In this document: positions 1-64,000 of the stretch, in pieces | Layout: every line of letters starts with the position of its first letter | How positions within the stretch are numbered: position 1 is the first letter of the stretch | Origin: Chlorella sorokiniana | Lineage: Eukaryota; Chlorophyta; Trebouxiophyceae; Chlorellales; Chlorellaceae | Reading direction: 5' to 3' | Assembly: GCA_025917655.1 (NCBI GenBank) | Contig: CP084609.1 | Coordinates: 2,476,920 to 2,540,919, forward strand | Length of the DNA stretch: 64,000 nucleotides | Made by a program: the position numbers and the translations under genes | Notes under the pieces: model-generated | Database searches by the model: none | The model's input: only the letters and a program-made list of their open reading frames with translations | What the model was told of the DNA's origin: nothing

Positions 1-68
1 CTGATTCGGGCGTGTCCTTCAACACCCTTGAGAGCGACGGGGGTGCTTGCAGCCTGGAACAAGCAGAT

Positions 69-1173
69 CTAGAGCAGGGCAGTGGCCCACCGTGCAATGC
101 CGTTGACTGACTGCGTGAAAGTGTCACTCCAGACAGATGCATCTCCAGTGGGGGTGATTCTCACGACGGCCTTGTTGCCGTACAGCCCATAATATGCGTT
201 TCCTGCACACATACCAGTCGGCCGTCCATCTCAACCTCGAGCAGAGGCATGCAAGTGGACCGTCAGTCCGGTGACGTGAGCATGAGAGGAGCAGCAAGCT
301 TAGGGCGGGCGCTCTCACCGTCGGTATCAAAGACCACGCCACTGCATTTGAAATTGAAAAAGTGGGATGGGGAACATTTGACTGGTGGTGTACAGCCGCC
401 AGCAGCAGCAGCACCAGCAGCAGCAGCAGGAAAGCTTCCAAAGGCGTGGCAGCCCTGATTCCAAGACAGCTAGCTGATGCACTGGCAGGGTTTGGACAGC
501 CATGGCCGGAAGCAGCAAAGCAAGACCCCGCACCTGGTACTCGACGATTGGAAGCCTCCCAGGGCTGGGTTAAACGTCTCGATGTTGCTGGTGCATGTGG
601 CGGACAGAGGGGGCGCTGGTGGAGGGGGAGGGAAGCGGGGGCGGCGAGGGGTCCGTGCTGCAACAGGGGACAGGAGAGGTAATGGCACCGATCAGCATTG
701 TGCTCACTGGGCTGTAATTGCACCGAACATTGAGTTTCGTCTTTGACTCAAGCAAGCAGCATTGCTAGCAAGCTCGGCGCTGCTTGCCTCTGTGGAGGGG
801 ACGGCGACGGTGGAGGCGGGTGGGGGGTGGGTTGGGAGATGGAGGGGGTGGGCTTGGGGAGGATGGCAGCGGTGGGGGTGCGGGAGGAAGGCAGGTGTTG
901 TCACCTCCATCCATTCTGCGTGTGCAGCACTCCAATGCTGACAGCTTGGCTTTCACCCCGCGGGCACGCAGCTGCAAGAGGGGAAGGGCATCGAAGCATT
1001 GGATGAAGTGACCGAGTATTGTCCTTTCCACTGCACTGGCCAGTACGACCAGCAAGGGGTGCGAGCCTGGCCCTATGGGCCCACGTACGCGCAGTAGGGG
1101 CCCCAAGGGTAGCCGGCGCAGCACTCGATGGCGGCATCGTAGCTCCATGTGCCGCCGTTGGGCAGGCAGCTGC
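69..1173 (-). CDS. Cys-rich, Pro-rich secreted-type protein (3' part; 5' end not resolved)
   Basis: I do not recognise the family. Reading the minus strand, an exon starting near 1173 after a CAG acceptor contains a Trp/Cys-rich stretch (CLPNGGTWSYDAAIECCAGY, then PWGPYC). An in-frame TAG follows at 1073-1075. A GTACGT donor just before it and an acceptor near 1030 would remove that stop and join a frame running to ECCTRRMDGGDNTC at about 905-950. This leads straight into a proline-rich linker (LPPAPPPLPSSPSPPPPSP) at about 820-890. A second Pro-rich exon (PPPPPAPPLSATCTSN) lies near 590-650. The last exons read GVVFDT near 330 and NAYYGLYGNKAVVRI near 150-200, and end at a TAG at 69-71. Cys-rich modules separated by Ser/Pro linkers resemble volvocine and chlorophyte cell-wall glycoproteins, but no pherophorin signature is clear. 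The splice path is inferred, and two neighbouring genes are possible. Confidence 0.35.
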
Positions 1174-2370
1174 ACCAAGGGAGGCACAGAGGGTGCAAAG
1201 TGGAAACGTGGTTGCCATTCCTTAATGATCACTATCAGACCTATGCTCAATACGTGAGGCAGCGGCAGTTTATCAGCAGCTGCAATCAGCCAGTGCTGAG
1301 CAGGGGCAGCCCTCACTCTGACAGCGGGGGCGGTGGCGGCGCTGTCACAACGCTGCAAGCCTGGCTGACGCTGCTGCATGCCGGCTCAGCCAAGCAGGAG
1401 GATATCACTGCAAGATGGATGGGCTTGCGGTCAGTGAGCTGCGCGAAGAGGTGGCCTTTGAGCGCCCTCGGCTAGAGGAGCAGGCAACCAAGACCGTTGG
1501 GACAACCTAATTTCTGGCATGGCATGAGCGTGCCGACCTGCGAGGCCCACGGTAAGTAAATGCCAGCAGGCAGTAGGGGGACGTGCGCCGTGCCAACACA
1601 TACTGGCCGGCTAGTGGGTCTGCAGCGGGTGCAAGATGCTCCGAAATGCTCACATGCCCTGGTTGCCCAAATGCAGCAGGGACAACGGGGGCGGGCCGAA
1701 GGACGGGCTCTGGCCGGGTCCCTGCTCAATGTTGCGCGCTGAAGAGTTCTAGACTGATCTTTTGACACTCTTACCTCAATTACGATTAAAAAGATCAATT
1801 ACCGAAAAGAATGCGCAATTTTCCACCGCGCGGTTGCCGAGGGAGGTGGGAGCGCCTGGCTCGCCGTCTCACGCCGATTATAATCACTGCAAAGGCGATG
1901 AATTTGCGCTGTATCGTGTCGCAAACGACAACAGGCGAAGAGGATCCACGGACGGGGTCCGGAAGCCCGGTCGTGTCCCGCAGGTCCAGCGTTTAAAAAG
2001 TTTAGTAACGAAAAGTCACAATATATGGGCTATGTGAGGTCTTAAAATGGGGCATGCCAACCGCAGTCGTTTGAATGAGCCAAACACCCTTGGCAGGGCG
2101 GCAGCCACAGCCGTTGCCGCCGCCGGGGATGTGAGCAGCCTGTTTGTGTAATGGATGCTGACTGGCTACGCACACTTGAGTGAGCAGCATGGCGAACCTT
2201 GTTGAGTTGTCTCGCTCGCTCCCTGCAGCACACAACTTCCGTTGCAGTCGGTTCTCCGGCGCCTGCTCTGCTGGCGCCAGTTCGTTTCATGTGCATGATG
2301 AATCATTGTTGATGGGCGCTTCTCACTGCGTAATCTCAATTGCAGCTTCATTAACATTCCGTATAGTGGT
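1174..2370. other. No supported gene
   Basis: I see no conserved exon here. The stretch 1740-2050 is AT-richer than its surroundings and is probably intergenic. The 300 bases before 2371 would hold the promoter of the phospholipase gene. Upstream exons of the Cys-rich minus-strand gene could lie in 1174-1550, where a Cys-containing frame occurs, but nothing decides it. Confidence 0.4.
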
Positions 2371-5300
2371 ATGAGGAGGGCAGCGCTGGTGCTTGCGCTC
2401 GCAGGTGCGAACGCGGCTACAGATGGCAAGGCCCCTGGTTGGCATGTCACTGTTCTAATATTGCTAAGCTTGAATAAGTCAGCTAGCATGCAGCCTACAC
2501 AGGCAACTCAGTTGGAGCACTGGTTGTTGTCCCTCGTGCAGCCGCTAGCCTGGGAGTCGTTTTCAGCCAAACAAACGATGCTGGAGAGGAGCTGTGCTTC
2601 AATCAACTGCAGGTAGCTGCCCTGCCCTCGCAGCTAGCGGGCCTGCCAACCGCTGCATGCCCGGCTGCAACGCCGCCGACAGCCCTGTGTAACATTGCCA
2701 CCATTGCCACAGGTGCTGGGCTCCCACAACAGCTACCACCAAGCACCCTCCAGCGACGTGTTAGAGGCCTTGGGGGGCTGGCGACGGCGGGGCCGCTCCA
2801 GGCTTGGCAGTACACACACGCGCCCCTCGCCCGGCAACTAGACGCGGGGTGAGAGCGCTGGAGCTGGATGTGTACTGGGACCCGGAGGGCGGCCGCTTTG
2901 CACAGGTGGGCAGCAGAGGCGGAGGGGCGGGGGCAGCGGGGGAGGGGAGGGGAGGCCGCGGCATGCCCGCATGAGACCAGGGTGCACCCTTCAAGCTTCT
3001 GCCCGCCGTGCTGTGTTGCAGTCGGTGGCGCTGCGCCTGGCAGGGCTTAACGGCTGGCTGAACGACACGCGGTACCAGCAGCCGGGGTTCAAGGTGCGCT
3101 GCTGCTTAGCCGCCTGCCGCTGGCCTGTTCCATCACTCCGCAGCTGCAGCAGCTGCCCGCCCATCCCCGCCCGCACCAGCGCCGTTCCAGCGCCGCTGCT
3201 CCGCTCTGGTTCCCATTGCCTGGCAGCCGCTTGCAGCGCAGGCAACCCCTGCGCCCGCAACGCTCCCCGCAGGTGCTGCACGTCCCGGATTTTGACTACG
3301 GTACGAGCTGCGTGCTGCTGAGCGAGTGCCTGGCGGAGATCCGGGGCTGGACGGGTGCGGCACTGCCTTTCCCTGTTCCACGCTTCCAAGGATCCCTGGC
3401 ACGGCCCGCTGGCTGGGGGGCCTGTTCCCGCGGCGCCTTCAGGGCACGCATGGAAACCAAGGGTTCTTCCCTTGCCGTCTCCGCACCCGCCCTTGCATTC
3501 TGACAAACAACCGCACGTCTGCAGATGCGCACCCGGGCACCTTCCCATCCAGCTGCACCTTGAGGTGAAGGAGCCGGGGCAGGTGGAGGCGGTGCTGGGG
3601 CAGCCCCTCACCGCCCTCCTGCTGGACCAGCTCAGCACCAGCGCCGCCCGGGTCCCAGCAGGTGTGGGAGCGGGTGAAGGGGGTTGGGCGGCGGGTGATG
3701 GGGCGTGAGTTGCGTGGGTGCGTTTAGTGTGGGTGGTGTGTGGTGGTGTGGGTGTGGGTGAGGCGTGCAGACTGGCTGGACTGGCGGCGCTGTGCTGCAT
3801 GCTGAACTGGGAGGAGCGTTCGGGGGTGGGGGCACTTTCGCTACCAGTTGCACGTGCCCCTGATCCCTCCGCTGCCGCCCTGCGGTACCTTGCCGCAAAG
3901 TCACAGCGCCTTCTGTGTTGCCCGCTCCTCACCCTTCGCTCATCGCCCTGCTGTGCCTCCTCCACTCCCCTTCCCCTGCTGGCGCAGCCTGGCGGAGCCT
4001 CCCCACCTCGGCGCAGCTCTTCCGGGACCTGCAGGCCGAGCTGGCGGCGGCGTTTGGCGGCGGCGGCGCCGACGGCCGCCTCCTCACACGCGGACGACGC
4101 GCGAGCCGCGCTGGGCGCGCCACGCGGCGCTGACCTGGCGACGCTGCTGGTCGCCCCCACCAACGCCACGGGCAGCGACGGCTGGTGGGTGCCGGGGGCT
4201 GGGGTGGGGTGAATGCGGGAAGCCGCTGCATGCTCAGCGTCTGCGCTGCTCTGGCTGTGCCCAGCTCCCACCCCTTTCCATCCCCATCTCCCCCCCCGCC
4301 CCCCAAAACCCCTCGCGCCCCCACCCCGCTGCCCTTGAGCGCAGCCCCTGGCCGTCGCTGGCCTCGATGCGGGGCAGGGTGCTGGCCAAGCTCGTCCTGT
4401 ACGGCGGCAGTACGGCGGCAGATCTGCTGCAGCAGGCGTACCCAAACCTTGGTGAGGGCCCCACCCCACCCTTGCTTGCGTGTTTTCATTATGCGGGCCA
4501 GTTCTTTGTGTTGTTTGCCGCCGGACCTGATCCGCTCAGTGTGCGGAGCACCACGGGCGGCCACTCCGCGCCGCGTCGGCGCGCCGCCCGCCCGCTCGCC
4601 CCACCTCTTCATCTCACACTTGTGCGCCCACCCACCCCCACCCGCAGACGGCTCCTTGGCCTGGGTAGAGCAGGGCGGCCGGCAGCCCCTGGCCCAGGCC
4701 GCGTTCCGCGCAAGCGGCGTGGGCCGCCTCGGCGACGGCGCCACCGCGCTCACGCTGGCGCTGCCCGCCAACGCCAGCGGCATGGTGCGCCCGGCCGCTT
4801 GGTCGCGCCGGCTTCTCGCGGGCAGCGGGGGTGGGACAGTGTGTGTGTGTGTGTGCGTGAGTGTGTGTGTTTGGACGGTTGTGTGATGGGGGATGGTGTT
4901 CAGGAGGCAGCACCAACCGGGGCTGCCAGGTTGTGGCTCGGGCGGATGCAGGCCACGCTTACCCAGCCGCAGCCCCCTGTCGCCAGCCCTGGCCAGCACC
5001 TCTTTCAACACCTGCCGCTGCCCGCTGCCTCCCCCTGCCGCCTTCCGCGCAGGTGGCCGCCCTGGCGCAGAATGTGGCGGCTGCCGTCGGGCAGGGCTTT
5101 GTGGTGCGCGCGCTGCGACGCAGACACGGTGGAGGCGCGGGCACAGTTCACAGAGCGGCGGGACGCCGTCATCGCCGCTGGAGCACACGTGCGTTGCCGT
5201 CGCGACGCTTTGCCGTGGCCCACTGCTTCGCATGGCTGCACATGGCGGCGCAGCCTCCCCAGCGTTTTGTGTGCCGTGCACGCAGCGAAAACCTCCCTGC

Positions 5301-5883
5301 AGCCTTTACCGTTGCACCTCCCAACCAGCACAGACACACACGCGCGTGCATGCACCCATGTCAGCTCTTCCCCTTCCAGCACAGCAGACACACACACACT
5401 GCCCGCGCCCTGTCCTGTGCAGGTGGTGGCCACCGACTACGTACGCCTGCTGCCCAGCGTGCAAGCCTTTGCCGCCGACGGCGCCGACATTTCTGGGGGC
5501 GGCAGCAGCGCGGTGCCGCCCCCAGCCCTTCAACACCAGCTACTCCGTGGCGCTGCCCGGGGGCCAGGCTGGGCGGTGCCTCAACAGCGCAGGCGGCGAC
5601 GGCGGGCTGGTGCAGACGCTGGCGGCGCCCGGCGACGCAGACGGCGTGTATTGCGGGCCTGTGGAGCTTGGTTCTGGTTCTGGCGACGGCGGCGGCAGCC
5701 AAGGTGCCAGCGATGATGGCAGCAGCGCTGCTGCAGCAGCCCCCGAGGCGGGTACTGGCGGCGTCCCACCCCCTGGAAGGCATGCAGGAGGCGGGATCAA
5801 GCGGCCGCGCTGCAACCCACACGCTGCCCGTGGCGGCGCTGCTCGCGGCCGCTGTCGCTGTTGCGCTGGCGCTGCCTGTATGA
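2371..5883 (+). CDS. Ca2+-dependent phosphoinositide-specific PLC-like phosphodiesterase, secreted or GPI-anchored
   Basis: Multi-exon gene for a PLC-like phosphodiesterase (TIM-barrel, bacterial/fungal Ca2+-dependent PI-PLC type). The exon ending at 2612 reads LCFNQLQ. It joins, across a GT-AG intron, to 2713 onward: VLGSHNSYHQAPS, which holds the catalytic His-Asn signature of the family. Next come ALELDVYWDPEGG (about 2851-2890), the Glu/Asp metal-site strand; HLPIQLHLEVKEP (about 3540-3575); and VVATDYVRLLPS with ADGADIS (about 5425-5490), a late conserved strand. The start at ATG 2371 gives MRRAALVLALA, a signal peptide, and splices in phase to an acceptor near 2490. The chosen C terminus (LPVAALLAAAVAVALALPV, stop 5881-5883) is a hydrophobic tail like a GPI-attachment signal. 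Two frame breaks at C runs (near 5520 and 5770) separate conserved blocks and may be sequence errors. Family call is firm; ends are inferred. Confidence 0.75.
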
Positions 5884-6198
5884 GGAGCCACACATGTGAC
5901 ATTGATACACTTATTTCACAACGTCTATTCATGCACCTGTTCAGGCCAGCATTTTTCTGCGGTGCCGTTTCCTTCACCGATAACTTTCCTTTATCCCGAT
6001 TCTTTGCCCTGCCTCCCATCCCTTTCCCTCCCACATATCGGTCCTCCCTTTTTCCCCCACCTCGTGGCTGCCACTCGTCATGTTTATGGCTTATAATGAT
6101 TGACAAACGTCCCTCAAAACGGAGTGTCAGGCACGCTGGCAGCCGTCAGCCGCCGTACCGTGTGTTCGTGGTGCCGTTGCTGGGCGCAGGCGGCCGCC
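5884..6198. other. Convergent 3' intergenic region
   Basis: This short, T/C-rich spacer lies between the stop codons of the convergent phospholipase and SURF1 genes. It contains pyrimidine-rich 3'-UTR-like sequence and no exon that I can support. Confidence 0.5.
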
Positions 6199-8952
6199 TC
6201 ACGCCGCCCTGATGCCCTGCCGCACCGCCTTCACCGCCAGCGCCAGCGTGGCAGCCGACAGCGTCCACCAGGTGGCGGCGTAGTTGAAGTGGTCTTGGGG
6301 CATCACGCTGCAGTGGGATGGGTGGAAAGCAGGCCACACAGGGGGCCTCAGTACTGCAGCAGGGGGCGCAGCCAGGCAGCGCTGCGCAGGCCTGCAAAGC
6401 GAAGCCTAAATCGGCTGCGGTCCTGCGGGGCTGTTCAGGGGAGCTGCCAGGATAGCGGCAGACGCTGTGAGAGCGGGCGGGGGGCGCCGGCACCTGAAGT
6501 GCATGAGGTCTTCCCGGCTCTTGGGCAGCGGGTAGCTCTCCTCCACCTGCATCAAGGAAAGCATGGTGCGAAGGCTCTCGGCTGCAGTCCAGCCATGAGA
6601 TTCCCATGTGTGCTGTTGAGGCTGGCATGCGCGGAAGGAGCGGCAGGCTTCAAGCCACAAGCCTGTGGCCAAAGATGCCAGTGCTCGGCACGGCCAGACG
6701 GCCGAGCAGGCAGCCAGCGTGCAGCTGCCCAAACGTGACCAGGAAGCAGTTGAACTGGCTGCTTCCTGCCCCTGCGGCTGTCCAGCAAACATGCGCTCAG
6801 ACGTGTGGCCGGCAGGAATGCCGGCACGCGCCTGTGGCATGCGCCCGCGGCCCCCAAGCACATCCATGGGGTGGGCGGCCCCCGCCCGATGTACCCTCCA
6901 GGCTCCTCTGCAGGGCGGGGCAGGTGCATGCGGCGGGCTGGGCTGGGGCTTCAGCAGCGTAGAGGATCGCGCAGCCCAGGCAGCTGCTTAGCAGCTGCCA
7001 CCATCAAAGCTCCACACGCAGGAAAAGTGGCGGGAACAGCATGGCCGTGACACGGGCTGCAGCAGCCGTGCCATCCCCCGCACCTGTCACCACTTCAACC
7101 AGCGGCGCCTGCGGCGGCAGGCCCGCCGCCGCAGCCAGCTCAGCGGTGTTGATGTAGTACCAGTTTCCTGCAGTATCAAAGCAGTACCAAGCTTGGGTGC
7201 AGGCAGACATCGGCCGGAAGTTTGCTGCGCCGAAGCGCCGCCTGGCGGTGATGACCTTGGCCAGGGCGCGGCGCTAGACAGGCAAACCCAGCTGCCAGCC
7301 CTCCGGTGCCAGCGTCTCCGGGGCCGCGGCGGCAGCGCAGGTCGGCGGGCGACTCACCCCTGCCGGGTTCGTTGGGCGGCACAAAGGTGCCTGCATCCTC
7401 GGAGTGGCGCAGGATGCCCTCAAGCCGCACCTGTGAGAACATAGCAGGAAGAGGGGGAGGAGGGGGAGGTGCACAGCTTGGAGGCGCAGCAGGCAACATC
7501 CCTGGACACTTAGGGGGACCCAGGCAGCTGGATCTGCACAACACAGAAGCAGGGTCTGCCAAACAAATGGAGGCTCCAAGGCCAGGGTGCAGGCCCGCAT
7601 CTGCAGCGCGGTGCCGCTCTGCTGCTGCATGGCTGCTGCAGCGCGCAAAAAGGCACCCGCAGCCCCACCTTGCCGCCGGGCTGGCCGGACCGCCGCATGT
7701 CTTCGCTTTGCCGCCACTCGGCAGGCACCCAGCCGCGGTTGACCATCACGGCGCGACCGCCGCTCTCCTGACGTAGCGGCGTCATCAGCAGGAAGCCCTG
7801 CCCGAGTCGGGAGGGGTGGGGGGTGGGTGAGGGGGCGCCAGAAGCCGCCAGAAGGCTAGATGAGGCCACCCGCCAGCGCAGCGCATCCTTCGCCCGTCCC
7901 CACGCAGGACAGCAATGGAGGGGAGCAGCGGCAGCCCGCTCCGAGCATCCCAGGCGCTGCCCGGCCTTTTCACGGCAGCCGCTTTGCCCTCCGCATCAGC
8001 AGCAGCACAGCAGCAGCAGCAGCAGCAGGGCAGGGCGGGGCAGCGGGCCAACCTGCTTGGAGGTGCCCGCCACCTGGCGCGTGGGGGGCCCACATACTGG
8101 CTGGCGCCGTGGTCAAACACGCCCTCCACCGCCACCCGCACGTACTCGGCAGGCTGCTCCTCCTGGCCAAACAGGTCCAGCGGTGGCGCCTGGCGGGAGA
8201 GCCTCAGAGGGGGGCAGTTGGGATCTGGAGGCGACACAGTGCATGGAAGCTGAGCTGGCGAAAGACCAGGCATACAGGGACGGCAAAGTAGCATGTGTGG
8301 TGCGGGTGGCAGCTGGATGAGGGAAAGGGCCTCAGGGCAACCCAACATCGGAGGAGATGGCAGCAGCAGCGGCGGCAGGGCAGCAGCAGGGAGCCCGCAC
8401 AGGGCAGGAGGTCTTTCGCCTGCAGCTCCCGGTCGGTCGGCAGGTGCAGGGCGGCAGACTGAACAGGAACCTGCAATGGAAGGTGCACTGCACCCACCTC
8501 CATCATCTCCTGCCGCCGGTCCAGCAGCGCCTGCTTCCACTGCCGCCGCTCCCACTGCCACTTGCCCAGAAACGCAGCCAGGGCCCCCGGCGCCAGCAGG
8601 AAGAGCCCCGACCACAGGCTGCGCCCGCTGCCGGCCTTGGAAATGCCGCGTGGGGCGGGCGCGGCCGCGACACTGCCGCCGCGTCCGACGCCAGCCCGCG
8701 CCTTACTCCTGAAGCAGCGGCCCCTGCCCTCGCCGCAGCCGTGCGACCCACTGACGCAAGCTGCTCGGCGACGGCGGTATGCGAGGCTCTGCAGGCGCTG
8801 CTGCTGCTAGCCCAGCGCCGCAGGGAGGGCAGTGGCTGCAAGGCGAGCTCCCAGGCGCCCGGCCTGCTTGCAGCCGCCAGGCAGACGTTGCCGGCAGCGG
8901 CGGCCTGCTGCAGCCGTGTGGCCAGAGCCAGCAATTGCCTGTTGCGTTGCAT
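6199..8952 (-). CDS. SURF1: SURF1-like cytochrome c oxidase assembly protein
   Basis: SURF1 is a mitochondrial inner-membrane factor that helps assemble complex IV (heme a insertion into Cox1). Family blocks appear in the right order on the minus strand. An N-terminal hydrophobic helix (GLFLLAPGALAAFLGKWQW) leads into RRQWKQALLDRRQEMMEV (about 8500-8600). Next are EYVRVAVEGVFDHGASQYVG (about 8100-8170), GFLLMTPLRQESGG and VMVNRGWVPAEW (about 7710-7800, the core signature), and VRLEGILRHSEDAGTFVPPN (about 7370-7430). Then come WYYINTAELAAAAGLP (about 7110-7165), YPLPKSREDLMHFR (about 6500-6540), and a C-terminal helix DHFNYAATWWTLSAATLALA ending at TGA 6199-6201. ATG 8952 gives an Arg/Ala-rich presequence (MQRNRQLLALATRLQQAA) typical of mitochondrial import. 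The presequence and first helix lie in different frames with no convincing intron between, so one short intron or an indel is missing from the model. The gene runs away from the MFS gene. Confidence 0.85.
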
Positions 8953-9900
8953 CCAGGCTGTAATCGCCACGGTATCACAGCGACGCAAATCGGTGGGGAA
9001 AGGGCGAGCAGTGAAAGGCGCCTTACGGAGAGGTGCGGGAGAGAGAATACGGGCAAGGATGTATATTAATTCGACTTTCGGAGTATCGTGAAGGCGTGGG
9101 TTTGCAAGCATCCGCCCCTGCGGTTAAGAGAAGGCCCCCCGCCAGCGTGGCGGCACAGCGCACCACACGCACCTTGGCCTGCCGCCCAAAGGCGCACTGC
9201 TAGAAGCGAAAGCGTAGCTGGGAAACTGCCAGTAGCATATTCAGACTAAAAGTTTTGCACACAAATGCCGGTAACAGGCAATGCGGCGCCTAGCGAATGG
9301 TTTGTGCAGAAGATCAGCAGGGGCGCCTCCCAACGACGCGTGGTTGCAATCAATTGATGCGTGCCACCCAGTGCAGCATGGCTCCTTGATGCTGCTGTGC
9401 GTCCCAGCTGCAGTCTCGAGAAAGTGACCTACATATACGATCAGGCAGCCAGGCCAGCGAGGAGGGTGACACGGGCAGCCGCCAATGCACTCACGGGACA
9501 AGGCGGCTTGCCGTACTCTGGCCAAAGATGTCGGATACCATGTGGATGTGGGGCTTGTGCCATGCAACATTTACTGACTGCACAACTATCCCGTGATCCA
9601 AAGGCGGCAATCATGCTTCAGTGGAGTTGGAAGCCATGCCGCTGCCCCGTCAGCGCCGACAGCACCTGTACTGTGCCTTGGAGGGCGCTGGGCAGTCTCT
9701 CATTCTCCTCAGCGTCACATTGTTTGCGTTGAATCGTCGTGTTCAACCACGCACCTCCGGTTTCTGTGGGGTTTATTGCCGCTGGGAGTGGTGTCTGCGA
9801 AACGCAGCCTCGGCATTGGTGAAAGCCACCGTTTCTGTGTCTTGAGTGTCGAAAAACAATTGGTGATCGCCGCTGAGCGCGGCGGGGTGTGTGCCCGAAG
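8953..9900. other. Divergent intergenic region between SURF1 and the MFS transporter
   Basis: About 950 bases separate the two opposed start codons and would carry both promoters and 5' UTRs. Only short, non-conserved open frames occur here and I do not call any of them as genes. Confidence 0.5.
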
Positions 9901-12900
9901 ATGCCCGGCCACCACCAACACAGCAGCGGCGGGGACGCGCAGCCCCTCTGGCGAGAACTGTGGCTGACCAAGGCGTGGCGCTTATTCCCGCTGCTGCTCA
10001 TATACATGTCAGGTGAGCCCTGGGTGGAGGACGCCGTTGCCGCGGCGGGCGGCGGCGGCATGACGCTTTGTCACCTGCCCAAAATCACAGCCTTTCTCAT
10101 ACAAGAGCTCAACCCTGACAATTAAAGAACTCGGATGCAACAAGCATCAGTCAGGCGGTCGTCTTTGCATGCCACAGCCTCGCTGCCTCCGCTATCGCTG
10201 CGACCGCACCGACCCCCACCCCCACCAGCCCATCTGCAGGCCTCACGCTGCTTGTACCCCACGTCCCCGGCATCACCCTGGATTACTTTGCCGCCCGCCG
10301 GGCGGGCCACACCCTGCACTGCGACGCCCTGCCCCGGGACATGGCCCAGCCAGACGCGGCGGCCTGCCGGGTGCGCTGGCGGCGGCTGCTGGTCGGCTGA
10401 GGCCCTGCGCTGCCAGTGACTGCAGTCGGCCGCCCAGCCCCTGCCCTTCTGCAGTGGAAGGGGTCGCAGCGCACACAGTCCTGCCTTGACTGGCTGAAAC
10501 TTGTCACATGCAGGGGCCCTCAGTAGGGCCAAGCCGTTGCAAGCGTGCTGCCCTTTGGCGTAGCCACCCGCGGCTCTGCGCGCCCCTCCCGGCCGCCCAC
10601 GGGGGCGCTGGCCGGCAGCTGTTCTGCTCAAGTTGCTCCCTCACTGCCCGTGCGCCGCAGGATGCACACGCGGATGTGGTGCTGTGGAGCAGCTGGACCA
10701 GCTTCTTTTCCAACTCCCTGGTCTCCATTGTGCTGGTGAGGGTTCAGTTGAGCAATAGACGCGGTGTTGCTGGGGTGTTGAATGGTTGCGTAAGAGGGCC
10801 GGCTGGGCTGCGTATGCATACTTGCAGTGGGCGTGCGGCCGTGGTTGCTGTCGATCCACGCACCCTGCTGTGGCAAATGACGCGGCCGCTTGCCCGGGGC
10901 TCATGGGCGTGTGGGGCTGAGCAGCCGCCGGCTCTTGCCCTGTGAGCACAGACCCCCTGCTGGGCCACTGGAGCGACCTGCACGGCCGCAAGCCTTTCTT
11001 CCTGGTGGCGCAGGTGGGTGGGTGGGTGGATGGGGGTCCCTTGTGTGTGTGAGTGTGTGTTTGCGTGAGGGTGGAGGGGGCGGTGAGGGGGCCCAGCGGG
11101 CTGCGGCGCGCAAGAAGCGCTGGGGTCAGCGTGCTGCCTTGTGCTGCCAGCGGCGGCGTGTGCGCTGGTTGCGCATCTGCCGTCATTGGCCCAGGCAGTG
11201 TCCCGCGCCTGCGCCGCGCCTGGGCCATCAGCACTGAAAGGGCATTGCAAGGCCTGAACCCCCATGGTCGGCTTCCAGGCAGGCAACCTTCCTCCACAGG
11301 TGGTCTGCCCCCATCAGCACCGCTTACCGCCCCCGGCGCGCCTTGCCCCCTCCCCCAGGCCTGCGCCTGCGTCCCTCTGACCATCGTGCTGCTGCACCTC
11401 ACCAGCGACACACCGCTGCTCTGGTACTACGTGGTGCAGGTGCGTTATTGAGCTGTGCCGGGCTGCTGCTGCACTGCCAGTTCCGTGCCGTACCTGCATC
11501 GCCTGCTGCGCTCTGCGCCCCCGCCTTCTGGACCAGGACCGCACGCTGCCGTGCCCCTGCTTCCATCTGGCGTGGTTGGTTGAGGGACCGTCCAGCCACA
11601 TCCGCTTCCGTGATTGCATGCCTCGTAAGCTGCTCCCCCTCGGCTGCATCTGCGCAGGTGTTTGTGTCCTCCCTCTCCTCCGTCACCCCATCCCTCGCCT
11701 TCATCGCCGACCTGCTCAGCCCCACCCACCGCGCCGCCACCTTCGGCCTCATTCTGGCCATCTTCAGGTGTGGGTGAATGGTCGGGGCAGGTTGACCAAT
11801 GATTGTGTGTGAGTGTATATGTGTGTGAAGGGTGGTGTGTGGGTGGTGGTGCACTTTGCTGGCGGGAGCGCAGGCCGGAATAGGTGCTTGTGCGCAACAC
11901 GGACACAAGGGGCAGCATGCTCAGCGCCATAAGCAGATTAACGCGCCGTGCTTGCTTCGGGAACGTTGCTGGGCTGGCCTCACCTGCCAACCCAGCCATC
12001 CACCCTGCTTGAACCCCCAATCCCCCTCGCCCCCTGCAGTGTTGCAATCTTTGTGGGCCCTGCCGTGGGCGCCGCCATTTCGCCGCTGGCCGCCACGCTG
12101 TGCGCGCTCGGCACGGTGGGCGCGTGCGCAGCGTACACGCTGCTCCTGCTGCCGGAGTCGCTGAGCGGCGAGGCCAAGGCCACGGTGGGTGGGGTCAGAC
12201 TGTGTGCATGCAAGCTCTCATCAAAGCGAAGCAGCTTGATGCCATGCAGCAAGACAAATCAGCACAGCCCTCCGCATCTTTCTCGGCGCAGCTGCACACA
12301 CCGCCTTTGCGGCCTTCCCTCCCTTTGCCAGCGGCCATACCGAGCCGTAATCGCCACACTGCCCCACCCCTGTTCCATCCAGGCCCGCCTGCGCCACGCC
12401 CAGACGCGGCACCAGCACCAGGGCGGCGGCGGCGAGGGCGGCGTGGTCGCGCTGAGCACGCTGCGCGCCGCCCGCATCCTGCTGCGCTCCCCTCTCTTCA
12501 AGCGCCTCACGCTGTGCATGATGCTCACCGGGGTGGTGTCGGAGGGCCTGCAAGACCTGCTGGTGCAGTATCTCAAGCTGAAGATCGGGTTTGGCGTGGC
12601 AGACGTGGTGAGCCGAGGCGTTTCCGTCCTGCGTGTCGCTGCCTTGCGCCGCACCACATCAATTCATTGTTGGCTGCATTGCTGTTCTGGAGGAGGGGCA
12701 GTCGTACTGTGTGCCTGCATGCCACCTGGCACCTGACCGCGCTTCTCCTCAGGAAGCTGAGCCCACCCTGATCCTTGCCCCCATGCCCGCTCCCCTTCTG
12801 CCGCAGTCCCACCTCTTTATGATCCTGGGGGCCACGGGGCTGCTGGTGCAAACGCTTGTGCTGCCTGCGTTGCTGGGGTGAGACAGCTGCCTTTCCCCAC

Positions 12901-14394
12901 TGCCCTGACTGCTGAGTGCCGGCTGCGCTATCGCAGACCGTCCGCAGGCAGTGTGCTTGCCGGATGCCCCTTGTTGGAGCAGCTGCCGTTCTCTCGCGTT
13001 GTTCTTGGCAGCACTGGCTCTCACACACTCACACTATTCATGCATGGGAGACACACACATGCCCCCTGCTCTCCCAACCGCAGCTGGCTGGGCGAGCAGC
13101 GCGTGCTGGTGCTGGCACTAACTGCCAACGCTGTGCAGGAGCTGCTGCTGGCGGCGGCGGGCACAAAGGCCGTGGCGCTGGGTGCCATCGCACTGGGCTC
13201 CCTGAGTGCGCTGCGGCGCCGCTTCCTTTTGCCTCTGCTGCGCTCTGCTGCTGCTGCTGCCGCCGAATGGCTGGAGATGTGGCGTTCAGCTTGACACAGG
13301 AGCCGGGGGCGGCTGTAAGGGGTGTGCGCCATGCGGGGTCAGGGTGAAAGCAGGGTGGGGGCTAGGGTCAGGCTAGGGTTTCTCTGCAGCGGATGCTGAC
13401 GCTCACTGTACCCCCCCCCCCCCCCCACCCCACCCCCCGTCCCGACCGCCAGGCATGATGAGTTTTCCCACCATAAGCAGCATCAAGTCCAACAACGCGC
13501 AGGCAAGTGTGCTGCAGGGGCCTTGGAGGTCCCTGCTTATCATGGTGCCTGCGCCGCTGCTTGCAGCCTGCAGGACACAGAGCCCCCTGTGCACAGCTTC
13601 TAACATCCATTCGCTGTGCTTCCGTGTTTCACTTGGCAGGAGCACGAGCAGGGCGCGGTGCAGGGTGCGCTGTACGGCGCGCGGGCGCTGGCCTCCGGCA
13701 CCGGCCCGCTCCTCTTTGCCCTGCTCTTCTCCGCCTTCACCAAGACCGACTCGCCGCTGCCGTACTTCCCAGGTGCGGGCTGCTGTGAGGTGGCACGTCG
13801 TGGCTCCTGCAGAACCTGAAGCTCCTTTGTTGCCTCATTTGCCTCATGATTCCTGAGAGGCTGGAAGTTGACTTAGTGAACTGCCGCTCCTGCTCCGCTG
13901 CTTGAATGTGTCTGGCCGTATCTCGCTCTCCGCACTGTCCACATCCCTGCCTTTATGAGCTCCTCAGACGCGCTGTGGCCACCTTCTTTGTGGCCGTCAT
14001 TCCCCTGGAATGCAGGCGCGCCGTTTGTGTTTGGCTTTGGGCTCATGCTGCTGGCAATAGGTGTGGCCGCCACCATCCCCTCCAACGCGGGCGGCAGCGG
14101 CGGCAGCATAGAGGCAGCAGCAAGTGGCGGCGGCGGCAGCGGCGGAGGCGAGGGAGACGATATGGATGCGCTGCTGGGCAAGGCGTCTGCGCGAGCGGTG
14201 CAGCAACGCCTGTGCCTGGGGAGGCACCGCCGCCGGCTGGGGATGGAGCAGCTGCCGCCCCAGTGGATTTGCTTCCTGGGCACGGCAGAGGCGCCAGCAT
14301 GCGGCTGCGCGACTTGGAGAGCGGCAGCAGCGCGGCAGGCGGAGCAGACGAGGTGGCTGGCAAGTCGATGGAGCGCAGCCGCTTGTTGAATTAA
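9901..14394 (+). CDS. Major facilitator superfamily transporter, TetA/HIAT1-like
   Basis: Twelve-helix MFS carrier spread over more than ten exons. The first exon begins MPGHHQHSSGGD and enters helix 1 (AWRLFPLLLIYMSG). The hallmark loop 2-3 motif is seen as LLGHWSDLHGRKPFF (about 10950-11005). Helices follow in SSLSSVTPSLAFIADLLSPT (about 11655-11720), AIFVGPAVGAAISPLAATLC (about 12045-12105) and a central Arg/His-rich loop (ARLRHAQTRHQHQGGGG). The second half has LCMMLTGVVSEGLQDLLVQY, HLFMILGATGLLVQTLVLPA (about 12815-12870), MMSFPTISSIKSNNAQ (about 13455-13502), ARALASGTGPLLFALLFSAF and APFVFGFGLMLLAIGVA. This order matches tetracycline-efflux-like and hippocampus-abundant-transcript proteins; the substrate is unknown. 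The C-terminal tail is Gly/Ser-rich. Its last part is open in two frames, and I prefer the one ending MERSRLLN at 14394; the other stops at 14389. Confidence 0.8.
13411..13438. repeat. Intronic poly-C tract
   Basis: Sixteen consecutive C (13411-13426) are followed by ACCCC and C6. They sit in the pyrimidine-rich end of an intron of the MFS gene, just before the exon that starts MMSFPTIS. The length of such a run is unreliable in most sequencing data. Confidence 0.9.
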
Positions 14395-14978
14395 GTGGTT
14401 GGAAGAAATCTCAGGTTTCTGCAAAATTTTGGACATTTCATTCAATCATGTTGCAACGAACGGTTCGATCAATGATGTCAAATTCCTGCTCTGGTGGAAA
14501 GGGGTCATACGGGGTGCAACAACAACCAAGCTGTTGGCCTGTGTTGGCCTGTTGGAGCTGCAATGTGCCGCGCGATCTTGGTGCGGCGAGCCACAGCTGA
14601 GCGAGCCACAGCTTCGCACCCTGTGCTGATGTGGGACTGCACAGGGGCCCTACCCACAGAAGTTCAGAGGCATGTGCCGGGTCAAGTTGCAACGCAGTAA
14701 CTTGCCTCCAAGGCCATTGCAGCTAGGCCAAGTGTTGTACAGGGGTGGGCAGTGCTGCCCGCTGAGCGCGGCGGCTGCGCGCTGCGCCATCTGGGCTCCT
14801 CTGCAGGGCACCCCAACCTTGCGCTTCGCTGCACATCGGTATTGCGTGCTTTCAATCACGCCACGGCCCGTAGGGCCGCTGCCCAGGCCTTTGCCGCTCT
14901 CATCGCCCTTTGGGTGAAGTTGTCGCTACCGCCCAAGCAGTTCGAAACCACTGGGTTCCAGTGAAGAGTGTTTTAAGC
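14395..14978. other. Intergenic region upstream of the CWF19-like gene
   Basis: This spacer would hold the MFS 3' UTR and the CWF19-like promoter. It contains an imperfect direct repeat (GGCGAGCCACAGCTGAGCGA / GCGAGCCACAGCTTCGCA, about 14585-14618) and no supported exon. Confidence 0.4.
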
Positions 14979-17900
14979 ATGCTTTCGGGCATAAAGCTTG
15001 TGGACCGGTCGGACGCCGAACGCCTGGTGCGGGAGGAACGGCGGCGGCACAAGAAGGAGAAGAAAAAGAAACAGAAAAAGGTGGTGAATTTTCCATAACA
15101 GCCGCTAGCCCTGCAGGCGGCCAACCTGCCACTGTCGCTACCACTGGCGCCGCCGCCGCCGCGGTGTGTGCTGAGTTTCACAAGCGGGATGCATTTGCCA
15201 ACTCACAGGAGAAAAAGTCGAAGAAGAAGCAAGAATCCTCAGACAGTGGCGGCAGCAGCGACTCGGGCGGGAGGATCGGTGGCGGGCGGGGGCAGCGGCG
15301 CCGCGGCGGCCAGTGGGACGACCCCTCCTCCGGCAGCGACAGCGATGGCGGCGGCAGCGGCGGCGGCGATGCCGGTACTGGCGGCGGCGGCGTGCAGCGG
15401 GAGGATTGGATGACCAAGCCGATGGCCCGCCCCAAAACGGATGCGCAGCTGGCAGCGGAGGAAGAAGAGCGGCAGCGGCAGGAGGAGGAGGAGAAGCGGC
15501 GTGACCCTGACCGGCCGTTTGTGTCGGTGAGAGGGCGTGGGCCAGCACAGGGGGCAGATTGCTGCTTCCCGACACATGTGCGGCTGCAGAGGCTGCTAGA
15601 GGGGAGACGTCACGTGCTGTCAAGCTTCCGCACTTCACCCTGCTCTCCGGCTCCCTTCATGCCACAGGAGCGTGAGTTGAACCCCTACCTGCGCGATGGC
15701 GGCAGCGGAGTGCCTCCTGAGGCTGGCGATGCCGCCGCAGCGCGGGCCCGCCCTGCAGCGGGCGTGGGAGACGGCGGCGCCAGCTGGCGCCTCAAGGCGC
15801 TAAAGCGCGCGCAGCAGCAGGCGCAGCAGGAGGTGAGCGGCTTCAGGGCGCCGCCCAGCAGGCAATGCACGCGTCACATGCGCCACAAATCGCACGCTGA
15901 GATGGAGATCAGGCTGCGCAGTTCCTGCGGCGCTGTTGCGGCGCTGAAAGCCCGCTCGGCCATTGTTCTTGTCCACAGCTGCGTATGGGTGTGCGTTGTT
16001 CGTTCATGACTCTCCTGCCCTGCAGGGCAAGAAGCTGAATGAAGTGGTGTCTGAGCGCTGGGGCTCCCTGGCCCACCTCACGGCCAGCCTCACGCAGCGA
16101 CGGGCGGCTCATGGTGAGCATGGCTGGTGTCTAGTGCTCTGACTGCTCGCTGCACGGCAGCCTGCCGTGCGTTGAGCGCTTGGCTTGGCAGGCGTTCACC
16201 CCACGCCCTGGCTGGGCGTCCTCGGCTCAACGCCGTGTGCTTGGCCCCCGCAGCCAACGCACACCTGCACTCTGCGCGGGACCGCCGAGCCTCCGACCCC
16301 GATTATGAGGCGCGGCAGGCGGAGCGGCGGCGCATGCGGGAGGGGGCCCAGGGGGAGCAGGGCGAGGGCGGCGACGAGGCGCAGCGCCGCGGCGAGAAGG
16401 CCAGCTACCTGGCAGGTGGGGGCCGCCGGGGCCTTGCTTGCTGTGCGGGTTTTGGTTGAGTGTCATGTGCCGCGTGGTACACGCGCAAGGTTAACGGTTT
16501 GCCAGCTTCATGCTGGCTCCTCTGGCTTCTGCTGCCCCAGCTGCAAGCTGTCGTCTGCCGATCCGACCACATGCAGAGATGCGGAGCGGGCGCAGCCAGA
16601 TGCAGCGGCCGCGGGAGGGCGACAGCCTATCGTGGCGCCGCGGCGGCGAGCGGGAGCGGCGGCGTGACGACGGCGGCAGCGGCGGCGACCGCCGCCGCGA
16701 GGACGAGCGCGGTCCGCGGCGTGGGGAGGGTCAGCTCGAGGGAAGGGGCCAGGAGCGGGAGCGGGAGCAGCACAGGGGGACCGCCCGCGGGAGGCTGAGG
16801 GGCGGCGGGACGCCGGCGAGCGGCGGGGCGGGCAGCAGCGCCCGCCGCGCAACCCCTGGGGCGGGGCGGCGACGCCGAGGCCCTCCAGGCCGCCGCCGCC
16901 GAGCTCAACCAGTTCGCTGCGGACGGCTCCTTCTTGGACCAGTTCCAAAAGCAGGCCGGTGCCGCGGCAGGGGGAGGGGACGGCGAGGAGCGGCCGGCGG
17001 CAGGGGCCGAGGTGCAGCCATCAGCCTCCAGCGGCGGCGACAGCGAGAACGAGCGGCAGCAGGCAGCGGGGAGCGGCGCCCAGACATGGCGGCTGCCATG
17101 GCGGCGGAGCGTGCCAGCCTGGCGGCCCGGCCGGCGGCGGCGGCGGCTGCAGCGCCCGGCCCAGGCAGCAGGAGCGGTGGCGAGGGGCCGCGGGGCGGTG
17201 GAGGCGGCGCTGGCTCCCGCAGCGGCGGGGGGGAACTTGTCGGCGGCTGCCATGCTGCGGGCGCGGTTGACCAAGAAAGCCCCCGAGCCCGAAGGTAAGC
17301 TGCTGCTTTCATCAGCTGCGCTTCATCTGCTGCGCTTTCCCGCCGTGGCTCCCGACAGTCGCCGCCAGCCACAATTTTTGCCTCCGTTGAAGTCGCCACC
17401 CGCATCACGCCTGCTCATTGGCCCTTGGCTGCTCCCTCCGGCGCCTCTCCTCATGCCCCTCTCTCTGCCTGGTCTCTCCCTGTGCAGCCGCTCCAGAGCG
17501 GGAAACCGTTGTGCTTCCGCTGGTGGATGCCAGGGGCGGGCGGTGCCTGGAGCTTTTGGCCGCGACGAGGCGGGGGCTGGGTTGCCAGACGGAGGTGGGG
17601 CCTCCTACCTCGTGGAGGGGGTGCTAGCAGCTGAAAGGCAGCATTGCGTGTTGGGTGATGGTGGCGTGGTATGGCAGCTTCTGGACCCGCGCGGCTGACC
17701 CGCCGCCACCCCACCGCCACCCATGCCCTTAGGCTACGATCAAATTGGCAGCCAGCCACATGCACACGGTCTACGTGCTGCACCTTTGTCGGTCTGCCTG
17801 CAGGGCGCAAGCAGAAGCGGGTTCAGCGGTATGAGGGCGGCGAGCGGGCCAAGTACTTTGCGGACGACGACGAGACAGACCTGCAGGTGGGGGCCCCGCA

Positions 17901-20681
17901 CAGGGCTCACTACAAAGCAAGGGTGGTGGCGTGGGCGGCGGTGCTGTTGCGCTGCGCGGCAGCGCAGGCCTTTTTATATGAGCCGCGCACATGGAAGCAG
18001 AGGGTGGTGCCCAGCTGGAGGCCGGGATGTTGGCTGCCGCCTGGGCTACAGCTTGGATGTTAGTGTTCCCTCTTTCGGGAGTTCGTTGTGACAGGGCGGG
18101 CACCTGTAATTCTTCGCCCCACCCCATCCAACCCCCCCCTCTCCCCACAGTCCCTGATGAAGCGCACCAAGCACGGCGACGAAGGGGACATCGACCGGCG
18201 CCTGGCGGCGGGCATCATGCGATCGCAGCGGTACAAGGAGGCCGACCACGACGCGGGTATGTACTGCGTTGGTGGGAGTAGCAAACTGGGTTATGGTGGA
18301 TTGTGTGTAGGTCACAGCTGGTGGGTGACAGGCGAGCAGTTGCATGGCTTGCAGCTCAGGCAGGCGGCAAGCGCCGCACTTTGCGCGGTGCAGGGCCAGT
18401 CGCCTGGCCTGTGCCGTGGAGGCCAGTGCGCCTCTGGAACCCCTGCTGCAATGGTCTGCGCATTCCACCCTGTCAGCACTCCCCATTCACCGTTGCCCAT
18501 GTACCTCCCTATCTGCACCGCAGATGCGGAGTACGATCACGACGCGGGGCTGGAAATGCTGGACAGCCGCAAGCGGGGCAAGAGCCGGGAGGGGCAGGCG
18601 GCACGGGAGAAGCAGCGCCAGATCAGGGAGTACAAGCGGTTCACCTCTGCCGTGGTGGGTTGGCCGCTGGCGGCCGCCGCAGGCAGCTGTGCCGCAGCCG
18701 CCGTGGCTGTGTTGGGTGCTCACTGCTGTTCACAGCAGGTGGAGCCGTGTGCAAGCCAGGCCCCTGTGCCGGCTGCCTCACCGTTCACATCAAGTGGCAA
18801 GTCTGCAAGCCTGCCTGCGTTGCTGCACTTCCTCACCCGCGCAGGACCAGTGCCGCCTGTGCTTCGCCTCCGCCGCCCGCCCCCGCCACCTGGCCATCGC
18901 CATCGGCCAGTCGTCCTACCTTGCGCTGCCGGCGCGGGGGCCTCGTGCCCGGTCACTGCGTCATTGTGCCCGCCGAGCACGTGGCCTCCACTCGGCAGGT
19001 GGACGAGCAGGTGCGTGTGAGCGTATACATCAGCACAGTGAAGGAGGGTAAACAGAGTGGGGTTGCTTGTTTGTACAGCCCCATCCTCGCATCGTTGTTG
19101 TCGTGGTGGGCATCAGCATGCCAAGGACAGGCCAGCGTGGGCTTTACAATGATAGCCGAGCGCGCAGGCAGTGTTGCACCTCGTGAAGCCCCTGCTGCCG
19201 CATGCGCAGGTGTGGAGCGAGCTGCGCAACTTCAAGAAGTGCCTCATACAGATGTTCATGAAGCAGGTTGGGACAAGGCGGGGGATCAGCGCGCACGTTG
19301 CGTGAGGCTGAGGCTGCTGCCGCCCGGCCGCCGCCCCCCGCGCTTCCTCTGTGCAACTCCCTGCCAGAGGAGCAAGGAAGCCCTGTACTCTCACGGTGCG
19401 CCACCTCAACTAGTGCCTGCACTGTTTCCTTTCCACCAAGCAGGGCCAGGAGGTCATCTTCTTCGAGACCGCGCTGCGCCTGGGCGAGATGCGCAGCCAC
19501 GCGGTTGTGGAAGCGGTGCCTGTGCCCCCAGCAGGTGTGTGCATGGCGGCGGTAGTGTTTGTTGTTGTTCAGTATGCGCCTGTAGGGGGTGCTGTCGATG
19601 CGGCCAGATTGCAGCCTGGTGGTCGACTGACTCTAACTCCTGCGTAGCGCTTGGCTGCCCCCTGCTTCATTCGCTCGAATCCCTCAGCAAAAACCCTCGC
19701 CCACTGCAGTGGCGGCACGCGCCCCATGTTCTTCAAGAAGGCGGTTGACGATGCCACCAGCGAGTGGGCGCAGCACCACGCCAAGCGCTTCATCGACACC
19801 AAGGCCAAGGTGGGTTGGTGGGGTGTTGGGATGGTGTGTGTGAGTGGGTGGGCAGGGCGCCTCATGGTGCGCTGCAGGGGAGTGGCCCCTGTGTGTCACA
19901 GGCGGGGCATGCATGCATGGCACTCCTCTCACCAAGCTGCAGGCGGGGGCTGCTGGCTCCACCAGCTGTATTGAACCTGTCGTCAGCCCCAACCTGCCCT
20001 TGCAACTCTGCACCAAGCCTGCCTGCTTGCCCCGCTGACCTGCCAACCTGCCGCCCCATGCTCCGCCTCCCCCTCCCCAGCAGGGCCTGCGCGGCTCCAT
20101 CCCCCCCAACTTCCCCTACCTCCACGTCGAGTTTGGCATCGCCGACGGCTTTGTGCACCCCGTGGACGACGAGCAGCGCTTCGACCCCGCCCTCGCCCGC
20201 TCCGTCATGATTGGTGGGCGCCGCAGCGGGTGGGGGCTGTGGTGGGGGGCTTGCGGCGTGGCCCCGCCTAAGGAGGGCAGGGGGTGTTGCGGGCTGGGAG
20301 TGCTGGCCGGCCTGTGGGTTTCTGCCCACCCACCCAGCGGTGGAGCTGGCAGCAGGGGTCGCTGCTGCTGCGCTGCCGGACTGGAAGGGGTTTCAGGAGC
20401 CTGCGGGGAAGCTGGGGCTGCGATGGCTGGTGCCTGGCAGCAGATGCCGCATGCCCTCCTAGCATTTGCAGGGCTTACCCGCTCAGCACTCTTGCCGCCT
20501 GGTTGAGTGCTGATGCGCATCCTGCCCCGGCCCCTCCTCGGCCGCTGCAGGCCTGCTGAGCCTGCCCCAGGAGGACATGCACCGCCGGGCACGACAGGAG
20601 AACCCCGCCATCCAGCAGCAGTGGGCAGAAGACTTCCGCCGCCAGTTTGACGAGTTTGATTGGACCAGGATGCTGATATAG
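14979..20681 (+). CDS. CWF19-like (CwfJ domain) pre-mRNA splicing factor, full-length copy
   Basis: CWF19/CwfJ proteins (human CWF19L2, yeast Drn1) act with the late spliceosome and lariat debranching. ATG 14979 gives MLSGIKLVDRSDAERLVREE, then a Lys-rich stretch. An acidic, Gly/Ser-rich exon (15210-15525) contains EDWMTKPMARPKTDAQLAAE. Next: SWRLKALKRAQQQAQQ (about 15780-15830) and GKKLNEVVSERWGSLAHLTA (about 16024-16085), both typical of the family. An Arg/Glu/Asp-rich region follows (16570-16800), then NQFAADGSFLDQFQKQ (about 16905-16955) and AAAMLRARLTKKAPEPE (about 17245-17295). The conserved half starts at 17804: GGERAKYFADDDETDLQ, LMKRTKHGDEGDIDRRLAAG, DQCRLCFASAARPRHLAIAI (CwfJ N-terminal zinc-type Cys motif), PGHCVIVPAEHVAS (HIT-like strand), GQEVIFFETALRLGEM, MFFKKAVDDATSEW and a last exon ending at TAG 20679-20681. 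A frame break lies at the G run near 18935. Confidence 0.85.
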
Positions 20682-20838
20682 ACTCGCTTGCGGGCGTGGC
20701 GATGCGGGTGCTGTGCGCTGCGCGGCCGCTTGTCTGCCAGCTTTGAGCTCATCAATACAGAAACATAAAACAAAATCCAGCTCCCTCGGTTTAAGGCGCG
20801 GAAACCTGGCATGGATGGGTAACTACCGGTCTTGACGA
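17738..20838 (+). repeat. Segmental duplication, copy 1 (within the full-length CWF19-like gene)
   Basis: This ~3.1-kb block, from just before the exon at 17804 to about 150 bases past the stop codon, is repeated in the same orientation at 24137-27312, introns included. Left edge: the shared string GGCAGCCAGCCAC. Right edge: similarity fades after the shared ACAGAAACATAAA and the following GGTTTAA. Confidence 0.9.
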
Positions 20839-21098
20839 CGCTGCACTGGGGGAGCTTCGAGAAGGTCGGAGCCTTACAACAGCGCTGCACAGTGGTGGGC
20901 TCAACAGAGCACCAGAGTTGCTAGTAAGGCAAACCAGAATGAACTTGAAGCAGGCCATGGGAAAAAGAAAATCGGCAGTGCACAGCGCAAGTCCGACACA
21001 AAAGTACAGCTGGGAAGCAGGTCAGCAGGAATGAATCGAGCGCCATAAATCTGTGCAGTGCCGCGTGTGCCTCCCAGCTATCCTGCTGCCCTGCAGGT
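20682..21098. other. Convergent 3' intergenic region
   Basis: Spacer between the stop codons of the CWF19-like gene and the GNAT gene. The first ~155 bases belong to the duplicated block; the rest has no supported gene. Confidence 0.5.
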
Positions 21099-22087
21099 CT
21101 ACTGCTGCCGTGGTGAGCCTGTGGGCGATGTCTTGGGTGACACTGCAAACGTGAAAGCAAAGAACTCCTTCCCGCATTCCAGCTGGCCCAGCTTCCATTT
21201 GTTGTCTCGCATCTCTGCTTGCAAGATTTGGTTGACTTCGGTGTGGTCCACAAAGAACTGGGTGTCAATCAGGCACCTGCAACAAGCAAGGCGCGCACAT
21301 GGGCAAGCGATTGGGGTACAAGCATTTGTTTGTACAGAACCAATCAAATCAGAGATCCTGTGCGCTTGCGCTGCTGTGTGCGTACCTGCCCTCCTCAAAG
21401 CACAGGGTCTTGCCCTGCACATATGGGATGGTGCAGCAAGCCACAATCTCGTGCGCAGCCTGCTCGATGGTGGCACGGTCGCAGCTGCGCTCCGTCGCGC
21501 GCTCCAATGCCCGCACAGCGTATGGGTGGGATGTGACAAGGCCAGCCGCGTAGTAATGCTCCACAGCCCACGCCAACCTGCACAGCTTCTTGGCCACCCC
21601 GCGCTTTCGGTAGTCTGAGTGCACTACCAGCTGGGTGACCCATGAGACTTTGCCCTGCACAAACACGCACATGTACAATGCATGCATGATGTGTGTCAGC
21701 ATAAGGAGCAGCCACCCAGCCGTGTTGCAGATGCATGGCGTGTGTCGGTACAGGATGTAGCCAGCCAGCCCTGTTGCGCGGCCAAGCCAAGCACCCACCC
21801 ACCTTGCCAGGAACATCAAATCTGGACACGAAGGCGTGGCCCACCACCAGCTCTCCAGCAGTAGCCCGAATGAGAGAACAGGTCTGCTCATCATACAAGT
21901 ATTCTGCTCGCAGCCTGCTTGCTGATGTGCGTACTCTGTCGCCTGGTTTCAGCCCATGAGGGTTTTCTGCCCAGGTACCATAATGGTTGGAGAAGAGCTG
22001 TGCATGGTCCTTCAGGTCGGCATCTAAAACAGCCGAGGGTGGCAGCTCTGCGTATGCTACGCGCGCATCGGCCATCACTGCGCTCAT
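21099..22087 (-). CDS. GNAT-family N-acetyltransferase-like protein
   Basis: Three-exon minus-strand gene. Exon 1 (22087 to about 21803) starts MSAVMADARVAYAELPPSAV and contains ELVVGHAFVSRFDVPGK. Exon 2 (about 21654-21386) reads KVSWVTQLVVHSDYRKRGVA. This is the acetyl-CoA-binding motif A of GNAT enzymes (hydrophobic strand, then R-x-x-G-x-A), followed by a Cys/Ala-rich helical part with TSHPYAVRALERAT. Exon 3 (about 21276-21099) reads DTQFFVDHTEVNQILQAEMR and ends QLECGKEFFAFTFAVSP plus a short tail. Introns have clean GTGGGT and GTACGC donors and CAG acceptors, and the frame stays open throughout. Substrate unknown: it is not a ribosomal-protein or aminoglycoside acetyltransferase that I can identify. 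The length of about 250 residues suits a single GNAT domain with extensions. It is divergent from the hydrolase remnant, with ~210 bases between starts. Confidence 0.7.
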
Positions 22088-22297
22088 CGGAAAGGCGTTT
22101 GGGTTTCGTTCTGCAATGCTTGCAGCTGGTTTTGGTCGCGAAGCCAGGCTTGCTTAGTGCAGAACGCTGTGTATGATAGCAGTACGAGGCCTGTACATGG
22201 ACTCGCGTCGCTGTGTGGGCCTCTCACGCACTGATTGCATCGGCTGACCAGCTTTTTCCCGATTATAGGCCTTGACATCACCCTGGCGACCTTGGCG

Positions 22298-23997
22298 ATG
22301 GAGACCGGTGAATGGCGAGCACGGCAGCACAAGCAGTGCAAGAAGATGCACCAAGTCCAGTTGGTAAGGTGTCACCTGGTTAAGGGTGTCACCGGGTTGG
22401 TGTGGTGCCACCTGGTGTGCTTTGCGCGCCGCCGGTCGCCTGCCTGCCTCAGCATCTTTCTGGCTCACAGGTGGCCACGGCTGCGCTGGCGGCAGACTTC
22501 TCATGCTGAAGGCGTGCACACTGAACGGAATGCTGTCACGCTCTTATGAGCAGCAGGATGTCAAGGTAAGCCCGCCTGCGCTGCCGGCGAGTGCAGTCGC
22601 CGCTCAACCTCACGCTCAGCACAAACTGCGGCCCTCAACCTGTAGTTGGGCCCCGGCAAACAGGATTTCATCCACACCGTCACTGGTGCCAACCCACCGG
22701 TGATGCCCGTGTTTGTCGCTGGTAGGCGTGCAATTGTTGGGCAGACTGCACGTCGTCGCTTGCTGGTGTAGGCGCGCTCCTCTCACGTGCGTGCCTGCAC
22801 TGCAGTGCCAGGCTACGGCAGCTCCTCCTTTTTGTTCAAGCTGTTCGACGGGCTGTCCGCAGCCTTCAGGCTGCATGCCGTGGATCTGCTTGGCACGGGG
22901 CTGTCGGGTGAGGCCCGCCCAGGTGCTGCATCGACCGACTGCACGCCGCCTGCCCCTGGCCAGCTGGCTCGTGCTGGAGGCTTGCGTCCAAGCCTGGTCA
23001 GCATGTGCTCCCCCTGATGCCGCACGTGTGCTGCTGCAGGCCGGCCGCCGTTTCGGGTGCGCAGCACCGGGAGGCAGAGGAGTTCTTTGTGTCGTCTCTA
23101 GATGCGTGGCGGCGGGAGCAGGGGCTGGACAGGATAACCCTTATGGGCCACTCTCTCGGGGCTACATAAGTGGTGAGCCGCGCTGGCTGGGCCTTGCCGC
23201 CGCGCCTGCACCTCACGCACGCTTGCCCCCTGGCATGCCCTGCAGCCTGGTACGCCATGCGCCACCCGCAGCATGTCCAGCACCTCATTCTCATGTGCCC
23301 TGCGGGGGTGGGGCGCAAGCCCGCAGACTGGCAGCCGCCCTCCTTGCTGCGTGACCCCTGGACCCTCCGCGGGCAGCTGTTCTGGTGGGTGCCTGGCTGC
23401 CTGCACAGAGTCGGGGGTGGTGGGTCCTGGAGCTCAACCTGAAGAGCCTTCGCTAAGACAGCCTTGTGTCAGCAGTCCTTTCAGCACCCCTGCCCGCCAC
23501 CCACCAAGCGCAGGCTGTCCACTCGGCTGTGGATCTGTGGTGCAAACCCCAGCACCGTCATCCGCTGCATGGGCCCTTGGGGCCCTGGCCTCACCTCCAA
23601 GTACCGTCGCGCGCGCTTCACGCGGCAGCAGCAGCTGAGCGAGGCTGAGTTGGCGGTGTTTGAGCAGGTGGGGCGATGCGAGATGCTGGGGTGGAGGGGC
23701 CTGTGACGGTTGGGTGAAGGCAGGCTGGGGTCCCCGAGGGCTGAGGTTTGAGGGCTGGGGAGTGGGGGTGGGGGCGTGGCCACACAGGCGGCTTGTGGCG
23801 TTGGCCTGTTCTTGGCTGGATAAGTATCTCATCGCAGAATCTTGTCCTCGCTGCTGCCCCCACCAATGTCACTACCACAATGTGGCCGCCCCGGCAGGGG
23901 CGAGTTTGCGCTGCGCCACATCCTGGCGCCGTTTGCCTGGCCACGGGCCCCGCTGAAAGGCGCATGCAGCAGCTGGAGGTGCCCATCATCTTCATCT
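22298..23997 (+). pseudogene. ABHD5/CGI-58-like alpha/beta hydrolase, truncated at the 3' end
   Basis: ABHD4/5-type acyltransferase/lipase relative. Exons in order: METGEWRARQHKQCKKMHQV (22298), KACTLNGMLSRSYEQQDVK (about 22510-22565), LGPGKQDFIHTVTGANPP (about 22647), PGYGSSSFLFKLFDGLS then AFRLHAVDLLGTGLSG (about 22805-22910), EAEEFFVSSLDAWRREQGLD (about 23070-23130) and the nucleophile elbow MGHSLG at about 23143-23160. Then come YAMRHPQHVQHLILMCPAGV (about 23253-23315), GPWGPGLTSKYRRARF (about 23575-23620) and FALRHILAPFAWPRAPL with LEVPIIFI (23900-23996). The last exon ends at a proper GTGAGT donor (TA|gtgagt at 23997/23998). No following exon with the expected GxxDWM block and catalytic His exists before the duplicated CWF19 block begins at 24137. 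At least three single-base frame breaks lie at G runs (near 23070, 23156, 23900). These could be sequence errors, but the 3' loss is structural. Confidence 0.6.
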
Positions 23998-24136
23998 AGT
24001 GAGTGGGTTGCATGCATTAAGAGAAAATGACGGCGGATCTCGATGCACTGCGGACTGCAACCCTGAGCAAGAGTCCAGAGCTGCCCACCCCGCCCCACCC
24101 CTGCCCTCACGCGCAACACTTGCACGTGTGCGTTCA

Positions 24137-27100
24137 AACGATTAAAGTGGCAGCCAGCCACGTATGCACGGCTTGCGCGCTTCCCCTCCACCCTTTTGCC
24201 TGCAGGGCGCAAGCAGAAGGGTGTGCCGCGGTACGAGGGCGGCGAGCGGGCCAAATACTTTGCGGACGACGACGACGAGACAGACCTGCAGGTGTGCCCC
24301 CCGCACAGGGCTCACTCCGAAGCAAGGGTGGTGGCGTGGGCGGCGGTGCTGCTGCGCCGCTCGGCAGCGCAGGCCTTTTCCTCATGCGCCGTGCGCACGG
24401 AAGCATATTGTGGTGCGGCGCCAGAGGTGCAGTGCCGAGCTGGAGGCCGGGATGGTTGGCTGCCGGCTGGGCTTTAGCTTGGATGTTAGTGTTCCATCTT
24501 GCGGGAGTTCGTTGTGACAGGTCTGGCACTCATACTAGTAACTCTTCGCGCCACCCCATCCCGACTCCCCTCCCCCTGCTCCGTCCCGCCTCCCCCACAG
24601 TCTCTGATGAAGCGCACCAAGCACGGCGACGAAGGGGACATCGACCGGCGCCTGGCGGCGGGCATCATGCGATCGCAGCGGTACAAGGAGGCCGACCACG
24701 ACGCGGGTATGTACTGCTTTGGTGGGGTTATCGGACTGGGTTTTGGTGGATTGTGTGTGGGTCGCAGCTGGTGGGCGGCAGGCGAGCTGTTGCATGGATG
24801 GCAGCTCAGGCAGGCGGCAAGTGCCGCACTCTTGCGCGGTGCAGGGCCAGTCGCCTGGCCTGTGCTGTGGAGGCCAGTGCGCCTCTCGTACCCCCTGCTG
24901 CAATGACCAGCGCATTCCACTCTGTCAGCACTCCCCATGACATTGCCCATGTTCCGCTCTTTCTGCACCGCAGATGCGGAGTACGATCACGACGCGGGGC
25001 TGGAAATGCTGGACAGCCGTAAGAAGGGCAAGAGCCGGGAGGGGCAGGCGGCACGGGAGAAGCAGCGCCAGATCAGGGAGTACAAGCGGTACACCTCTGC
25101 CGTGGTGGGTTGGCTGCTGACGGCCGCCGCAGGCAGCTGTGCCGCAGCCGCCGTGGCTGTGTTGGGTGCTCACTGCTGTTCACAGCAGGTGGAGCCGTGT
25201 GCAAGCCTGGCCCCTGTGCCGGCTGCCTCACCGTTCACATCAAGTGGCAAGTCTGCAAGCCTGCCTGCGGCTGCTGCCCTGCCTCAACCCGCGCAGGACC
25301 AGTGCCGCCTGTGCTTCGCCTCCGCCGCCCGCCCCCGCCACCTGGCCATCGCCATCGGCCAGTCGTCGTACCTTGCGCTGCCGGCACGGGGCGCCTCGTG
25401 CCCGGTCACTGCGTCATTGTGCCCGCCGAGCACGTGGCCTCCACTCGGCAGGTGGACGAGCAGGTGCGTGTGAGCGTATACATCAGCACAGTGAAGGAGG
25501 GTAAACAGAGTGGGGTTGCTTGTTTGTACAGCCCCATCCTCGCATCTTGTTGTCGTGGTGGGCATCAGCATGCCAAGGACAGGCCAGCGTGGGCTTTACA
25601 ATGATAGCCGAGCGCGCAGGCAGTGTTGCACCTCGTGAAGCCCCTGCTGCCGCATGCGCAGGTGTGGAGCGAGCTGCGCAACTTCAAGAAGTGCCTCATA
25701 CAGATGTTCATGAAGCAGGTTGGGACAAGGCGGGGATCAGCGCGCACGTTGCGTGAGGCTGAGGCTGCTGCCCCCCCCCCGCCCCCGCGCTTCCTCTGTG
25801 CAACTCCCTGCCAGAGGAGCAAGGAAGCCCTGTACTCTCACGGTGCGCCACCTCAACTAGTGCCTGCACTGTTTCCTTTCCACCAAGCAGGGCCAGGAGG
25901 TCATCTTCTTCGAGACCGCGCTGCGCCTGGGCGAGATGCGCAGCCACGCGGTTGTGGAAGCGGTGCCTGTGCCCCCAGCAGGTGTGTGCATGGCGGCGGT
26001 AGTGTTTGTTGTTGTTCAGTATGCGCCTGTAGGGGGTGCTGTCGATGCGGCCAGATTGCAGCCTGGTGGTCGACTGACTCTGACTCCTGCGTAGCGCTTG
26101 GCTGCCCCCTGCTTCATTCGTTCGAATCCCTCAGCAAAAACCCTCGCCCACTGCAGTGGCGGCACGCGCCCCATGTTCTTCAAGAAGGCGGTTGACGATG
26201 CCACCAGCGAGTGGGCGCAGCACCACGCCAAGCGCTTCATCGACACCAAGGCCAAGGTGGGCTGGTGGGTGTTGGGATGGTGTGTGTGAGTGGGTGGGCA
26301 GGGGCGCCTCATGGTACGCTGCAGGGGAGATGCCCCTGCGTGTGACTCAGCTGCCTGCGCGCCTGCGGGACATGCATGCATGGCACTCCTCTCACCATGC
26401 TGCAGCGGGAGCTGCTGGCCCCTCCAGCTGTACTGAACCTTCTGTCAGCCCTAACCTGCCCGTGCACCTGCGCACCAAGCCTGCCTGCTTGCCCCGCTGA
26501 CCTGCCAACCTGCCGCCCATGCTTTGCCCACCCCTCCCCAGCAGGGCCTGCGCGGCTCCATCCCCCCAACTTCCCCTACCTCCACGTCGAGTTTGGCATC
26601 GCCGACGGCTTTGTGCACCCCGTGGACGACGAGCAGCGCTTCGACCCCGCCCTCGCCCGCTCCGTCATGATTGGTGGGCGTCGCAGCGGGTGGGGGGCTG
26701 TGGTGGTCGGGCGCGGGGGGGGGGGCGGTGGGGGCAGCGCGGCGTCGGGGGCTTTGCGGCGTGGCTCCGCCTAAGGAGGGCAGGGGGTGTGGCAGGCCGG
26801 CCGGCCTGTGGGTTTCTGCCCACCTGGCGGTGGAGCTGGCAGCTGCTGCAGCGCTGCTGGACTGTAAGGGGTACTAGGAGCCTGCGGGAAAGCTGGGGCT
26901 GAGCTGGTTGGAACCGTGTGGCCGATGCTGCATGCCCTCCTAGCATGTGCAGGGTTTACCCGCTCAGAACTCTTGCCGCCTGGTTGAGGATTGTTGCGCA
27001 TCTTGCCCCGGTCCCCCCTTTGGCCGCCACAGGCCTGCTGAGCCTGCCCCAGGAGGACATGCACCGGCGGGCACGACAAGAGAACCCCGCCATCCAGCAG

Positions 27101-27312
27101 CAGTGGGCAGACGACTTCCGCCGCCAGTTTGACGAGTTCGATTGGACCAAGATGCTGGAATAGGCTCGGTTGTGGGCGTGGCGATGCGGGTGCTGTGCGC
27201 TGCGCGGCCGCTTGTCGGCCAGCATTGAGCTCATTAGTACAGAAACATAAAAAATCCAGTCCCCATGGTTTAACACGCGAAAATATGGCAGAGATGGCGC
27301 GAGGCTTGACCT
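24137..27312 (+). repeat. Segmental duplication, copy 2 (truncated CWF19-like gene)
   Basis: Same-strand copy of 17738-20838, colinear over about 3.1 kb. Some introns are nearly base-identical (25980-26155 versus 19530-19707). Others carry insertions, for example a G11-containing insertion near 26716. The left end cuts into the downstream flank of the ABHD5-like gene; the right end lies just before the Nup43-like gene. Confidence 0.9.
24207..27163 (+). CDS. Second copy of the CWF19-like gene, lacking all 5' exons
   Basis: Holds only the conserved C-terminal half of the CWF19-like protein. The first shared exon starts at 24207 after a CAG acceptor (GGERAKYFADDDDETDLQ, one extra Asp relative to copy 1). 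The later exons follow in order: LMKRTKHGDEGDIDRRLAAG (24604 on), EYDHDAGLEMLDSRKKGKSR, DQCRLCFASAARPRHLAIAI (about 25300-25360), FFETALRLGEMRSHAVVE, FKKAVDDATSEWAQHHAKRF, and the last exon ending FDEFDWTKMLE at TAG 27161-27163. No initiator exon or promoter of the parent gene was carried along. Translation could begin only at an internal ATG such as 24607. Splicing from the upstream hydrolase donor (23997) into 24207 would create TAG at once, so no fusion is expected. Exon differences from copy 1 are few. It may be a transcribed relic, a truncated isoform or a pseudogene. Confidence 0.6.
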
Positions 27313-27409
27313 AAACATGGCACGCGAGGGTGGCATGCGCTGCGCCTGGCGTGGTCTGCTGCAGGGTTGAAATGTCCCCCATCAGTCGCCCAACCCCTGT
27401 GCCGTCACC

Positions 27410-29256
27410 ATGGTGGGCAAGCCTTTCTTGTCGAGGCACTTCCTGGCCGAGCAAGCCTCTTCGGTTGCTTCCATTCCTTTTGCAGCGGCGGGGGCTGCGG
27501 ACGAGCAGGGCGTGGCTGTCACGCACAACTTGTTGGCACTTGGAACATGGTCTGAGGATGCGCAGGTGCGGCTGTTCAAGCCTCCACAGACACAGCGCCA
27601 TCACGGCTCGCTCACGAGTTGGCTGCTGCCTGCAGGAACCCCGGCTGACCGTCATCGATCTGACGGTGTCCCACAGCGGGGATGACATCGTGCAGCAGCC
27701 CGCCATGGCCCGTTTGGCGTCGTTCCAGCACTCTGGTCGGGTGTCGGCAGTCGAGGTGCTGCCCGCTGCTGGGCTGTCAGCGAATTGCTTGCCGCGAGCT
27801 GCAACCTGCATCGAGCAGTGTGTGCAGGCTGCAGTTTACTGTTCCAGCCAGAGGCGCCTCCACACATCAGCTCAAGTTTGGGCTGGCTGGTGCAGGTGGC
27901 AGATGTGGGCGGCGGCGCGGTGCTGCTGCTCACGGGGTCTGGCAGCGGCGGCGTGTGCCGACTGCGCATGCAGGTTCCCACCCAGCCCGGTTCAGAACCT
28001 GCGGAAATCCAGGTGGGAACTCTTTGCTTCCCTTAGAAGTCGTTATGAGTGTGCTGGCCTGTTGGCTCCTGCCAAAAAATAGGGTCAATCCCGCAACCGC
28101 TGCCCTGGCTGCATCTTGCGCAAGCCGTCGCTCACCCTCACCATCGCCCTTGCCTGTCTGCCCGGCTGTGCAGCTGCGCGAGGAGGACTTTGACGGCCCG
28201 CAGCTGCTGCCCTGGTTGGATGTGCACCCAGGGGGTGGCGGCGCTGGCGGCTAACACGGGTGTGGCTGAACCGTTGTTTTGGCTGGGCTGCGATGCCAGC
28301 TGCCATGCCGCTGCCCTATGGATGCAACTTCGTTTCCTCGCAGCATCGCTGGCTGCAGCCCTCTGAATCTGTGCTAAACTGCTGGGCCCTGTTTCGCAGA
28401 CCGCCGTGAGCTGCTGACCGCCGGAAGCGATGGCAGCCTGCTGCTCACGCCGCTGGGCGGCGAGGGCGGCGGCGCCAGCAGCACAGCGCTGTATCACAGT
28501 GCTGGCGCGGCTGCGTTTGCGGCGGCACGTTGGAACGGCTCACGCACAGCTGTTACCGGCAGCCAGCAAGGTGTGCCTGCCGCCAAGGCGCTCGCCCGCT
28601 GGCCGCGGAGGCAGATGCATGTCCTGCCTGCACAGCCTGCCCTGGCATGGCTTTCCGCTGCACCCACCCCACTGCACTGCCCTCCCCGCTCCTGCGCAGG
28701 CCTGCTGCATGTCTGGGACACGCGCCAGCCCGGCCGTCCTACGCTGCAGCTGCAACAGCCTGGGGCAGGGTGCCCCGGGAGCAGCGGCCTGGGCCTGCCC
28801 GCCGCCGCCCCTGCCATCACCTGCCTCGATGTGCACCCCGCCCAGCCCCTTCTGCTGCGCCAGCGGCGGCGCAGACGGCGGCGTGGCGGTGTGGGACCTG
28901 CGGTCGGCGGGGCAGCAGGCGCAGCAGGGCGCGGCGCCTGCCGGCGTTGTGCGCTGCGCCGCGGGCGACCACGGCCGCAGCGACGACGGCGCGTCTGCAG
29001 CGGTGTGCGACCTCCGCTTTGAGGGCTCTTCCGGCATCGGCAGCGGCAGCCAGCGGCTTGTGTACTGCACAGCGGGCGGCGCCATCGGCGTGCTGCGCGA
29101 TGCGGCGGCGGCGGCGGCCACCGCCCGACCGCAGCTGTTGTTCCGGGAGCCGACTGCGGCGGTGCGCGCCTGCTGCCTGGGTGCTGGGGGCCCTGCACCC
29201 AGCTGTTTTGCGCCACAGACCAAGAAGGGCTGGTGTACCTGGCCAATGCGCTGTGA
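27410..29256 (+). CDS. WD40 protein, probable nucleoporin Nup43
   Basis: Nup43 is a beta-propeller subunit of the Y-shaped Nup107-160 complex of the nuclear pore. ATG 27410 gives MVGKPFLSRHFLAEQ; an early blade is ALGTWSEDAQVRLF (about 27535-27580). LTVIDLTVSHSGDDIVQQ follows after an intron, then ELLTAGSDGSLLLTPLGGE (about 28410-28465), LLHVWDTRQPGRPTLQLQQ (about 28703-28758), ITCLDVHPAQPLLL and GGVAVWDLRSAGQQ (about 28817-28920). The WDTRQ, CLDVHP and VWDLR blocks occur in the order and spacing of the last two blades of Nup43. The end reads LFCATDQEGLVYLANAL, stop 29254-29256, matching the final CSEDG-type blade. This lies one frame away from the preceding ~200 residues; the shift falls at the GGGGG/CCC run near 29186-29193. 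The start lies only ~100 bases after the duplicated block. Confidence 0.65.
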
Positions 29257-29359
29257 GGCTGCCGCTCCACCCCCGCCGCCGGTGTCGTTTATGTTTTGTA
29301 ACTGTGTTGCAACAAACAGTGGATCAAGGCGGGGCACCAGCAGAGCATCTTGCCGGGCG

Positions 29360-32300
29360 TCAGTATTGCGTGCGTGTCGCGGCAGCAGGTGCAAGGCAAT
29401 GGAGGTGCATGGTTGTGCGACAGCGGGGAGCGAGGGGGCACACTTGAACAGCAATAGCCGAGGAGGCAAGCACAAGAAGAAGCAACGAAATGAGGGGAAG
29501 CACGTCGGGGAAGCACCCTGTTACCGCTGCGCCCCCAGCAGCTGCCTGCTGCCCCGACGCCGCATGGGCCGCCGCCGCTGCTGCCTGGTCTGCCGCCTGC
29601 TGCGCCTCTTGTGCCGCCACAGCGTCCGCTCCGCCCTGCCTGCCGCCGTTGGCTTGGTCTGCAAGCCCGGTTCCGGAGGTGTCCACCCCGCCAGCCTGGG
29701 CCAGCGGGTCGTAAGGGCAGGTGAAGCGGAAGGCGCGGCCCTCGTAGGCGCCGCTGCGCAGGAAGTGGCCCCACAGGTCGTCCTTGGTGCTGTAGTGCCT
29801 GCGCGGGGCCGGCAGGGGGCCAGCAAGAAGGCAGCCAGAGGTGGGAACAGGCCCAGGCAGCAAACGAAAGGTGAGGTGCACCATGCTGGCGAGCAGTGAC
29901 AGGGTAGTGCACGTGTCCTCTCAATCCGCCGTTCAGGCGTGCGGCAGTGCCAAGATTTGGATGCAGTACAGTGCAGATCACACGTAACCACCTGAGGTCT
30001 GGGCTCTGCTGCAGGTAATATTGTTCGTCCCAGCAGTCGGGCCCGCGTGCCTGCAGGAGGGAGGTGGGCAGGCAGGGCGATGGGGATAAAGGTATGAGTG
30101 TGCATGTGGGTGGGTGGGTGGGTGCATGGGTGAGTGTGTTTGTGTGTACGCGGGTGGGTGGGTGGCTGGGTGGCTGGGGGCGAGGATGGGGCTGGGGGCG
30201 CGGAGATAATGCCGGCGAGGCACGGATTTGGCTTGGCGCCAGAGACGCCGGTAAGTCCTGCTCATAACCAAACTCACACGCTCCTCCCCCACCCACCCCC
30301 AGCGCATACACACACACAGAAGCCAATGCCCACCCACCCACAAGGCGGCCCCCACCCGCCCCCACCTGCATCCAGGCCAGGCGCGGGTAGCGGAAGGGCT
30401 TGGGGTCGTCGCGATAAACGTTGCTGATAACATCCGGCTTGCCGGAGGCCTGCGGGACGGGGGCCCGGCGGGGGGGCTCAACGCGGCGGCTAGCTAGACA
30501 GGTGCTGCGTGACCAGGGGAGAGGATGCCAGCCCCGGCAGCACGTCGTAGTCAGTCTGGCGTAGTGCTCATTGCAAAGAAAATGGCCAGCGGCGGTAGGT
30601 CATGTACCCTGCAGGGCCGCACAAAGAGGACCCGCCCTGCCCACACCTGAGCCTCCATCCACTCTGTGTACTTGGCCGCCTGCATGGCAAACGACCAGTC
30701 GCTCTGTATCAGCCGCTCCTTGACCTGCATGGGGGCGGGGTCAAGGATGGCGTGGGGGCATAATTGCATTCGGGGGAGCGCGCACGGGCAAAGCAGGCGC
30801 TGCAAGGTTCGCAGGCATCGGCACCAGGGCGGCTGAGGCACACTGCGAAAGAATCACGCAAGTGCCGCTCAGCCTCCGCTCAGACACCGTACTACGCCGC
30901 ACCTTGACAAACAGCACCTCAAAGGGGTTGAGCGACACGCCATCCAAGTAGAACTCGCCATAGGGGTTGGCCCTGCAGCGCAAGGCAACACGCAAGATTC
31001 GGGCCTGGTTAGGCTGCATTGACAGGGCATCAAGAGGTGATGAGGGCTGGGGCTGGGCAAGAAGCAACAAGAGGTGATGAGGAGATGGTGGGCCAAACAG
31101 CAGTTGTAGTTGGGTGGATGGGGCGATCAGTCTTAAATCGACCTCTTCCAGAGTACCCGCACCAGCCACCCTTCCCTTCCCCCTGCCCCCTCAGCCTGCC
31201 ACGCACTGCTTGTTGCACTTCCAGTTGCTCTGGTCCAGCCAGTCCACACCCTGGTACCGCATCATGAAGCTGTCCAAGCCAAATCCTGCGGTACGACGGG
31301 AGCCGCCATCAGACACAGTTGAGGAACAGTGCTGACACTTAGGTGCCCACACAGCTTCCTGTTTCGCTTTGGATCAAGCCAAGCAGGAGGAAGCGTGTCG
31401 CCGCCCACAGCAGCTGCACAGTGGTTGCTGCACCTCTCCCCCACCCCCCGCGCCCCACCCGCATTGAGCAGGGCCAGCGAGGAGCCCAGCTCGCCATGCC
31501 AGATGACGTCCCACATGGAAGACCAGCAGTGGAAGACGTTGCCGTCACGCAGCCACACGTCCAAGCCCACCTGGGGGTGAGGGCGGTTATCAGGAGTTGC
31601 GGGGTGTGCGTGTGTTTATGCGGGGGAATCAGATAGTATTTTGCTGGTGGCGAGCATGCTGGCATGTAGATGCAAGCGATGAGGACGTATTGCAACACGG
31701 GAGAGCCGCAGGAGCAAGGGGCAGCCGCTAGTCGGGGTGCAGCTTCAAGGGGTGCAGGAGCCTGGCTTCCGCTGCGGGCGCCCGCCAACTTCCAGCCAGA
31801 GAGAGCCCACACCTTGTCAGTGGCCAGCACATACGACTGCACGTGAGGGTTGGTGCGCCACTCGCCGTGCGCGTCGCCCTGCCAAGGCGAGCCCTCGCAG
31901 CTGCAGGCGGCGGGTGGCAAGCGTGTTGTGTGAGGAAATAAACTGTTGACTCATGGAGCAGCAGTGACGCAAGGAATGGCTGCAGCAGCGGAATAAACAA
32001 AAGCCGAAACACACCTGATGGTGGGCCCAACTAGCTTGATGTGGTCGTTCAAGCGATTGAAGAAGAGGTCCTGCCAGCGCGTGGCGCCCTGCAGCGCGCG
32101 GCGGCAGGTGGAGGGAAACAGGCGAGCAAGGTGGACCGCAATATTAACACACAGCTGCAGCAACCTGGGTCACTCGAACGCATTGCACTGCAGTCCCCCC
32201 CCCCCACACACACACACACACACACACCACCCCCACCACCCCACCCCCTACCCCGTGCGCTCAGCTGCCAGCAGGCCCGGCAGGCCATGCTGCGACGGCA

Positions 32301-33332
32301 CAGCCAGCCTGCAGCGGCTACCCCGCCATCTCACCCGGGCATAGGGCGGCACAAAGGGCCCCCTCACTGACGAGTTCATGAAAATGAAGAAGTGGTAGTC
32401 CTCGGGGTTGGCCTGCAGGGAGGAGACGGAACACATTCATCAGGGCAGATGCCCGCAGCAGCACGGCGGCGCACACGTCCATGGTACGCAGCCTCGTGTG
32501 CTTGCGAGAGTGCAAAGGTCGTGCGCAGGGGAGCGCATGTGTTCACGCGCTGGGGGGTCTGAGACTGAGATGGGGCGCTGCCGCAAGCCTGCGGCACTGC
32601 AGGCGTGGCACCGCAAGGGCGGCCACACCCCCTCGCACCTGGCCCGAGGAGAACACCCAGCCGATGGTACCCCAGTCGTAGCACTCGTTTTTGTGGAACA
32701 GGTACTTTGCGTTGGGGGCAGCATGGGCAGCTCAGGGTGCTGCAGGAAGCGGGCACAAGCAGTTTTGTTGGCTACATGCAATGGCACATGCGCTCCTGCT
32801 CAAAGCACTGCACATGGTGGAATGAATACGGATTCATGCGAATCAGGGTGATACTGCACAGCCAAGCAGGAGTCCACCGAGTAGGAGCACGCAAGCGTGC
32901 ACAGCGTCTGCACCCACCGCCTGCCCCTCCTGCTCCTGCACCACAATCAGGTACGTCACGCCGTCGTCTGGGGACATGCCAAACTGGGCGAAGAACCTCA
33001 GGTTATTGAGGTACTCTGGGTCTGTGTTAGAAAACACGTAAATGAGCAGGGTGGGGGCCCAGCTGCCGTCTGGGAGGCGCCGCTTGTCTGCTGGCGGCAG
33101 GTGGGCAGCGCCGGTGCCGCCGCGGCGGAAGGATGACCCCGCTGTGGGGAACCGCTCCAGATGAGGTGCCCAGTGGTGAAAGCCCACACGCATAGCAGCA
33201 GGCAGCCAACAACCGCAAGTGACGAGAAGGGGAGCTGCGCCGGCGAGGCTTCATAACAAGGGTGTCGTTCCTCGATGGCAATACCATGAGGTTGTCATCT
33301 ATACCATTAGTGGAGCCCCTCCGACGGAACAT
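29360..33332 (-). CDS. Golgi-type glycosyltransferase-like protein with a C-terminal EGR-repeat module
   Basis: Conserved plant/algal/fungal protein related to RgpF-like polysaccharide glycosyltransferases; the substrate is unknown. Blocks on the minus strand: LLIYVFSNTDPEYLNNLRFF and DDGVTYLIVVQE (about 32935-33045), YHFFIFMNSSVRGPFVPPYA (about 32345-32400), NDHIKLVGPTIR (about 32020-32055) and PHVQSYVLATDKVW (about 31810-31855). Then LDVWLRDGNVFHCWSSMWDV (about 31505-31565), FGLDSFMMRYQGVDWLDQSN (about 31230-31290), YGEFYLDGVSLNPFEVLFVK (about 30905-30965) and ERLIQSDWSFAMQAAKYTEW (about 30665-30725). After FRYPRLAWMQ a separate module follows: CWDEQYYLQQSPDLR and LWGHFLRSGAYEGRAFRF, like DUF4214-type repeats. 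A hydrophobic helix (VLPLISLLLLVLASSAIAV) precedes the stop at 29360. The N terminus is unsettled: ATG 33332 or 33193, with a signal-anchor-like SLAVVGCLLLCVWAF in a third frame near 33210. Confidence 0.6.
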
Positions 33333-33928
33333 TTTCTCAGAAGGGACACCTGATCAAGTAGAACGATATATGCAGCGACCTTTCATACGACAGACGAACG
33401 ACATGTTCTTTGTCACGTGCATCCATAGAGCAATGGCAATGGGCAGGGCAGCTTAGCCCCCTTTCAAGGGGGCCTCTGTCGACGTGTCATGTTTTGCATG
33501 CGTTGGATTGCAGTGCGCAGATCGGGGGCCTGTGCATGCCCAGTTCAGCGATCGCGTGGACACACGATACCAGGTACGCGTAGCCCTCGGCGCTGGGACG
33601 CCTGCGTCTCTTGCTGTCCCTCACGACCCGGCGTGCAGCCTTCATTTCCCTCGCCGACTACACAGCATATTGAACCATCTTCGTAACCCTAGGTGCATCT
33701 ACTGCTGCGTCTTCCGCCTGAACTCACGCGGTCTCGCTCGATGCCGCGCTTTGGGGGACAACCGAACGTTTTAAATGCCTGATGTGCAGCTAGGGATCAC
33801 TGCATTGCCCGACCCGCAGTGCCCTGCCCTTTATGGCACGGCCGCCTCCTCCGCTGTGCTGTTGCTGCTTATTTTGCGCCCCTCTCAAATTACCGCTCCA
33901 CTTGTTAGCAGGCAAGCACGATTCCAAG
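33333..33928. other. Divergent intergenic region
   Basis: Region between the minus-strand glycosyltransferase-like gene and the plus-strand PLAC8-like gene. It may contain a small first exon of the latter; a CAG acceptor sits at 33910-33912 upstream of its first clear ATG. I see no other supported gene. Confidence 0.4.
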
Positions 33929-35730
33929 ATGACGACCAAGGAGCAGCGCTATGCCAAAATGGAGCTGCGCGCCAATAACTATAACCGGAACTGGAAAACG
34001 GACTTGATGGGGGCAACTTGCGCCAGCCCTGGCTGTGAGTGTACAGCGAGACTTTGTGAATGCCACTCCCTCAACGCACTTCTATCGCGCGTTACTTGGT
34101 AGAGCATGTTTCAAAACTGCAGATGGCAAAACTGATCTTTCCCCCCCCCCAGTTTGCTGCGTGTCCGCCTTCTGCTCCTGGTGCGTCAGTTACCACCTGC
34201 GCAAGCGTGTGCTGAGGGGAGACATGTCTCGTTACATTTGCTGCATGGGAGACTACCCCTGCTCTGGACGTTGTGGGGAGCAGAATGCTCCAGAGTGCTG
34301 CCTTTGCCTGGAGGTGGGCCTCAACACATGCACAAGCTGCGTCCCTGCACTGTGCCTTGCCTTCATGCACGCAAGGGGTTTGGGATGCTCCACTGTCTGC
34401 GCTTTGCATAGAAAATGTGGGAAGCCAACTGGTGGTCATCCAGTTGCTGCCGTTGCCGTTGTTGCTTGCAGGTCACCATCTGCTTTGCCCAATCCGTGGC
34501 ATCCACACGCTGGGCCATCCAGGACGAGATGCACCTGCAGAACACCAAGTGTGACAACTGTGAGCAACATGGCGCTGCAAATTTCCGATGGTGGATTGTT
34601 TTGGCTGCTGCGGCCTTTGCCAAACTCTGCCACAGCCGTTCACTCTTGCCTGCTCGATATCCTGCCTGCAGGCATCATTGGCACCATGATTGCAGCCCAG
34701 TACCTCAGCTGCCTCTGCTGGGTGCGTGTCTCCACCGCTGACCGCATGACAATCTGTCCTGTGGCTACAACGGAGCTGCATGCTGGTTGCACCCTGTCTG
34801 ATCACTTGTCAAGAGCCCTGCTGCTTGTTACCCTGTGCAGATTGCGGCCTGCATCTCTGGCAACGATGTGATTCAGGACCTGGCCCAGATCACCGACAAC
34901 ATTGCCGACATCCTGTGGTGCTCGTGAGCGCCTGCTGCGCTAGCGCTGTCAGTCACGCCCTGTCGGCATGCTGAGAGCTGCCCCTCATTGCCGCTTGTTG
35001 GCGTCAGCGCACAGGCTGCGTGCAGTCGTCCGCCTGTCAGTTGCGAGTTGCGGATGCCACGTTTGATTCTTTCCGCCTGGCCCGCGCGCAGGGTGTGCGC
35101 CTGCATGCAGACGCAGCACAAGGTGCAGCTGGACGAGCGCGACGCGTGAGTTGCCGCCCTGCATCAGCCAGCGTAGGCATTGCACCTGGGGCTGGGCAAG
35201 CAGCTAGGCGCCTGCCCATGAGATCCACCTATGGTGCTTGTCAACCGACTGCTACCCTTGCACTCAGTGTGGGGCCTTGTTGCGCACCAAATCGCAGCAA
35301 CCCTGGCATCGTGGTTTCGCCCTACGCTGCGCCTCCGCCCCAGGCCATGCACGCCGGTGGCTACCCGCCGCAGCCCCCGCCGGTGAGGCCACGGCCGAGG
35401 GCTGCAGGTTGCCAGAATCATGCAATGCTGGTTGTTTTGGCTTTTGCGTTGGCAGGCATACATAGCGGCCCTTCCCTGCCGAGTGCAGTATGGCGCGGCG
35501 CCCTATGCGGCGCCCCCTCCTCAGCAGGGCATGTATCCGCCTCCGCCGCCCCAGGTGCGTGATGCTGGCCCTGCTGCAACTGACTAATGGCCCTTTGTAG
35601 CTTGTACTCTGCATGATTGCACTTTCCTTAGCCATGAAATCCTCTCTGACATCTGCAGTATGGCGCCCCGCCCCAGGGCTACCCGCCTCCCCCTCAGGCG
35701 TACCCGCCGCCCCAGGGGTGGCAGCGGTGA
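33929..35730 (+). CDS. PLAC8-like Cys-rich protein with Pro/Tyr/Gln-rich tail
   Basis: ATG 33929 gives MTTKEQRYAKMELRANNYNR, then NWKTDLMGATCASPGC. After an intron: VCCVSAFCSWCVSYHLRKRV then LRGDMSRYICCMGDYPCSGR and CGEQNAPECCLCLE (34153-34312). Then VTICFAQSVASTRWAIQDEM followed by HLQNTKCDNC (34469-34559), GIIGTMIAAQYLSCLC (34671-34720), IAACISGNDVIQDLAQITDN (34842-34901) with ADILWCS, and CMQTQHKVQLDERD (about 35103-35145). This dense Cys pattern and the CMQTQHK motif match a plant/algal PLAC8-type membrane-associated family, usually tied to cell size or metal/ion homeostasis. The actual role here is unknown. The C-terminal exons are low-complexity (QYGAAPYAAPPPQQGMYPPP, then PPQAYPPPQGWQR) with stop 35728-35730. 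An upstream exon is possible, because the frame is open through GKHDSK before the ATG. Confidence 0.65.
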
Positions 35731-36440
35731 AGGGGTGTGAAGGAGCGGGGGCACTCCAGCACCATCACTTGAAGAGCAGTATGCCGTAGTATCAGTGTGT
35801 CTCCGCCTTTCGCGACAGCGTGACAGCGTCATTGCCATTTATTCGCTACCAACCAGAGCCGCTCCTCGCTGCACCGCCGATTCGTCTCCAACTAATTTTT
35901 TGCTATGGTTGGGATGCATACGACAATTATGAGTTCAGGATGCTGTTGCTTACAGTGTATTTTGTAAGTCAACACGCAAGATAACGTGCCTGTGCTACAA
36001 GCATTCATGAGCCGCGAAGGAAGTGTGGGCAGTTTGGCGCTAGCAGCGGCACGCTATGCAGCGAAAGCGCCGGCACTGACGACCCTAGTGCTAACCACCG
36101 TTGGTTTTGACCACAGCGACGCATCCGTCTCCTGCGACACTATTTTGTCGCATTCAAAGCCGCTGACTGGCAGCAGTATGGCAGCCAAAGTTGGCGCAAC
36201 CCACAGCGCACAAATCTGCACGGCCAGAGCCACGGTGAGGACAATTTAACAATGCGATCCCTATATCGCGAACCCTCTGGTAGCACAGTTTGGCAGGAGC
36301 GGGGCGGCGCCACCCGCCGCTGCTGGCCGCATCTGCCGTCACGGTTCCTCCGTTGCATGCTGCAGGTTCACCGTGGTTATGAAGCACGGTCGCTGATGCA
36401 AAGAATTCAAGTAGATTCAGCTAACACGACTCGCTTGCAG
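35731..36440. other. Intergenic region
   Basis: Probably the 3' UTR of the PLAC8-like gene and the promoter/first exon of the next gene. No conserved exon seen. The 35850-36000 segment is AT-richer than its surroundings. Confidence 0.4.
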
Positions 36441-38328
36441 CAAGAAGAGGACCAACAATTCACAAGCCTCGCGCGCTCAAGCTTGCTACGGCTGGCGCTC
36501 CTGTCTGCCGCGGCTGCCCCAGCTCTATTGCGCGCCCCCAGCCGCCGCGGTCGACTTGAACCCCTTGTTGCCCGCCCGCTTCGACGCTGCCGGACCCTCT
36601 AGCGCGCTGCTGCTGGACACGCAGCTGCTGCCGCTGCCGCCAGGGCCCATTGCCTTCCCGCGCCGCCAGCTGGACCTCAACTTTGCGGTGCTGCTGCTAC
36701 GCAGCGGATACGAGGCGTGCGACGACCTTGACTTCACACCCATGGTGAGGAAGCACATAGCTCCGTATAGTTTGGGGGGGGGGGGCGGGAGTGGGGGCGC
36801 GGCAGCGGCGCGGCCTGCCGGAGATGCCTGCTGCAAGCTGAGCCACGGCTTCCTTACCACGCCTGCAGGTCCTGCTGACATGCCCGCTGCACGCCCTTGC
36901 CGCAGGATCTGTTCCAGAAGACCTTTTGGAAGCTGCGGCAGGCGGAGTGGGAGCCGTACCTGCTGCTGCACTCGCCGCTGCGCATCCAGCAGGTCAGTCG
37001 TGGGACCGCTGCGGGGCAGCTGTTGGAGCCCGCAACGACTGACATGCTGCGGCAGACGCGTTATGCCTTGCCTTGCACCTTTTGCACTGCGTTGCTCGTG
37101 CCTGGTCCTGCGCGGGCCATGCACTCGCTGCCCACGTGCCGCTGCACCCTCTTGTTAACAAACAGGGCCAGCTGTCGGACCCCCTCTACTTTGACTTCAT
37201 CGTGTTCAGCCAGGCGGATGCGGCCAGCCGCCTGATGCGCCAGGGCAAGCAGGTGGGCGGGGGGCAGATTTGGAAGGTCAGGGCTGCATGAGCAACTGTG
37301 CCGCTACCTGCCAGCAAACTCTTCCCTGCCGGGCTTGCTTCGCTTCGCCCCGCGTCAGCGCCCGCAACCTCCCCCTCCCCCATCGCTCTTGGGTGAGCTC
37401 CAGGTGTTTGAGGAGTACGACGAGGAGAGCCAGGGCCAGCGGGTGGTCACGCGTGATCCGTCCCTGGCAAACAACGCGCTGCTGCCGGGTGCGCTGCACT
37501 GCGCTGAGCGGATGCAGCGGGCCTGGTCGGCCGGCTGTGGCCTGCACAACTTCATCGTGCCTGGCCGGGCCCAGCAGCCTGGCTTGGCTGCCACCCTGCC
37601 TGGCCACGCCCCTCCATCCAGCCCTCCCCTGTACCAAGCGCAGACCGTCTGTTTGAGCGGCACGGCGAGCTCATCTACCGTGGCCTAGTGGAGGGGTTCA
37701 GGGGAGAGCAGTTTGGTGGGCCGGCCCCGTGCGCGCCAGGTGCGCTGGGCACAGCCTGGCCCGCTGCAAGCTGGCATGGGCACCCGTTGTGAAGGACGGT
37801 GCTATGCTGAAGCCACCGCCACTATGCTCCCTGCACGTGCATGCCCCTCTGCAGGCGCACCCACAGAGCAGTTGCTGGATGGCGTGCAGCAACTGCTGGA
37901 CATCTTCCTGGCCAAGGGCTTTGCGCTCAAGGGCTCGCTGACCCCGGGACCAGGCGCAGACGCGTTCTCGGTGCGGCTCGAGGGCCCTGCGAACCTCTGG
38001 TCGCTGCAGGTGGGGGCCAGCGGGGCGCGGCAGGGGGCTGCTCTGCTGATATCAGCATCGATGCTGCAAGCATGCAGCATATCGCAGCTCGGCTTGTGCG
38101 TGTTGACCGCTCATCTACGAAATACTTTTATGGTCGCAAACCCAATGATGTCTGTCTGGTATTGAAACATCCATGTTTTTGCAGTCGCTAGCAGCGCGGC
38201 GCTCTGCCGTGTATGAACAGCACGACGCGGCGGCGGTGGCGGCTTACCTGCGAGCCAGCGGACGCAGTAGCACGTGTCGCGTGGCCTGGACAGACACAGC
38301 AGTGACGCAGGAATGGCAGCTTTTGTGA
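36441..38328 (+). CDS. Conserved protein of unknown function, probably plastid-targeted
   Basis: I recognise the sequence type as a conserved plant/algal protein but cannot name a function. The first clear exon starts after a CAG acceptor at 36440. It carries a basic, Ser/Arg-rich leader (SKKRTNNSQASRAQACYGWR), then AAAVDLNPLLPARFDAAG and LDLNFAVLLLRSGYEACDDL ending DFTPM (36673-36743). Further exons: DLFQKTFWKLRQAEWEPYLL (about 36905-36965), QLSDPLYFDFIVFSQADAAS (about 37168-37230), VFEEYDEESQGQRVV and DPSLANNALLPGALHCAERM (about 37403-37515). Then RHGELIYRGLVEGFRGEQ (about 37655-37712), QLLDGVQQLLDIFLAKGFAL then LWSLQ (37870-38010), and a last exon SLAARRSAVYEQHDAAAVAA ending VTQEWQLL at TGA 38326-38328. 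The leader and lack of membrane helices suggest a soluble plastid protein. The initiator exon upstream of 36441 is not identified. Confidence 0.55.
36774..36785. repeat. Intronic poly-G tract
   Basis: Twelve G in a row near the start of the intron that follows the DFTPM exon of the conserved plastid-type gene. It is notable mainly because single-base frame breaks elsewhere in the window also fall at G or C runs. Confidence 0.85.
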
Positions 38329-38907
38329 ATGGACTTGCCGGGTGTTTCGCGTTTTGTTTCTCTGCTCTTGCGAACCGCAAGGGGGCTGCCAGCACCATGC
38401 CCGGACCCCTGGTGCGTGTTAGAATTGAGGGGCCGGAATGTGAGGCGGCGCAATCCGGCAGCGCATAGGATTGCTGGGGGCCCATTGTATCGTGGCTGCA
38501 GGGAGAAGGCATCATGCAAGGCAGCAGATAGTTTGCTCCAAAGCTGGAAGTATCCGCTGACGGCTGGTTCTGCAGGCCCCCGGTTGCGCCATCCGCCAGG
38601 TGGTTGCAGCGCCCAAATATGTATTGTGACGCGATTTTGAGTGATTTCAGGGTTCCTGTCGGGAAAAATTGGGGCCCCTCCCCTGCCGCACAAACTTTGG
38701 CAGCACCGCGAAGAGCCCCTGCCAGCACCCAGCGAGCCCGCAGGCTCTGATTTCGAACCAAATAACTTCCACCGACATGTAGACGCATACATGTGTGCTC
38801 ACTTTTTGATGCAGATACAGCCAGCATGTGGTGGCAGGGCCTTGACGCTCCCCATGGCCTCACACTCGTTGTATTTGTGTTCACCCTTCGCTGACTAGGA
38901 GTCTAGC
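38329..38907. other. Intergenic region
   Basis: Spacer between the conserved plastid-type gene and the F-box gene. A 180-codon open frame on the minus strand has no conserved motif and I do not call it. Confidence 0.45.
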
Positions 38908-41438
38908 ATGCATCGTAGTGTTAGAAGCGATACTATGGACCTCCTCTCCCTCCCCCGCTCGCCATTTTTAGAAGTGCTGCGCCGGCTGGACGGTCGCAGC
39001 TTAGTGGCTTTGGAACAAACGCATAGCTACTTTCAGCGCAAGGAGCCTGGTTCCCGATTGTCCCTAGTGGAGTCTGTGGCGAGAGAGGCTGTCGTGCAGC
39101 TTTGCGGCGGCTCGCAAGTCCAAGCGGAACGCTTCAGGTCAGTACAAGGCATTCTGTAAGCCGTGTTTCGGCGCTGCGTTGCCCTCAGTTACGCTGGGGA
39201 GGCCATTCAGGTGCTGGTGCGTCGTCGCCCGTGCTTTTGGGGCTTCTCTTGGGCGTATCGTGCGGTCACCAATGAATTTGGGGATCTGCCAAACGCCCAG
39301 GGCACTCCGATCGAACCCTGGTTTGCCTGTTGCTCCGGCGCCCTGTTCTGCGGCTGTGGTCAGCCGCAGGCTTTCCCTGGCTGGGCCACTCTCTCTTGGG
39401 CAGCTGGGCTTGTGCTGCACGAGATTGGCATGAAATATCATAGAGGAGGCTTGGTGTCAAGCACAAGGCAGCGATACCTCCCAGTTTGCCCGCTGTCCCG
39501 GCCAAACAGTCACCCTGACGCCGTCGTGGACGCACTCGAGTCTGACAGCTGGCCCGCCTCCTGTTCGCCGCCGCCCTTCCTGCAGGCATCGCAGCTGGCG
39601 TGAGCGGCTGCACCTGGAGGAAAGCACGGGGCTGGCTTTGACCGTCGCTTCAGCGAGGGCGGCGGCTTCCGCTTCCAGTTCAACCCAGGTGAGGTGGCAT
39701 GCCCGGGTCATCAAGCTGCCGTATTGCAGGCTGGCACAGGATGTGCTGCAGCACACTGCAGCAGGTTATTCTTGGTTTGTCCCACACCGCCTGCCTGAAT
39801 GCTGCAGATGGTGACGCCGTGCGCTCGGTGCGCCTGACCGGCATGGGCCCCAAGCTGCTCCTGTCCGACGTCTCCACCCGCGACCAACCGGTGCTGCGCT
39901 GGCGCCTGCGCGTGCGCGGCAACACCGCAGTCGAGTTTGGCGTGGTGCCCGCCGACCTGCCCCCTGCCACACCGCCCTGCACAAGTGCATGGCGGCGACG
40001 GGGCGCCGCACCAGCGTGCCACCGGTTTCTGCTCGCAGGTGTGCTCTTTGTATGTCGAGGGTGGCGAGGGATGGTGATTGTGTGTGCTGGGGAAGTATGT
40101 GGGACGTCAGCGGGTGCTTACATGTTTGGGGGACGCGAGGGGCAAGCCTTGTGCCGGTCATGGCTCAAGCCAAGCGCAACTACGCTTGCTACTTGCAAAC
40201 CCGCCGCTTCTGGTGCACGGGGCTGGCTGCTGACCCAACCTCCTCCCTCCCCTCATGCCCCGCTGCCCATCATGCAGATCACCGCAGGCTCGCTGCTGCC
40301 GCTCAAGGCGCCCGTGATGCGAGGCGCTGTACTGGATGTCGTGGCGCGGCGCGGGCACCTAGAGGTGTGTGTTACGGCTGCTCCTGCCCCACCTGCCTGC
40401 CTGTTGCTGCTCCTGCAGCGCTGCGCTCTGCCGTGCGTGCAACGATGCACTGATGCCTGTGGCGCCAGTATTGCCAGGCAGCGTCTGTCCTCGCGTGGCC
40501 GGTTGGCCCCAACCCAGCAATGCCTCTGCACTGGCTGGCCTCAAGTGTCACTCCCTGCTTCGCTGCGTGCTGGCCTCTTTGCGTCCCCTTCTCGGCCTCC
40601 CCTTTCAAATGCCATTTGCTGCCGCCGCCCGCACCCCTTGCACGCAGGTGGTGCTGGCATACCCCGAGGACGCAAAGGAAATCAGCTGGCAGAACGGGCA
40701 GCCGGTACACCGCCCGTACCGTGGCCCCTCCCAGCTGCGCTTTGAGCAAGACTTTCCAGCTGATTACGATATCCGTTTGGCAGTCACCTCGTGGGCGAAG
40801 GCTCATTTCGAGGTGCTACATGGCGGCTATACGGTGGATGCGGCCTGGGCCGCAGATGCTGCTGCGGTAGAGAGCATGGAGGCTGCAGCCGAGGCGGCAG
40901 CAGCGGGGGAGGCTGAGCTGCTGTTGCCGCACTTGCAGCATGCAGCGGCGGCGGCGGCAGAAGCCGCTGGGCCTGGTCCGCTGGCGCAGCTTCCAACAGA
41001 GCATGCGCCGCACCTGCAGCAGATGGTTGCGGGCGCGGTGGCAGCTGCAGCGCAGCACGCCGGACACTTTGGCGGCGCCGCAGCCAGCGGTCCGCTACCA
41101 TCTGATGCCGCTGCACCAGTTGGGGTAGTGGCGGCAGCAGCGCCTTCTGCGCCCCCGCCTGCGACTCGGCTGCTGGGTGCGGTGCTGGCAGCGCCGCCGT
41201 TGCAGCCACACCTGGAGGCACACCCGCCTGCTTCGCTGCTTGCGGGGTTGCCGCTGCGCTGGAGCTGGGAGCTGCCAGGGAGCAACAGCGGCCGGCAGGT
41301 CCGCCTGAGGTGGTCGACGAAGCGCAGGCCCCGGGCAGGGCTGTGGCCTGCTCTGTCGCTGACGCGCCTGCACTCTGCCCTGCCCCCTCTGTGGAGCTGT
41401 TTGAGGATGGCCACCTGCCCGCGTCGTCGCAAGGCTAG
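38908..41438 (+). CDS. F-box protein with a SPRY-like domain and Ala-rich tail
   Basis: Probably a substrate adaptor of an SCF-type ubiquitin ligase. The first exon (ATG 38908; alternative ATG 38935) reads LPRSPFLEVLRRLDGRSLVA followed by LEQTHSYFQ, a standard F-box helix pair. Then SLVESVAREAVVQLCGG and, after an intron, WRERLHLEESTGLGFDRRFS (about 39603-39665). A beta-rich part resembles a B30.2/SPRY fold: VRLTGMGPKLLLSD (about 39830), VLRWRLRVRGNTAVEFGVVP (about 39890-39950), ITAGSLLPLKAPVMRGAVLD (about 40277-40340) and PSQLRFEQDFPADYDIRLAV (about 40725-40785). The last large exon ends in an Ala-rich tail (about 40840-41280). Two breaks within 40 bases near 39970-39990 and one near 41290 shift the frame. 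The chosen end (VELFEDGHLPASSQG, TAG 41436-41438) looks native. The tail frame otherwise stays open to 41712. Confidence 0.6.
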
Positions 41439-42636
41439 CCCCGCCTGCCTCTACAGGAGGCACAACTTCAGCGCTGCCGTTTGTGCGCGCTCAGTTTTAG
41501 AGGGTGCAACAACCCACCCGCACCATGTACACTCTGCCTCATGCCTCCCCATCCCGCTGTGTTTGCTCCTGCCCCCTTTGCACGACATTGCGTCCCTATT
41601 CATTTGCCGCCGATGGCGCCGCTGCTTGGACCCGGCAGCAGCCTGTGCGGCCCCAGGCTGTTATGCGCCCTCGTCTGCCTGCTCCTCCTACCTGCGTGTT
41701 TTTTCCCTTTAAATAACTGTCGATCTCGTGCGAACCATACCCATCATTTTTTTTTATTTTCTGCACCCCTGCCGATGTCCCAGCCAGTCCCTTCTTGCTG
41801 CCGCCCCATGCTGCATGTCGCACGCCTGGCAGCCCCCAGAATGCTGATCTCAGCATGGTTCGCCAGCCTTCTGCCCATTGCACCCCTGACAGCGGGCGCC
41901 CCTGTGTGCTGCCCATCCCTAGCCCCCTTCAATCCTGCCTGCTGCTCTGCACTCGCCTCGCTTGCTCCTTCTGGCAGCTTGCGCCATATGCTACTCGTTT
42001 CTTGCCCCTGAACCCCGTATGTTTCGTTTTGAATCGAACTTTGCTACCGCTAGCAGGCCTGCATCATGCCGGTTCCTTGCCGCCTAGGCATGCGCGCATA
42101 AGCGCTGCAGCCAGCAGGATGGGCCCAGCACCGCTTTTGCAAGCAACGCTGCTGTTTTTACCGCGTTGCCAGCATGTGTAATACTCTACATGGTTATCAA
42201 TCTGCAAAACAGCCGCTGACAACACCTTGGATGGGTCCAGGCAGCGCGGTCTTCCTGGTTTTGCACCCTGAAAGGATGCAGGGTAGTTGCATCGACGCCC
42301 AACAGGGATTGCCGCTGCGGCCCACTGCTGTTCAAGCGACCAATCAACCGATTTAGCAAGCCGTGGGTTTCAATGACATGCACACACCAATGGTTGCATG
42401 ACGTTCAAACATGCGTTCAAACCCAGCCGCCAGGTTTGATGTCCGCCTGCTCTGACTGGGCAGAGCACGGGCGCAGGGGAGCTGCCCCCGAGCCCTAGCC
42501 ACCGAATCCCGCCCGGCAGCCTGCCTTTGCACCGCTTCTGCCCGTGCACCAGCTTGTCTGGTTGCCTGCAGCGGGCGGGAGCTGCCAGCCTTTTACCCAG
42601 CGGCTGTCATCCAGCTTTCTGCCATCCCAGCCCGGC
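41439..42636. other. Intergenic region
   Basis: 3'-UTR-like C/T-rich sequence, a T10 run at 41748-41757, and the promoter region of the next WD40 gene. No supported exon. Confidence 0.4.
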
Positions 42637-44942
42637 ATGGCTATCGCAGCAGTCAACAACAAGCCGTACCTGTCTTCTCGTAGCAGCAGCACGGCCCCTC
42701 TGTGCGCCAGTCGAAGCTCACAACAATGCCGCCCCGGCAGGCGCTCCCTTCGCTGTCTGGCGGTTGCCGAGTTCATTCGATTAGATGCCAAGGAGGCAAT
42801 GTTGTTTCAGAAGCTCAAGGCCCACGAAGCCAGCCTTGCGGCCACCCTGGTGCTGGAGGACTCTGGTGAGCGGCTGTGGGGCATTTGGTGGCATACCCTT
42901 CCTTCTGTTTTCACACAGAAACCAGGGAATCGGTCGGTCGGTGCCTGCCGACAAGCTGCACGGTGAATGTCTGCACGGCTCCTCACCCCCTGCTCCCGGC
43001 TGCCCCCACGCCCTTCCTGCCACTGCGCAGACCAGGGCAAGAAGATTGTCACTAGCAGCTTGGACAAGACGCTTGTACTCTGGAGCAGTCAGGTGACACC
43101 GGGCTGCAAGCAGCCTGCCTTTTTTGAAAAGCTGCCGCTCCGGTAGCCGCTGTTCGCCAGGGCAGCCGCGGGCCAGCTGCCGCCACTGGCAGGGCTCGTG
43201 CTCAACTCAGGTCGGCTAGCCGGTTTGCTGCCCCTTGCATTCGGCAACCGAGCCTACTCATGTCACTGCGCAGGGGAACTGCGATGAGTTGGAGACGTGC
43301 GGTTTGAAGGAGGAGGCGCGGCTGGCGCCCCGGGCGGCCCCATCTTCTCGCTTGCAGTCGACAGCCGCGAGCAGGACGGCCTGCCCAGCCAGGTGCGTGC
43401 CGTGCACTCTGATTGATGCCAGCCAGGTAGCCCAGGAGAGTGTGGCGGGGCTGCAGGGCGGGGAATGCAGGCCAAGCCAAACTAACCCCTGTGGGCCGCT
43501 ATGTGGGTGGCCCCAGCTGGCGAGCTTGATGCCAGATATATGCCTTGCTCACACGCCGCGGTGCCCCGCATCCGTCTGCAGGTGTTTGTGGGCAATCACG
43601 CGCGCCAGGTGGCTGCCTGGGTCCCCCCCCCCCGCCCTTGACCCCAACGTTGTGCTGGACGACCATTGCGGCTGGGTGCGCTCCTGGCCCTCGCCCGCGG
43701 CCGCTGGCTCTTCTCGTGCGCCTGCAACACGCTGCGGCAATGGGATGTGTCTCGCGCTGTGCCGCGCTGCGTCGCCACCGTGACCTTGGACAAGGGAGAC
43801 ATCTTGGCGCTGGTGGCCCGAAAGGACCGCATCTACGCCGCCAACGCCGATGGCAGCATACGGTGAGAAACCGCGCTGGGCAGCTGTTGAAGCTGTATGT
43901 GTGGCTGGGTGGTTGGCTGGGGCAGGGGTGTGGGGAGGGAAGGGCACGTGCGTGCTTAACCTTGCCCATTGAATGTCAGAGAGCAGGGTGCCCTGCCCCT
44001 CTTGCCGCTCCCCTCCCCACTGCGGGGCTGCGATAGCTTGCCCTGGTGACTGTGCAAACACCCTTGCACCCCCAACTCCCTCCTTACCACCCACGCTCGT
44101 TGGCCTTCTTCCTCCCTCGCAGCGCCTGGTCTATCGGCAAAAAGGGCGAGCTGGCGGAGGTGGCCTGCCGTAGCGGGCGCACGGCGAGCGGGTGGCTGGC
44201 ATTGCCCTGCGCGGCGCCCTCCTCTACTCCGTTTCATACGACGGTGCGCTCAAGGCCTGGGACGCCGACAACCTGGACATAGTGGTGGACAGGTGTGTGC
44301 GCTCGTGTGTGTGTTGTGGGTGGGGCTGCTGGTTGGTGGCCTGTTTGCCTTCAGGGCCGTGCTAAGATGCTTTCCCATGTTGTCACAAGGGCATTTGTGC
44401 ATGTCGCCCTGTACATTCGTGCTTCTGCTTGGTGACATACTATCAACACCCATGGGTGCAACCCATGGGTGCCTGCCTGTAGCTCTACTGCCTGTAGACC
44501 TTGATTGACAACTGTCCTGCCACGTGCCCTGCAGGTCGAATGCGCACGGCGGCGAACGCGTGCACTGCCTCACCGTGGGGCCTGATGGCCTCATCTACAC
44601 CGGCGGCGACGACAAGGTGGGGGCCGTGCAGCTCTACCCAGTGCTGCTGCCTGAAGGCACTCTTGACCCTGCGCGCATGGCCTTGCCCTGCCGCTACGAC
44701 ACTGCTGCATGCTTGCTGTCGCTGTGGCGCTTGTTCCTGGCCAGCATCTCTGACTTGCTGCGTGCCCCTTGTCTCCACTCCTCGACCTGCAGCTGGTCCG
44801 CCGCTGGGACCCCTCCCTGCTGTTGCCAGCGGCGCAGCCGCTGCTCTGCCACCATCACTCTGTGCGGACCCTGGCCGCTGGCTCCAAGGAGCTCCTCGTC
44901 TCTGGCGACAAGAGGGGCGAGCTGGCCGTTTGGAAGGTTTGA
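42637..44942 (+). CDS. WD40-repeat protein with transit-peptide-like N terminus
   Basis: ATG 42637 gives MAIAAVNNKPYLSSRSSSTA then a Ser/Arg/Gln-rich leader, suggesting import into the plastid. A helix follows: FIRLDAKEAMLFQKLKAHEA. Beta-propeller blades come next: KKIVTSSLDKTLVLWSSQ (43041-43091), VFVGNHARQVAAWVPPPP (about 43581-43635), RWLFSCACNTLRQWDVSRAV (about 43700-43760), RIYAANADGSIR with AWSIGKKGELAEVA (43828-44165), ALLYSVSYDGALKAWDADNL (44215-44275), GGERVHCLTVGPDGLIYTGG (44545-44605) and a last blade with LVRRWDPSLLLPAAQPLL and ELLVSGDKRGELAVWKV, stop 44940-44942. Each blade closes with a W-D or W-S type ending, as in WD40 scaffolds. I cannot assign a complex. One frame break occurs near 43678 (CGWVR to LLALARGRW), and a C11 run lies just upstream. 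Confidence 0.65.
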
Positions 44943-46389
44943 GCAGCGGCTCACCCTACCGATGCGCTTTCACCACTGCACTGCAGCCGGTTGGCTGCAC
45001 GCTGCCAACCTACCCTACACGCACCCCTTTAGTGCTTGCCAGGCCCCGGCTGCCCTGCCTCCAGCTTGTATGGTAGCGTCCGCGTAGTGAGAGTTCCGGC
45101 ACTACCGCAGCCTGCGTGCCCTCTACAGCCCACAGCCCCAACCCCTCCCAAGGTAGCACCCCGCCCGCTCTCATTTCATGGCAGCTGAAGCACTCCTCCC
45201 GTTCGTCTCCTCTGTCCAGCATACCGTGATTGTTTCTCAGAGTCGCACTTGAATAGCTACGCTCTGGGCCCCTTTCCCTGTTGCCCTCCCCCTCCCTTCT
45301 CCGTCTCGGCTTGCGCTACGCAGATGTGCCCCCTTTCAAATTTTCACGCCCGCAACGACAGCGGTGAGGCCCATGCTGGCCGCGCCCTGCGCCGCCTCTT
45401 GCCCTCCCCATTTGCTCCGGCATGTGTTGTGCACGGCCAGCGTGTGTACCCCAGCTTTCCGCAGCCGTCCTCGCCCTACCCTCTCTCACTCGAATGTGGT
45501 TGGCCTCCTACAGGCAGCTGTAGGCAGCCGCCGATGAGTCGAAAACCGGTGTTGCACCCCTCAAACGCCCTGCCCCTCCCCTTTCTCTCTCTTCTTACTT
45601 GCCGATTGTTTTCTTACGCATTCCGTCCCCTGCTTTCTTCACTGTGCGGGCCACTTGCTGCCGCTCTGCATGCCTGCCTCTTTGTCTGCCTCAACGTCTG
45701 ACCCGCATGCAGCCTCACGTGTCTCCGCTGCGACCTTCCTGTCGCTGCGCCTGCACCGTCCTCCAGCTCCACGCCTGTTCTTGGACATGGTGCCCACCTT
45801 GATCCCTTGAACCTCTATATCATACAGTAAGCCACTAGAACGAGGCAAGTGGATGTAAAAGCTGTATCAAGGTGATGTGGCTCAGTCGGGCACCAGCTGG
45901 TTGGGGTAGGTTTGGCGCTCTTGGCGCAGGAGCACATCTTGGTTGTTTTGTGTCAGGCTGTTGGACAGCTCTAGGTTTACAAACGCTTGGAAAGGACCGC
46001 ATGGTGGCGGCTTTAGAGCAGGGTTTGCCAGAAGCTGCAAAGCAAGCGATGCAGGGGGTAAACCATGATGGATGAGACGCGAGGGGCGGCGCCGCCCAGC
46101 TGGCGCGCCATACTGTCCTTCACTGCACATCGCCCCCTGAAGCGCATTCTGCGGTAGATTGATTTGTTGTCTGCATCAAAAGGTTTCTGTGGAAGGCAGA
46201 GAAGCCGGGGCTTTGGTCACAGGCGGAAGCCCGAGGCGATCGGCAGGGCGACGTTCCTACAGCCTTGGGCGGCTCAAGCCATGGGTCTGGATGCCGCCCT
46301 AGCTCCACGGCTGGGCCGCGGAGGTGAGCCAAAGACATGCCAGGCCCCTGTCGCGAGGGTGCGCCAGCACCCCTTCTTCCACGCTTGCG
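44943..46389. other. Intergenic region upstream of starch synthase
   Basis: About 1.4 kb of C/T-rich 3'-UTR-like and promoter sequence. No conserved exon recognised. The transit-peptide exon of the starch synthase gene may begin earlier than 46390 within this stretch. Confidence 0.4.
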
Positions 46390-49300
46390 ATGAGCCGCTT
46401 CCCCATGTCGGGCACCTCGCAGGAAATATTTCCCGTAGCAGCAGCTGCCGACCAACGCTCCGCAGCGCCCGAGCAGGGCAAGGCGCTGCTGCTGGCGGCC
46501 GGCGGCAGGTGTGGGGCTGGCGAAGGGGCTGCTGCGCTGCTGCTGAAGCTTGTGGTGTAGACGCTGCTCTGTCAGCTGCATGGTTCCCCATTGCAGCTAA
46601 CATGCACTGGAATCCACAGCATGAGGAGACCCATGCGGCCACTGCCTTAGGCGGCCTGACAGCGTGTCGCCCCACTGCATTCCCTTTGCCTCGGGGCAGC
46701 GCATGCATGCACTAAAAGGAACGACTGGGGCATCTGCCGCAGGTAGTAGCTGCGGCCACCCCCCGCGACGATGCTGAGCAGCTTCGGCTGGAGAACGAGC
46801 GGCTGCGCGCTGCGCTGGCGGCTCGGCTGGATGCGCTGAGCCCCGAGAAGCGCGCGGCTCTGCTGGAGCAGCACAACCAGCTGCGCGCCAGCGCCAAGGC
46901 GGCGGGCGTGGAGATACCTGCCCTGGTTGGAGAGGTGGGGGGTCGGTGTGATGCAGGCAGCACAGCACACATTGTGCTGTTGAGCGGGGTTTGCCAGGCA
47001 TTGCGCTGTGCGGGCAGCAGAGCCTTGCAAGGCCGCTGCCACTGCATGCCTGCTGCGCATGAATAGCCAGGGAGGCGCAGTGTGTGGGACCGCGGCCAGT
47101 AGAATGTAATGTGTGCCTGTGGGTGCAGGAGGGCGGCCCTGCCCGCACGTCGGGCTCGGTTGCAACGAAGGTGGCGGAGAAGCCGGCATCCCAAGCTCCC
47201 CAGCAGGTGACTCGCGGTGCACCCCAGCGCAATGCCCAGGCTGCACGTGGCCAGCTTGCAACCACAAGCGCATGCGTGGTTGGTGCGCTGGGGGCTGGTG
47301 CATGTGTGCCGTTCCTGCATGCTCACGCCGCGTGTGACTCCCGCTCCCTTCCCCTGAGCATAGTTGCAGTGGGTGGTGCAGCAGAATGGACGCAGCGCTG
47401 TGCTGGAGCAGCCTGCTCGATCCGGTACGCATAGGCAGATGGGGGGGAGGGGGGCAGCTTGCTGCAAGCGCTCGCTGCAGCCTGCCCACCCGCGCCGCTC
47501 TCGCTCACCCCCATCGCTGAAAACGCAGGCGCTCCAATGAACGGCGCACGCGCCGCTGCCACTGCGCCGACCGACAAGCCATTGGCCAGCAGCGGCGGCA
47601 TCAGCGGGGCCAAGCCTGCCGGCAAGCCCACCACGCTCACCTTTGGCAGCAGCGCCGCGGTCTCACCGGCCGCACCTGCACCTGCACCCGCTGCACCTGC
47701 ACCTGCCGCAACAACCCGCGCACCGACCACCCCGGCAAAACCGGCTGCCGCCAGCAATGCCCCTGCAGCAGGCGCCCCCGCCTGCCCGCAGTTCCAGCCC
47801 CCGCCGCCGCAAAACCGGCGGCGAGCACGCCTGCAGCAGCGCCCAGGCCGGCGGTGTCCGCCGCAAACGCCGCCGTTGCGGCGCCCAGGCCGGCAGCTCC
47901 CAAGCCAGTGAGGCCCCCGCCCCCGCCGCCCCCCGCCGCGCGACTTCAAGGCCGCCATTGCCAAGGCGAACAAGGAGGTGGAGGAGCACGACCCCGCGGT
48001 GAGCGCTGACCCGCAGCCCGCAAACGACACCCGCAGCTCCACTCTGTATGCCGGCGCAGCAGCCCGCACCTCCCTTTCGCGCTGCGTTTGCCACTGCTTG
48101 ATGTGCGTTGTGTCTTGGTTTCACCCGTTTTGCCTTGCCTCCGCCATTTCCCCTGCTCTGCTGCAGCCATCGCTGCCGGGCGTGAGGGCTGGCTCTACTT
48201 CACTGTGCCCGCCAAGCCGGTGGCGGGAGCAAAGTGCGTGGTCTACTTCAACCGAAGCCAGAGCGAGCCTCTGATGTGAGTGGGGGAAGGGAGTGTTGTG
48301 GTTGTGTGTCATGGGAGTGGGTGGGCCCTTGGCTCTGCGGATGAACTCCCTCGCCTTGCCTGCCTCAGCGCCCCAGCATGCCCGCTGGGTTTCTGCCCCG
48401 TCCCTTGCAGGCACCAGGGCCGCCTGCAGCTGCACGCCAGCTACAACACCTGGGAGATCCCCGCACCCGAGGGCGACCGCCTGGACATGCCGCACGAGGG
48501 GCGCATCAACCGTGCTGAGGGTGAGGGGCTAGCCGGGCGCATCCAATGCAGGGACACCAGGGCGGCACCCCGCGCCTGTTGGCATGCAGCCTTGCAGCTG
48601 TGCTCCCTGTTGTTGCGTTGTGACTGCTCTTTCCGCCCGACGCCCCGTCTGTCGCCGCTCATTCTTGCCTGCCCCTCCCTTTCGGCAGGCGTGGACTATT
48701 ACTCCACCCGCGTCACCATCCCCGAAAACGCCTTTGAGATGAACTTTGTGTTCTCCAATGGCGACGGAGTGTACGACAACAATGCTGGCCAGGTGTGTAT
48801 GTGTGTTGTGCCTGGGACCCTGCTCTGTGTGCAGCCATCGGCTGCGCTGGGCTTGCCACGCGTGCCATCCCCCTTAGAGTTTTGAAGTTGCTTGTGCACT
48901 GGCATGGGGAGCAAGTTGTGATTCTGCTGCTCCTGCTGCTGTCCCAACCTCGCCCTCCCCCCCGCCCCCACCACCGCCACGCACACAGAACTTCCTGGTT
49001 CCTGTGGATGGCCCCATGACACGCGACCTCTGGATCGAGACTGCCCCCGAGCGCGCGGTGAGTTTAGGCAGCGGCACCTGCTGTGCTGTGAGGGAGCTGT
49101 GCTGCCGCAGCTGCTCCCCAGCCCGTGCCTTCAGTATGCGATGGGACGCAGTGTCTTTTCGAGCACTGTTGTTTCCGCAGTCTCCTGCCCGAGCCCCTCG
49201 TTGTCAAGAGATCCAATTGACTGCTCTTGGCCGGTGCAGGAGGCGGCGTGGCGCAAGCAGCAGGAGGAGGAGGCGCGGAAGAAGGCGGAGGCAGAGGCTG

Positions 49301-52300
49301 CTGCGCTGGAATCTAAGAAGGAGCGCGATCAGCGCAAGGCCGAGGAGACGGTGGCGGAGATCAAGCACGAGTATGCCAACTGGCAGAAGGGTGGAGCCAA
49401 GCACGAGCCGGGAAGATGGAAGATGCTCCCCGCGGTGGGTGGGCTGCCGCAGCTGTTGTCCAGCTGAAGATGTGGACGCTCTTGTAATGCGTTGGCGGCA
49501 GCAGCGAGTACTCTCTTGATGCAGAAGTGCCCTGCGTTCCTGTCAAAGTTTGATGACGTTTCATTCCTCTATGGCCCTCACGCACCTGCACCCCTGCTGC
49601 ACCCCTGCACCCCCACTCACCAACCCATGCACCTACACTCCTCTCTCTGCAGAACGCCCAGTCGGGCCAAATGGTGAAGCTGATGTACAACCGGCTCAGT
49701 GGGCCGATGCGCTTCCCTGTCCCAGAGGACCAGCGTCTCACCCTGCGCATCGGTAAGCGGCGGTGGGGGCGGGCAGCATGCACAGGCTGGGCCGCTTTTG
49801 ATTTGGATTCACCATCAACAGCCCCTAAACCCTGTCCTACAGCCAACGCATGTTTGAGACATCGCAGTCCTGCGGTTGCTGCTGTTGCTGCCGGTTGGGG
49901 TGGCTGCTGGCTTCCAAACATAGCACCATCAATCATGCTGCTCCCCCTGTTGCCAAATCCCGCGGTGTGCAGGCCACAACAACTGGAAGAGCCCAATCGA
50001 CCTGAAGATGCAGCGCTGCGGCACCCCACCGGCGCCCACGCCCGTGCGCAGGCCTGCTCCTGCCAAGCCCAAGGAGAAGGCAGAAGGGAAGAAGGCACTT
50101 GAGGGGGCGGAGGAGGAGGAGGAGGAGGTGGAGATGGTAGAAGAGATTGTAGAGGAAGGTGAGGTCCTTTCTGCTACTCATGGGGCCGCAGTGATTGCGC
50201 CACATTTCTTTGCAGCTAGGACGTGCCCTAGTTGTACAGTACAAGCTGCTCAGCTTGTCATCAAGCGCAGCATTTAAGCTCGCTGCTTATGCTCCCCCTG
50301 GCTTTGCCCCGTCTCGTGTGTCCACATGCAGATTGGTGGGAGGCGCTGGTGACCATCCCAGAGGACGCAGCCACCTTGAACTTTGTCTTCTTCTACTACG
50401 AGCATTGCGACAACAACGAGCGCCGCGACTTCAAGGTGAGGGCGGCCGGCAGCGGCGGGGTGACTGCGCCCAGCTGCTAGCCTCACAAGCCAACTGTGGC
50501 TGCCGCTGGCAGCTGCTCCGAGTCTTCTTGAGTAATGCTGCTCTCTTTAGCGCTGCTGCTCTGTCATGTTGCTGCTGCTTCTGTTTTATGGTCATTACTT
50601 GTGCGTTTTGCTTGACATGCCCTCGTCCCCTCCTTCCAGGCCCTGGTGGACGTGCCTTCCACCTTCAAGACTGTGGATGCTTGGGCCGACTCGCTGCTGC
50701 CAAAGGTGAGCCCCAGGGAGGGTAAACTACACTGTTACAGTCATAGATCAAGGGCCAAGGTGGTGCAGATCATGGACTGCTGCTGCGGGTCACCTCTTGT
50801 GCCCGCCCGCAGGCTGCATATGTGGTACGCCTTAAGATTTGAAGATTTGAAACCAATGGTTCCCCACCACGTGCAGTTCAAAGAGGCTATCACAGCGAAG
50901 CGGCTGGCCGAGGAGGCGGAGCAGGAGCGGGTGGAGGCAGAGCGCAAGGCGGCGCGGCGCAAGGCACAGGCCAAGGCTGAGGCGGTGCGGCGTAAGCAGA
51001 TGAAGCACGTGCTGTTCACCGTGCCGGAGGTACCACAGGTGGGGCCCTGGCCATGTTATCAAAGGGACGCTGCTGTTGGTTGCTCATAGGCTGAAGCGAG
51101 TTTCTTTTGGCAAGCTTACGCGATGCCAGCATGGTGGCATACTAACGCCCGGTTACAAAACAGCTGATGTGTTTCCTGGGCTTCTTCGTTGTACGTCCAG
51201 GCTGGCGAGCAAATCACGGTGTATTATAACCCCAACAACGGGCGCTGCCAGGCCGCAACCGCATTTGGATCAAGTGAGCCATGACTGTTACTTTGTGCCA
51301 TCACTGTTGTGCTGCGAGCGCCCATTGTAAGCTCTCGGGGTTGCTGCACGGTCTCCTAAGTGTACAACTTCCCACGCAGGGGTGGCTGGAACCGCTGGCG
51401 ACACCCCAAGGCATTTGGTCCGGTGGAGATGGACGCGCCCAAGGAGGGGGACCACTTCCAGGTAGGTGCTGCGACGGGTACCACTGCCACGCCTGCTCTG
51501 TGTCCAAGGTCGCACAGCCCATGCTCGCCGTGGCTCCAGCCCAACCTCCCCTTGCTTGTGTGGGCAGCGAGGGTGCCCAGGGCTGGCTGGTGTGGCCCCC
51601 ACTGCTCGTGTTGGAACACATGCATCTCTGTGCAGATCACTGTCGATGTGCCCAAGGATGCCTACTACCTGGACTTCGTGTTCGTGTAAGTTGCATGTTT
51701 TGAAAGGCACCTTTGGCCATCAGGAGCAATTTGTGCTAAGAGGAACTGAATGCCCCACGCTTGTGCATCGCGGCTGATTGCTTGGGCCATGGGTGCTGCT
51801 GCTGCTCAATGCAGGGACAGCGACGAGGAGTGGGGTCAGTACGATTCCAACGGCGGCTTGGACTTCCACATCCCGGTTGTTGGTTCTGGTGAGTCTGCTG
51901 CGTATTGGCTGGCCCTGTGCTTCAGATCTCCTGTACCCGCTCTTGTTCAGTTCTCTGGCGGCAATGCTGGCTGTTCTCAAGTTGATTCCCTGCACCCGCA
52001 TCTTTTGCAGTGGTCAAGGAGCCGCCGCTGCATGTCGTGCACATTGCAGTGGAGATGGCACCCATCTGCAAGGTGAGCATGTTGTTTTGGCGGTGGTTTC
52101 ATGCTGCTGCCGTTTCTGCCGCAGCGGTGGCTGCCATTGAAGAGTGTGTCTGCTCCGCCAGCTGTCCTTTACTTGTGTGCACCCGGTGATACTGCCATGG
52201 CTGGTCTCCTTCTCTTGTGCAGGTGGGCGGCCTGGGCGACGTTGTGACCTCTCTTGGCCGTGCAGTAAAAGACCAGGGCCACCAGGTGGAGGTCATCCTG

Positions 52301-54850
52301 CCACGGTGGGTGACCCAGCTGGGTGCATGCCTGAAGCTCAGCGCACTGCGCATGCTGCCTGCAGTGTGTTTCCACTTAGCAGCTATTGCCGTCCTCTGCA
52401 ACATGTGTTACCGGCATCATAGATAATGTGGGAGTTGCTCGAGAGAGTTTGCTCGTCTACGTTGCTGTTGCCCGCCCTGTTGCAGGTATGATTTCTTCCT
52501 CCAATCGCCACTGCTTGGCGGGACGCAATATGAGACTGAGTTTGACTGGGGCGGCACCAAGATCTTTGTTTCCACCTGCATGGTAGAGGGGTGCGTCGCC
52601 AATTGGCCGTCCAGTCGGCAGCTGATGTCGGTCGCCTTTTTTTGCGTAGTGTGCACGAGTCCACTCACCAGTTCTCCTTGTTATTGCCCCTCTACAGCCT
52701 GCGTTGTTTCTTCATTGAGCCCCGCAACAACATGTTCAATGGCGGCGTTTATCAGGGCCTGGACGATGGCATGCGCTTCGACTTCTTCTGCAAGGTGCCA
52801 CCCGAGCCTAGCCGTCGTGCACCTCAGCCAGCCGCCCTTTTTCTGCGTGGCCAGCTTACCCGCTTTGGCCTCCTGCTGCGCAGGCCGCTTTGGAGTTCAT
52901 GCTGCGCAGCGGCCGCCAACCTGATATCTTGCACTGCCACGACTGGTCCACTGCCGAGGTGGCCAAGTCGTATTGGAACGAGTATCAGCAGTACGGCCTC
53001 TGGAAGCCCAACGTGGTGCGTAGCCCCAGCATGGCCAGCACTTCACCCTTCCCCGTTCCGTGTTTCTGGTTAAACACTGTGCCCAGCCAGTGTGCTGTAT
53101 TGCTGAGATAGGCAGCTAACTGCTGTCTTCTGGTTGACTTTCCTCCCAGGTCCTTACCATCCACAACATGGACTTTGGCCAGATCAAGCTTGGCGAGGCC
53201 GCGTTTTACTCCCAGCGCTTCACCACGGTGTCACCCACTTACGCATTCGAGATTAGCGGCCACCCAGCCATCGCCCCCAACGTCGCCAAGCTGCGGGGTG
53301 TGCGCAATGGCATAGACATTGACATCTGGAACCCGGAGACAGACATGGTGGGTGGAGGTCTGCCTTTTGCGGCCTGTGATTGAAAGCCACCCGACGGTTC
53401 CTTCAAGCAAGGAACACCAGCCCTACATTTCTGCTTTCTCCCGCTTGTCGCAGTTTCTGCCCAAGGGCTACACTGCGCAGAATGTGGTGGAGGGCAAGCG
53501 TGCAGCACGCGAAGAGCTTCGGAAGCGGTGAGCTTGTCGTGCGTTACGCTCTCCCTCTCCTATGCTTTGTATGATTTGTTGAAGCACTCCAGCAGAGACC
53601 ATACATAGCTCCATACCATGACTTTCTTCGTCGCAGGATGAACCTGACCAACTGGAACGACAAGCCGATGGTTGGTGTTGTTTCTCGCCTCACCAAGCAG
53701 AAAGGTGCGCATTTCTTAAGTCCCACACCTGTTAGCTGATTGTTAAAGTGCGTGAATGCAATAAAGTGCGTGAATACAACTGTATAGCACAATGCATATT
53801 GTTTTGGACTCCTGCAGGCACGCACCTTATTGCTCACGGTCTGTTCCGCACGCTTGACCGCGGCGGGCAGTTTGTGTTGCTGGGCTCAGCGCCAGACCCC
53901 AAGATCCAGGGCGAGTTCGACGCTCTAGCCAACCAGGCAAGAAGTTTGCGCACATTGTTACACAGTCTTGCCTACGGTGTTGCACCCGCAAACAGCTTGC
54001 CCACTCATGCAAGTCGCACACTTGTTGGGAGGCAAAAAAACTCGCTAAGCCCTCTTGCTTCCCATGTTGCAGTATGGCGGGCAAGATGCTGGCTTTTGCT
54101 TTGCATTTGATGAGCCGCTGAGCCACTTAATCTACGCGGCGTGTGACATCATTTTGGTGCCTTCCATGTTCGAGCCTTGCGGGCTGACCCAGGTGACTTC
54201 AGACGCAACCGGGCGTTGTGCACCCCAAACATTCCCGTATCTCCTGCTTTGCAAACCGATTTACCATACATTTCATGCCTTTTGCAGATGATTGCCATGC
54301 GGTACGGTGCCATTCCTGTGGTCCGTCAGACCGGTGGCCTTAGGGACACCATATTTGATGTCGACAACGACAAGCCACGTGCTGCCTGGGAGATGGAGGG
54401 CTCCACCAACTGGCAAGTCGATGGCGTGGATGAAACAAACGGCTTCTCTTTCGAGGTGCGGTCTCATGCTGGGCGTTTGCCTCGAGGGACACCAGCCTTG
54501 CTAAGCTATGTTTTCTTCGCTAGCGTGTTTCGCACATGCATTCCCTTTTGCATTCTTTTTGCCCCTCTCTCACCAAAAACAACCTCATTGCGTTGCGGGG
54601 ATTGACGGTGACGCGCTGGACTATGCTCTGAACCGTGCCCTGGACGCCTACTACAACGACAGGCGGTGGTTCCATTCGTTGCAGAGCGCGCGTCATGCCG
54701 CAGGTCGGGGCCAGGAAGTTTATTTGTCACGCTTGGAGGTCCATATTACTGCACGGTGTTGAGTATTGTGTTCCCATCGTGCGGGATTGGTCATGGAACA
54801 AGCCTGCTCATGACTACATCGAGCTGTACTATGCCGCCTTGAAGCGTTGA
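46390..54850 (+). CDS. Starch synthase III (three CBM53-type starch-binding domains plus GT5 catalytic domain)
   Basis: Elongates alpha-1,4-glucan chains from ADP-glucose in the plastid. ATG 46390 ([20 protein letters not shown]) is a plausible transit-peptide start, not proven. A coiled-coil exon ([20 protein letters not shown]) lies at 46768-46930, then an Ala/Pro-rich linker (47530-47940). CBM 1: [20 protein letters not shown] and [20 protein letters not shown] (48185-49060). Charged coiled coil: [20 protein letters not shown] (49241 on). CBM 2: [31 protein letters not shown] (49655-50700). Second coiled coil: [23 protein letters not shown] 3: [30 protein letters not shown] (51200-51890). 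GT5: [20 protein letters not shown] (KxGGL ADP-Glc motif, about 52037-52250), [81 protein letters not shown], and the end [18 protein letters not shown] (stop 54848-54850). One frame break lies near 54680. Architecture and motifs are diagnostic. Confidence 0.9.
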
Positions 54851-57800
54851 CCACACCGCATAAGTCGGGCAGTGTTAAGCTCAAGCCTCCAAGCATCGTG
54901 CAAATCTTCCCCAACCAACTCGCGTTTCATCAGCCTTATTTTGCCTCGAGAATGATTGCCCACTTTGTGTGCTTGCCCATTTGTTGTTTGGTTGCTCTAG
55001 CTCTTGCTTATTCTCCCCCATCGTATGAGCATCTTTGCGATGGCGGGGTGTACCTCTTAGACACCCAACATACCCCTCTCCATGATTGACAGTAGCTGAT
55101 GACTTGCAAGCGACCGATGCAAGTCGCGGTGCGTTTGCGGCACACGCAAGTGTTGGAGCGCAACGTGCCCCCAATTTCTTGTGTCATTGTATGAACTCGT
55201 TGCTAGATTCTTGACGTGAGCATTTGCTCATGTGCATTTGCAAGAACCTATCGGTGGGCAAGAATGGGAGAAGAGTGCAATCCATGTGGCTTTGGGAGTT
55301 CTTGAAATGAAGTGATGTCCAGCATCGTCGGCGTTCATGGCTTGCTCTTGTGGTATACAAGGGGAGCATGCTGTCTATGCACAAGAAGCTGCTCCTGGTG
55401 TCATGGAGCACATGTTAGTGTGCATCCCGGTGTTGTTGTCTGTCACGGTGCTGTTATTATCGAGTGTTGGGGCGCTTCTTGTCAAGTAAGGTCCATCCTT
55501 TTGTCACCACTTGGCATCCAACAGTATTCTTCAAGCGACGCAAGCATGAAACTTGTTGAGAAAATCAAAGTGAAGCAGGTTTGCTCTGACTACTTACTTG
55601 GAGATTGTTTGTTGCCCGTCTTGGAACCCCTCCACCTCCCTCCCCACTCAACAAGTTTATTGTTGCCAAGTCCCATAAGCACCAAATTTTCACATACCCC
55701 CGTTCAACCAGACTCACAATTTGACAAAGGACCATTCATGGGGCCCTAAAAATGGAAAAGACGAATCTGAACACCGATTTTTAGGTTTTTAGGAGCACTG
55801 AAAATCACCGAGCGGGCGGCCCCGCAGGGTGGGGGCTGGGGTGTGCAAAGTGGGGTGGGGTGCCACAGGGCAGCAAGGGTGCCAGTGGTGGTGCAGTGTG
55901 TGGGAGGGTGGGTGGAGGAGGTGGGCTGGCTGGGAGGGAAGTGGGGGCGAAGGGGGAGGGCGGGGGCACGTGAGGGATGCACGCGGCGGGGGGGGCATGT
56001 TCAACCCACCTGCTGAGCCTTGTGGAGGGGCCTGGTTCTGCTGGGCCATGGTTTTCACCTGCACATGTGAGGAAGGTTGAGGTGTGTGGGGTGAGTGGGG
56101 CAATGTGCTGCATGGGTGCGACATGCGACGCCGGCGCCCGCAGCGCTCCGGCGGCGAGCGGAGGCGGCGTGCCCTGGCCCCACCAATCATGGTGTATGCA
56201 AGCAGGGCTGCAACCCTCCCTCATCCAGCTCATAGTACAGGTCATGCTGGTGGTTGTTGGCAGGTTTGCCAGGCCAGCGACATACCAGGCATGGCTGGAG
56301 GCCTGCAAGACAAGGCAGTGCAGGGACTGCTGTGCAGCAGCAGACACCCCCAGCCGACCCCCGCACCTCGGCCGGCGGCTGCGGGGATCGACTATGGCAG
56401 CTGTCGTGGGGCGGTTTGAAGGGCGATGCAGGCAACAACGGTCGGTTTCAGGGCTGGGGAAGTCGGTGCCCTCAGCACGGCGTCGCTGCGCTTGCTGGCA
56501 CGCGCATTGTGCTTTGATGAAGGGAGAGGTGTGCCTGGGCGGTGCAGGCGCGTCCCGTGGTGCGGGTGGACTGTGGTTTGGGCGGGGGAGCGAGGGCAAG
56601 GATGGGGGACCTTCAAACGATGCAGATGGACGTAATGGACGACGATTTAGGGTGCACGCTTGTTGGGAGGCGTGGTCCAAAATAGCCCTGGTGGGGTGTG
56701 TACCTGCAGGTACTCCATCGCGCCCCAACCGTTGGAAGTGTGAGCGGCTGCTGGAAAATGTTTGTGTGTGCGTGTGATCTCTATCTGAGGGGTGGCCCGA
56801 TAGCCTGCTGGCCTCCAGCTGCCGCCAGCCCAGCTGTTGTACACCCAGCTGTTGTACCTCTGCTGGAGGAGGCTGGCCGGAGCAGGCCGTCCTTCCTCTC
56901 CTGCAACGCTTCTCCGTATTTTATGCGTCGTCTGCCACCTGCACCCCTCCCGGCTGTCGCCCCCTTCGCCAGGCGATGGCCATTAAGTTGCTATTTGTAC
57001 ATAGCCCTGCGCGCCTTCAGAACTCTAGAGGTGTACGTCAGACGCCTTTCGGCGCAGCGCAGCCGTGCGACCGTGCAGTGCAGAACCGGTCTTGGCACTC
57101 CTCTGCCACTGCTGGCGGCACCGCCTGCGGAGCATGGAACTTGCAGCATTGGTGGTGTGTGTGACATGCTGGGGGTCAGCCACTCATGGATGCCATCACA
57201 ATGGTGTATGGTTGCCAGGATCAGGTTTGCAGCCTGGATGAACAGCCCATGGAGCCTGGGGAGGTTTCCCTCGCCGCGGGCGCGCGTGGTCGTCGGGTGA
57301 ACGCGTTGCGCATGTCGTCAGACTTCAGGCAGGGGTGTTCAGTGGTGGGTAGATGGCCCAGTACCTGGGCATTGTGTTTGGTTGAGCTGTGGTGGTGTTT
57401 GTTGTGAGGATGTCAGCTGTGGCAACAAAGAAGTTTGGTGGGGGAGTTGTTGGGTCAATTTGCTCAGCGGGGGCGTCGCATACGCTTGCCTTCAAGGTGC
57501 AGCTGGCATGTGTTGCAGCTTGGCAAGCTGCAGTGTGTAGGTGTATGCTGGAGCATCACTGGTGACCAGTTTTTGAAGCTGTGCAAGTTGTGGCAGAGTT
57601 TGGACAAGACTGTTGCATGGTGCTCAGTTTTCAGCGGGCACCGAAGGGTTTCATGACTTGATACAAGTCCAGGCATGGTGCCTTTCATTGGCCCACAAGC
57701 TTTCCCAGGCGTGACTCGTCATGTAAAGTGAGGCTGATGAAGTGGTTGCAGTTTATCTCACCAGAAAGATGTGACTGTGAGCTGGAACAATTTTTCAGTG

Positions 57801-58351
57801 AAACTGTGTCACACTGCTGGATGGGCAGAGATGGGTACACCAAGTTCAAGGCAGATTCTAATAGGCTGCACACTTACTGTATGCTAGTACAGTACAGGAA
57901 AGCTTCCTGCAAAGTTACAGCTCGGTATTGCACCATTTGGATGTAGTATGTCATGTCATTGTGTGTAATCAAGTGTGTTTCTGCCTCAGTCTTGACATGC
58001 TCTGATAGCATTGCACCACCTCCAGGAATGGTTTTGCAGGTTTAAAAGCTTGTACAGTCTTGCTTTGGTGTATGCAAGGTGAATCTAAGGTTGTATATCA
58101 TTTGAAACCCATTTGGATGTCATTCCACATGATGGGGTGCTGCCTGCAAAGTGCAGCGGCACGACAGGATGAGCAGGTTCCACAGAACCATGTCCAGGGC
58201 TCATAACAATCGACAGCAAGTTTCCCCTAGCTCAAATAAGTGTACAATGGCTGATCGTAAACTTTCAGCACGTAAATGCACGATTTGATGCCAGCATTGA
58301 TGTGGCTGACCTTGAGTTTCCCTGCTGCCAGCCTGCACGGACATGCCTCCC
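54851..58351. other. Gene-poor subtelomeric stretch, part 1
   Basis: No confident gene. GC is visibly lower in 54850-55780 and 57300-58300 than in the gene-rich part. On the minus strand, 55980-56440 holds a few exon-like pieces: NNHQHDLYYELDEGG near 56240, and VKTMAQQNQAPPQGSA near 56020-56066 bounded by a CAG acceptor and a GTGGGT donor. They may be remnants of a lost or mobile gene. A plus-strand open frame of 72 codons at 57728-57946 has no recognised motif. A short tandem CCAGCTGTTGTACA/CCAGCTGTTGTACC lies near 56829-56858. Confidence 0.4.
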
Positions 58352-58576
58352 CGCCAGAGCGCCGACTTCGCTCGAACAAAGGCCGGAACTAATGTTTTTG
58401 CACATGAAAACATAAGAATCGAGCGAGTCTGACGCGATTGGAGCAGGTCGGTGCCAACATGTTGTCCTGAAGTGCAGGGAAGTGCAAGTTCGCCAGCGCG
58501 CCGATTCCGCTCGAACAAAGGCCGGAAATAAGGTTTTTGCTCATGAAAACATAAGAATCGAGCGAGTCTGACGCGA
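58352..58576 (+). repeat. Spaced direct repeat of an ~85-bp unit
   Basis: The unit at 58352-58436 recurs at 58491-58576 with about ten differences. Shared core segments are CTCGAACAAAGGCCGGAA, CATGAAAACATAAGAATCGA and GCGAGTCTGACGCGA. The copies are in the same orientation, with start points 139 bases apart. I do not see a third copy in the window. Confidence 0.85.
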
Positions 58577-59649
58577 ACGCAGCAACTTGGTTTCACACTT
58601 TTTCAGTGGTCAGCTGGTGGTGCTGGGACAGCAGAACAGCATGATTGTGTTGCAAGGCTGTGGAACTTGATGCTGTAACTTGCAGGCCAGCCCTGGAAGA
58701 CACTTTTGAGCAGCAGGCACGAAAGGAAGCACGTGGATTGGTCCTCTATTCACCACTCTGCACTTGCACCTGCACTTGCACCCCCATCAGGCCAGAGCAC
58801 ACAGCATAAGTTTGCTGCCAGGAGGTGCATTGTTGGCCTGCAAACTGCATGCCCTTGCTGCAGGGGTGGTGCAGCATGCATGCAGCTGAGTGCAGGCACA
58901 ATGTGCATGGATAGCCTATGCAAGAACTGCTTGGTCACTCCTGGCCCCCTGGCCATGCAAGGGGGCCTGGCTTGCACCATGCAGATGTCAGGCTGCATGC
59001 CTCCAATGATGGCACATTGGGTCCCCCTGGCCCCCTGGCAGTCCTACATTCCTTCCAGCAGCAGTACTGCAGTTGTACTGCAGGGGGGCCTGCAGTACAG
59101 GGCAGCACAGCCCCCTGAAATACACCATCACAAGGCCAGCTCCCACCAGAAAAAGGTGGTCAGAACCATGGCCAGCCGAGTGGCAGCACCATGCACGCAT
59201 GCAATGTGACAATCCTACCTGATCACATTTTGGATACCTGCCCTCCCCTCAAACACCGTAGCACGGGGCAAGGTGCTTGGGACCCACCACACACAATGCT
59301 CCCCTGAACTCATGAAAACAGCACCCCACAACACACAACACACACACCCACACCCACAACACCACAAGAAACCTCCACACAAAAGCATCCTGCATTCCAG
59401 CACACACCGACGCATGCCCCGCCCCCGACCGTCGCCACCAACCACCCAACCACCTCCCCTGAAAAGTGCAAACTCCTTGGAAACGTGCCATGCTTGCAAT
59501 GTTTACACTCACAAACGATCAGCAACACTCACAGACACTCAACAAAGCACCCCAGCACCACACAGCTCTCGCGCGCGCAGCGCGCGCTCACGCCCGCACC
59601 GCCGCTCAGCCACATGCTCCACCTCAGCCTCAAAGCTGCACACCCATCT
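58577..59649. other. Gene-poor subtelomeric stretch, part 2
   Basis: Contains CA-rich low-complexity sequence (about 59320-59400) and a Met/Cys-biased open frame on the plus strand (58706-59209) without recognised motifs. No supported gene. Confidence 0.4.
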
Positions 59650-60702
59650 TCATGGAGCCATCCAGCTGCTGGGGGTGTTCCTCCCATACTTGTGATCCCT
59701 GGGCTCCACTCCCCTGCACTTCTTCTTCCAAACCCTCTGGCTGGCATTGAACGCATCGTCCGCCACCGCCACGTGCCACGGAGCCGCGCACGACTTCACA
59801 AAGCACTCACCAAGGTGGGCCACAATGTACCTCTCCTTCCCACCAGGCCCTGAGCTCCTTGCATCCACATCAAAGGGAAACTGGGACACATCTGCAGGGG
59901 CACCAGGCCTCTGCTCACACACTGCCGCCGCCGCAGCCCCCCCGCCGCCGCTGCCGCCGCCACAAAACACGACACTCACCGGTGTACCCATTCTTCATGT
60001 ACGCCACCAAAACGTGCAGGCCGACGTAAACACGAAACTCCGACTCCGTCTGCGACACGCCAACCGCCTCAGAAAGCCCAAACCGCCTGAGTACTGCTCG
60101 CACGTACCGCTCACCTCCCCTCTGGGAGGGCCCCAAGTGCCGTTTCGCTTCTCCGTCAACTCCAGGTCGCCGTAAAGGTCGAACTCCAAGTACGCGTACC
60201 CGCCAGGATCGCGACTCAGCACCACCCGACGGTCAGGCGGGCGGGCGGCGCCGCCAGGCAGCGCACGCACCTCTGCAAAGTTCTCAGCAAGCCTCCTCTT
60301 GCAGGCTGGCAGCACACACCCAGTGAAGATGTCCTCCTCCTTCTTGCAGTGCATGCTGTCCCTCACCAGCTTGGGCCACTGCAGCCAGCTGTCCTCCGCC
60401 GACGCCGCCGACAGCGCCACGCCGTGCCCGTCCTCGTCGCCCAACAAGGTGAAGGACTCCAGCTGCTTGGAGCCCTTGAAGCAGGGGTGTAGCACATGCT
60501 TCACCACATCCTCCCACTCAGTTCTGCTGACCCTCACAACTGACAGCTGCCTGCTGCCACCCTCCAGCACTGTGCACCTCAGCAAGCTGCCCTTCGATGC
60601 CTTCTTCGAAAAGCAGCGGAGCAGCAGCTTCCTCTGATACCTCTGCCTGCCTGCCCCCCCCTCCTGGCTGCCTTCCCTTTCTGCCTCCTGGTCACCATGC
60701 CT
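59650..60702 (-). CDS. Unknown protein next to the tyrosine-recombinase gene (possibly the 3' part of the same gene)
   Basis: No family recognised. The first exon starts at 60702 after a strong pyrimidine-rich CAG acceptor, so an upstream exon is expected. It reads RQRYQRKLLLRCFSKKASKG, LLRCTVLEGGSRQLSVVRVS, RTEWEDVVKHVLHPCFKGSK, FTLLGDEDGHGVALSAASAE, DSWLQWPKLVRDSMHCKKEE, VVLSRDPGGYAYLEFDLYGD and LELTEKRNGTWGPPRGE. After a frame change near 60115 it continues YVRAVLRRFGLSEAVGVSQT then FRVYVGLHVLVAYMKNGYTG, ending at a GTGAGT donor near 59979. The next exons read DVSQFPFDVDARSSGPGGKE, RYIVAHLG, then FVKSCAAPWHVAVADDAFNA and a stop at 59650. The consistent acidic/aromatic composition and clean splice sites argue that it is coding. 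Because it lies immediately behind the recombinase on the same strand, it may be an accessory protein or C-terminal extension of that element. Confidence 0.5.
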
Positions 60703-63568
60703 CTGCAGTGCATGCACAGGGGTTGGGGTCACATGGGAGGGTGAGCACATGGTGAGAGGGAGAGCAAATAATGAAGCTAAGGTAGGGGGGCGAAGGGAGC
60801 CTGCGCAACGGCGCAGGCACAGAATGCCTGACTAAAAGCCTGACTAAAAGAAAATAAGTGCTAGGAAGAAGGAGCTTGGGGCTCATGCTCTGTGCAGAAT
60901 CATAGTCTTCAGAAGAGGAGGAGCAAAGGTCAATCTCAATGTCCCAGCCCTCCTCCTCCTCCGCCGCCGGCCACTCCGGCTCCGCCTTCACCGCCACCAA
61001 GCCCTGCTGCTGCTGCTGCAGCTGGGCAAGCTGCTGCACAACTTGGGACTGGAACTGCTGCTGCTGCTGGTGCATCTCCACAAGCTGCTGCCTCAGCTCT
61101 GCTGGCTTGGGCTCCAGGGCTGGCACCAGGGGAAGCGCCGCAGGCGCCGCACCCGCCAGCTCCGCCAGCGGGTCCACCGCAGCCGTGCCAGCCTGCTGCA
61201 AGGCCACATGCCTGTAGTGCTCCATGTGCAGCTGGGACACCCTCATCTGCTCCAGCTTGAAGGTGGGGAAGTAGGTGGCCATCCACTGGTACAAGGAGTT
61301 GCCCATCCCCCACGCCGCCGACTCGTTGTCCGGCCCAGCGCCGCCGCGTGACATGCGGTCAGTGATGAACACATGCCTCCCAAACTTGGGGCACAGCCTG
61401 ACCCACTTCTGCAATGGGGGAGCAGGCAGGGTGGGGTGGTCAGGCTTGGGCATGCAAGTGGATGCTTGCAAGGGAGGGGGCTGGCCGGCGCTGCGCCGGT
61501 ACCGCTTCCGTACCGCAGCAGCGCACCCACCCACCTTGAAGATCCTGGTGACTGAGGAGGAGCTCATGGGGACACCACCATCCAAGGTGCAGAACGCTGT
61601 CTTGGTGCCCTGCACACACACCAAGGGGGCTGGCTCAGAAAAGCACCACGAGCGCGGCACCGCACACGCCCCCCAAGCCCGCCCCGCACCTCAGCGGCGA
61701 TCACGCCGTAGCAGTGGCTGAACCACACATCCATCCAGATGAGCATGGAGGGGGAAGGGGTAGGTGATGGGGGCCCTGTCCCTCTGGCTGCTGTGGTCAG
61801 AGGTCTTGTGGTGGGGGATGAAGAGGGAGTAGCCGCCACCAGGCGTGCGCAGAATGCCGTTGCCGCGGCAGCGCGACACGCGGCAGCTGCCCATGGGGCA
61901 GCTCTCAGGCCAATGGTCAGGGTGGCACAGGGAGGTGAACCACTCTGGCCTCCAGGGTGTCAGATGGGCCATCCAGCAGCAGAGCATGAGGCCCTTGCCC
62001 CAGGCCTCGGCCGCGGCGCGCACAGCGGGGTGGCCGGCATGCGACTCGAACAGGCGCAGCTCTGGGAACTTGAAGGAGGTGGAGGTGACAGTGCTGGTGG
62101 CAGGGGAGCCCCCAATTGCATCTGGAAGGGCCTGCAAGGGAGGGGGAGGGGCAGGCAGCCACATGGGTGGGAGGGGGAGGCACAGCGTACAGCCCACGTA
62201 CATCGCCCGTACCGCCACCAGTACAGCAGCCAGAGCAAGGTGCAGAAGGCTGGCACCCACCTTCATGAGCTCCACAGCCTTCTTCTTCTCCTCCTCAATG
62301 AAAGCAATGAGCTCAGGGGCATCCTTCCACTTGGCCCCCTCCATCAGGGCCTTGTAGTCGAAGGGCACGTGGCGGCAGATTTTGCGCAGCTGGTGCTTGA
62401 GGCTGGCAAGCTGGCTCTCCTGCTCCTTGAACTGCCTCTGCTTGGCTGCACCATAGGGCTGGGGGCTGAGGCCTTGAGGAAGTGCAGCAGCCTGAGGACA
62501 GAGTGGCAGGTCTTGGCCATGTAGTCGCCGCCGCGCCGCCTCGCCATCAGCACCGAGAGGTAGCGCAGGAAGGACACAAAGTTGTCCCTCAGCACAGCCA
62601 GGGTCAGCCTCTCATTCTCCTGCCTGCAGTGCTTCATGTAGAAGCCATAGTAGGCATTCAGATGGTACAGGGTGTTCTTCCATGTCCCGCAGCAGGCAGC
62701 AGGCAGGGGGGGTGGGGCCGCGTCGGCAGCCGGCGACAGGGCGACAGCTGGGCAGGCAGTTGGGGCAGTTCAAAAGCATTTCATGCATGCCAGGACACCA
62801 GCAGCCCCCTCCCTCCCCCTGCTCACTTCTGGTTGCCACTCTGCTCAATGCCAGGGGCTCTGTCCAGCCTCACATCATCATGCAAGAACTCCTTGAAGGC
62901 CCTGTACTGGGGGCCAGCCTCTTGCACGTCCGAGGCGCCAGCGCGCCGCCAGCCCGAACCGCGACGCCGCAAGCTCCTCAGGGGTGAGCCCATGGGGGCA
63001 GCCTCACCAGCCTCTCCCCTGCCTGAAATACTCAAGGAATGTGGGGGTGGGGGGCATACACACTCAGGGCAGTGCCTCTTGGCACAAGAGAGCAAGGTCA
63101 CATGGTGGTCGCGCGGCGGCGCCGGGAAGCAGGCGGCGCACTCACCATGCTGTGTTCATCCTCAGGATTCTCCAGCTCAGGGGGTGGAGGGGGGGTGGGG
63201 GTGGGAGCTCCTCCAGGCCCAGCAGCTGGGCAAAGGAAGCATCCACTGGGGGCTGAGCAAGGAGAGGGAGGCGAGCGCCGCGCGCACGGCCGCCGCGCGG
63301 GAGCCAAGCTGGCCTTGCTGCTGTTGGCTGGATAATCAGCATGATCTATGAGCAGATCAATCTCTGTGGGAGAGGCTCCCATCCAGGCAATGCCCTGGGC
63401 CACCCTTTGCAGTGCACCATTGAAACGCGTGCGACCGACGGGGCGGGCGCCGCCGGCGCGCAAGGCGGCACCGGTGCACACCCAGCCAGTTGGCCCCATC
63501 AAAGCTGAAAACCAGCAGCTGGACTGTGGTTTCAGGGCTGATGGTGAAGGAATGGAGAAAGTGTGCAT
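60692..63568 (-). CDS. Tyrosine-recombinase-like protein of a putative mobile element, 5' end cut off by the telomere
   Basis: The first visible exon begins at 63568 after a textbook TTTCTCTCTCTGGGCTGCAG acceptor (AHFLHSFTISPETTVQLLVF). Further exons: RFNGALQRVAQGIAWMGASP, QPPVDASFAQLLGLEEL, YRAFKEFLHDDVRLDRAPGI and TWKNTLYHLNAYYGFYMKHC. A helical core-binding-like part follows: LRDNFVSFLRYLSVLMARRR, YMAKTCHSVLRLLHFLKASA, HVPFDYKALMEGAKWKD. The catalytic part has GLMLCCWMAHLTPWRPEWFT (box I Arg, about 61938-61995), GYSLFIPHHKTSDHSS (Lys hairpin, about 61795-61830), FGRHVFITDRMSRGGAGPDN (R-H-x-F-x-T type box II, about 61325-61385) and WGMGNSLYQWMATYFP (MGxS plus candidate Tyr, about 61270-61312). 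A Gln-rich coiled coil (QQQQQFQSQVVQQLAQLQQQ) and an acidic Ser-rich tail (DLCSSSSEDYDSAQSM) follow; stop at 60692. The box order matches Crypton/DIRS-like tyrosine recombinases. Catalytic assignments are by eye, and three C-run frame breaks were bridged. Confidence 0.55.
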
Positions 63569-63620
63569 CTGCAGCCCAGAGAGAGAAAGTTTGGAGTGAC
63601 CTAAACATGCTTTACGCGGG

Positions 63621-64000
63621 GTTTAAGGGTTTAGGTTTTTAGGGTTTAGGTTTTAGTTTTAGGGTTTATGGTTTATGGTTTAGGGTGTAGGGTGTAGGGT
63701 GTAGGGTGTAGGGTTTTAGGGTTTAGGGTTTAGGGTTTAGGGTTTAGGGTTTAGGGTTTAGGGTTTAGGGTTTAGGTTTTAGGGTTTAGGGTTTAGGGTT
63801 TAGGGTTTAGGGTTTAGGGTTTAGGGTTTAGGGTTTAGGGTTTAGGGTTTAGGGTTTAGGGTTTAGGGTTTAGGGTTTAGGGTTTAGGGTTTAGGGTTTA
63901 GGGTTTAGGGTTTAGGGTTTAGGGTTTAGGGTTTAGGGTTTAGGGTTTAGGGTTTAGGGTTTAGGGTTTAGGGTTTAGGGTTTAGGGTTTAGGGTTTAGG
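63621..64000 (+). repeat. Telomere, TTTAGGG repeats with degenerate inner part
   Basis: Plant/Chlorella-type telomere with the G-rich strand reading toward the right end, so base 64000 faces the chromosome tip. The inner ~90 bases (63621-63712) are variants: TTTTTAGGG, TTTATGG and four TGTAGGG units. Mostly canonical heptamers follow, with one TTTAGG-TTTTAGGG slip near 63774-63783. From about 63784 the array is perfect. Confidence 0.98.

Follow-up and report, generated by a model that had tools for sequence, protein, structure and literature searches.

The Y' repeat of yeast is terminal, lies between telomere tracts, codes for a helicase and is homogenised by exchange between chromosome ends; HeT-A and MoTeR2 serve as models for telomeric units that are copied by a reverse transcriptase (RT) acting in trans. 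The MoTeR and FoTeR elements of fungi are telomeric non-LTR retrotransposons with an RT and a restriction-like endonuclease, which, in the part of the account drawn on here, occur only at chromosome ends with the 5' end toward the terminus, in many truncated copies, and are bordered at either junction by telomere repeats or motifs resembling them (PMC12857005). Rotifer terminons, in the corresponding excerpt, are endonuclease-deficient Penelope elements that encode RT and carry a hammerhead motif; their 3' end lies on telomere repeats, most copies are 5'-truncated by short telomere repeats and a folded motif is found near the 3' end (PMC6431247).

Here we describe an element from the green alga Chlorella sorokiniana that has the telomeric location, the 5'-distal orientation, the truncated copies and the repeats at both junctions of MoTeR and FoTeR, and that resembles terminons in a folded motif close to the 3' end. 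It lies in a window of 64,000 nucleotides, the whole stretch of DNA analysed. The telomere-embedded elements in the excerpted MoTeR/FoTeR and terminon papers encode RT, whereas the algal element has such a layout without a detectable RT, so that its route into telomeres becomes a testable question. Since truncated and full copies stand side by side in this genome, its chromosome ends can be read as being trimmed, re-capped and exchanged.

Extent and copies of the element

The element and its flanks in the window, which belongs to contig C8, are as follows.

55778..55793, plus strand: brief run of degenerate telomere repeat TTTTTAGGTTTTTAGG flanking the element proximally, from the sequence
55794..63617, minus strand (gene strand, gene 5' end distal): whole telomere-embedded element, 7,824 bp, delimited by inter-copy homology and end-word searches
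63618..64000, plus strand: terminal telomere (TTTAGGG)n, first ~90 bp degenerate; contig C8 ends at 64000

Homology among the C8, C4, C9, C11 and C3 copies begins at the proximal boundary, and telomere repeats flank the window copy on both sides. In the 24 nt before that boundary telomere-word coverage is 0.67, a level equalled by none of 1900 background windows. The original prediction had placed the feature at 60692-63621; the junction between gene and telomere is real, but the element is larger and starts at 55794.

Copies were compared within one genome of 38.8 Mb. Seven chromosome ends carry the element (C3, C4, C5, C8, C9, C10 and C11) and all seven copies found sit at contig ends in identical orientation, with the gene 5' end toward the terminus. 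Based on the proximal end two subfamilies were defined, A (C4, C5, C8, C9) and B (C3, C10, C11): a 26-mer of A type and a 28-mer of B type are exact in all members of their subfamily and, with up to 3 mismatches allowed, have no other site in the genome. The outermost 18-20 nt of A and B differ at the same place, adjoining well-conserved sequence. Telomere words precede the proximal boundary in six of the seven copies, with no background window reaching the level in each of these six, and the tracts differ between copies; proximal to the C3 copy telomere repeats are absent. The position of the copies and these flanks support the earlier suggestion of a link between the element and telomeres. 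Just proximal to the element, C9 and C11 have a border motif that is also found at the telomere base of nine element-free ends (a single pattern, written after viewing the ends; reversed controls gave 0 matches), and C10 has by eye a variant of this motif.

At the distal side a 23-mer has three genome occurrences at up to 3 mismatches, namely C4, C8 and C9, each with 0 mismatches, and in all three the element stops at the identical nucleotide with telomere repeat immediately after. Since the three copies stop at the same nucleotide, the window copy did not undergo a break and healing of its own, and a break inside an intron of this copy, as had been put forward, is rejected. The telomere tracts beyond the three distal ends differ from one another; those of C8 and C4 have a run TTTAGGTTTTTAGGG in common near the junction, so that these two ends may share their descent. 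Breakage followed by telomere healing does fit C5, C10 and C11, which are cut off at three different points, each then capped by telomere. All B copies are without a distal end, C10 and C11 being truncated whereas that of C3, the contig of which ends inside the element, is missing only from the assembly; a distal telomere is present in 6/6 copies that can be judged (C3 aside).

The right ends of C3 and C7 are without telomeres, hence some chromosome ends are incomplete in the assembly. That the junction in the window is itself an assembly artefact at a contig end has nevertheless a negligible probability and we reject it, since the same junction is found on C4, C8 and C9, followed by different telomere repeats.

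Exchange between chromosome ends

Divergence between copies is patchy and ranges, depending on the pair, from 0 to 32% per 300-column window. The C3 copy is C11-like over 60952-60065 (0-0.3%) and C9-like over 62726-61247 (0-1.8%). The proximal 119 bp have one change between C8 and C9 and none between C8 and C4, and the adjoining windows have 6-26% difference between C8 and C9. The distal 130 bp have no changes between C8 and C9 and one between C8 and C4, which is unremarkable since C8 and C9 are similar throughout the distal half (0.7-4.4% per window). The copies are mosaics, therefore chromosome ends exchange sequence.

The distal gene

Gene 1 was modelled by hand from open frames, GT-AG borders (one GC-AG) and comparison of A with B.

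60875..63608, minus strand: gene 1
~63482-63608, 63314-63363, 63146-63252, 62827-63022, 62261-62747, 61690-62131, 61535-61609 and 60875-61408, minus strand: exons of gene 1
63606..63608, minus strand: start codon (ATG) of exon 1, 9 nt in from the element end

The original prediction, which took this gene for a tyrosine recombinase, correctly saw a minus-strand multi-exon gene running up to the telomere: an acceptor-like stretch CTTTCTCTCTCTGGGCTGCAG reaches to 63569, and telomere repeat sets in at ~63618. It further held that 63568 is an acceptor whose upstream exons have been lost. This was not confirmed, since the ATG at 63608-63606, 40 nt upstream of the claimed acceptor, reads through it in frame (MFRSLQTFSLWAADAHFLHSF...) and an in-frame TAA is found just upstream of this ATG at 63614-63612. 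Given the ATG and the upstream TAA, exon 1 can begin 9 nt inside the element end and, judged from the reading frame, the acceptor would be unnecessary for the gene model. The ATG lies too close to the telomere for a promoter to fit in between.

Five copies carry gene 1, every one of which has frame breaks under the hand-made model, mostly at C or G runs, and these breaks could be sequencing errors. The frame is broken in the C8 copy, and positions 60875-60877 read TAG in the C4 and C9 copies and AAG in that of C8. Modest constraint (P 32/2000) was obtained for pooled exon pieces in 62461-61190, picked after an earlier test and with the E8 tail left out; the early exon piece E5a gave none.

The identity as a tyrosine recombinase is unsupported by all profile and sequence searches performed. 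In Pfam at E<=10 the joined gene 1, taken from C8 or from C11, matched no recombinase; the matches obtained were weak and belonged to unrelated models (best E 0.017). The NCBIfam search gave 0 matches and PHROGs gave one family of unknown function (E 0.18). PDB sequence searches with both genes gave 0 matches with gene 1 and nothing useful from either. PF00589 had 0 matches genome-wide at E<=1; the profile was positive in 14/14 control genomes, all prokaryotic. Tyrosine recombinases have a catalytic set of Arg, Lys, His-x-x-Arg and Tyr, in that order. By eye, a candidate Arg (LTPWRPEW) and a candidate Lys (HHKTS) are conserved between A and B, and exon 8 showed no H-x-x-R with a Tyr after it. 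A single-sequence structure model of exon 6 had a mean pLDDT of 35 and was uninformative. Exon 6 gave 13 pattern matches in scans of viral contigs and 183 in a scan of genome contigs, in neither case with a relative, and exon 8 gave no match in the viral scan. A weak match to gene 1 at C6 2827268 (E 0.15) was rejected as chance, since by eye no open frame continues there.

The zinc-loop gene

59654..60698, minus strand: gene 2, three exons (~60271-60698, 59981-60115 and 59654-59892), splice borders guessed

The C11 copy of gene 2 matches PF05551, the zinc loop of His-Me homing endonucleases, with E 1e-4 and 23 bits against a curated cut-off of 27; the match covers profile positions 61-106, the remaining domain being unmatched. 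The A copies reach only 13-15 bits (E 0.03-0.09). Genome-wide at E<=1 PF05551 has two matches, both B copies (C3 and C11) at 22.4-22.6 bits, hence 0 above the cut-off. By E-value, though below the curated cut-off, gene 2 is likely distantly related to His-Me homing endonucleases; it is the zinc loop of these that the B copies resemble, and cleavage by the gene 2 protein is only putative. Comparison of subfamilies A and B gave no constraint signal for gene 2, and exon 3 had 10 pattern matches and no relative in the viral contig scan.

Origin of the element

The element contains 90 open frames of at least 60 aa; Pfam scanning of eight of these, the joined genes and nine further frames identified neither an RT nor a helicase. 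A six-frame whole-genome search with RVT_1 (E<=0.001) gave 57 matches, none of which is in the element and the nearest of which is more than 330 kb from any chromosome end.

We consider it fairly probable that the segment 55794-63617 represents, in full length, a telomere-resident mobile element, family unassigned, that entered at the base of telomere tracts, spread and is trimmed distally. The element would have entered existing tracts at their base, near the native border between chromosome and telomere, after which copying or exchange between ends may have spread and homogenised it. Loss of a terminus would trim it from the distal side, that is from the 5' end of the gene, and telomere repeats would re-cap the stump. 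With the window copy untrimmed, the junction at 63617 would therefore be the element's end rather than a wound. First placement may have depended on host recombination or on a protein of the element, encoded by gene 1 or, with the zinc loop, by gene 2; we lean toward targeted entry followed by recombination. The resemblance to MoTeR/FoTeR or Y' is best read as one of layout: the RT and restriction-like endonuclease of the excerpted fungal elements were not found in this algal one (PMC12857005), nor were the RT and hammerhead of the excerpted terminons (PMC6431247), and Y' shares the terminal position between telomere tracts and the exchange between ends, seen here as mosaic divergence, but has a helicase gene. 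Our proposal is favoured by the common distal stop on C4, C8 and C9, the fixed proximal ends of A and B, the telomere words ahead of six copies, the border motif at C9 and C11 with its variant on C10, the differing tracts beside matching element ends, and the mosaic copies. Counted against it are the C3 copy without proximal telomere, the failure to identify a transposition enzyme, the frame breaks in gene 1, the gene 2 without constraint, the missing promoter room and the run that the distal tracts of C8 and C4 have in common.

A serious though not a likely contender is a passive subtelomeric repeat of the Y' kind, maintained by break-induced copying between short telomere tracts and with no integration function of its own. 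Strong mosaicism between ends, the terminal position of all copies found, the short telomere tract at the base, and the lack of an intact enzyme gene and, among the searches performed, of any match to a transposase, a recombinase or an RT all agree with it. Copying from a donor should however carry the tract along, and by eye the proximal tracts vary more between copies than the elements do, albeit that slippage, too, can alter such tracts quickly; the different outermost 18-20 nt of A and B beside well-conserved sequence argue against it as well. Rather unlikely is a single old break: a longer ancestral element would have been shortened at its distal side, with healing at 63618, before copies of the healed form reached C4, C8 and C9. 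The lack of promoter space, the good acceptor-like stretch that the first open frame contains 40 nt past its ATG and the existence of truncated, telomere-capped copies at C5, C10 and C11 speak for such a break, but just inside the element end a stop is followed by the in-frame ATG, and nowhere in the genome does sequence matching the distal 23-mer continue further.

An improbable reading is that of a retroelement-like telomeric unit with RT supplied in trans, its 3' end joining telomere repeats and its 5' end often truncated. The gene 3' end is indeed proximal and fixed and the 5' end distal and variably truncated, a geometry that matches FoTeRs (PMC12857005) and terminons (PMC6431247) as excerpted; against this stand the retained introns, the RVT_1 and Pfam results given above and the lack of a hammerhead or other Rfam match. 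A DNA element that homes to telomeres, its own His-Me-type nuclease cutting the telomere base and the element being copied into the cut between repeats without RT, would be a long shot; a nuclease-homing, RT-free class of telomere parasite was not seen in the literature searched. We retain the telomere-resident mobile element with entry at the tract base as the preferred reading.

Repeats and folds within the element

55812..55825, minus strand: GC hairpin, 18 nt in from the proximal end, in both subfamilies (A and B)
58334..58452, no strand given: 119-nt direct repeat, copy 1
58473..58591, no strand given: 119-nt direct repeat, copy 2, 83% identical to copy 1

Neither the full window nor the proximal end by itself had an Rfam match, to a hammerhead or otherwise. 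As an RNA fold the GC hairpin of A type is unremarkable (z -1.55, with 14/200 shuffles as good); that of B type, taken from the C10 copy, has z -3.05 with 1/200 shuffles as good. The pair of 119-nt repeats is also present in the C4, C9, C11 and C3 copies.

Element boundaries and copies

The element is a repeat of 7,824 bp (window positions 55794-63617) whose two genes lie on the minus strand with their 5' ends distal, towards the telomere. Homology among the five long copies begins at 55794 and, in copies of subfamily A, stops at 63617. The subfamilies were told apart by their proximal ends, form A (AGCACTGAAAATCACC...) being found on contigs C4, C5, C8 (the contig of the window) and C9, and form B (TATTATGTAGTAAGC...) on C3, C10 and C11; a genome search allowing up to three mismatches found neither form inside chromosomes. 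The genome comprises 38.8 Mb in 15 contigs, 13 large ones (C1-C13) and two of 77 and 118 kb, and the window is the right end of C8. G+C, taken in steps of 2 kb, lies at 53-71%; this and the TTTAGGG telomere repeat suggest a green alga.

All seven copies are at right contig ends in identical orientation, and the 13 left ends gave no match over their outermost 10 kb, nor was any further copy among the best candidates scored in whole-genome searches. The copy-free right ends of C6, C7, C12 and C13 were examined over their last 2 kb; that of C7 has no telomere in the assembly. Against this bias (seven right ends, 0 of 13 left ends; 0.0026 under equal ends, calculated post hoc) stands the expectation that contig orientation is arbitrary. 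An internal stretch of C12 (C12:338901-339800), with no telomere repeats in its surroundings, matches element positions 44-236 at 68%, a likeness by which the proximal end may share its origin with this host locus. Window positions 58334-58591 contain two direct repeats of 119 nt whose starts are separated by 139 bp, and a pair is likewise present in the C4, C9, C11 and C3 copies.

The models of both genes were built manually, using open frames and splice borders together with the comparison of A with B.

Gene models of the element
63608 to 60875, minus strand, gene 1
60698 to 59654, minus strand, gene 2

Distal junction and first exon of gene 1

The original prediction held that gene 1 had lost its 5' end to the telomere, its first remaining exon starting behind a splice acceptor at 63568. 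On the plus strand the junction of C8 reads ...CCTAAACATGCTTTACGC, then GGGGTTTAAGGGTTTAGG..., and the right ends of C4 and C9 are identical to it up to and including TTTACGC, beyond which each has its own, differing degenerate telomere repeats. With up to three mismatches allowed, the genome contains the 23-mer preceding the junction three times, at the right ends of C4, C8 and C9. Since the three ends share both junction and 23-mer, the gene on C8 did not undergo a break of its own there. A run near the junction, TTTAGGTTTTTAGGG, is common to C8 and C4 despite their otherwise different telomere tracts.

Just within the element end the minus strand reads TAA AGC ATG. The acceptor-like stretch exists as described, but the upstream exon deduced from it is unnecessary, because the frame opened by the ATG at 63608 continues through it and joins one of the two frames that are open at that place. 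The distance from this ATG to the telomere is too short for a promoter.

Truncation and exchange between ends

All known truncations are on the distal side. Three copies stop at different endpoints with telomere repeat immediately after, and in C3 the contig itself ends within the copy.

Endpoints of truncated copies
C5, about 3.36 kb
C10, about 0.2 kb
C11, some 200 bp short of full length

Judged from their alignments, the copies are mosaics. In windows of 300 columns C8 and C11 diverge by 2% to 32%. Over 62726-61247 the C3 copy is nearly identical to C9 (0-1.8%) and differs from C11 by 11-21%, whereas over 60952-60065 it is nearly identical to C11 (0-0.3%), the switch lying near 60950.

The proximal border

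Telomere words cover 38-71% of the 24 nt directly preceding the proximal boundary in six of the seven copies, a coverage reached by 0 background windows for each of the six (575 to 1900 windows); C3 is the exception, with 0%. TTTAGGG is described as the ancestral telomere repeat of green algae (PMC8226300).

A short inverted motif, TTTAGGTTTTC...GAAAACCTAAA, stands directly at the telomere of nine element-free ends and, by the same expression, immediately proximal to the element at the right ends of C9 and C11. This single regular expression, composed after inspection of the ends, gave 11 matches in total and 0 in 209,361 bases of the reversed control. Variants were seen by eye at C10 (proximal to the element) and C6 (at the telomere).

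Element-free ends with the border motif
Left: C1, C4, C7, C9, C12, C13
Right: C2, C12, C13

At many ends the motif marks where chromosome passes into telomere, and as it lies proximal to the element on C9, C10 and C11, the element there is just past the apparent base of a normal telomere. At the left ends of C2, C5, C6, C8, C10 and C11 and the right end of C1, telomere repeat adjoins sequence without the motif directly, as if these ends had been broken and healed. The left end of C3 has no match to the pattern and a partial one by eye.

Coding content

The original prediction named gene 1 a tyrosine recombinase, for which there is at most a by-eye likeness near one Arg and one Lys. No known family was found in Pfam, PDB or NCBIfam: at E<=10 the C8 copy has weak Pfam matches to unrelated models (best E 0.017) and C11 none, PDB and NCBIfam gave 0 matches, and one PHROG of unknown function matched at E 0.18. 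The frame of the window copy is broken, with AAG where C4 and C9 have TAG. Under the hand model, frame breaks occur in each of the five copies that include gene 1; most of them lie at C or G runs, which makes sequencing error a possible source.

In exon pieces from the later part of gene 1, picked after a first look at constraint, synonymous changes exceed neutral simulation between C8 and C11 (31.7 vs 22.5; 32 of 2000 runs reach this) and between C9 and C11 (33.7 vs 24.0; 22 of 2000). No excess was present in the two shifted frames (392 and 1919 of 2000), in the exon piece from the early part of gene 1 (1586 of 2000) or in gene 2 (1590 of 2000). In gene 2, the profile for the zinc loop of His-Me homing endonucleases matches the C11 copy at E 1e-4, with a score under the curated cut-off, and the A copies at E 0.03-0.09; a six-frame genome search (E<=1) gave only two matches to this loop, both in gene 2 (C3 and C11, E 0.003).

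Affinity of the element

In layout and orientation the element resembles the fungal MoTeR/FoTeR elements, as outlined in PMC12857005, and the rotifer terminons, as outlined in PMC6431247, but their defining reverse transcriptase was not found in it: a six-frame genome search gave no RVT_1 match in the element, of which Pfam scans covered 8 and 9 frames of 90 (at least 60 aa) plus the joined genes.

Yeast Y' elements exchange sequence between chromosome ends, and in such exchange the present element is like them. A layout like that of MoTeR/FoTeR and terminons without their enzyme, together with Y'-like exchange, therefore leads us to call it a telomere-resident mobile element, assignable to no known family; confidence is high in its structure and low in its mode of entry into telomeres. 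Titles and abstract openings listed by searches of an open-licence library yielded no description of an algal telomere-embedded element of this kind.

Elsewhere in the genome RVT_1 has at least 57 matches, those listed each separated by over 330 kb from the nearest chromosome end and many of them clustered. Clusters occupy one place on several chromosomes (e.g. C8 754-800 kb, C7 764-806 kb, C9 776-813 kb, C3 2051-2116 kb, C2 3074-3100 kb and C6 732-771 kb), as retroelement-rich centromeres might.
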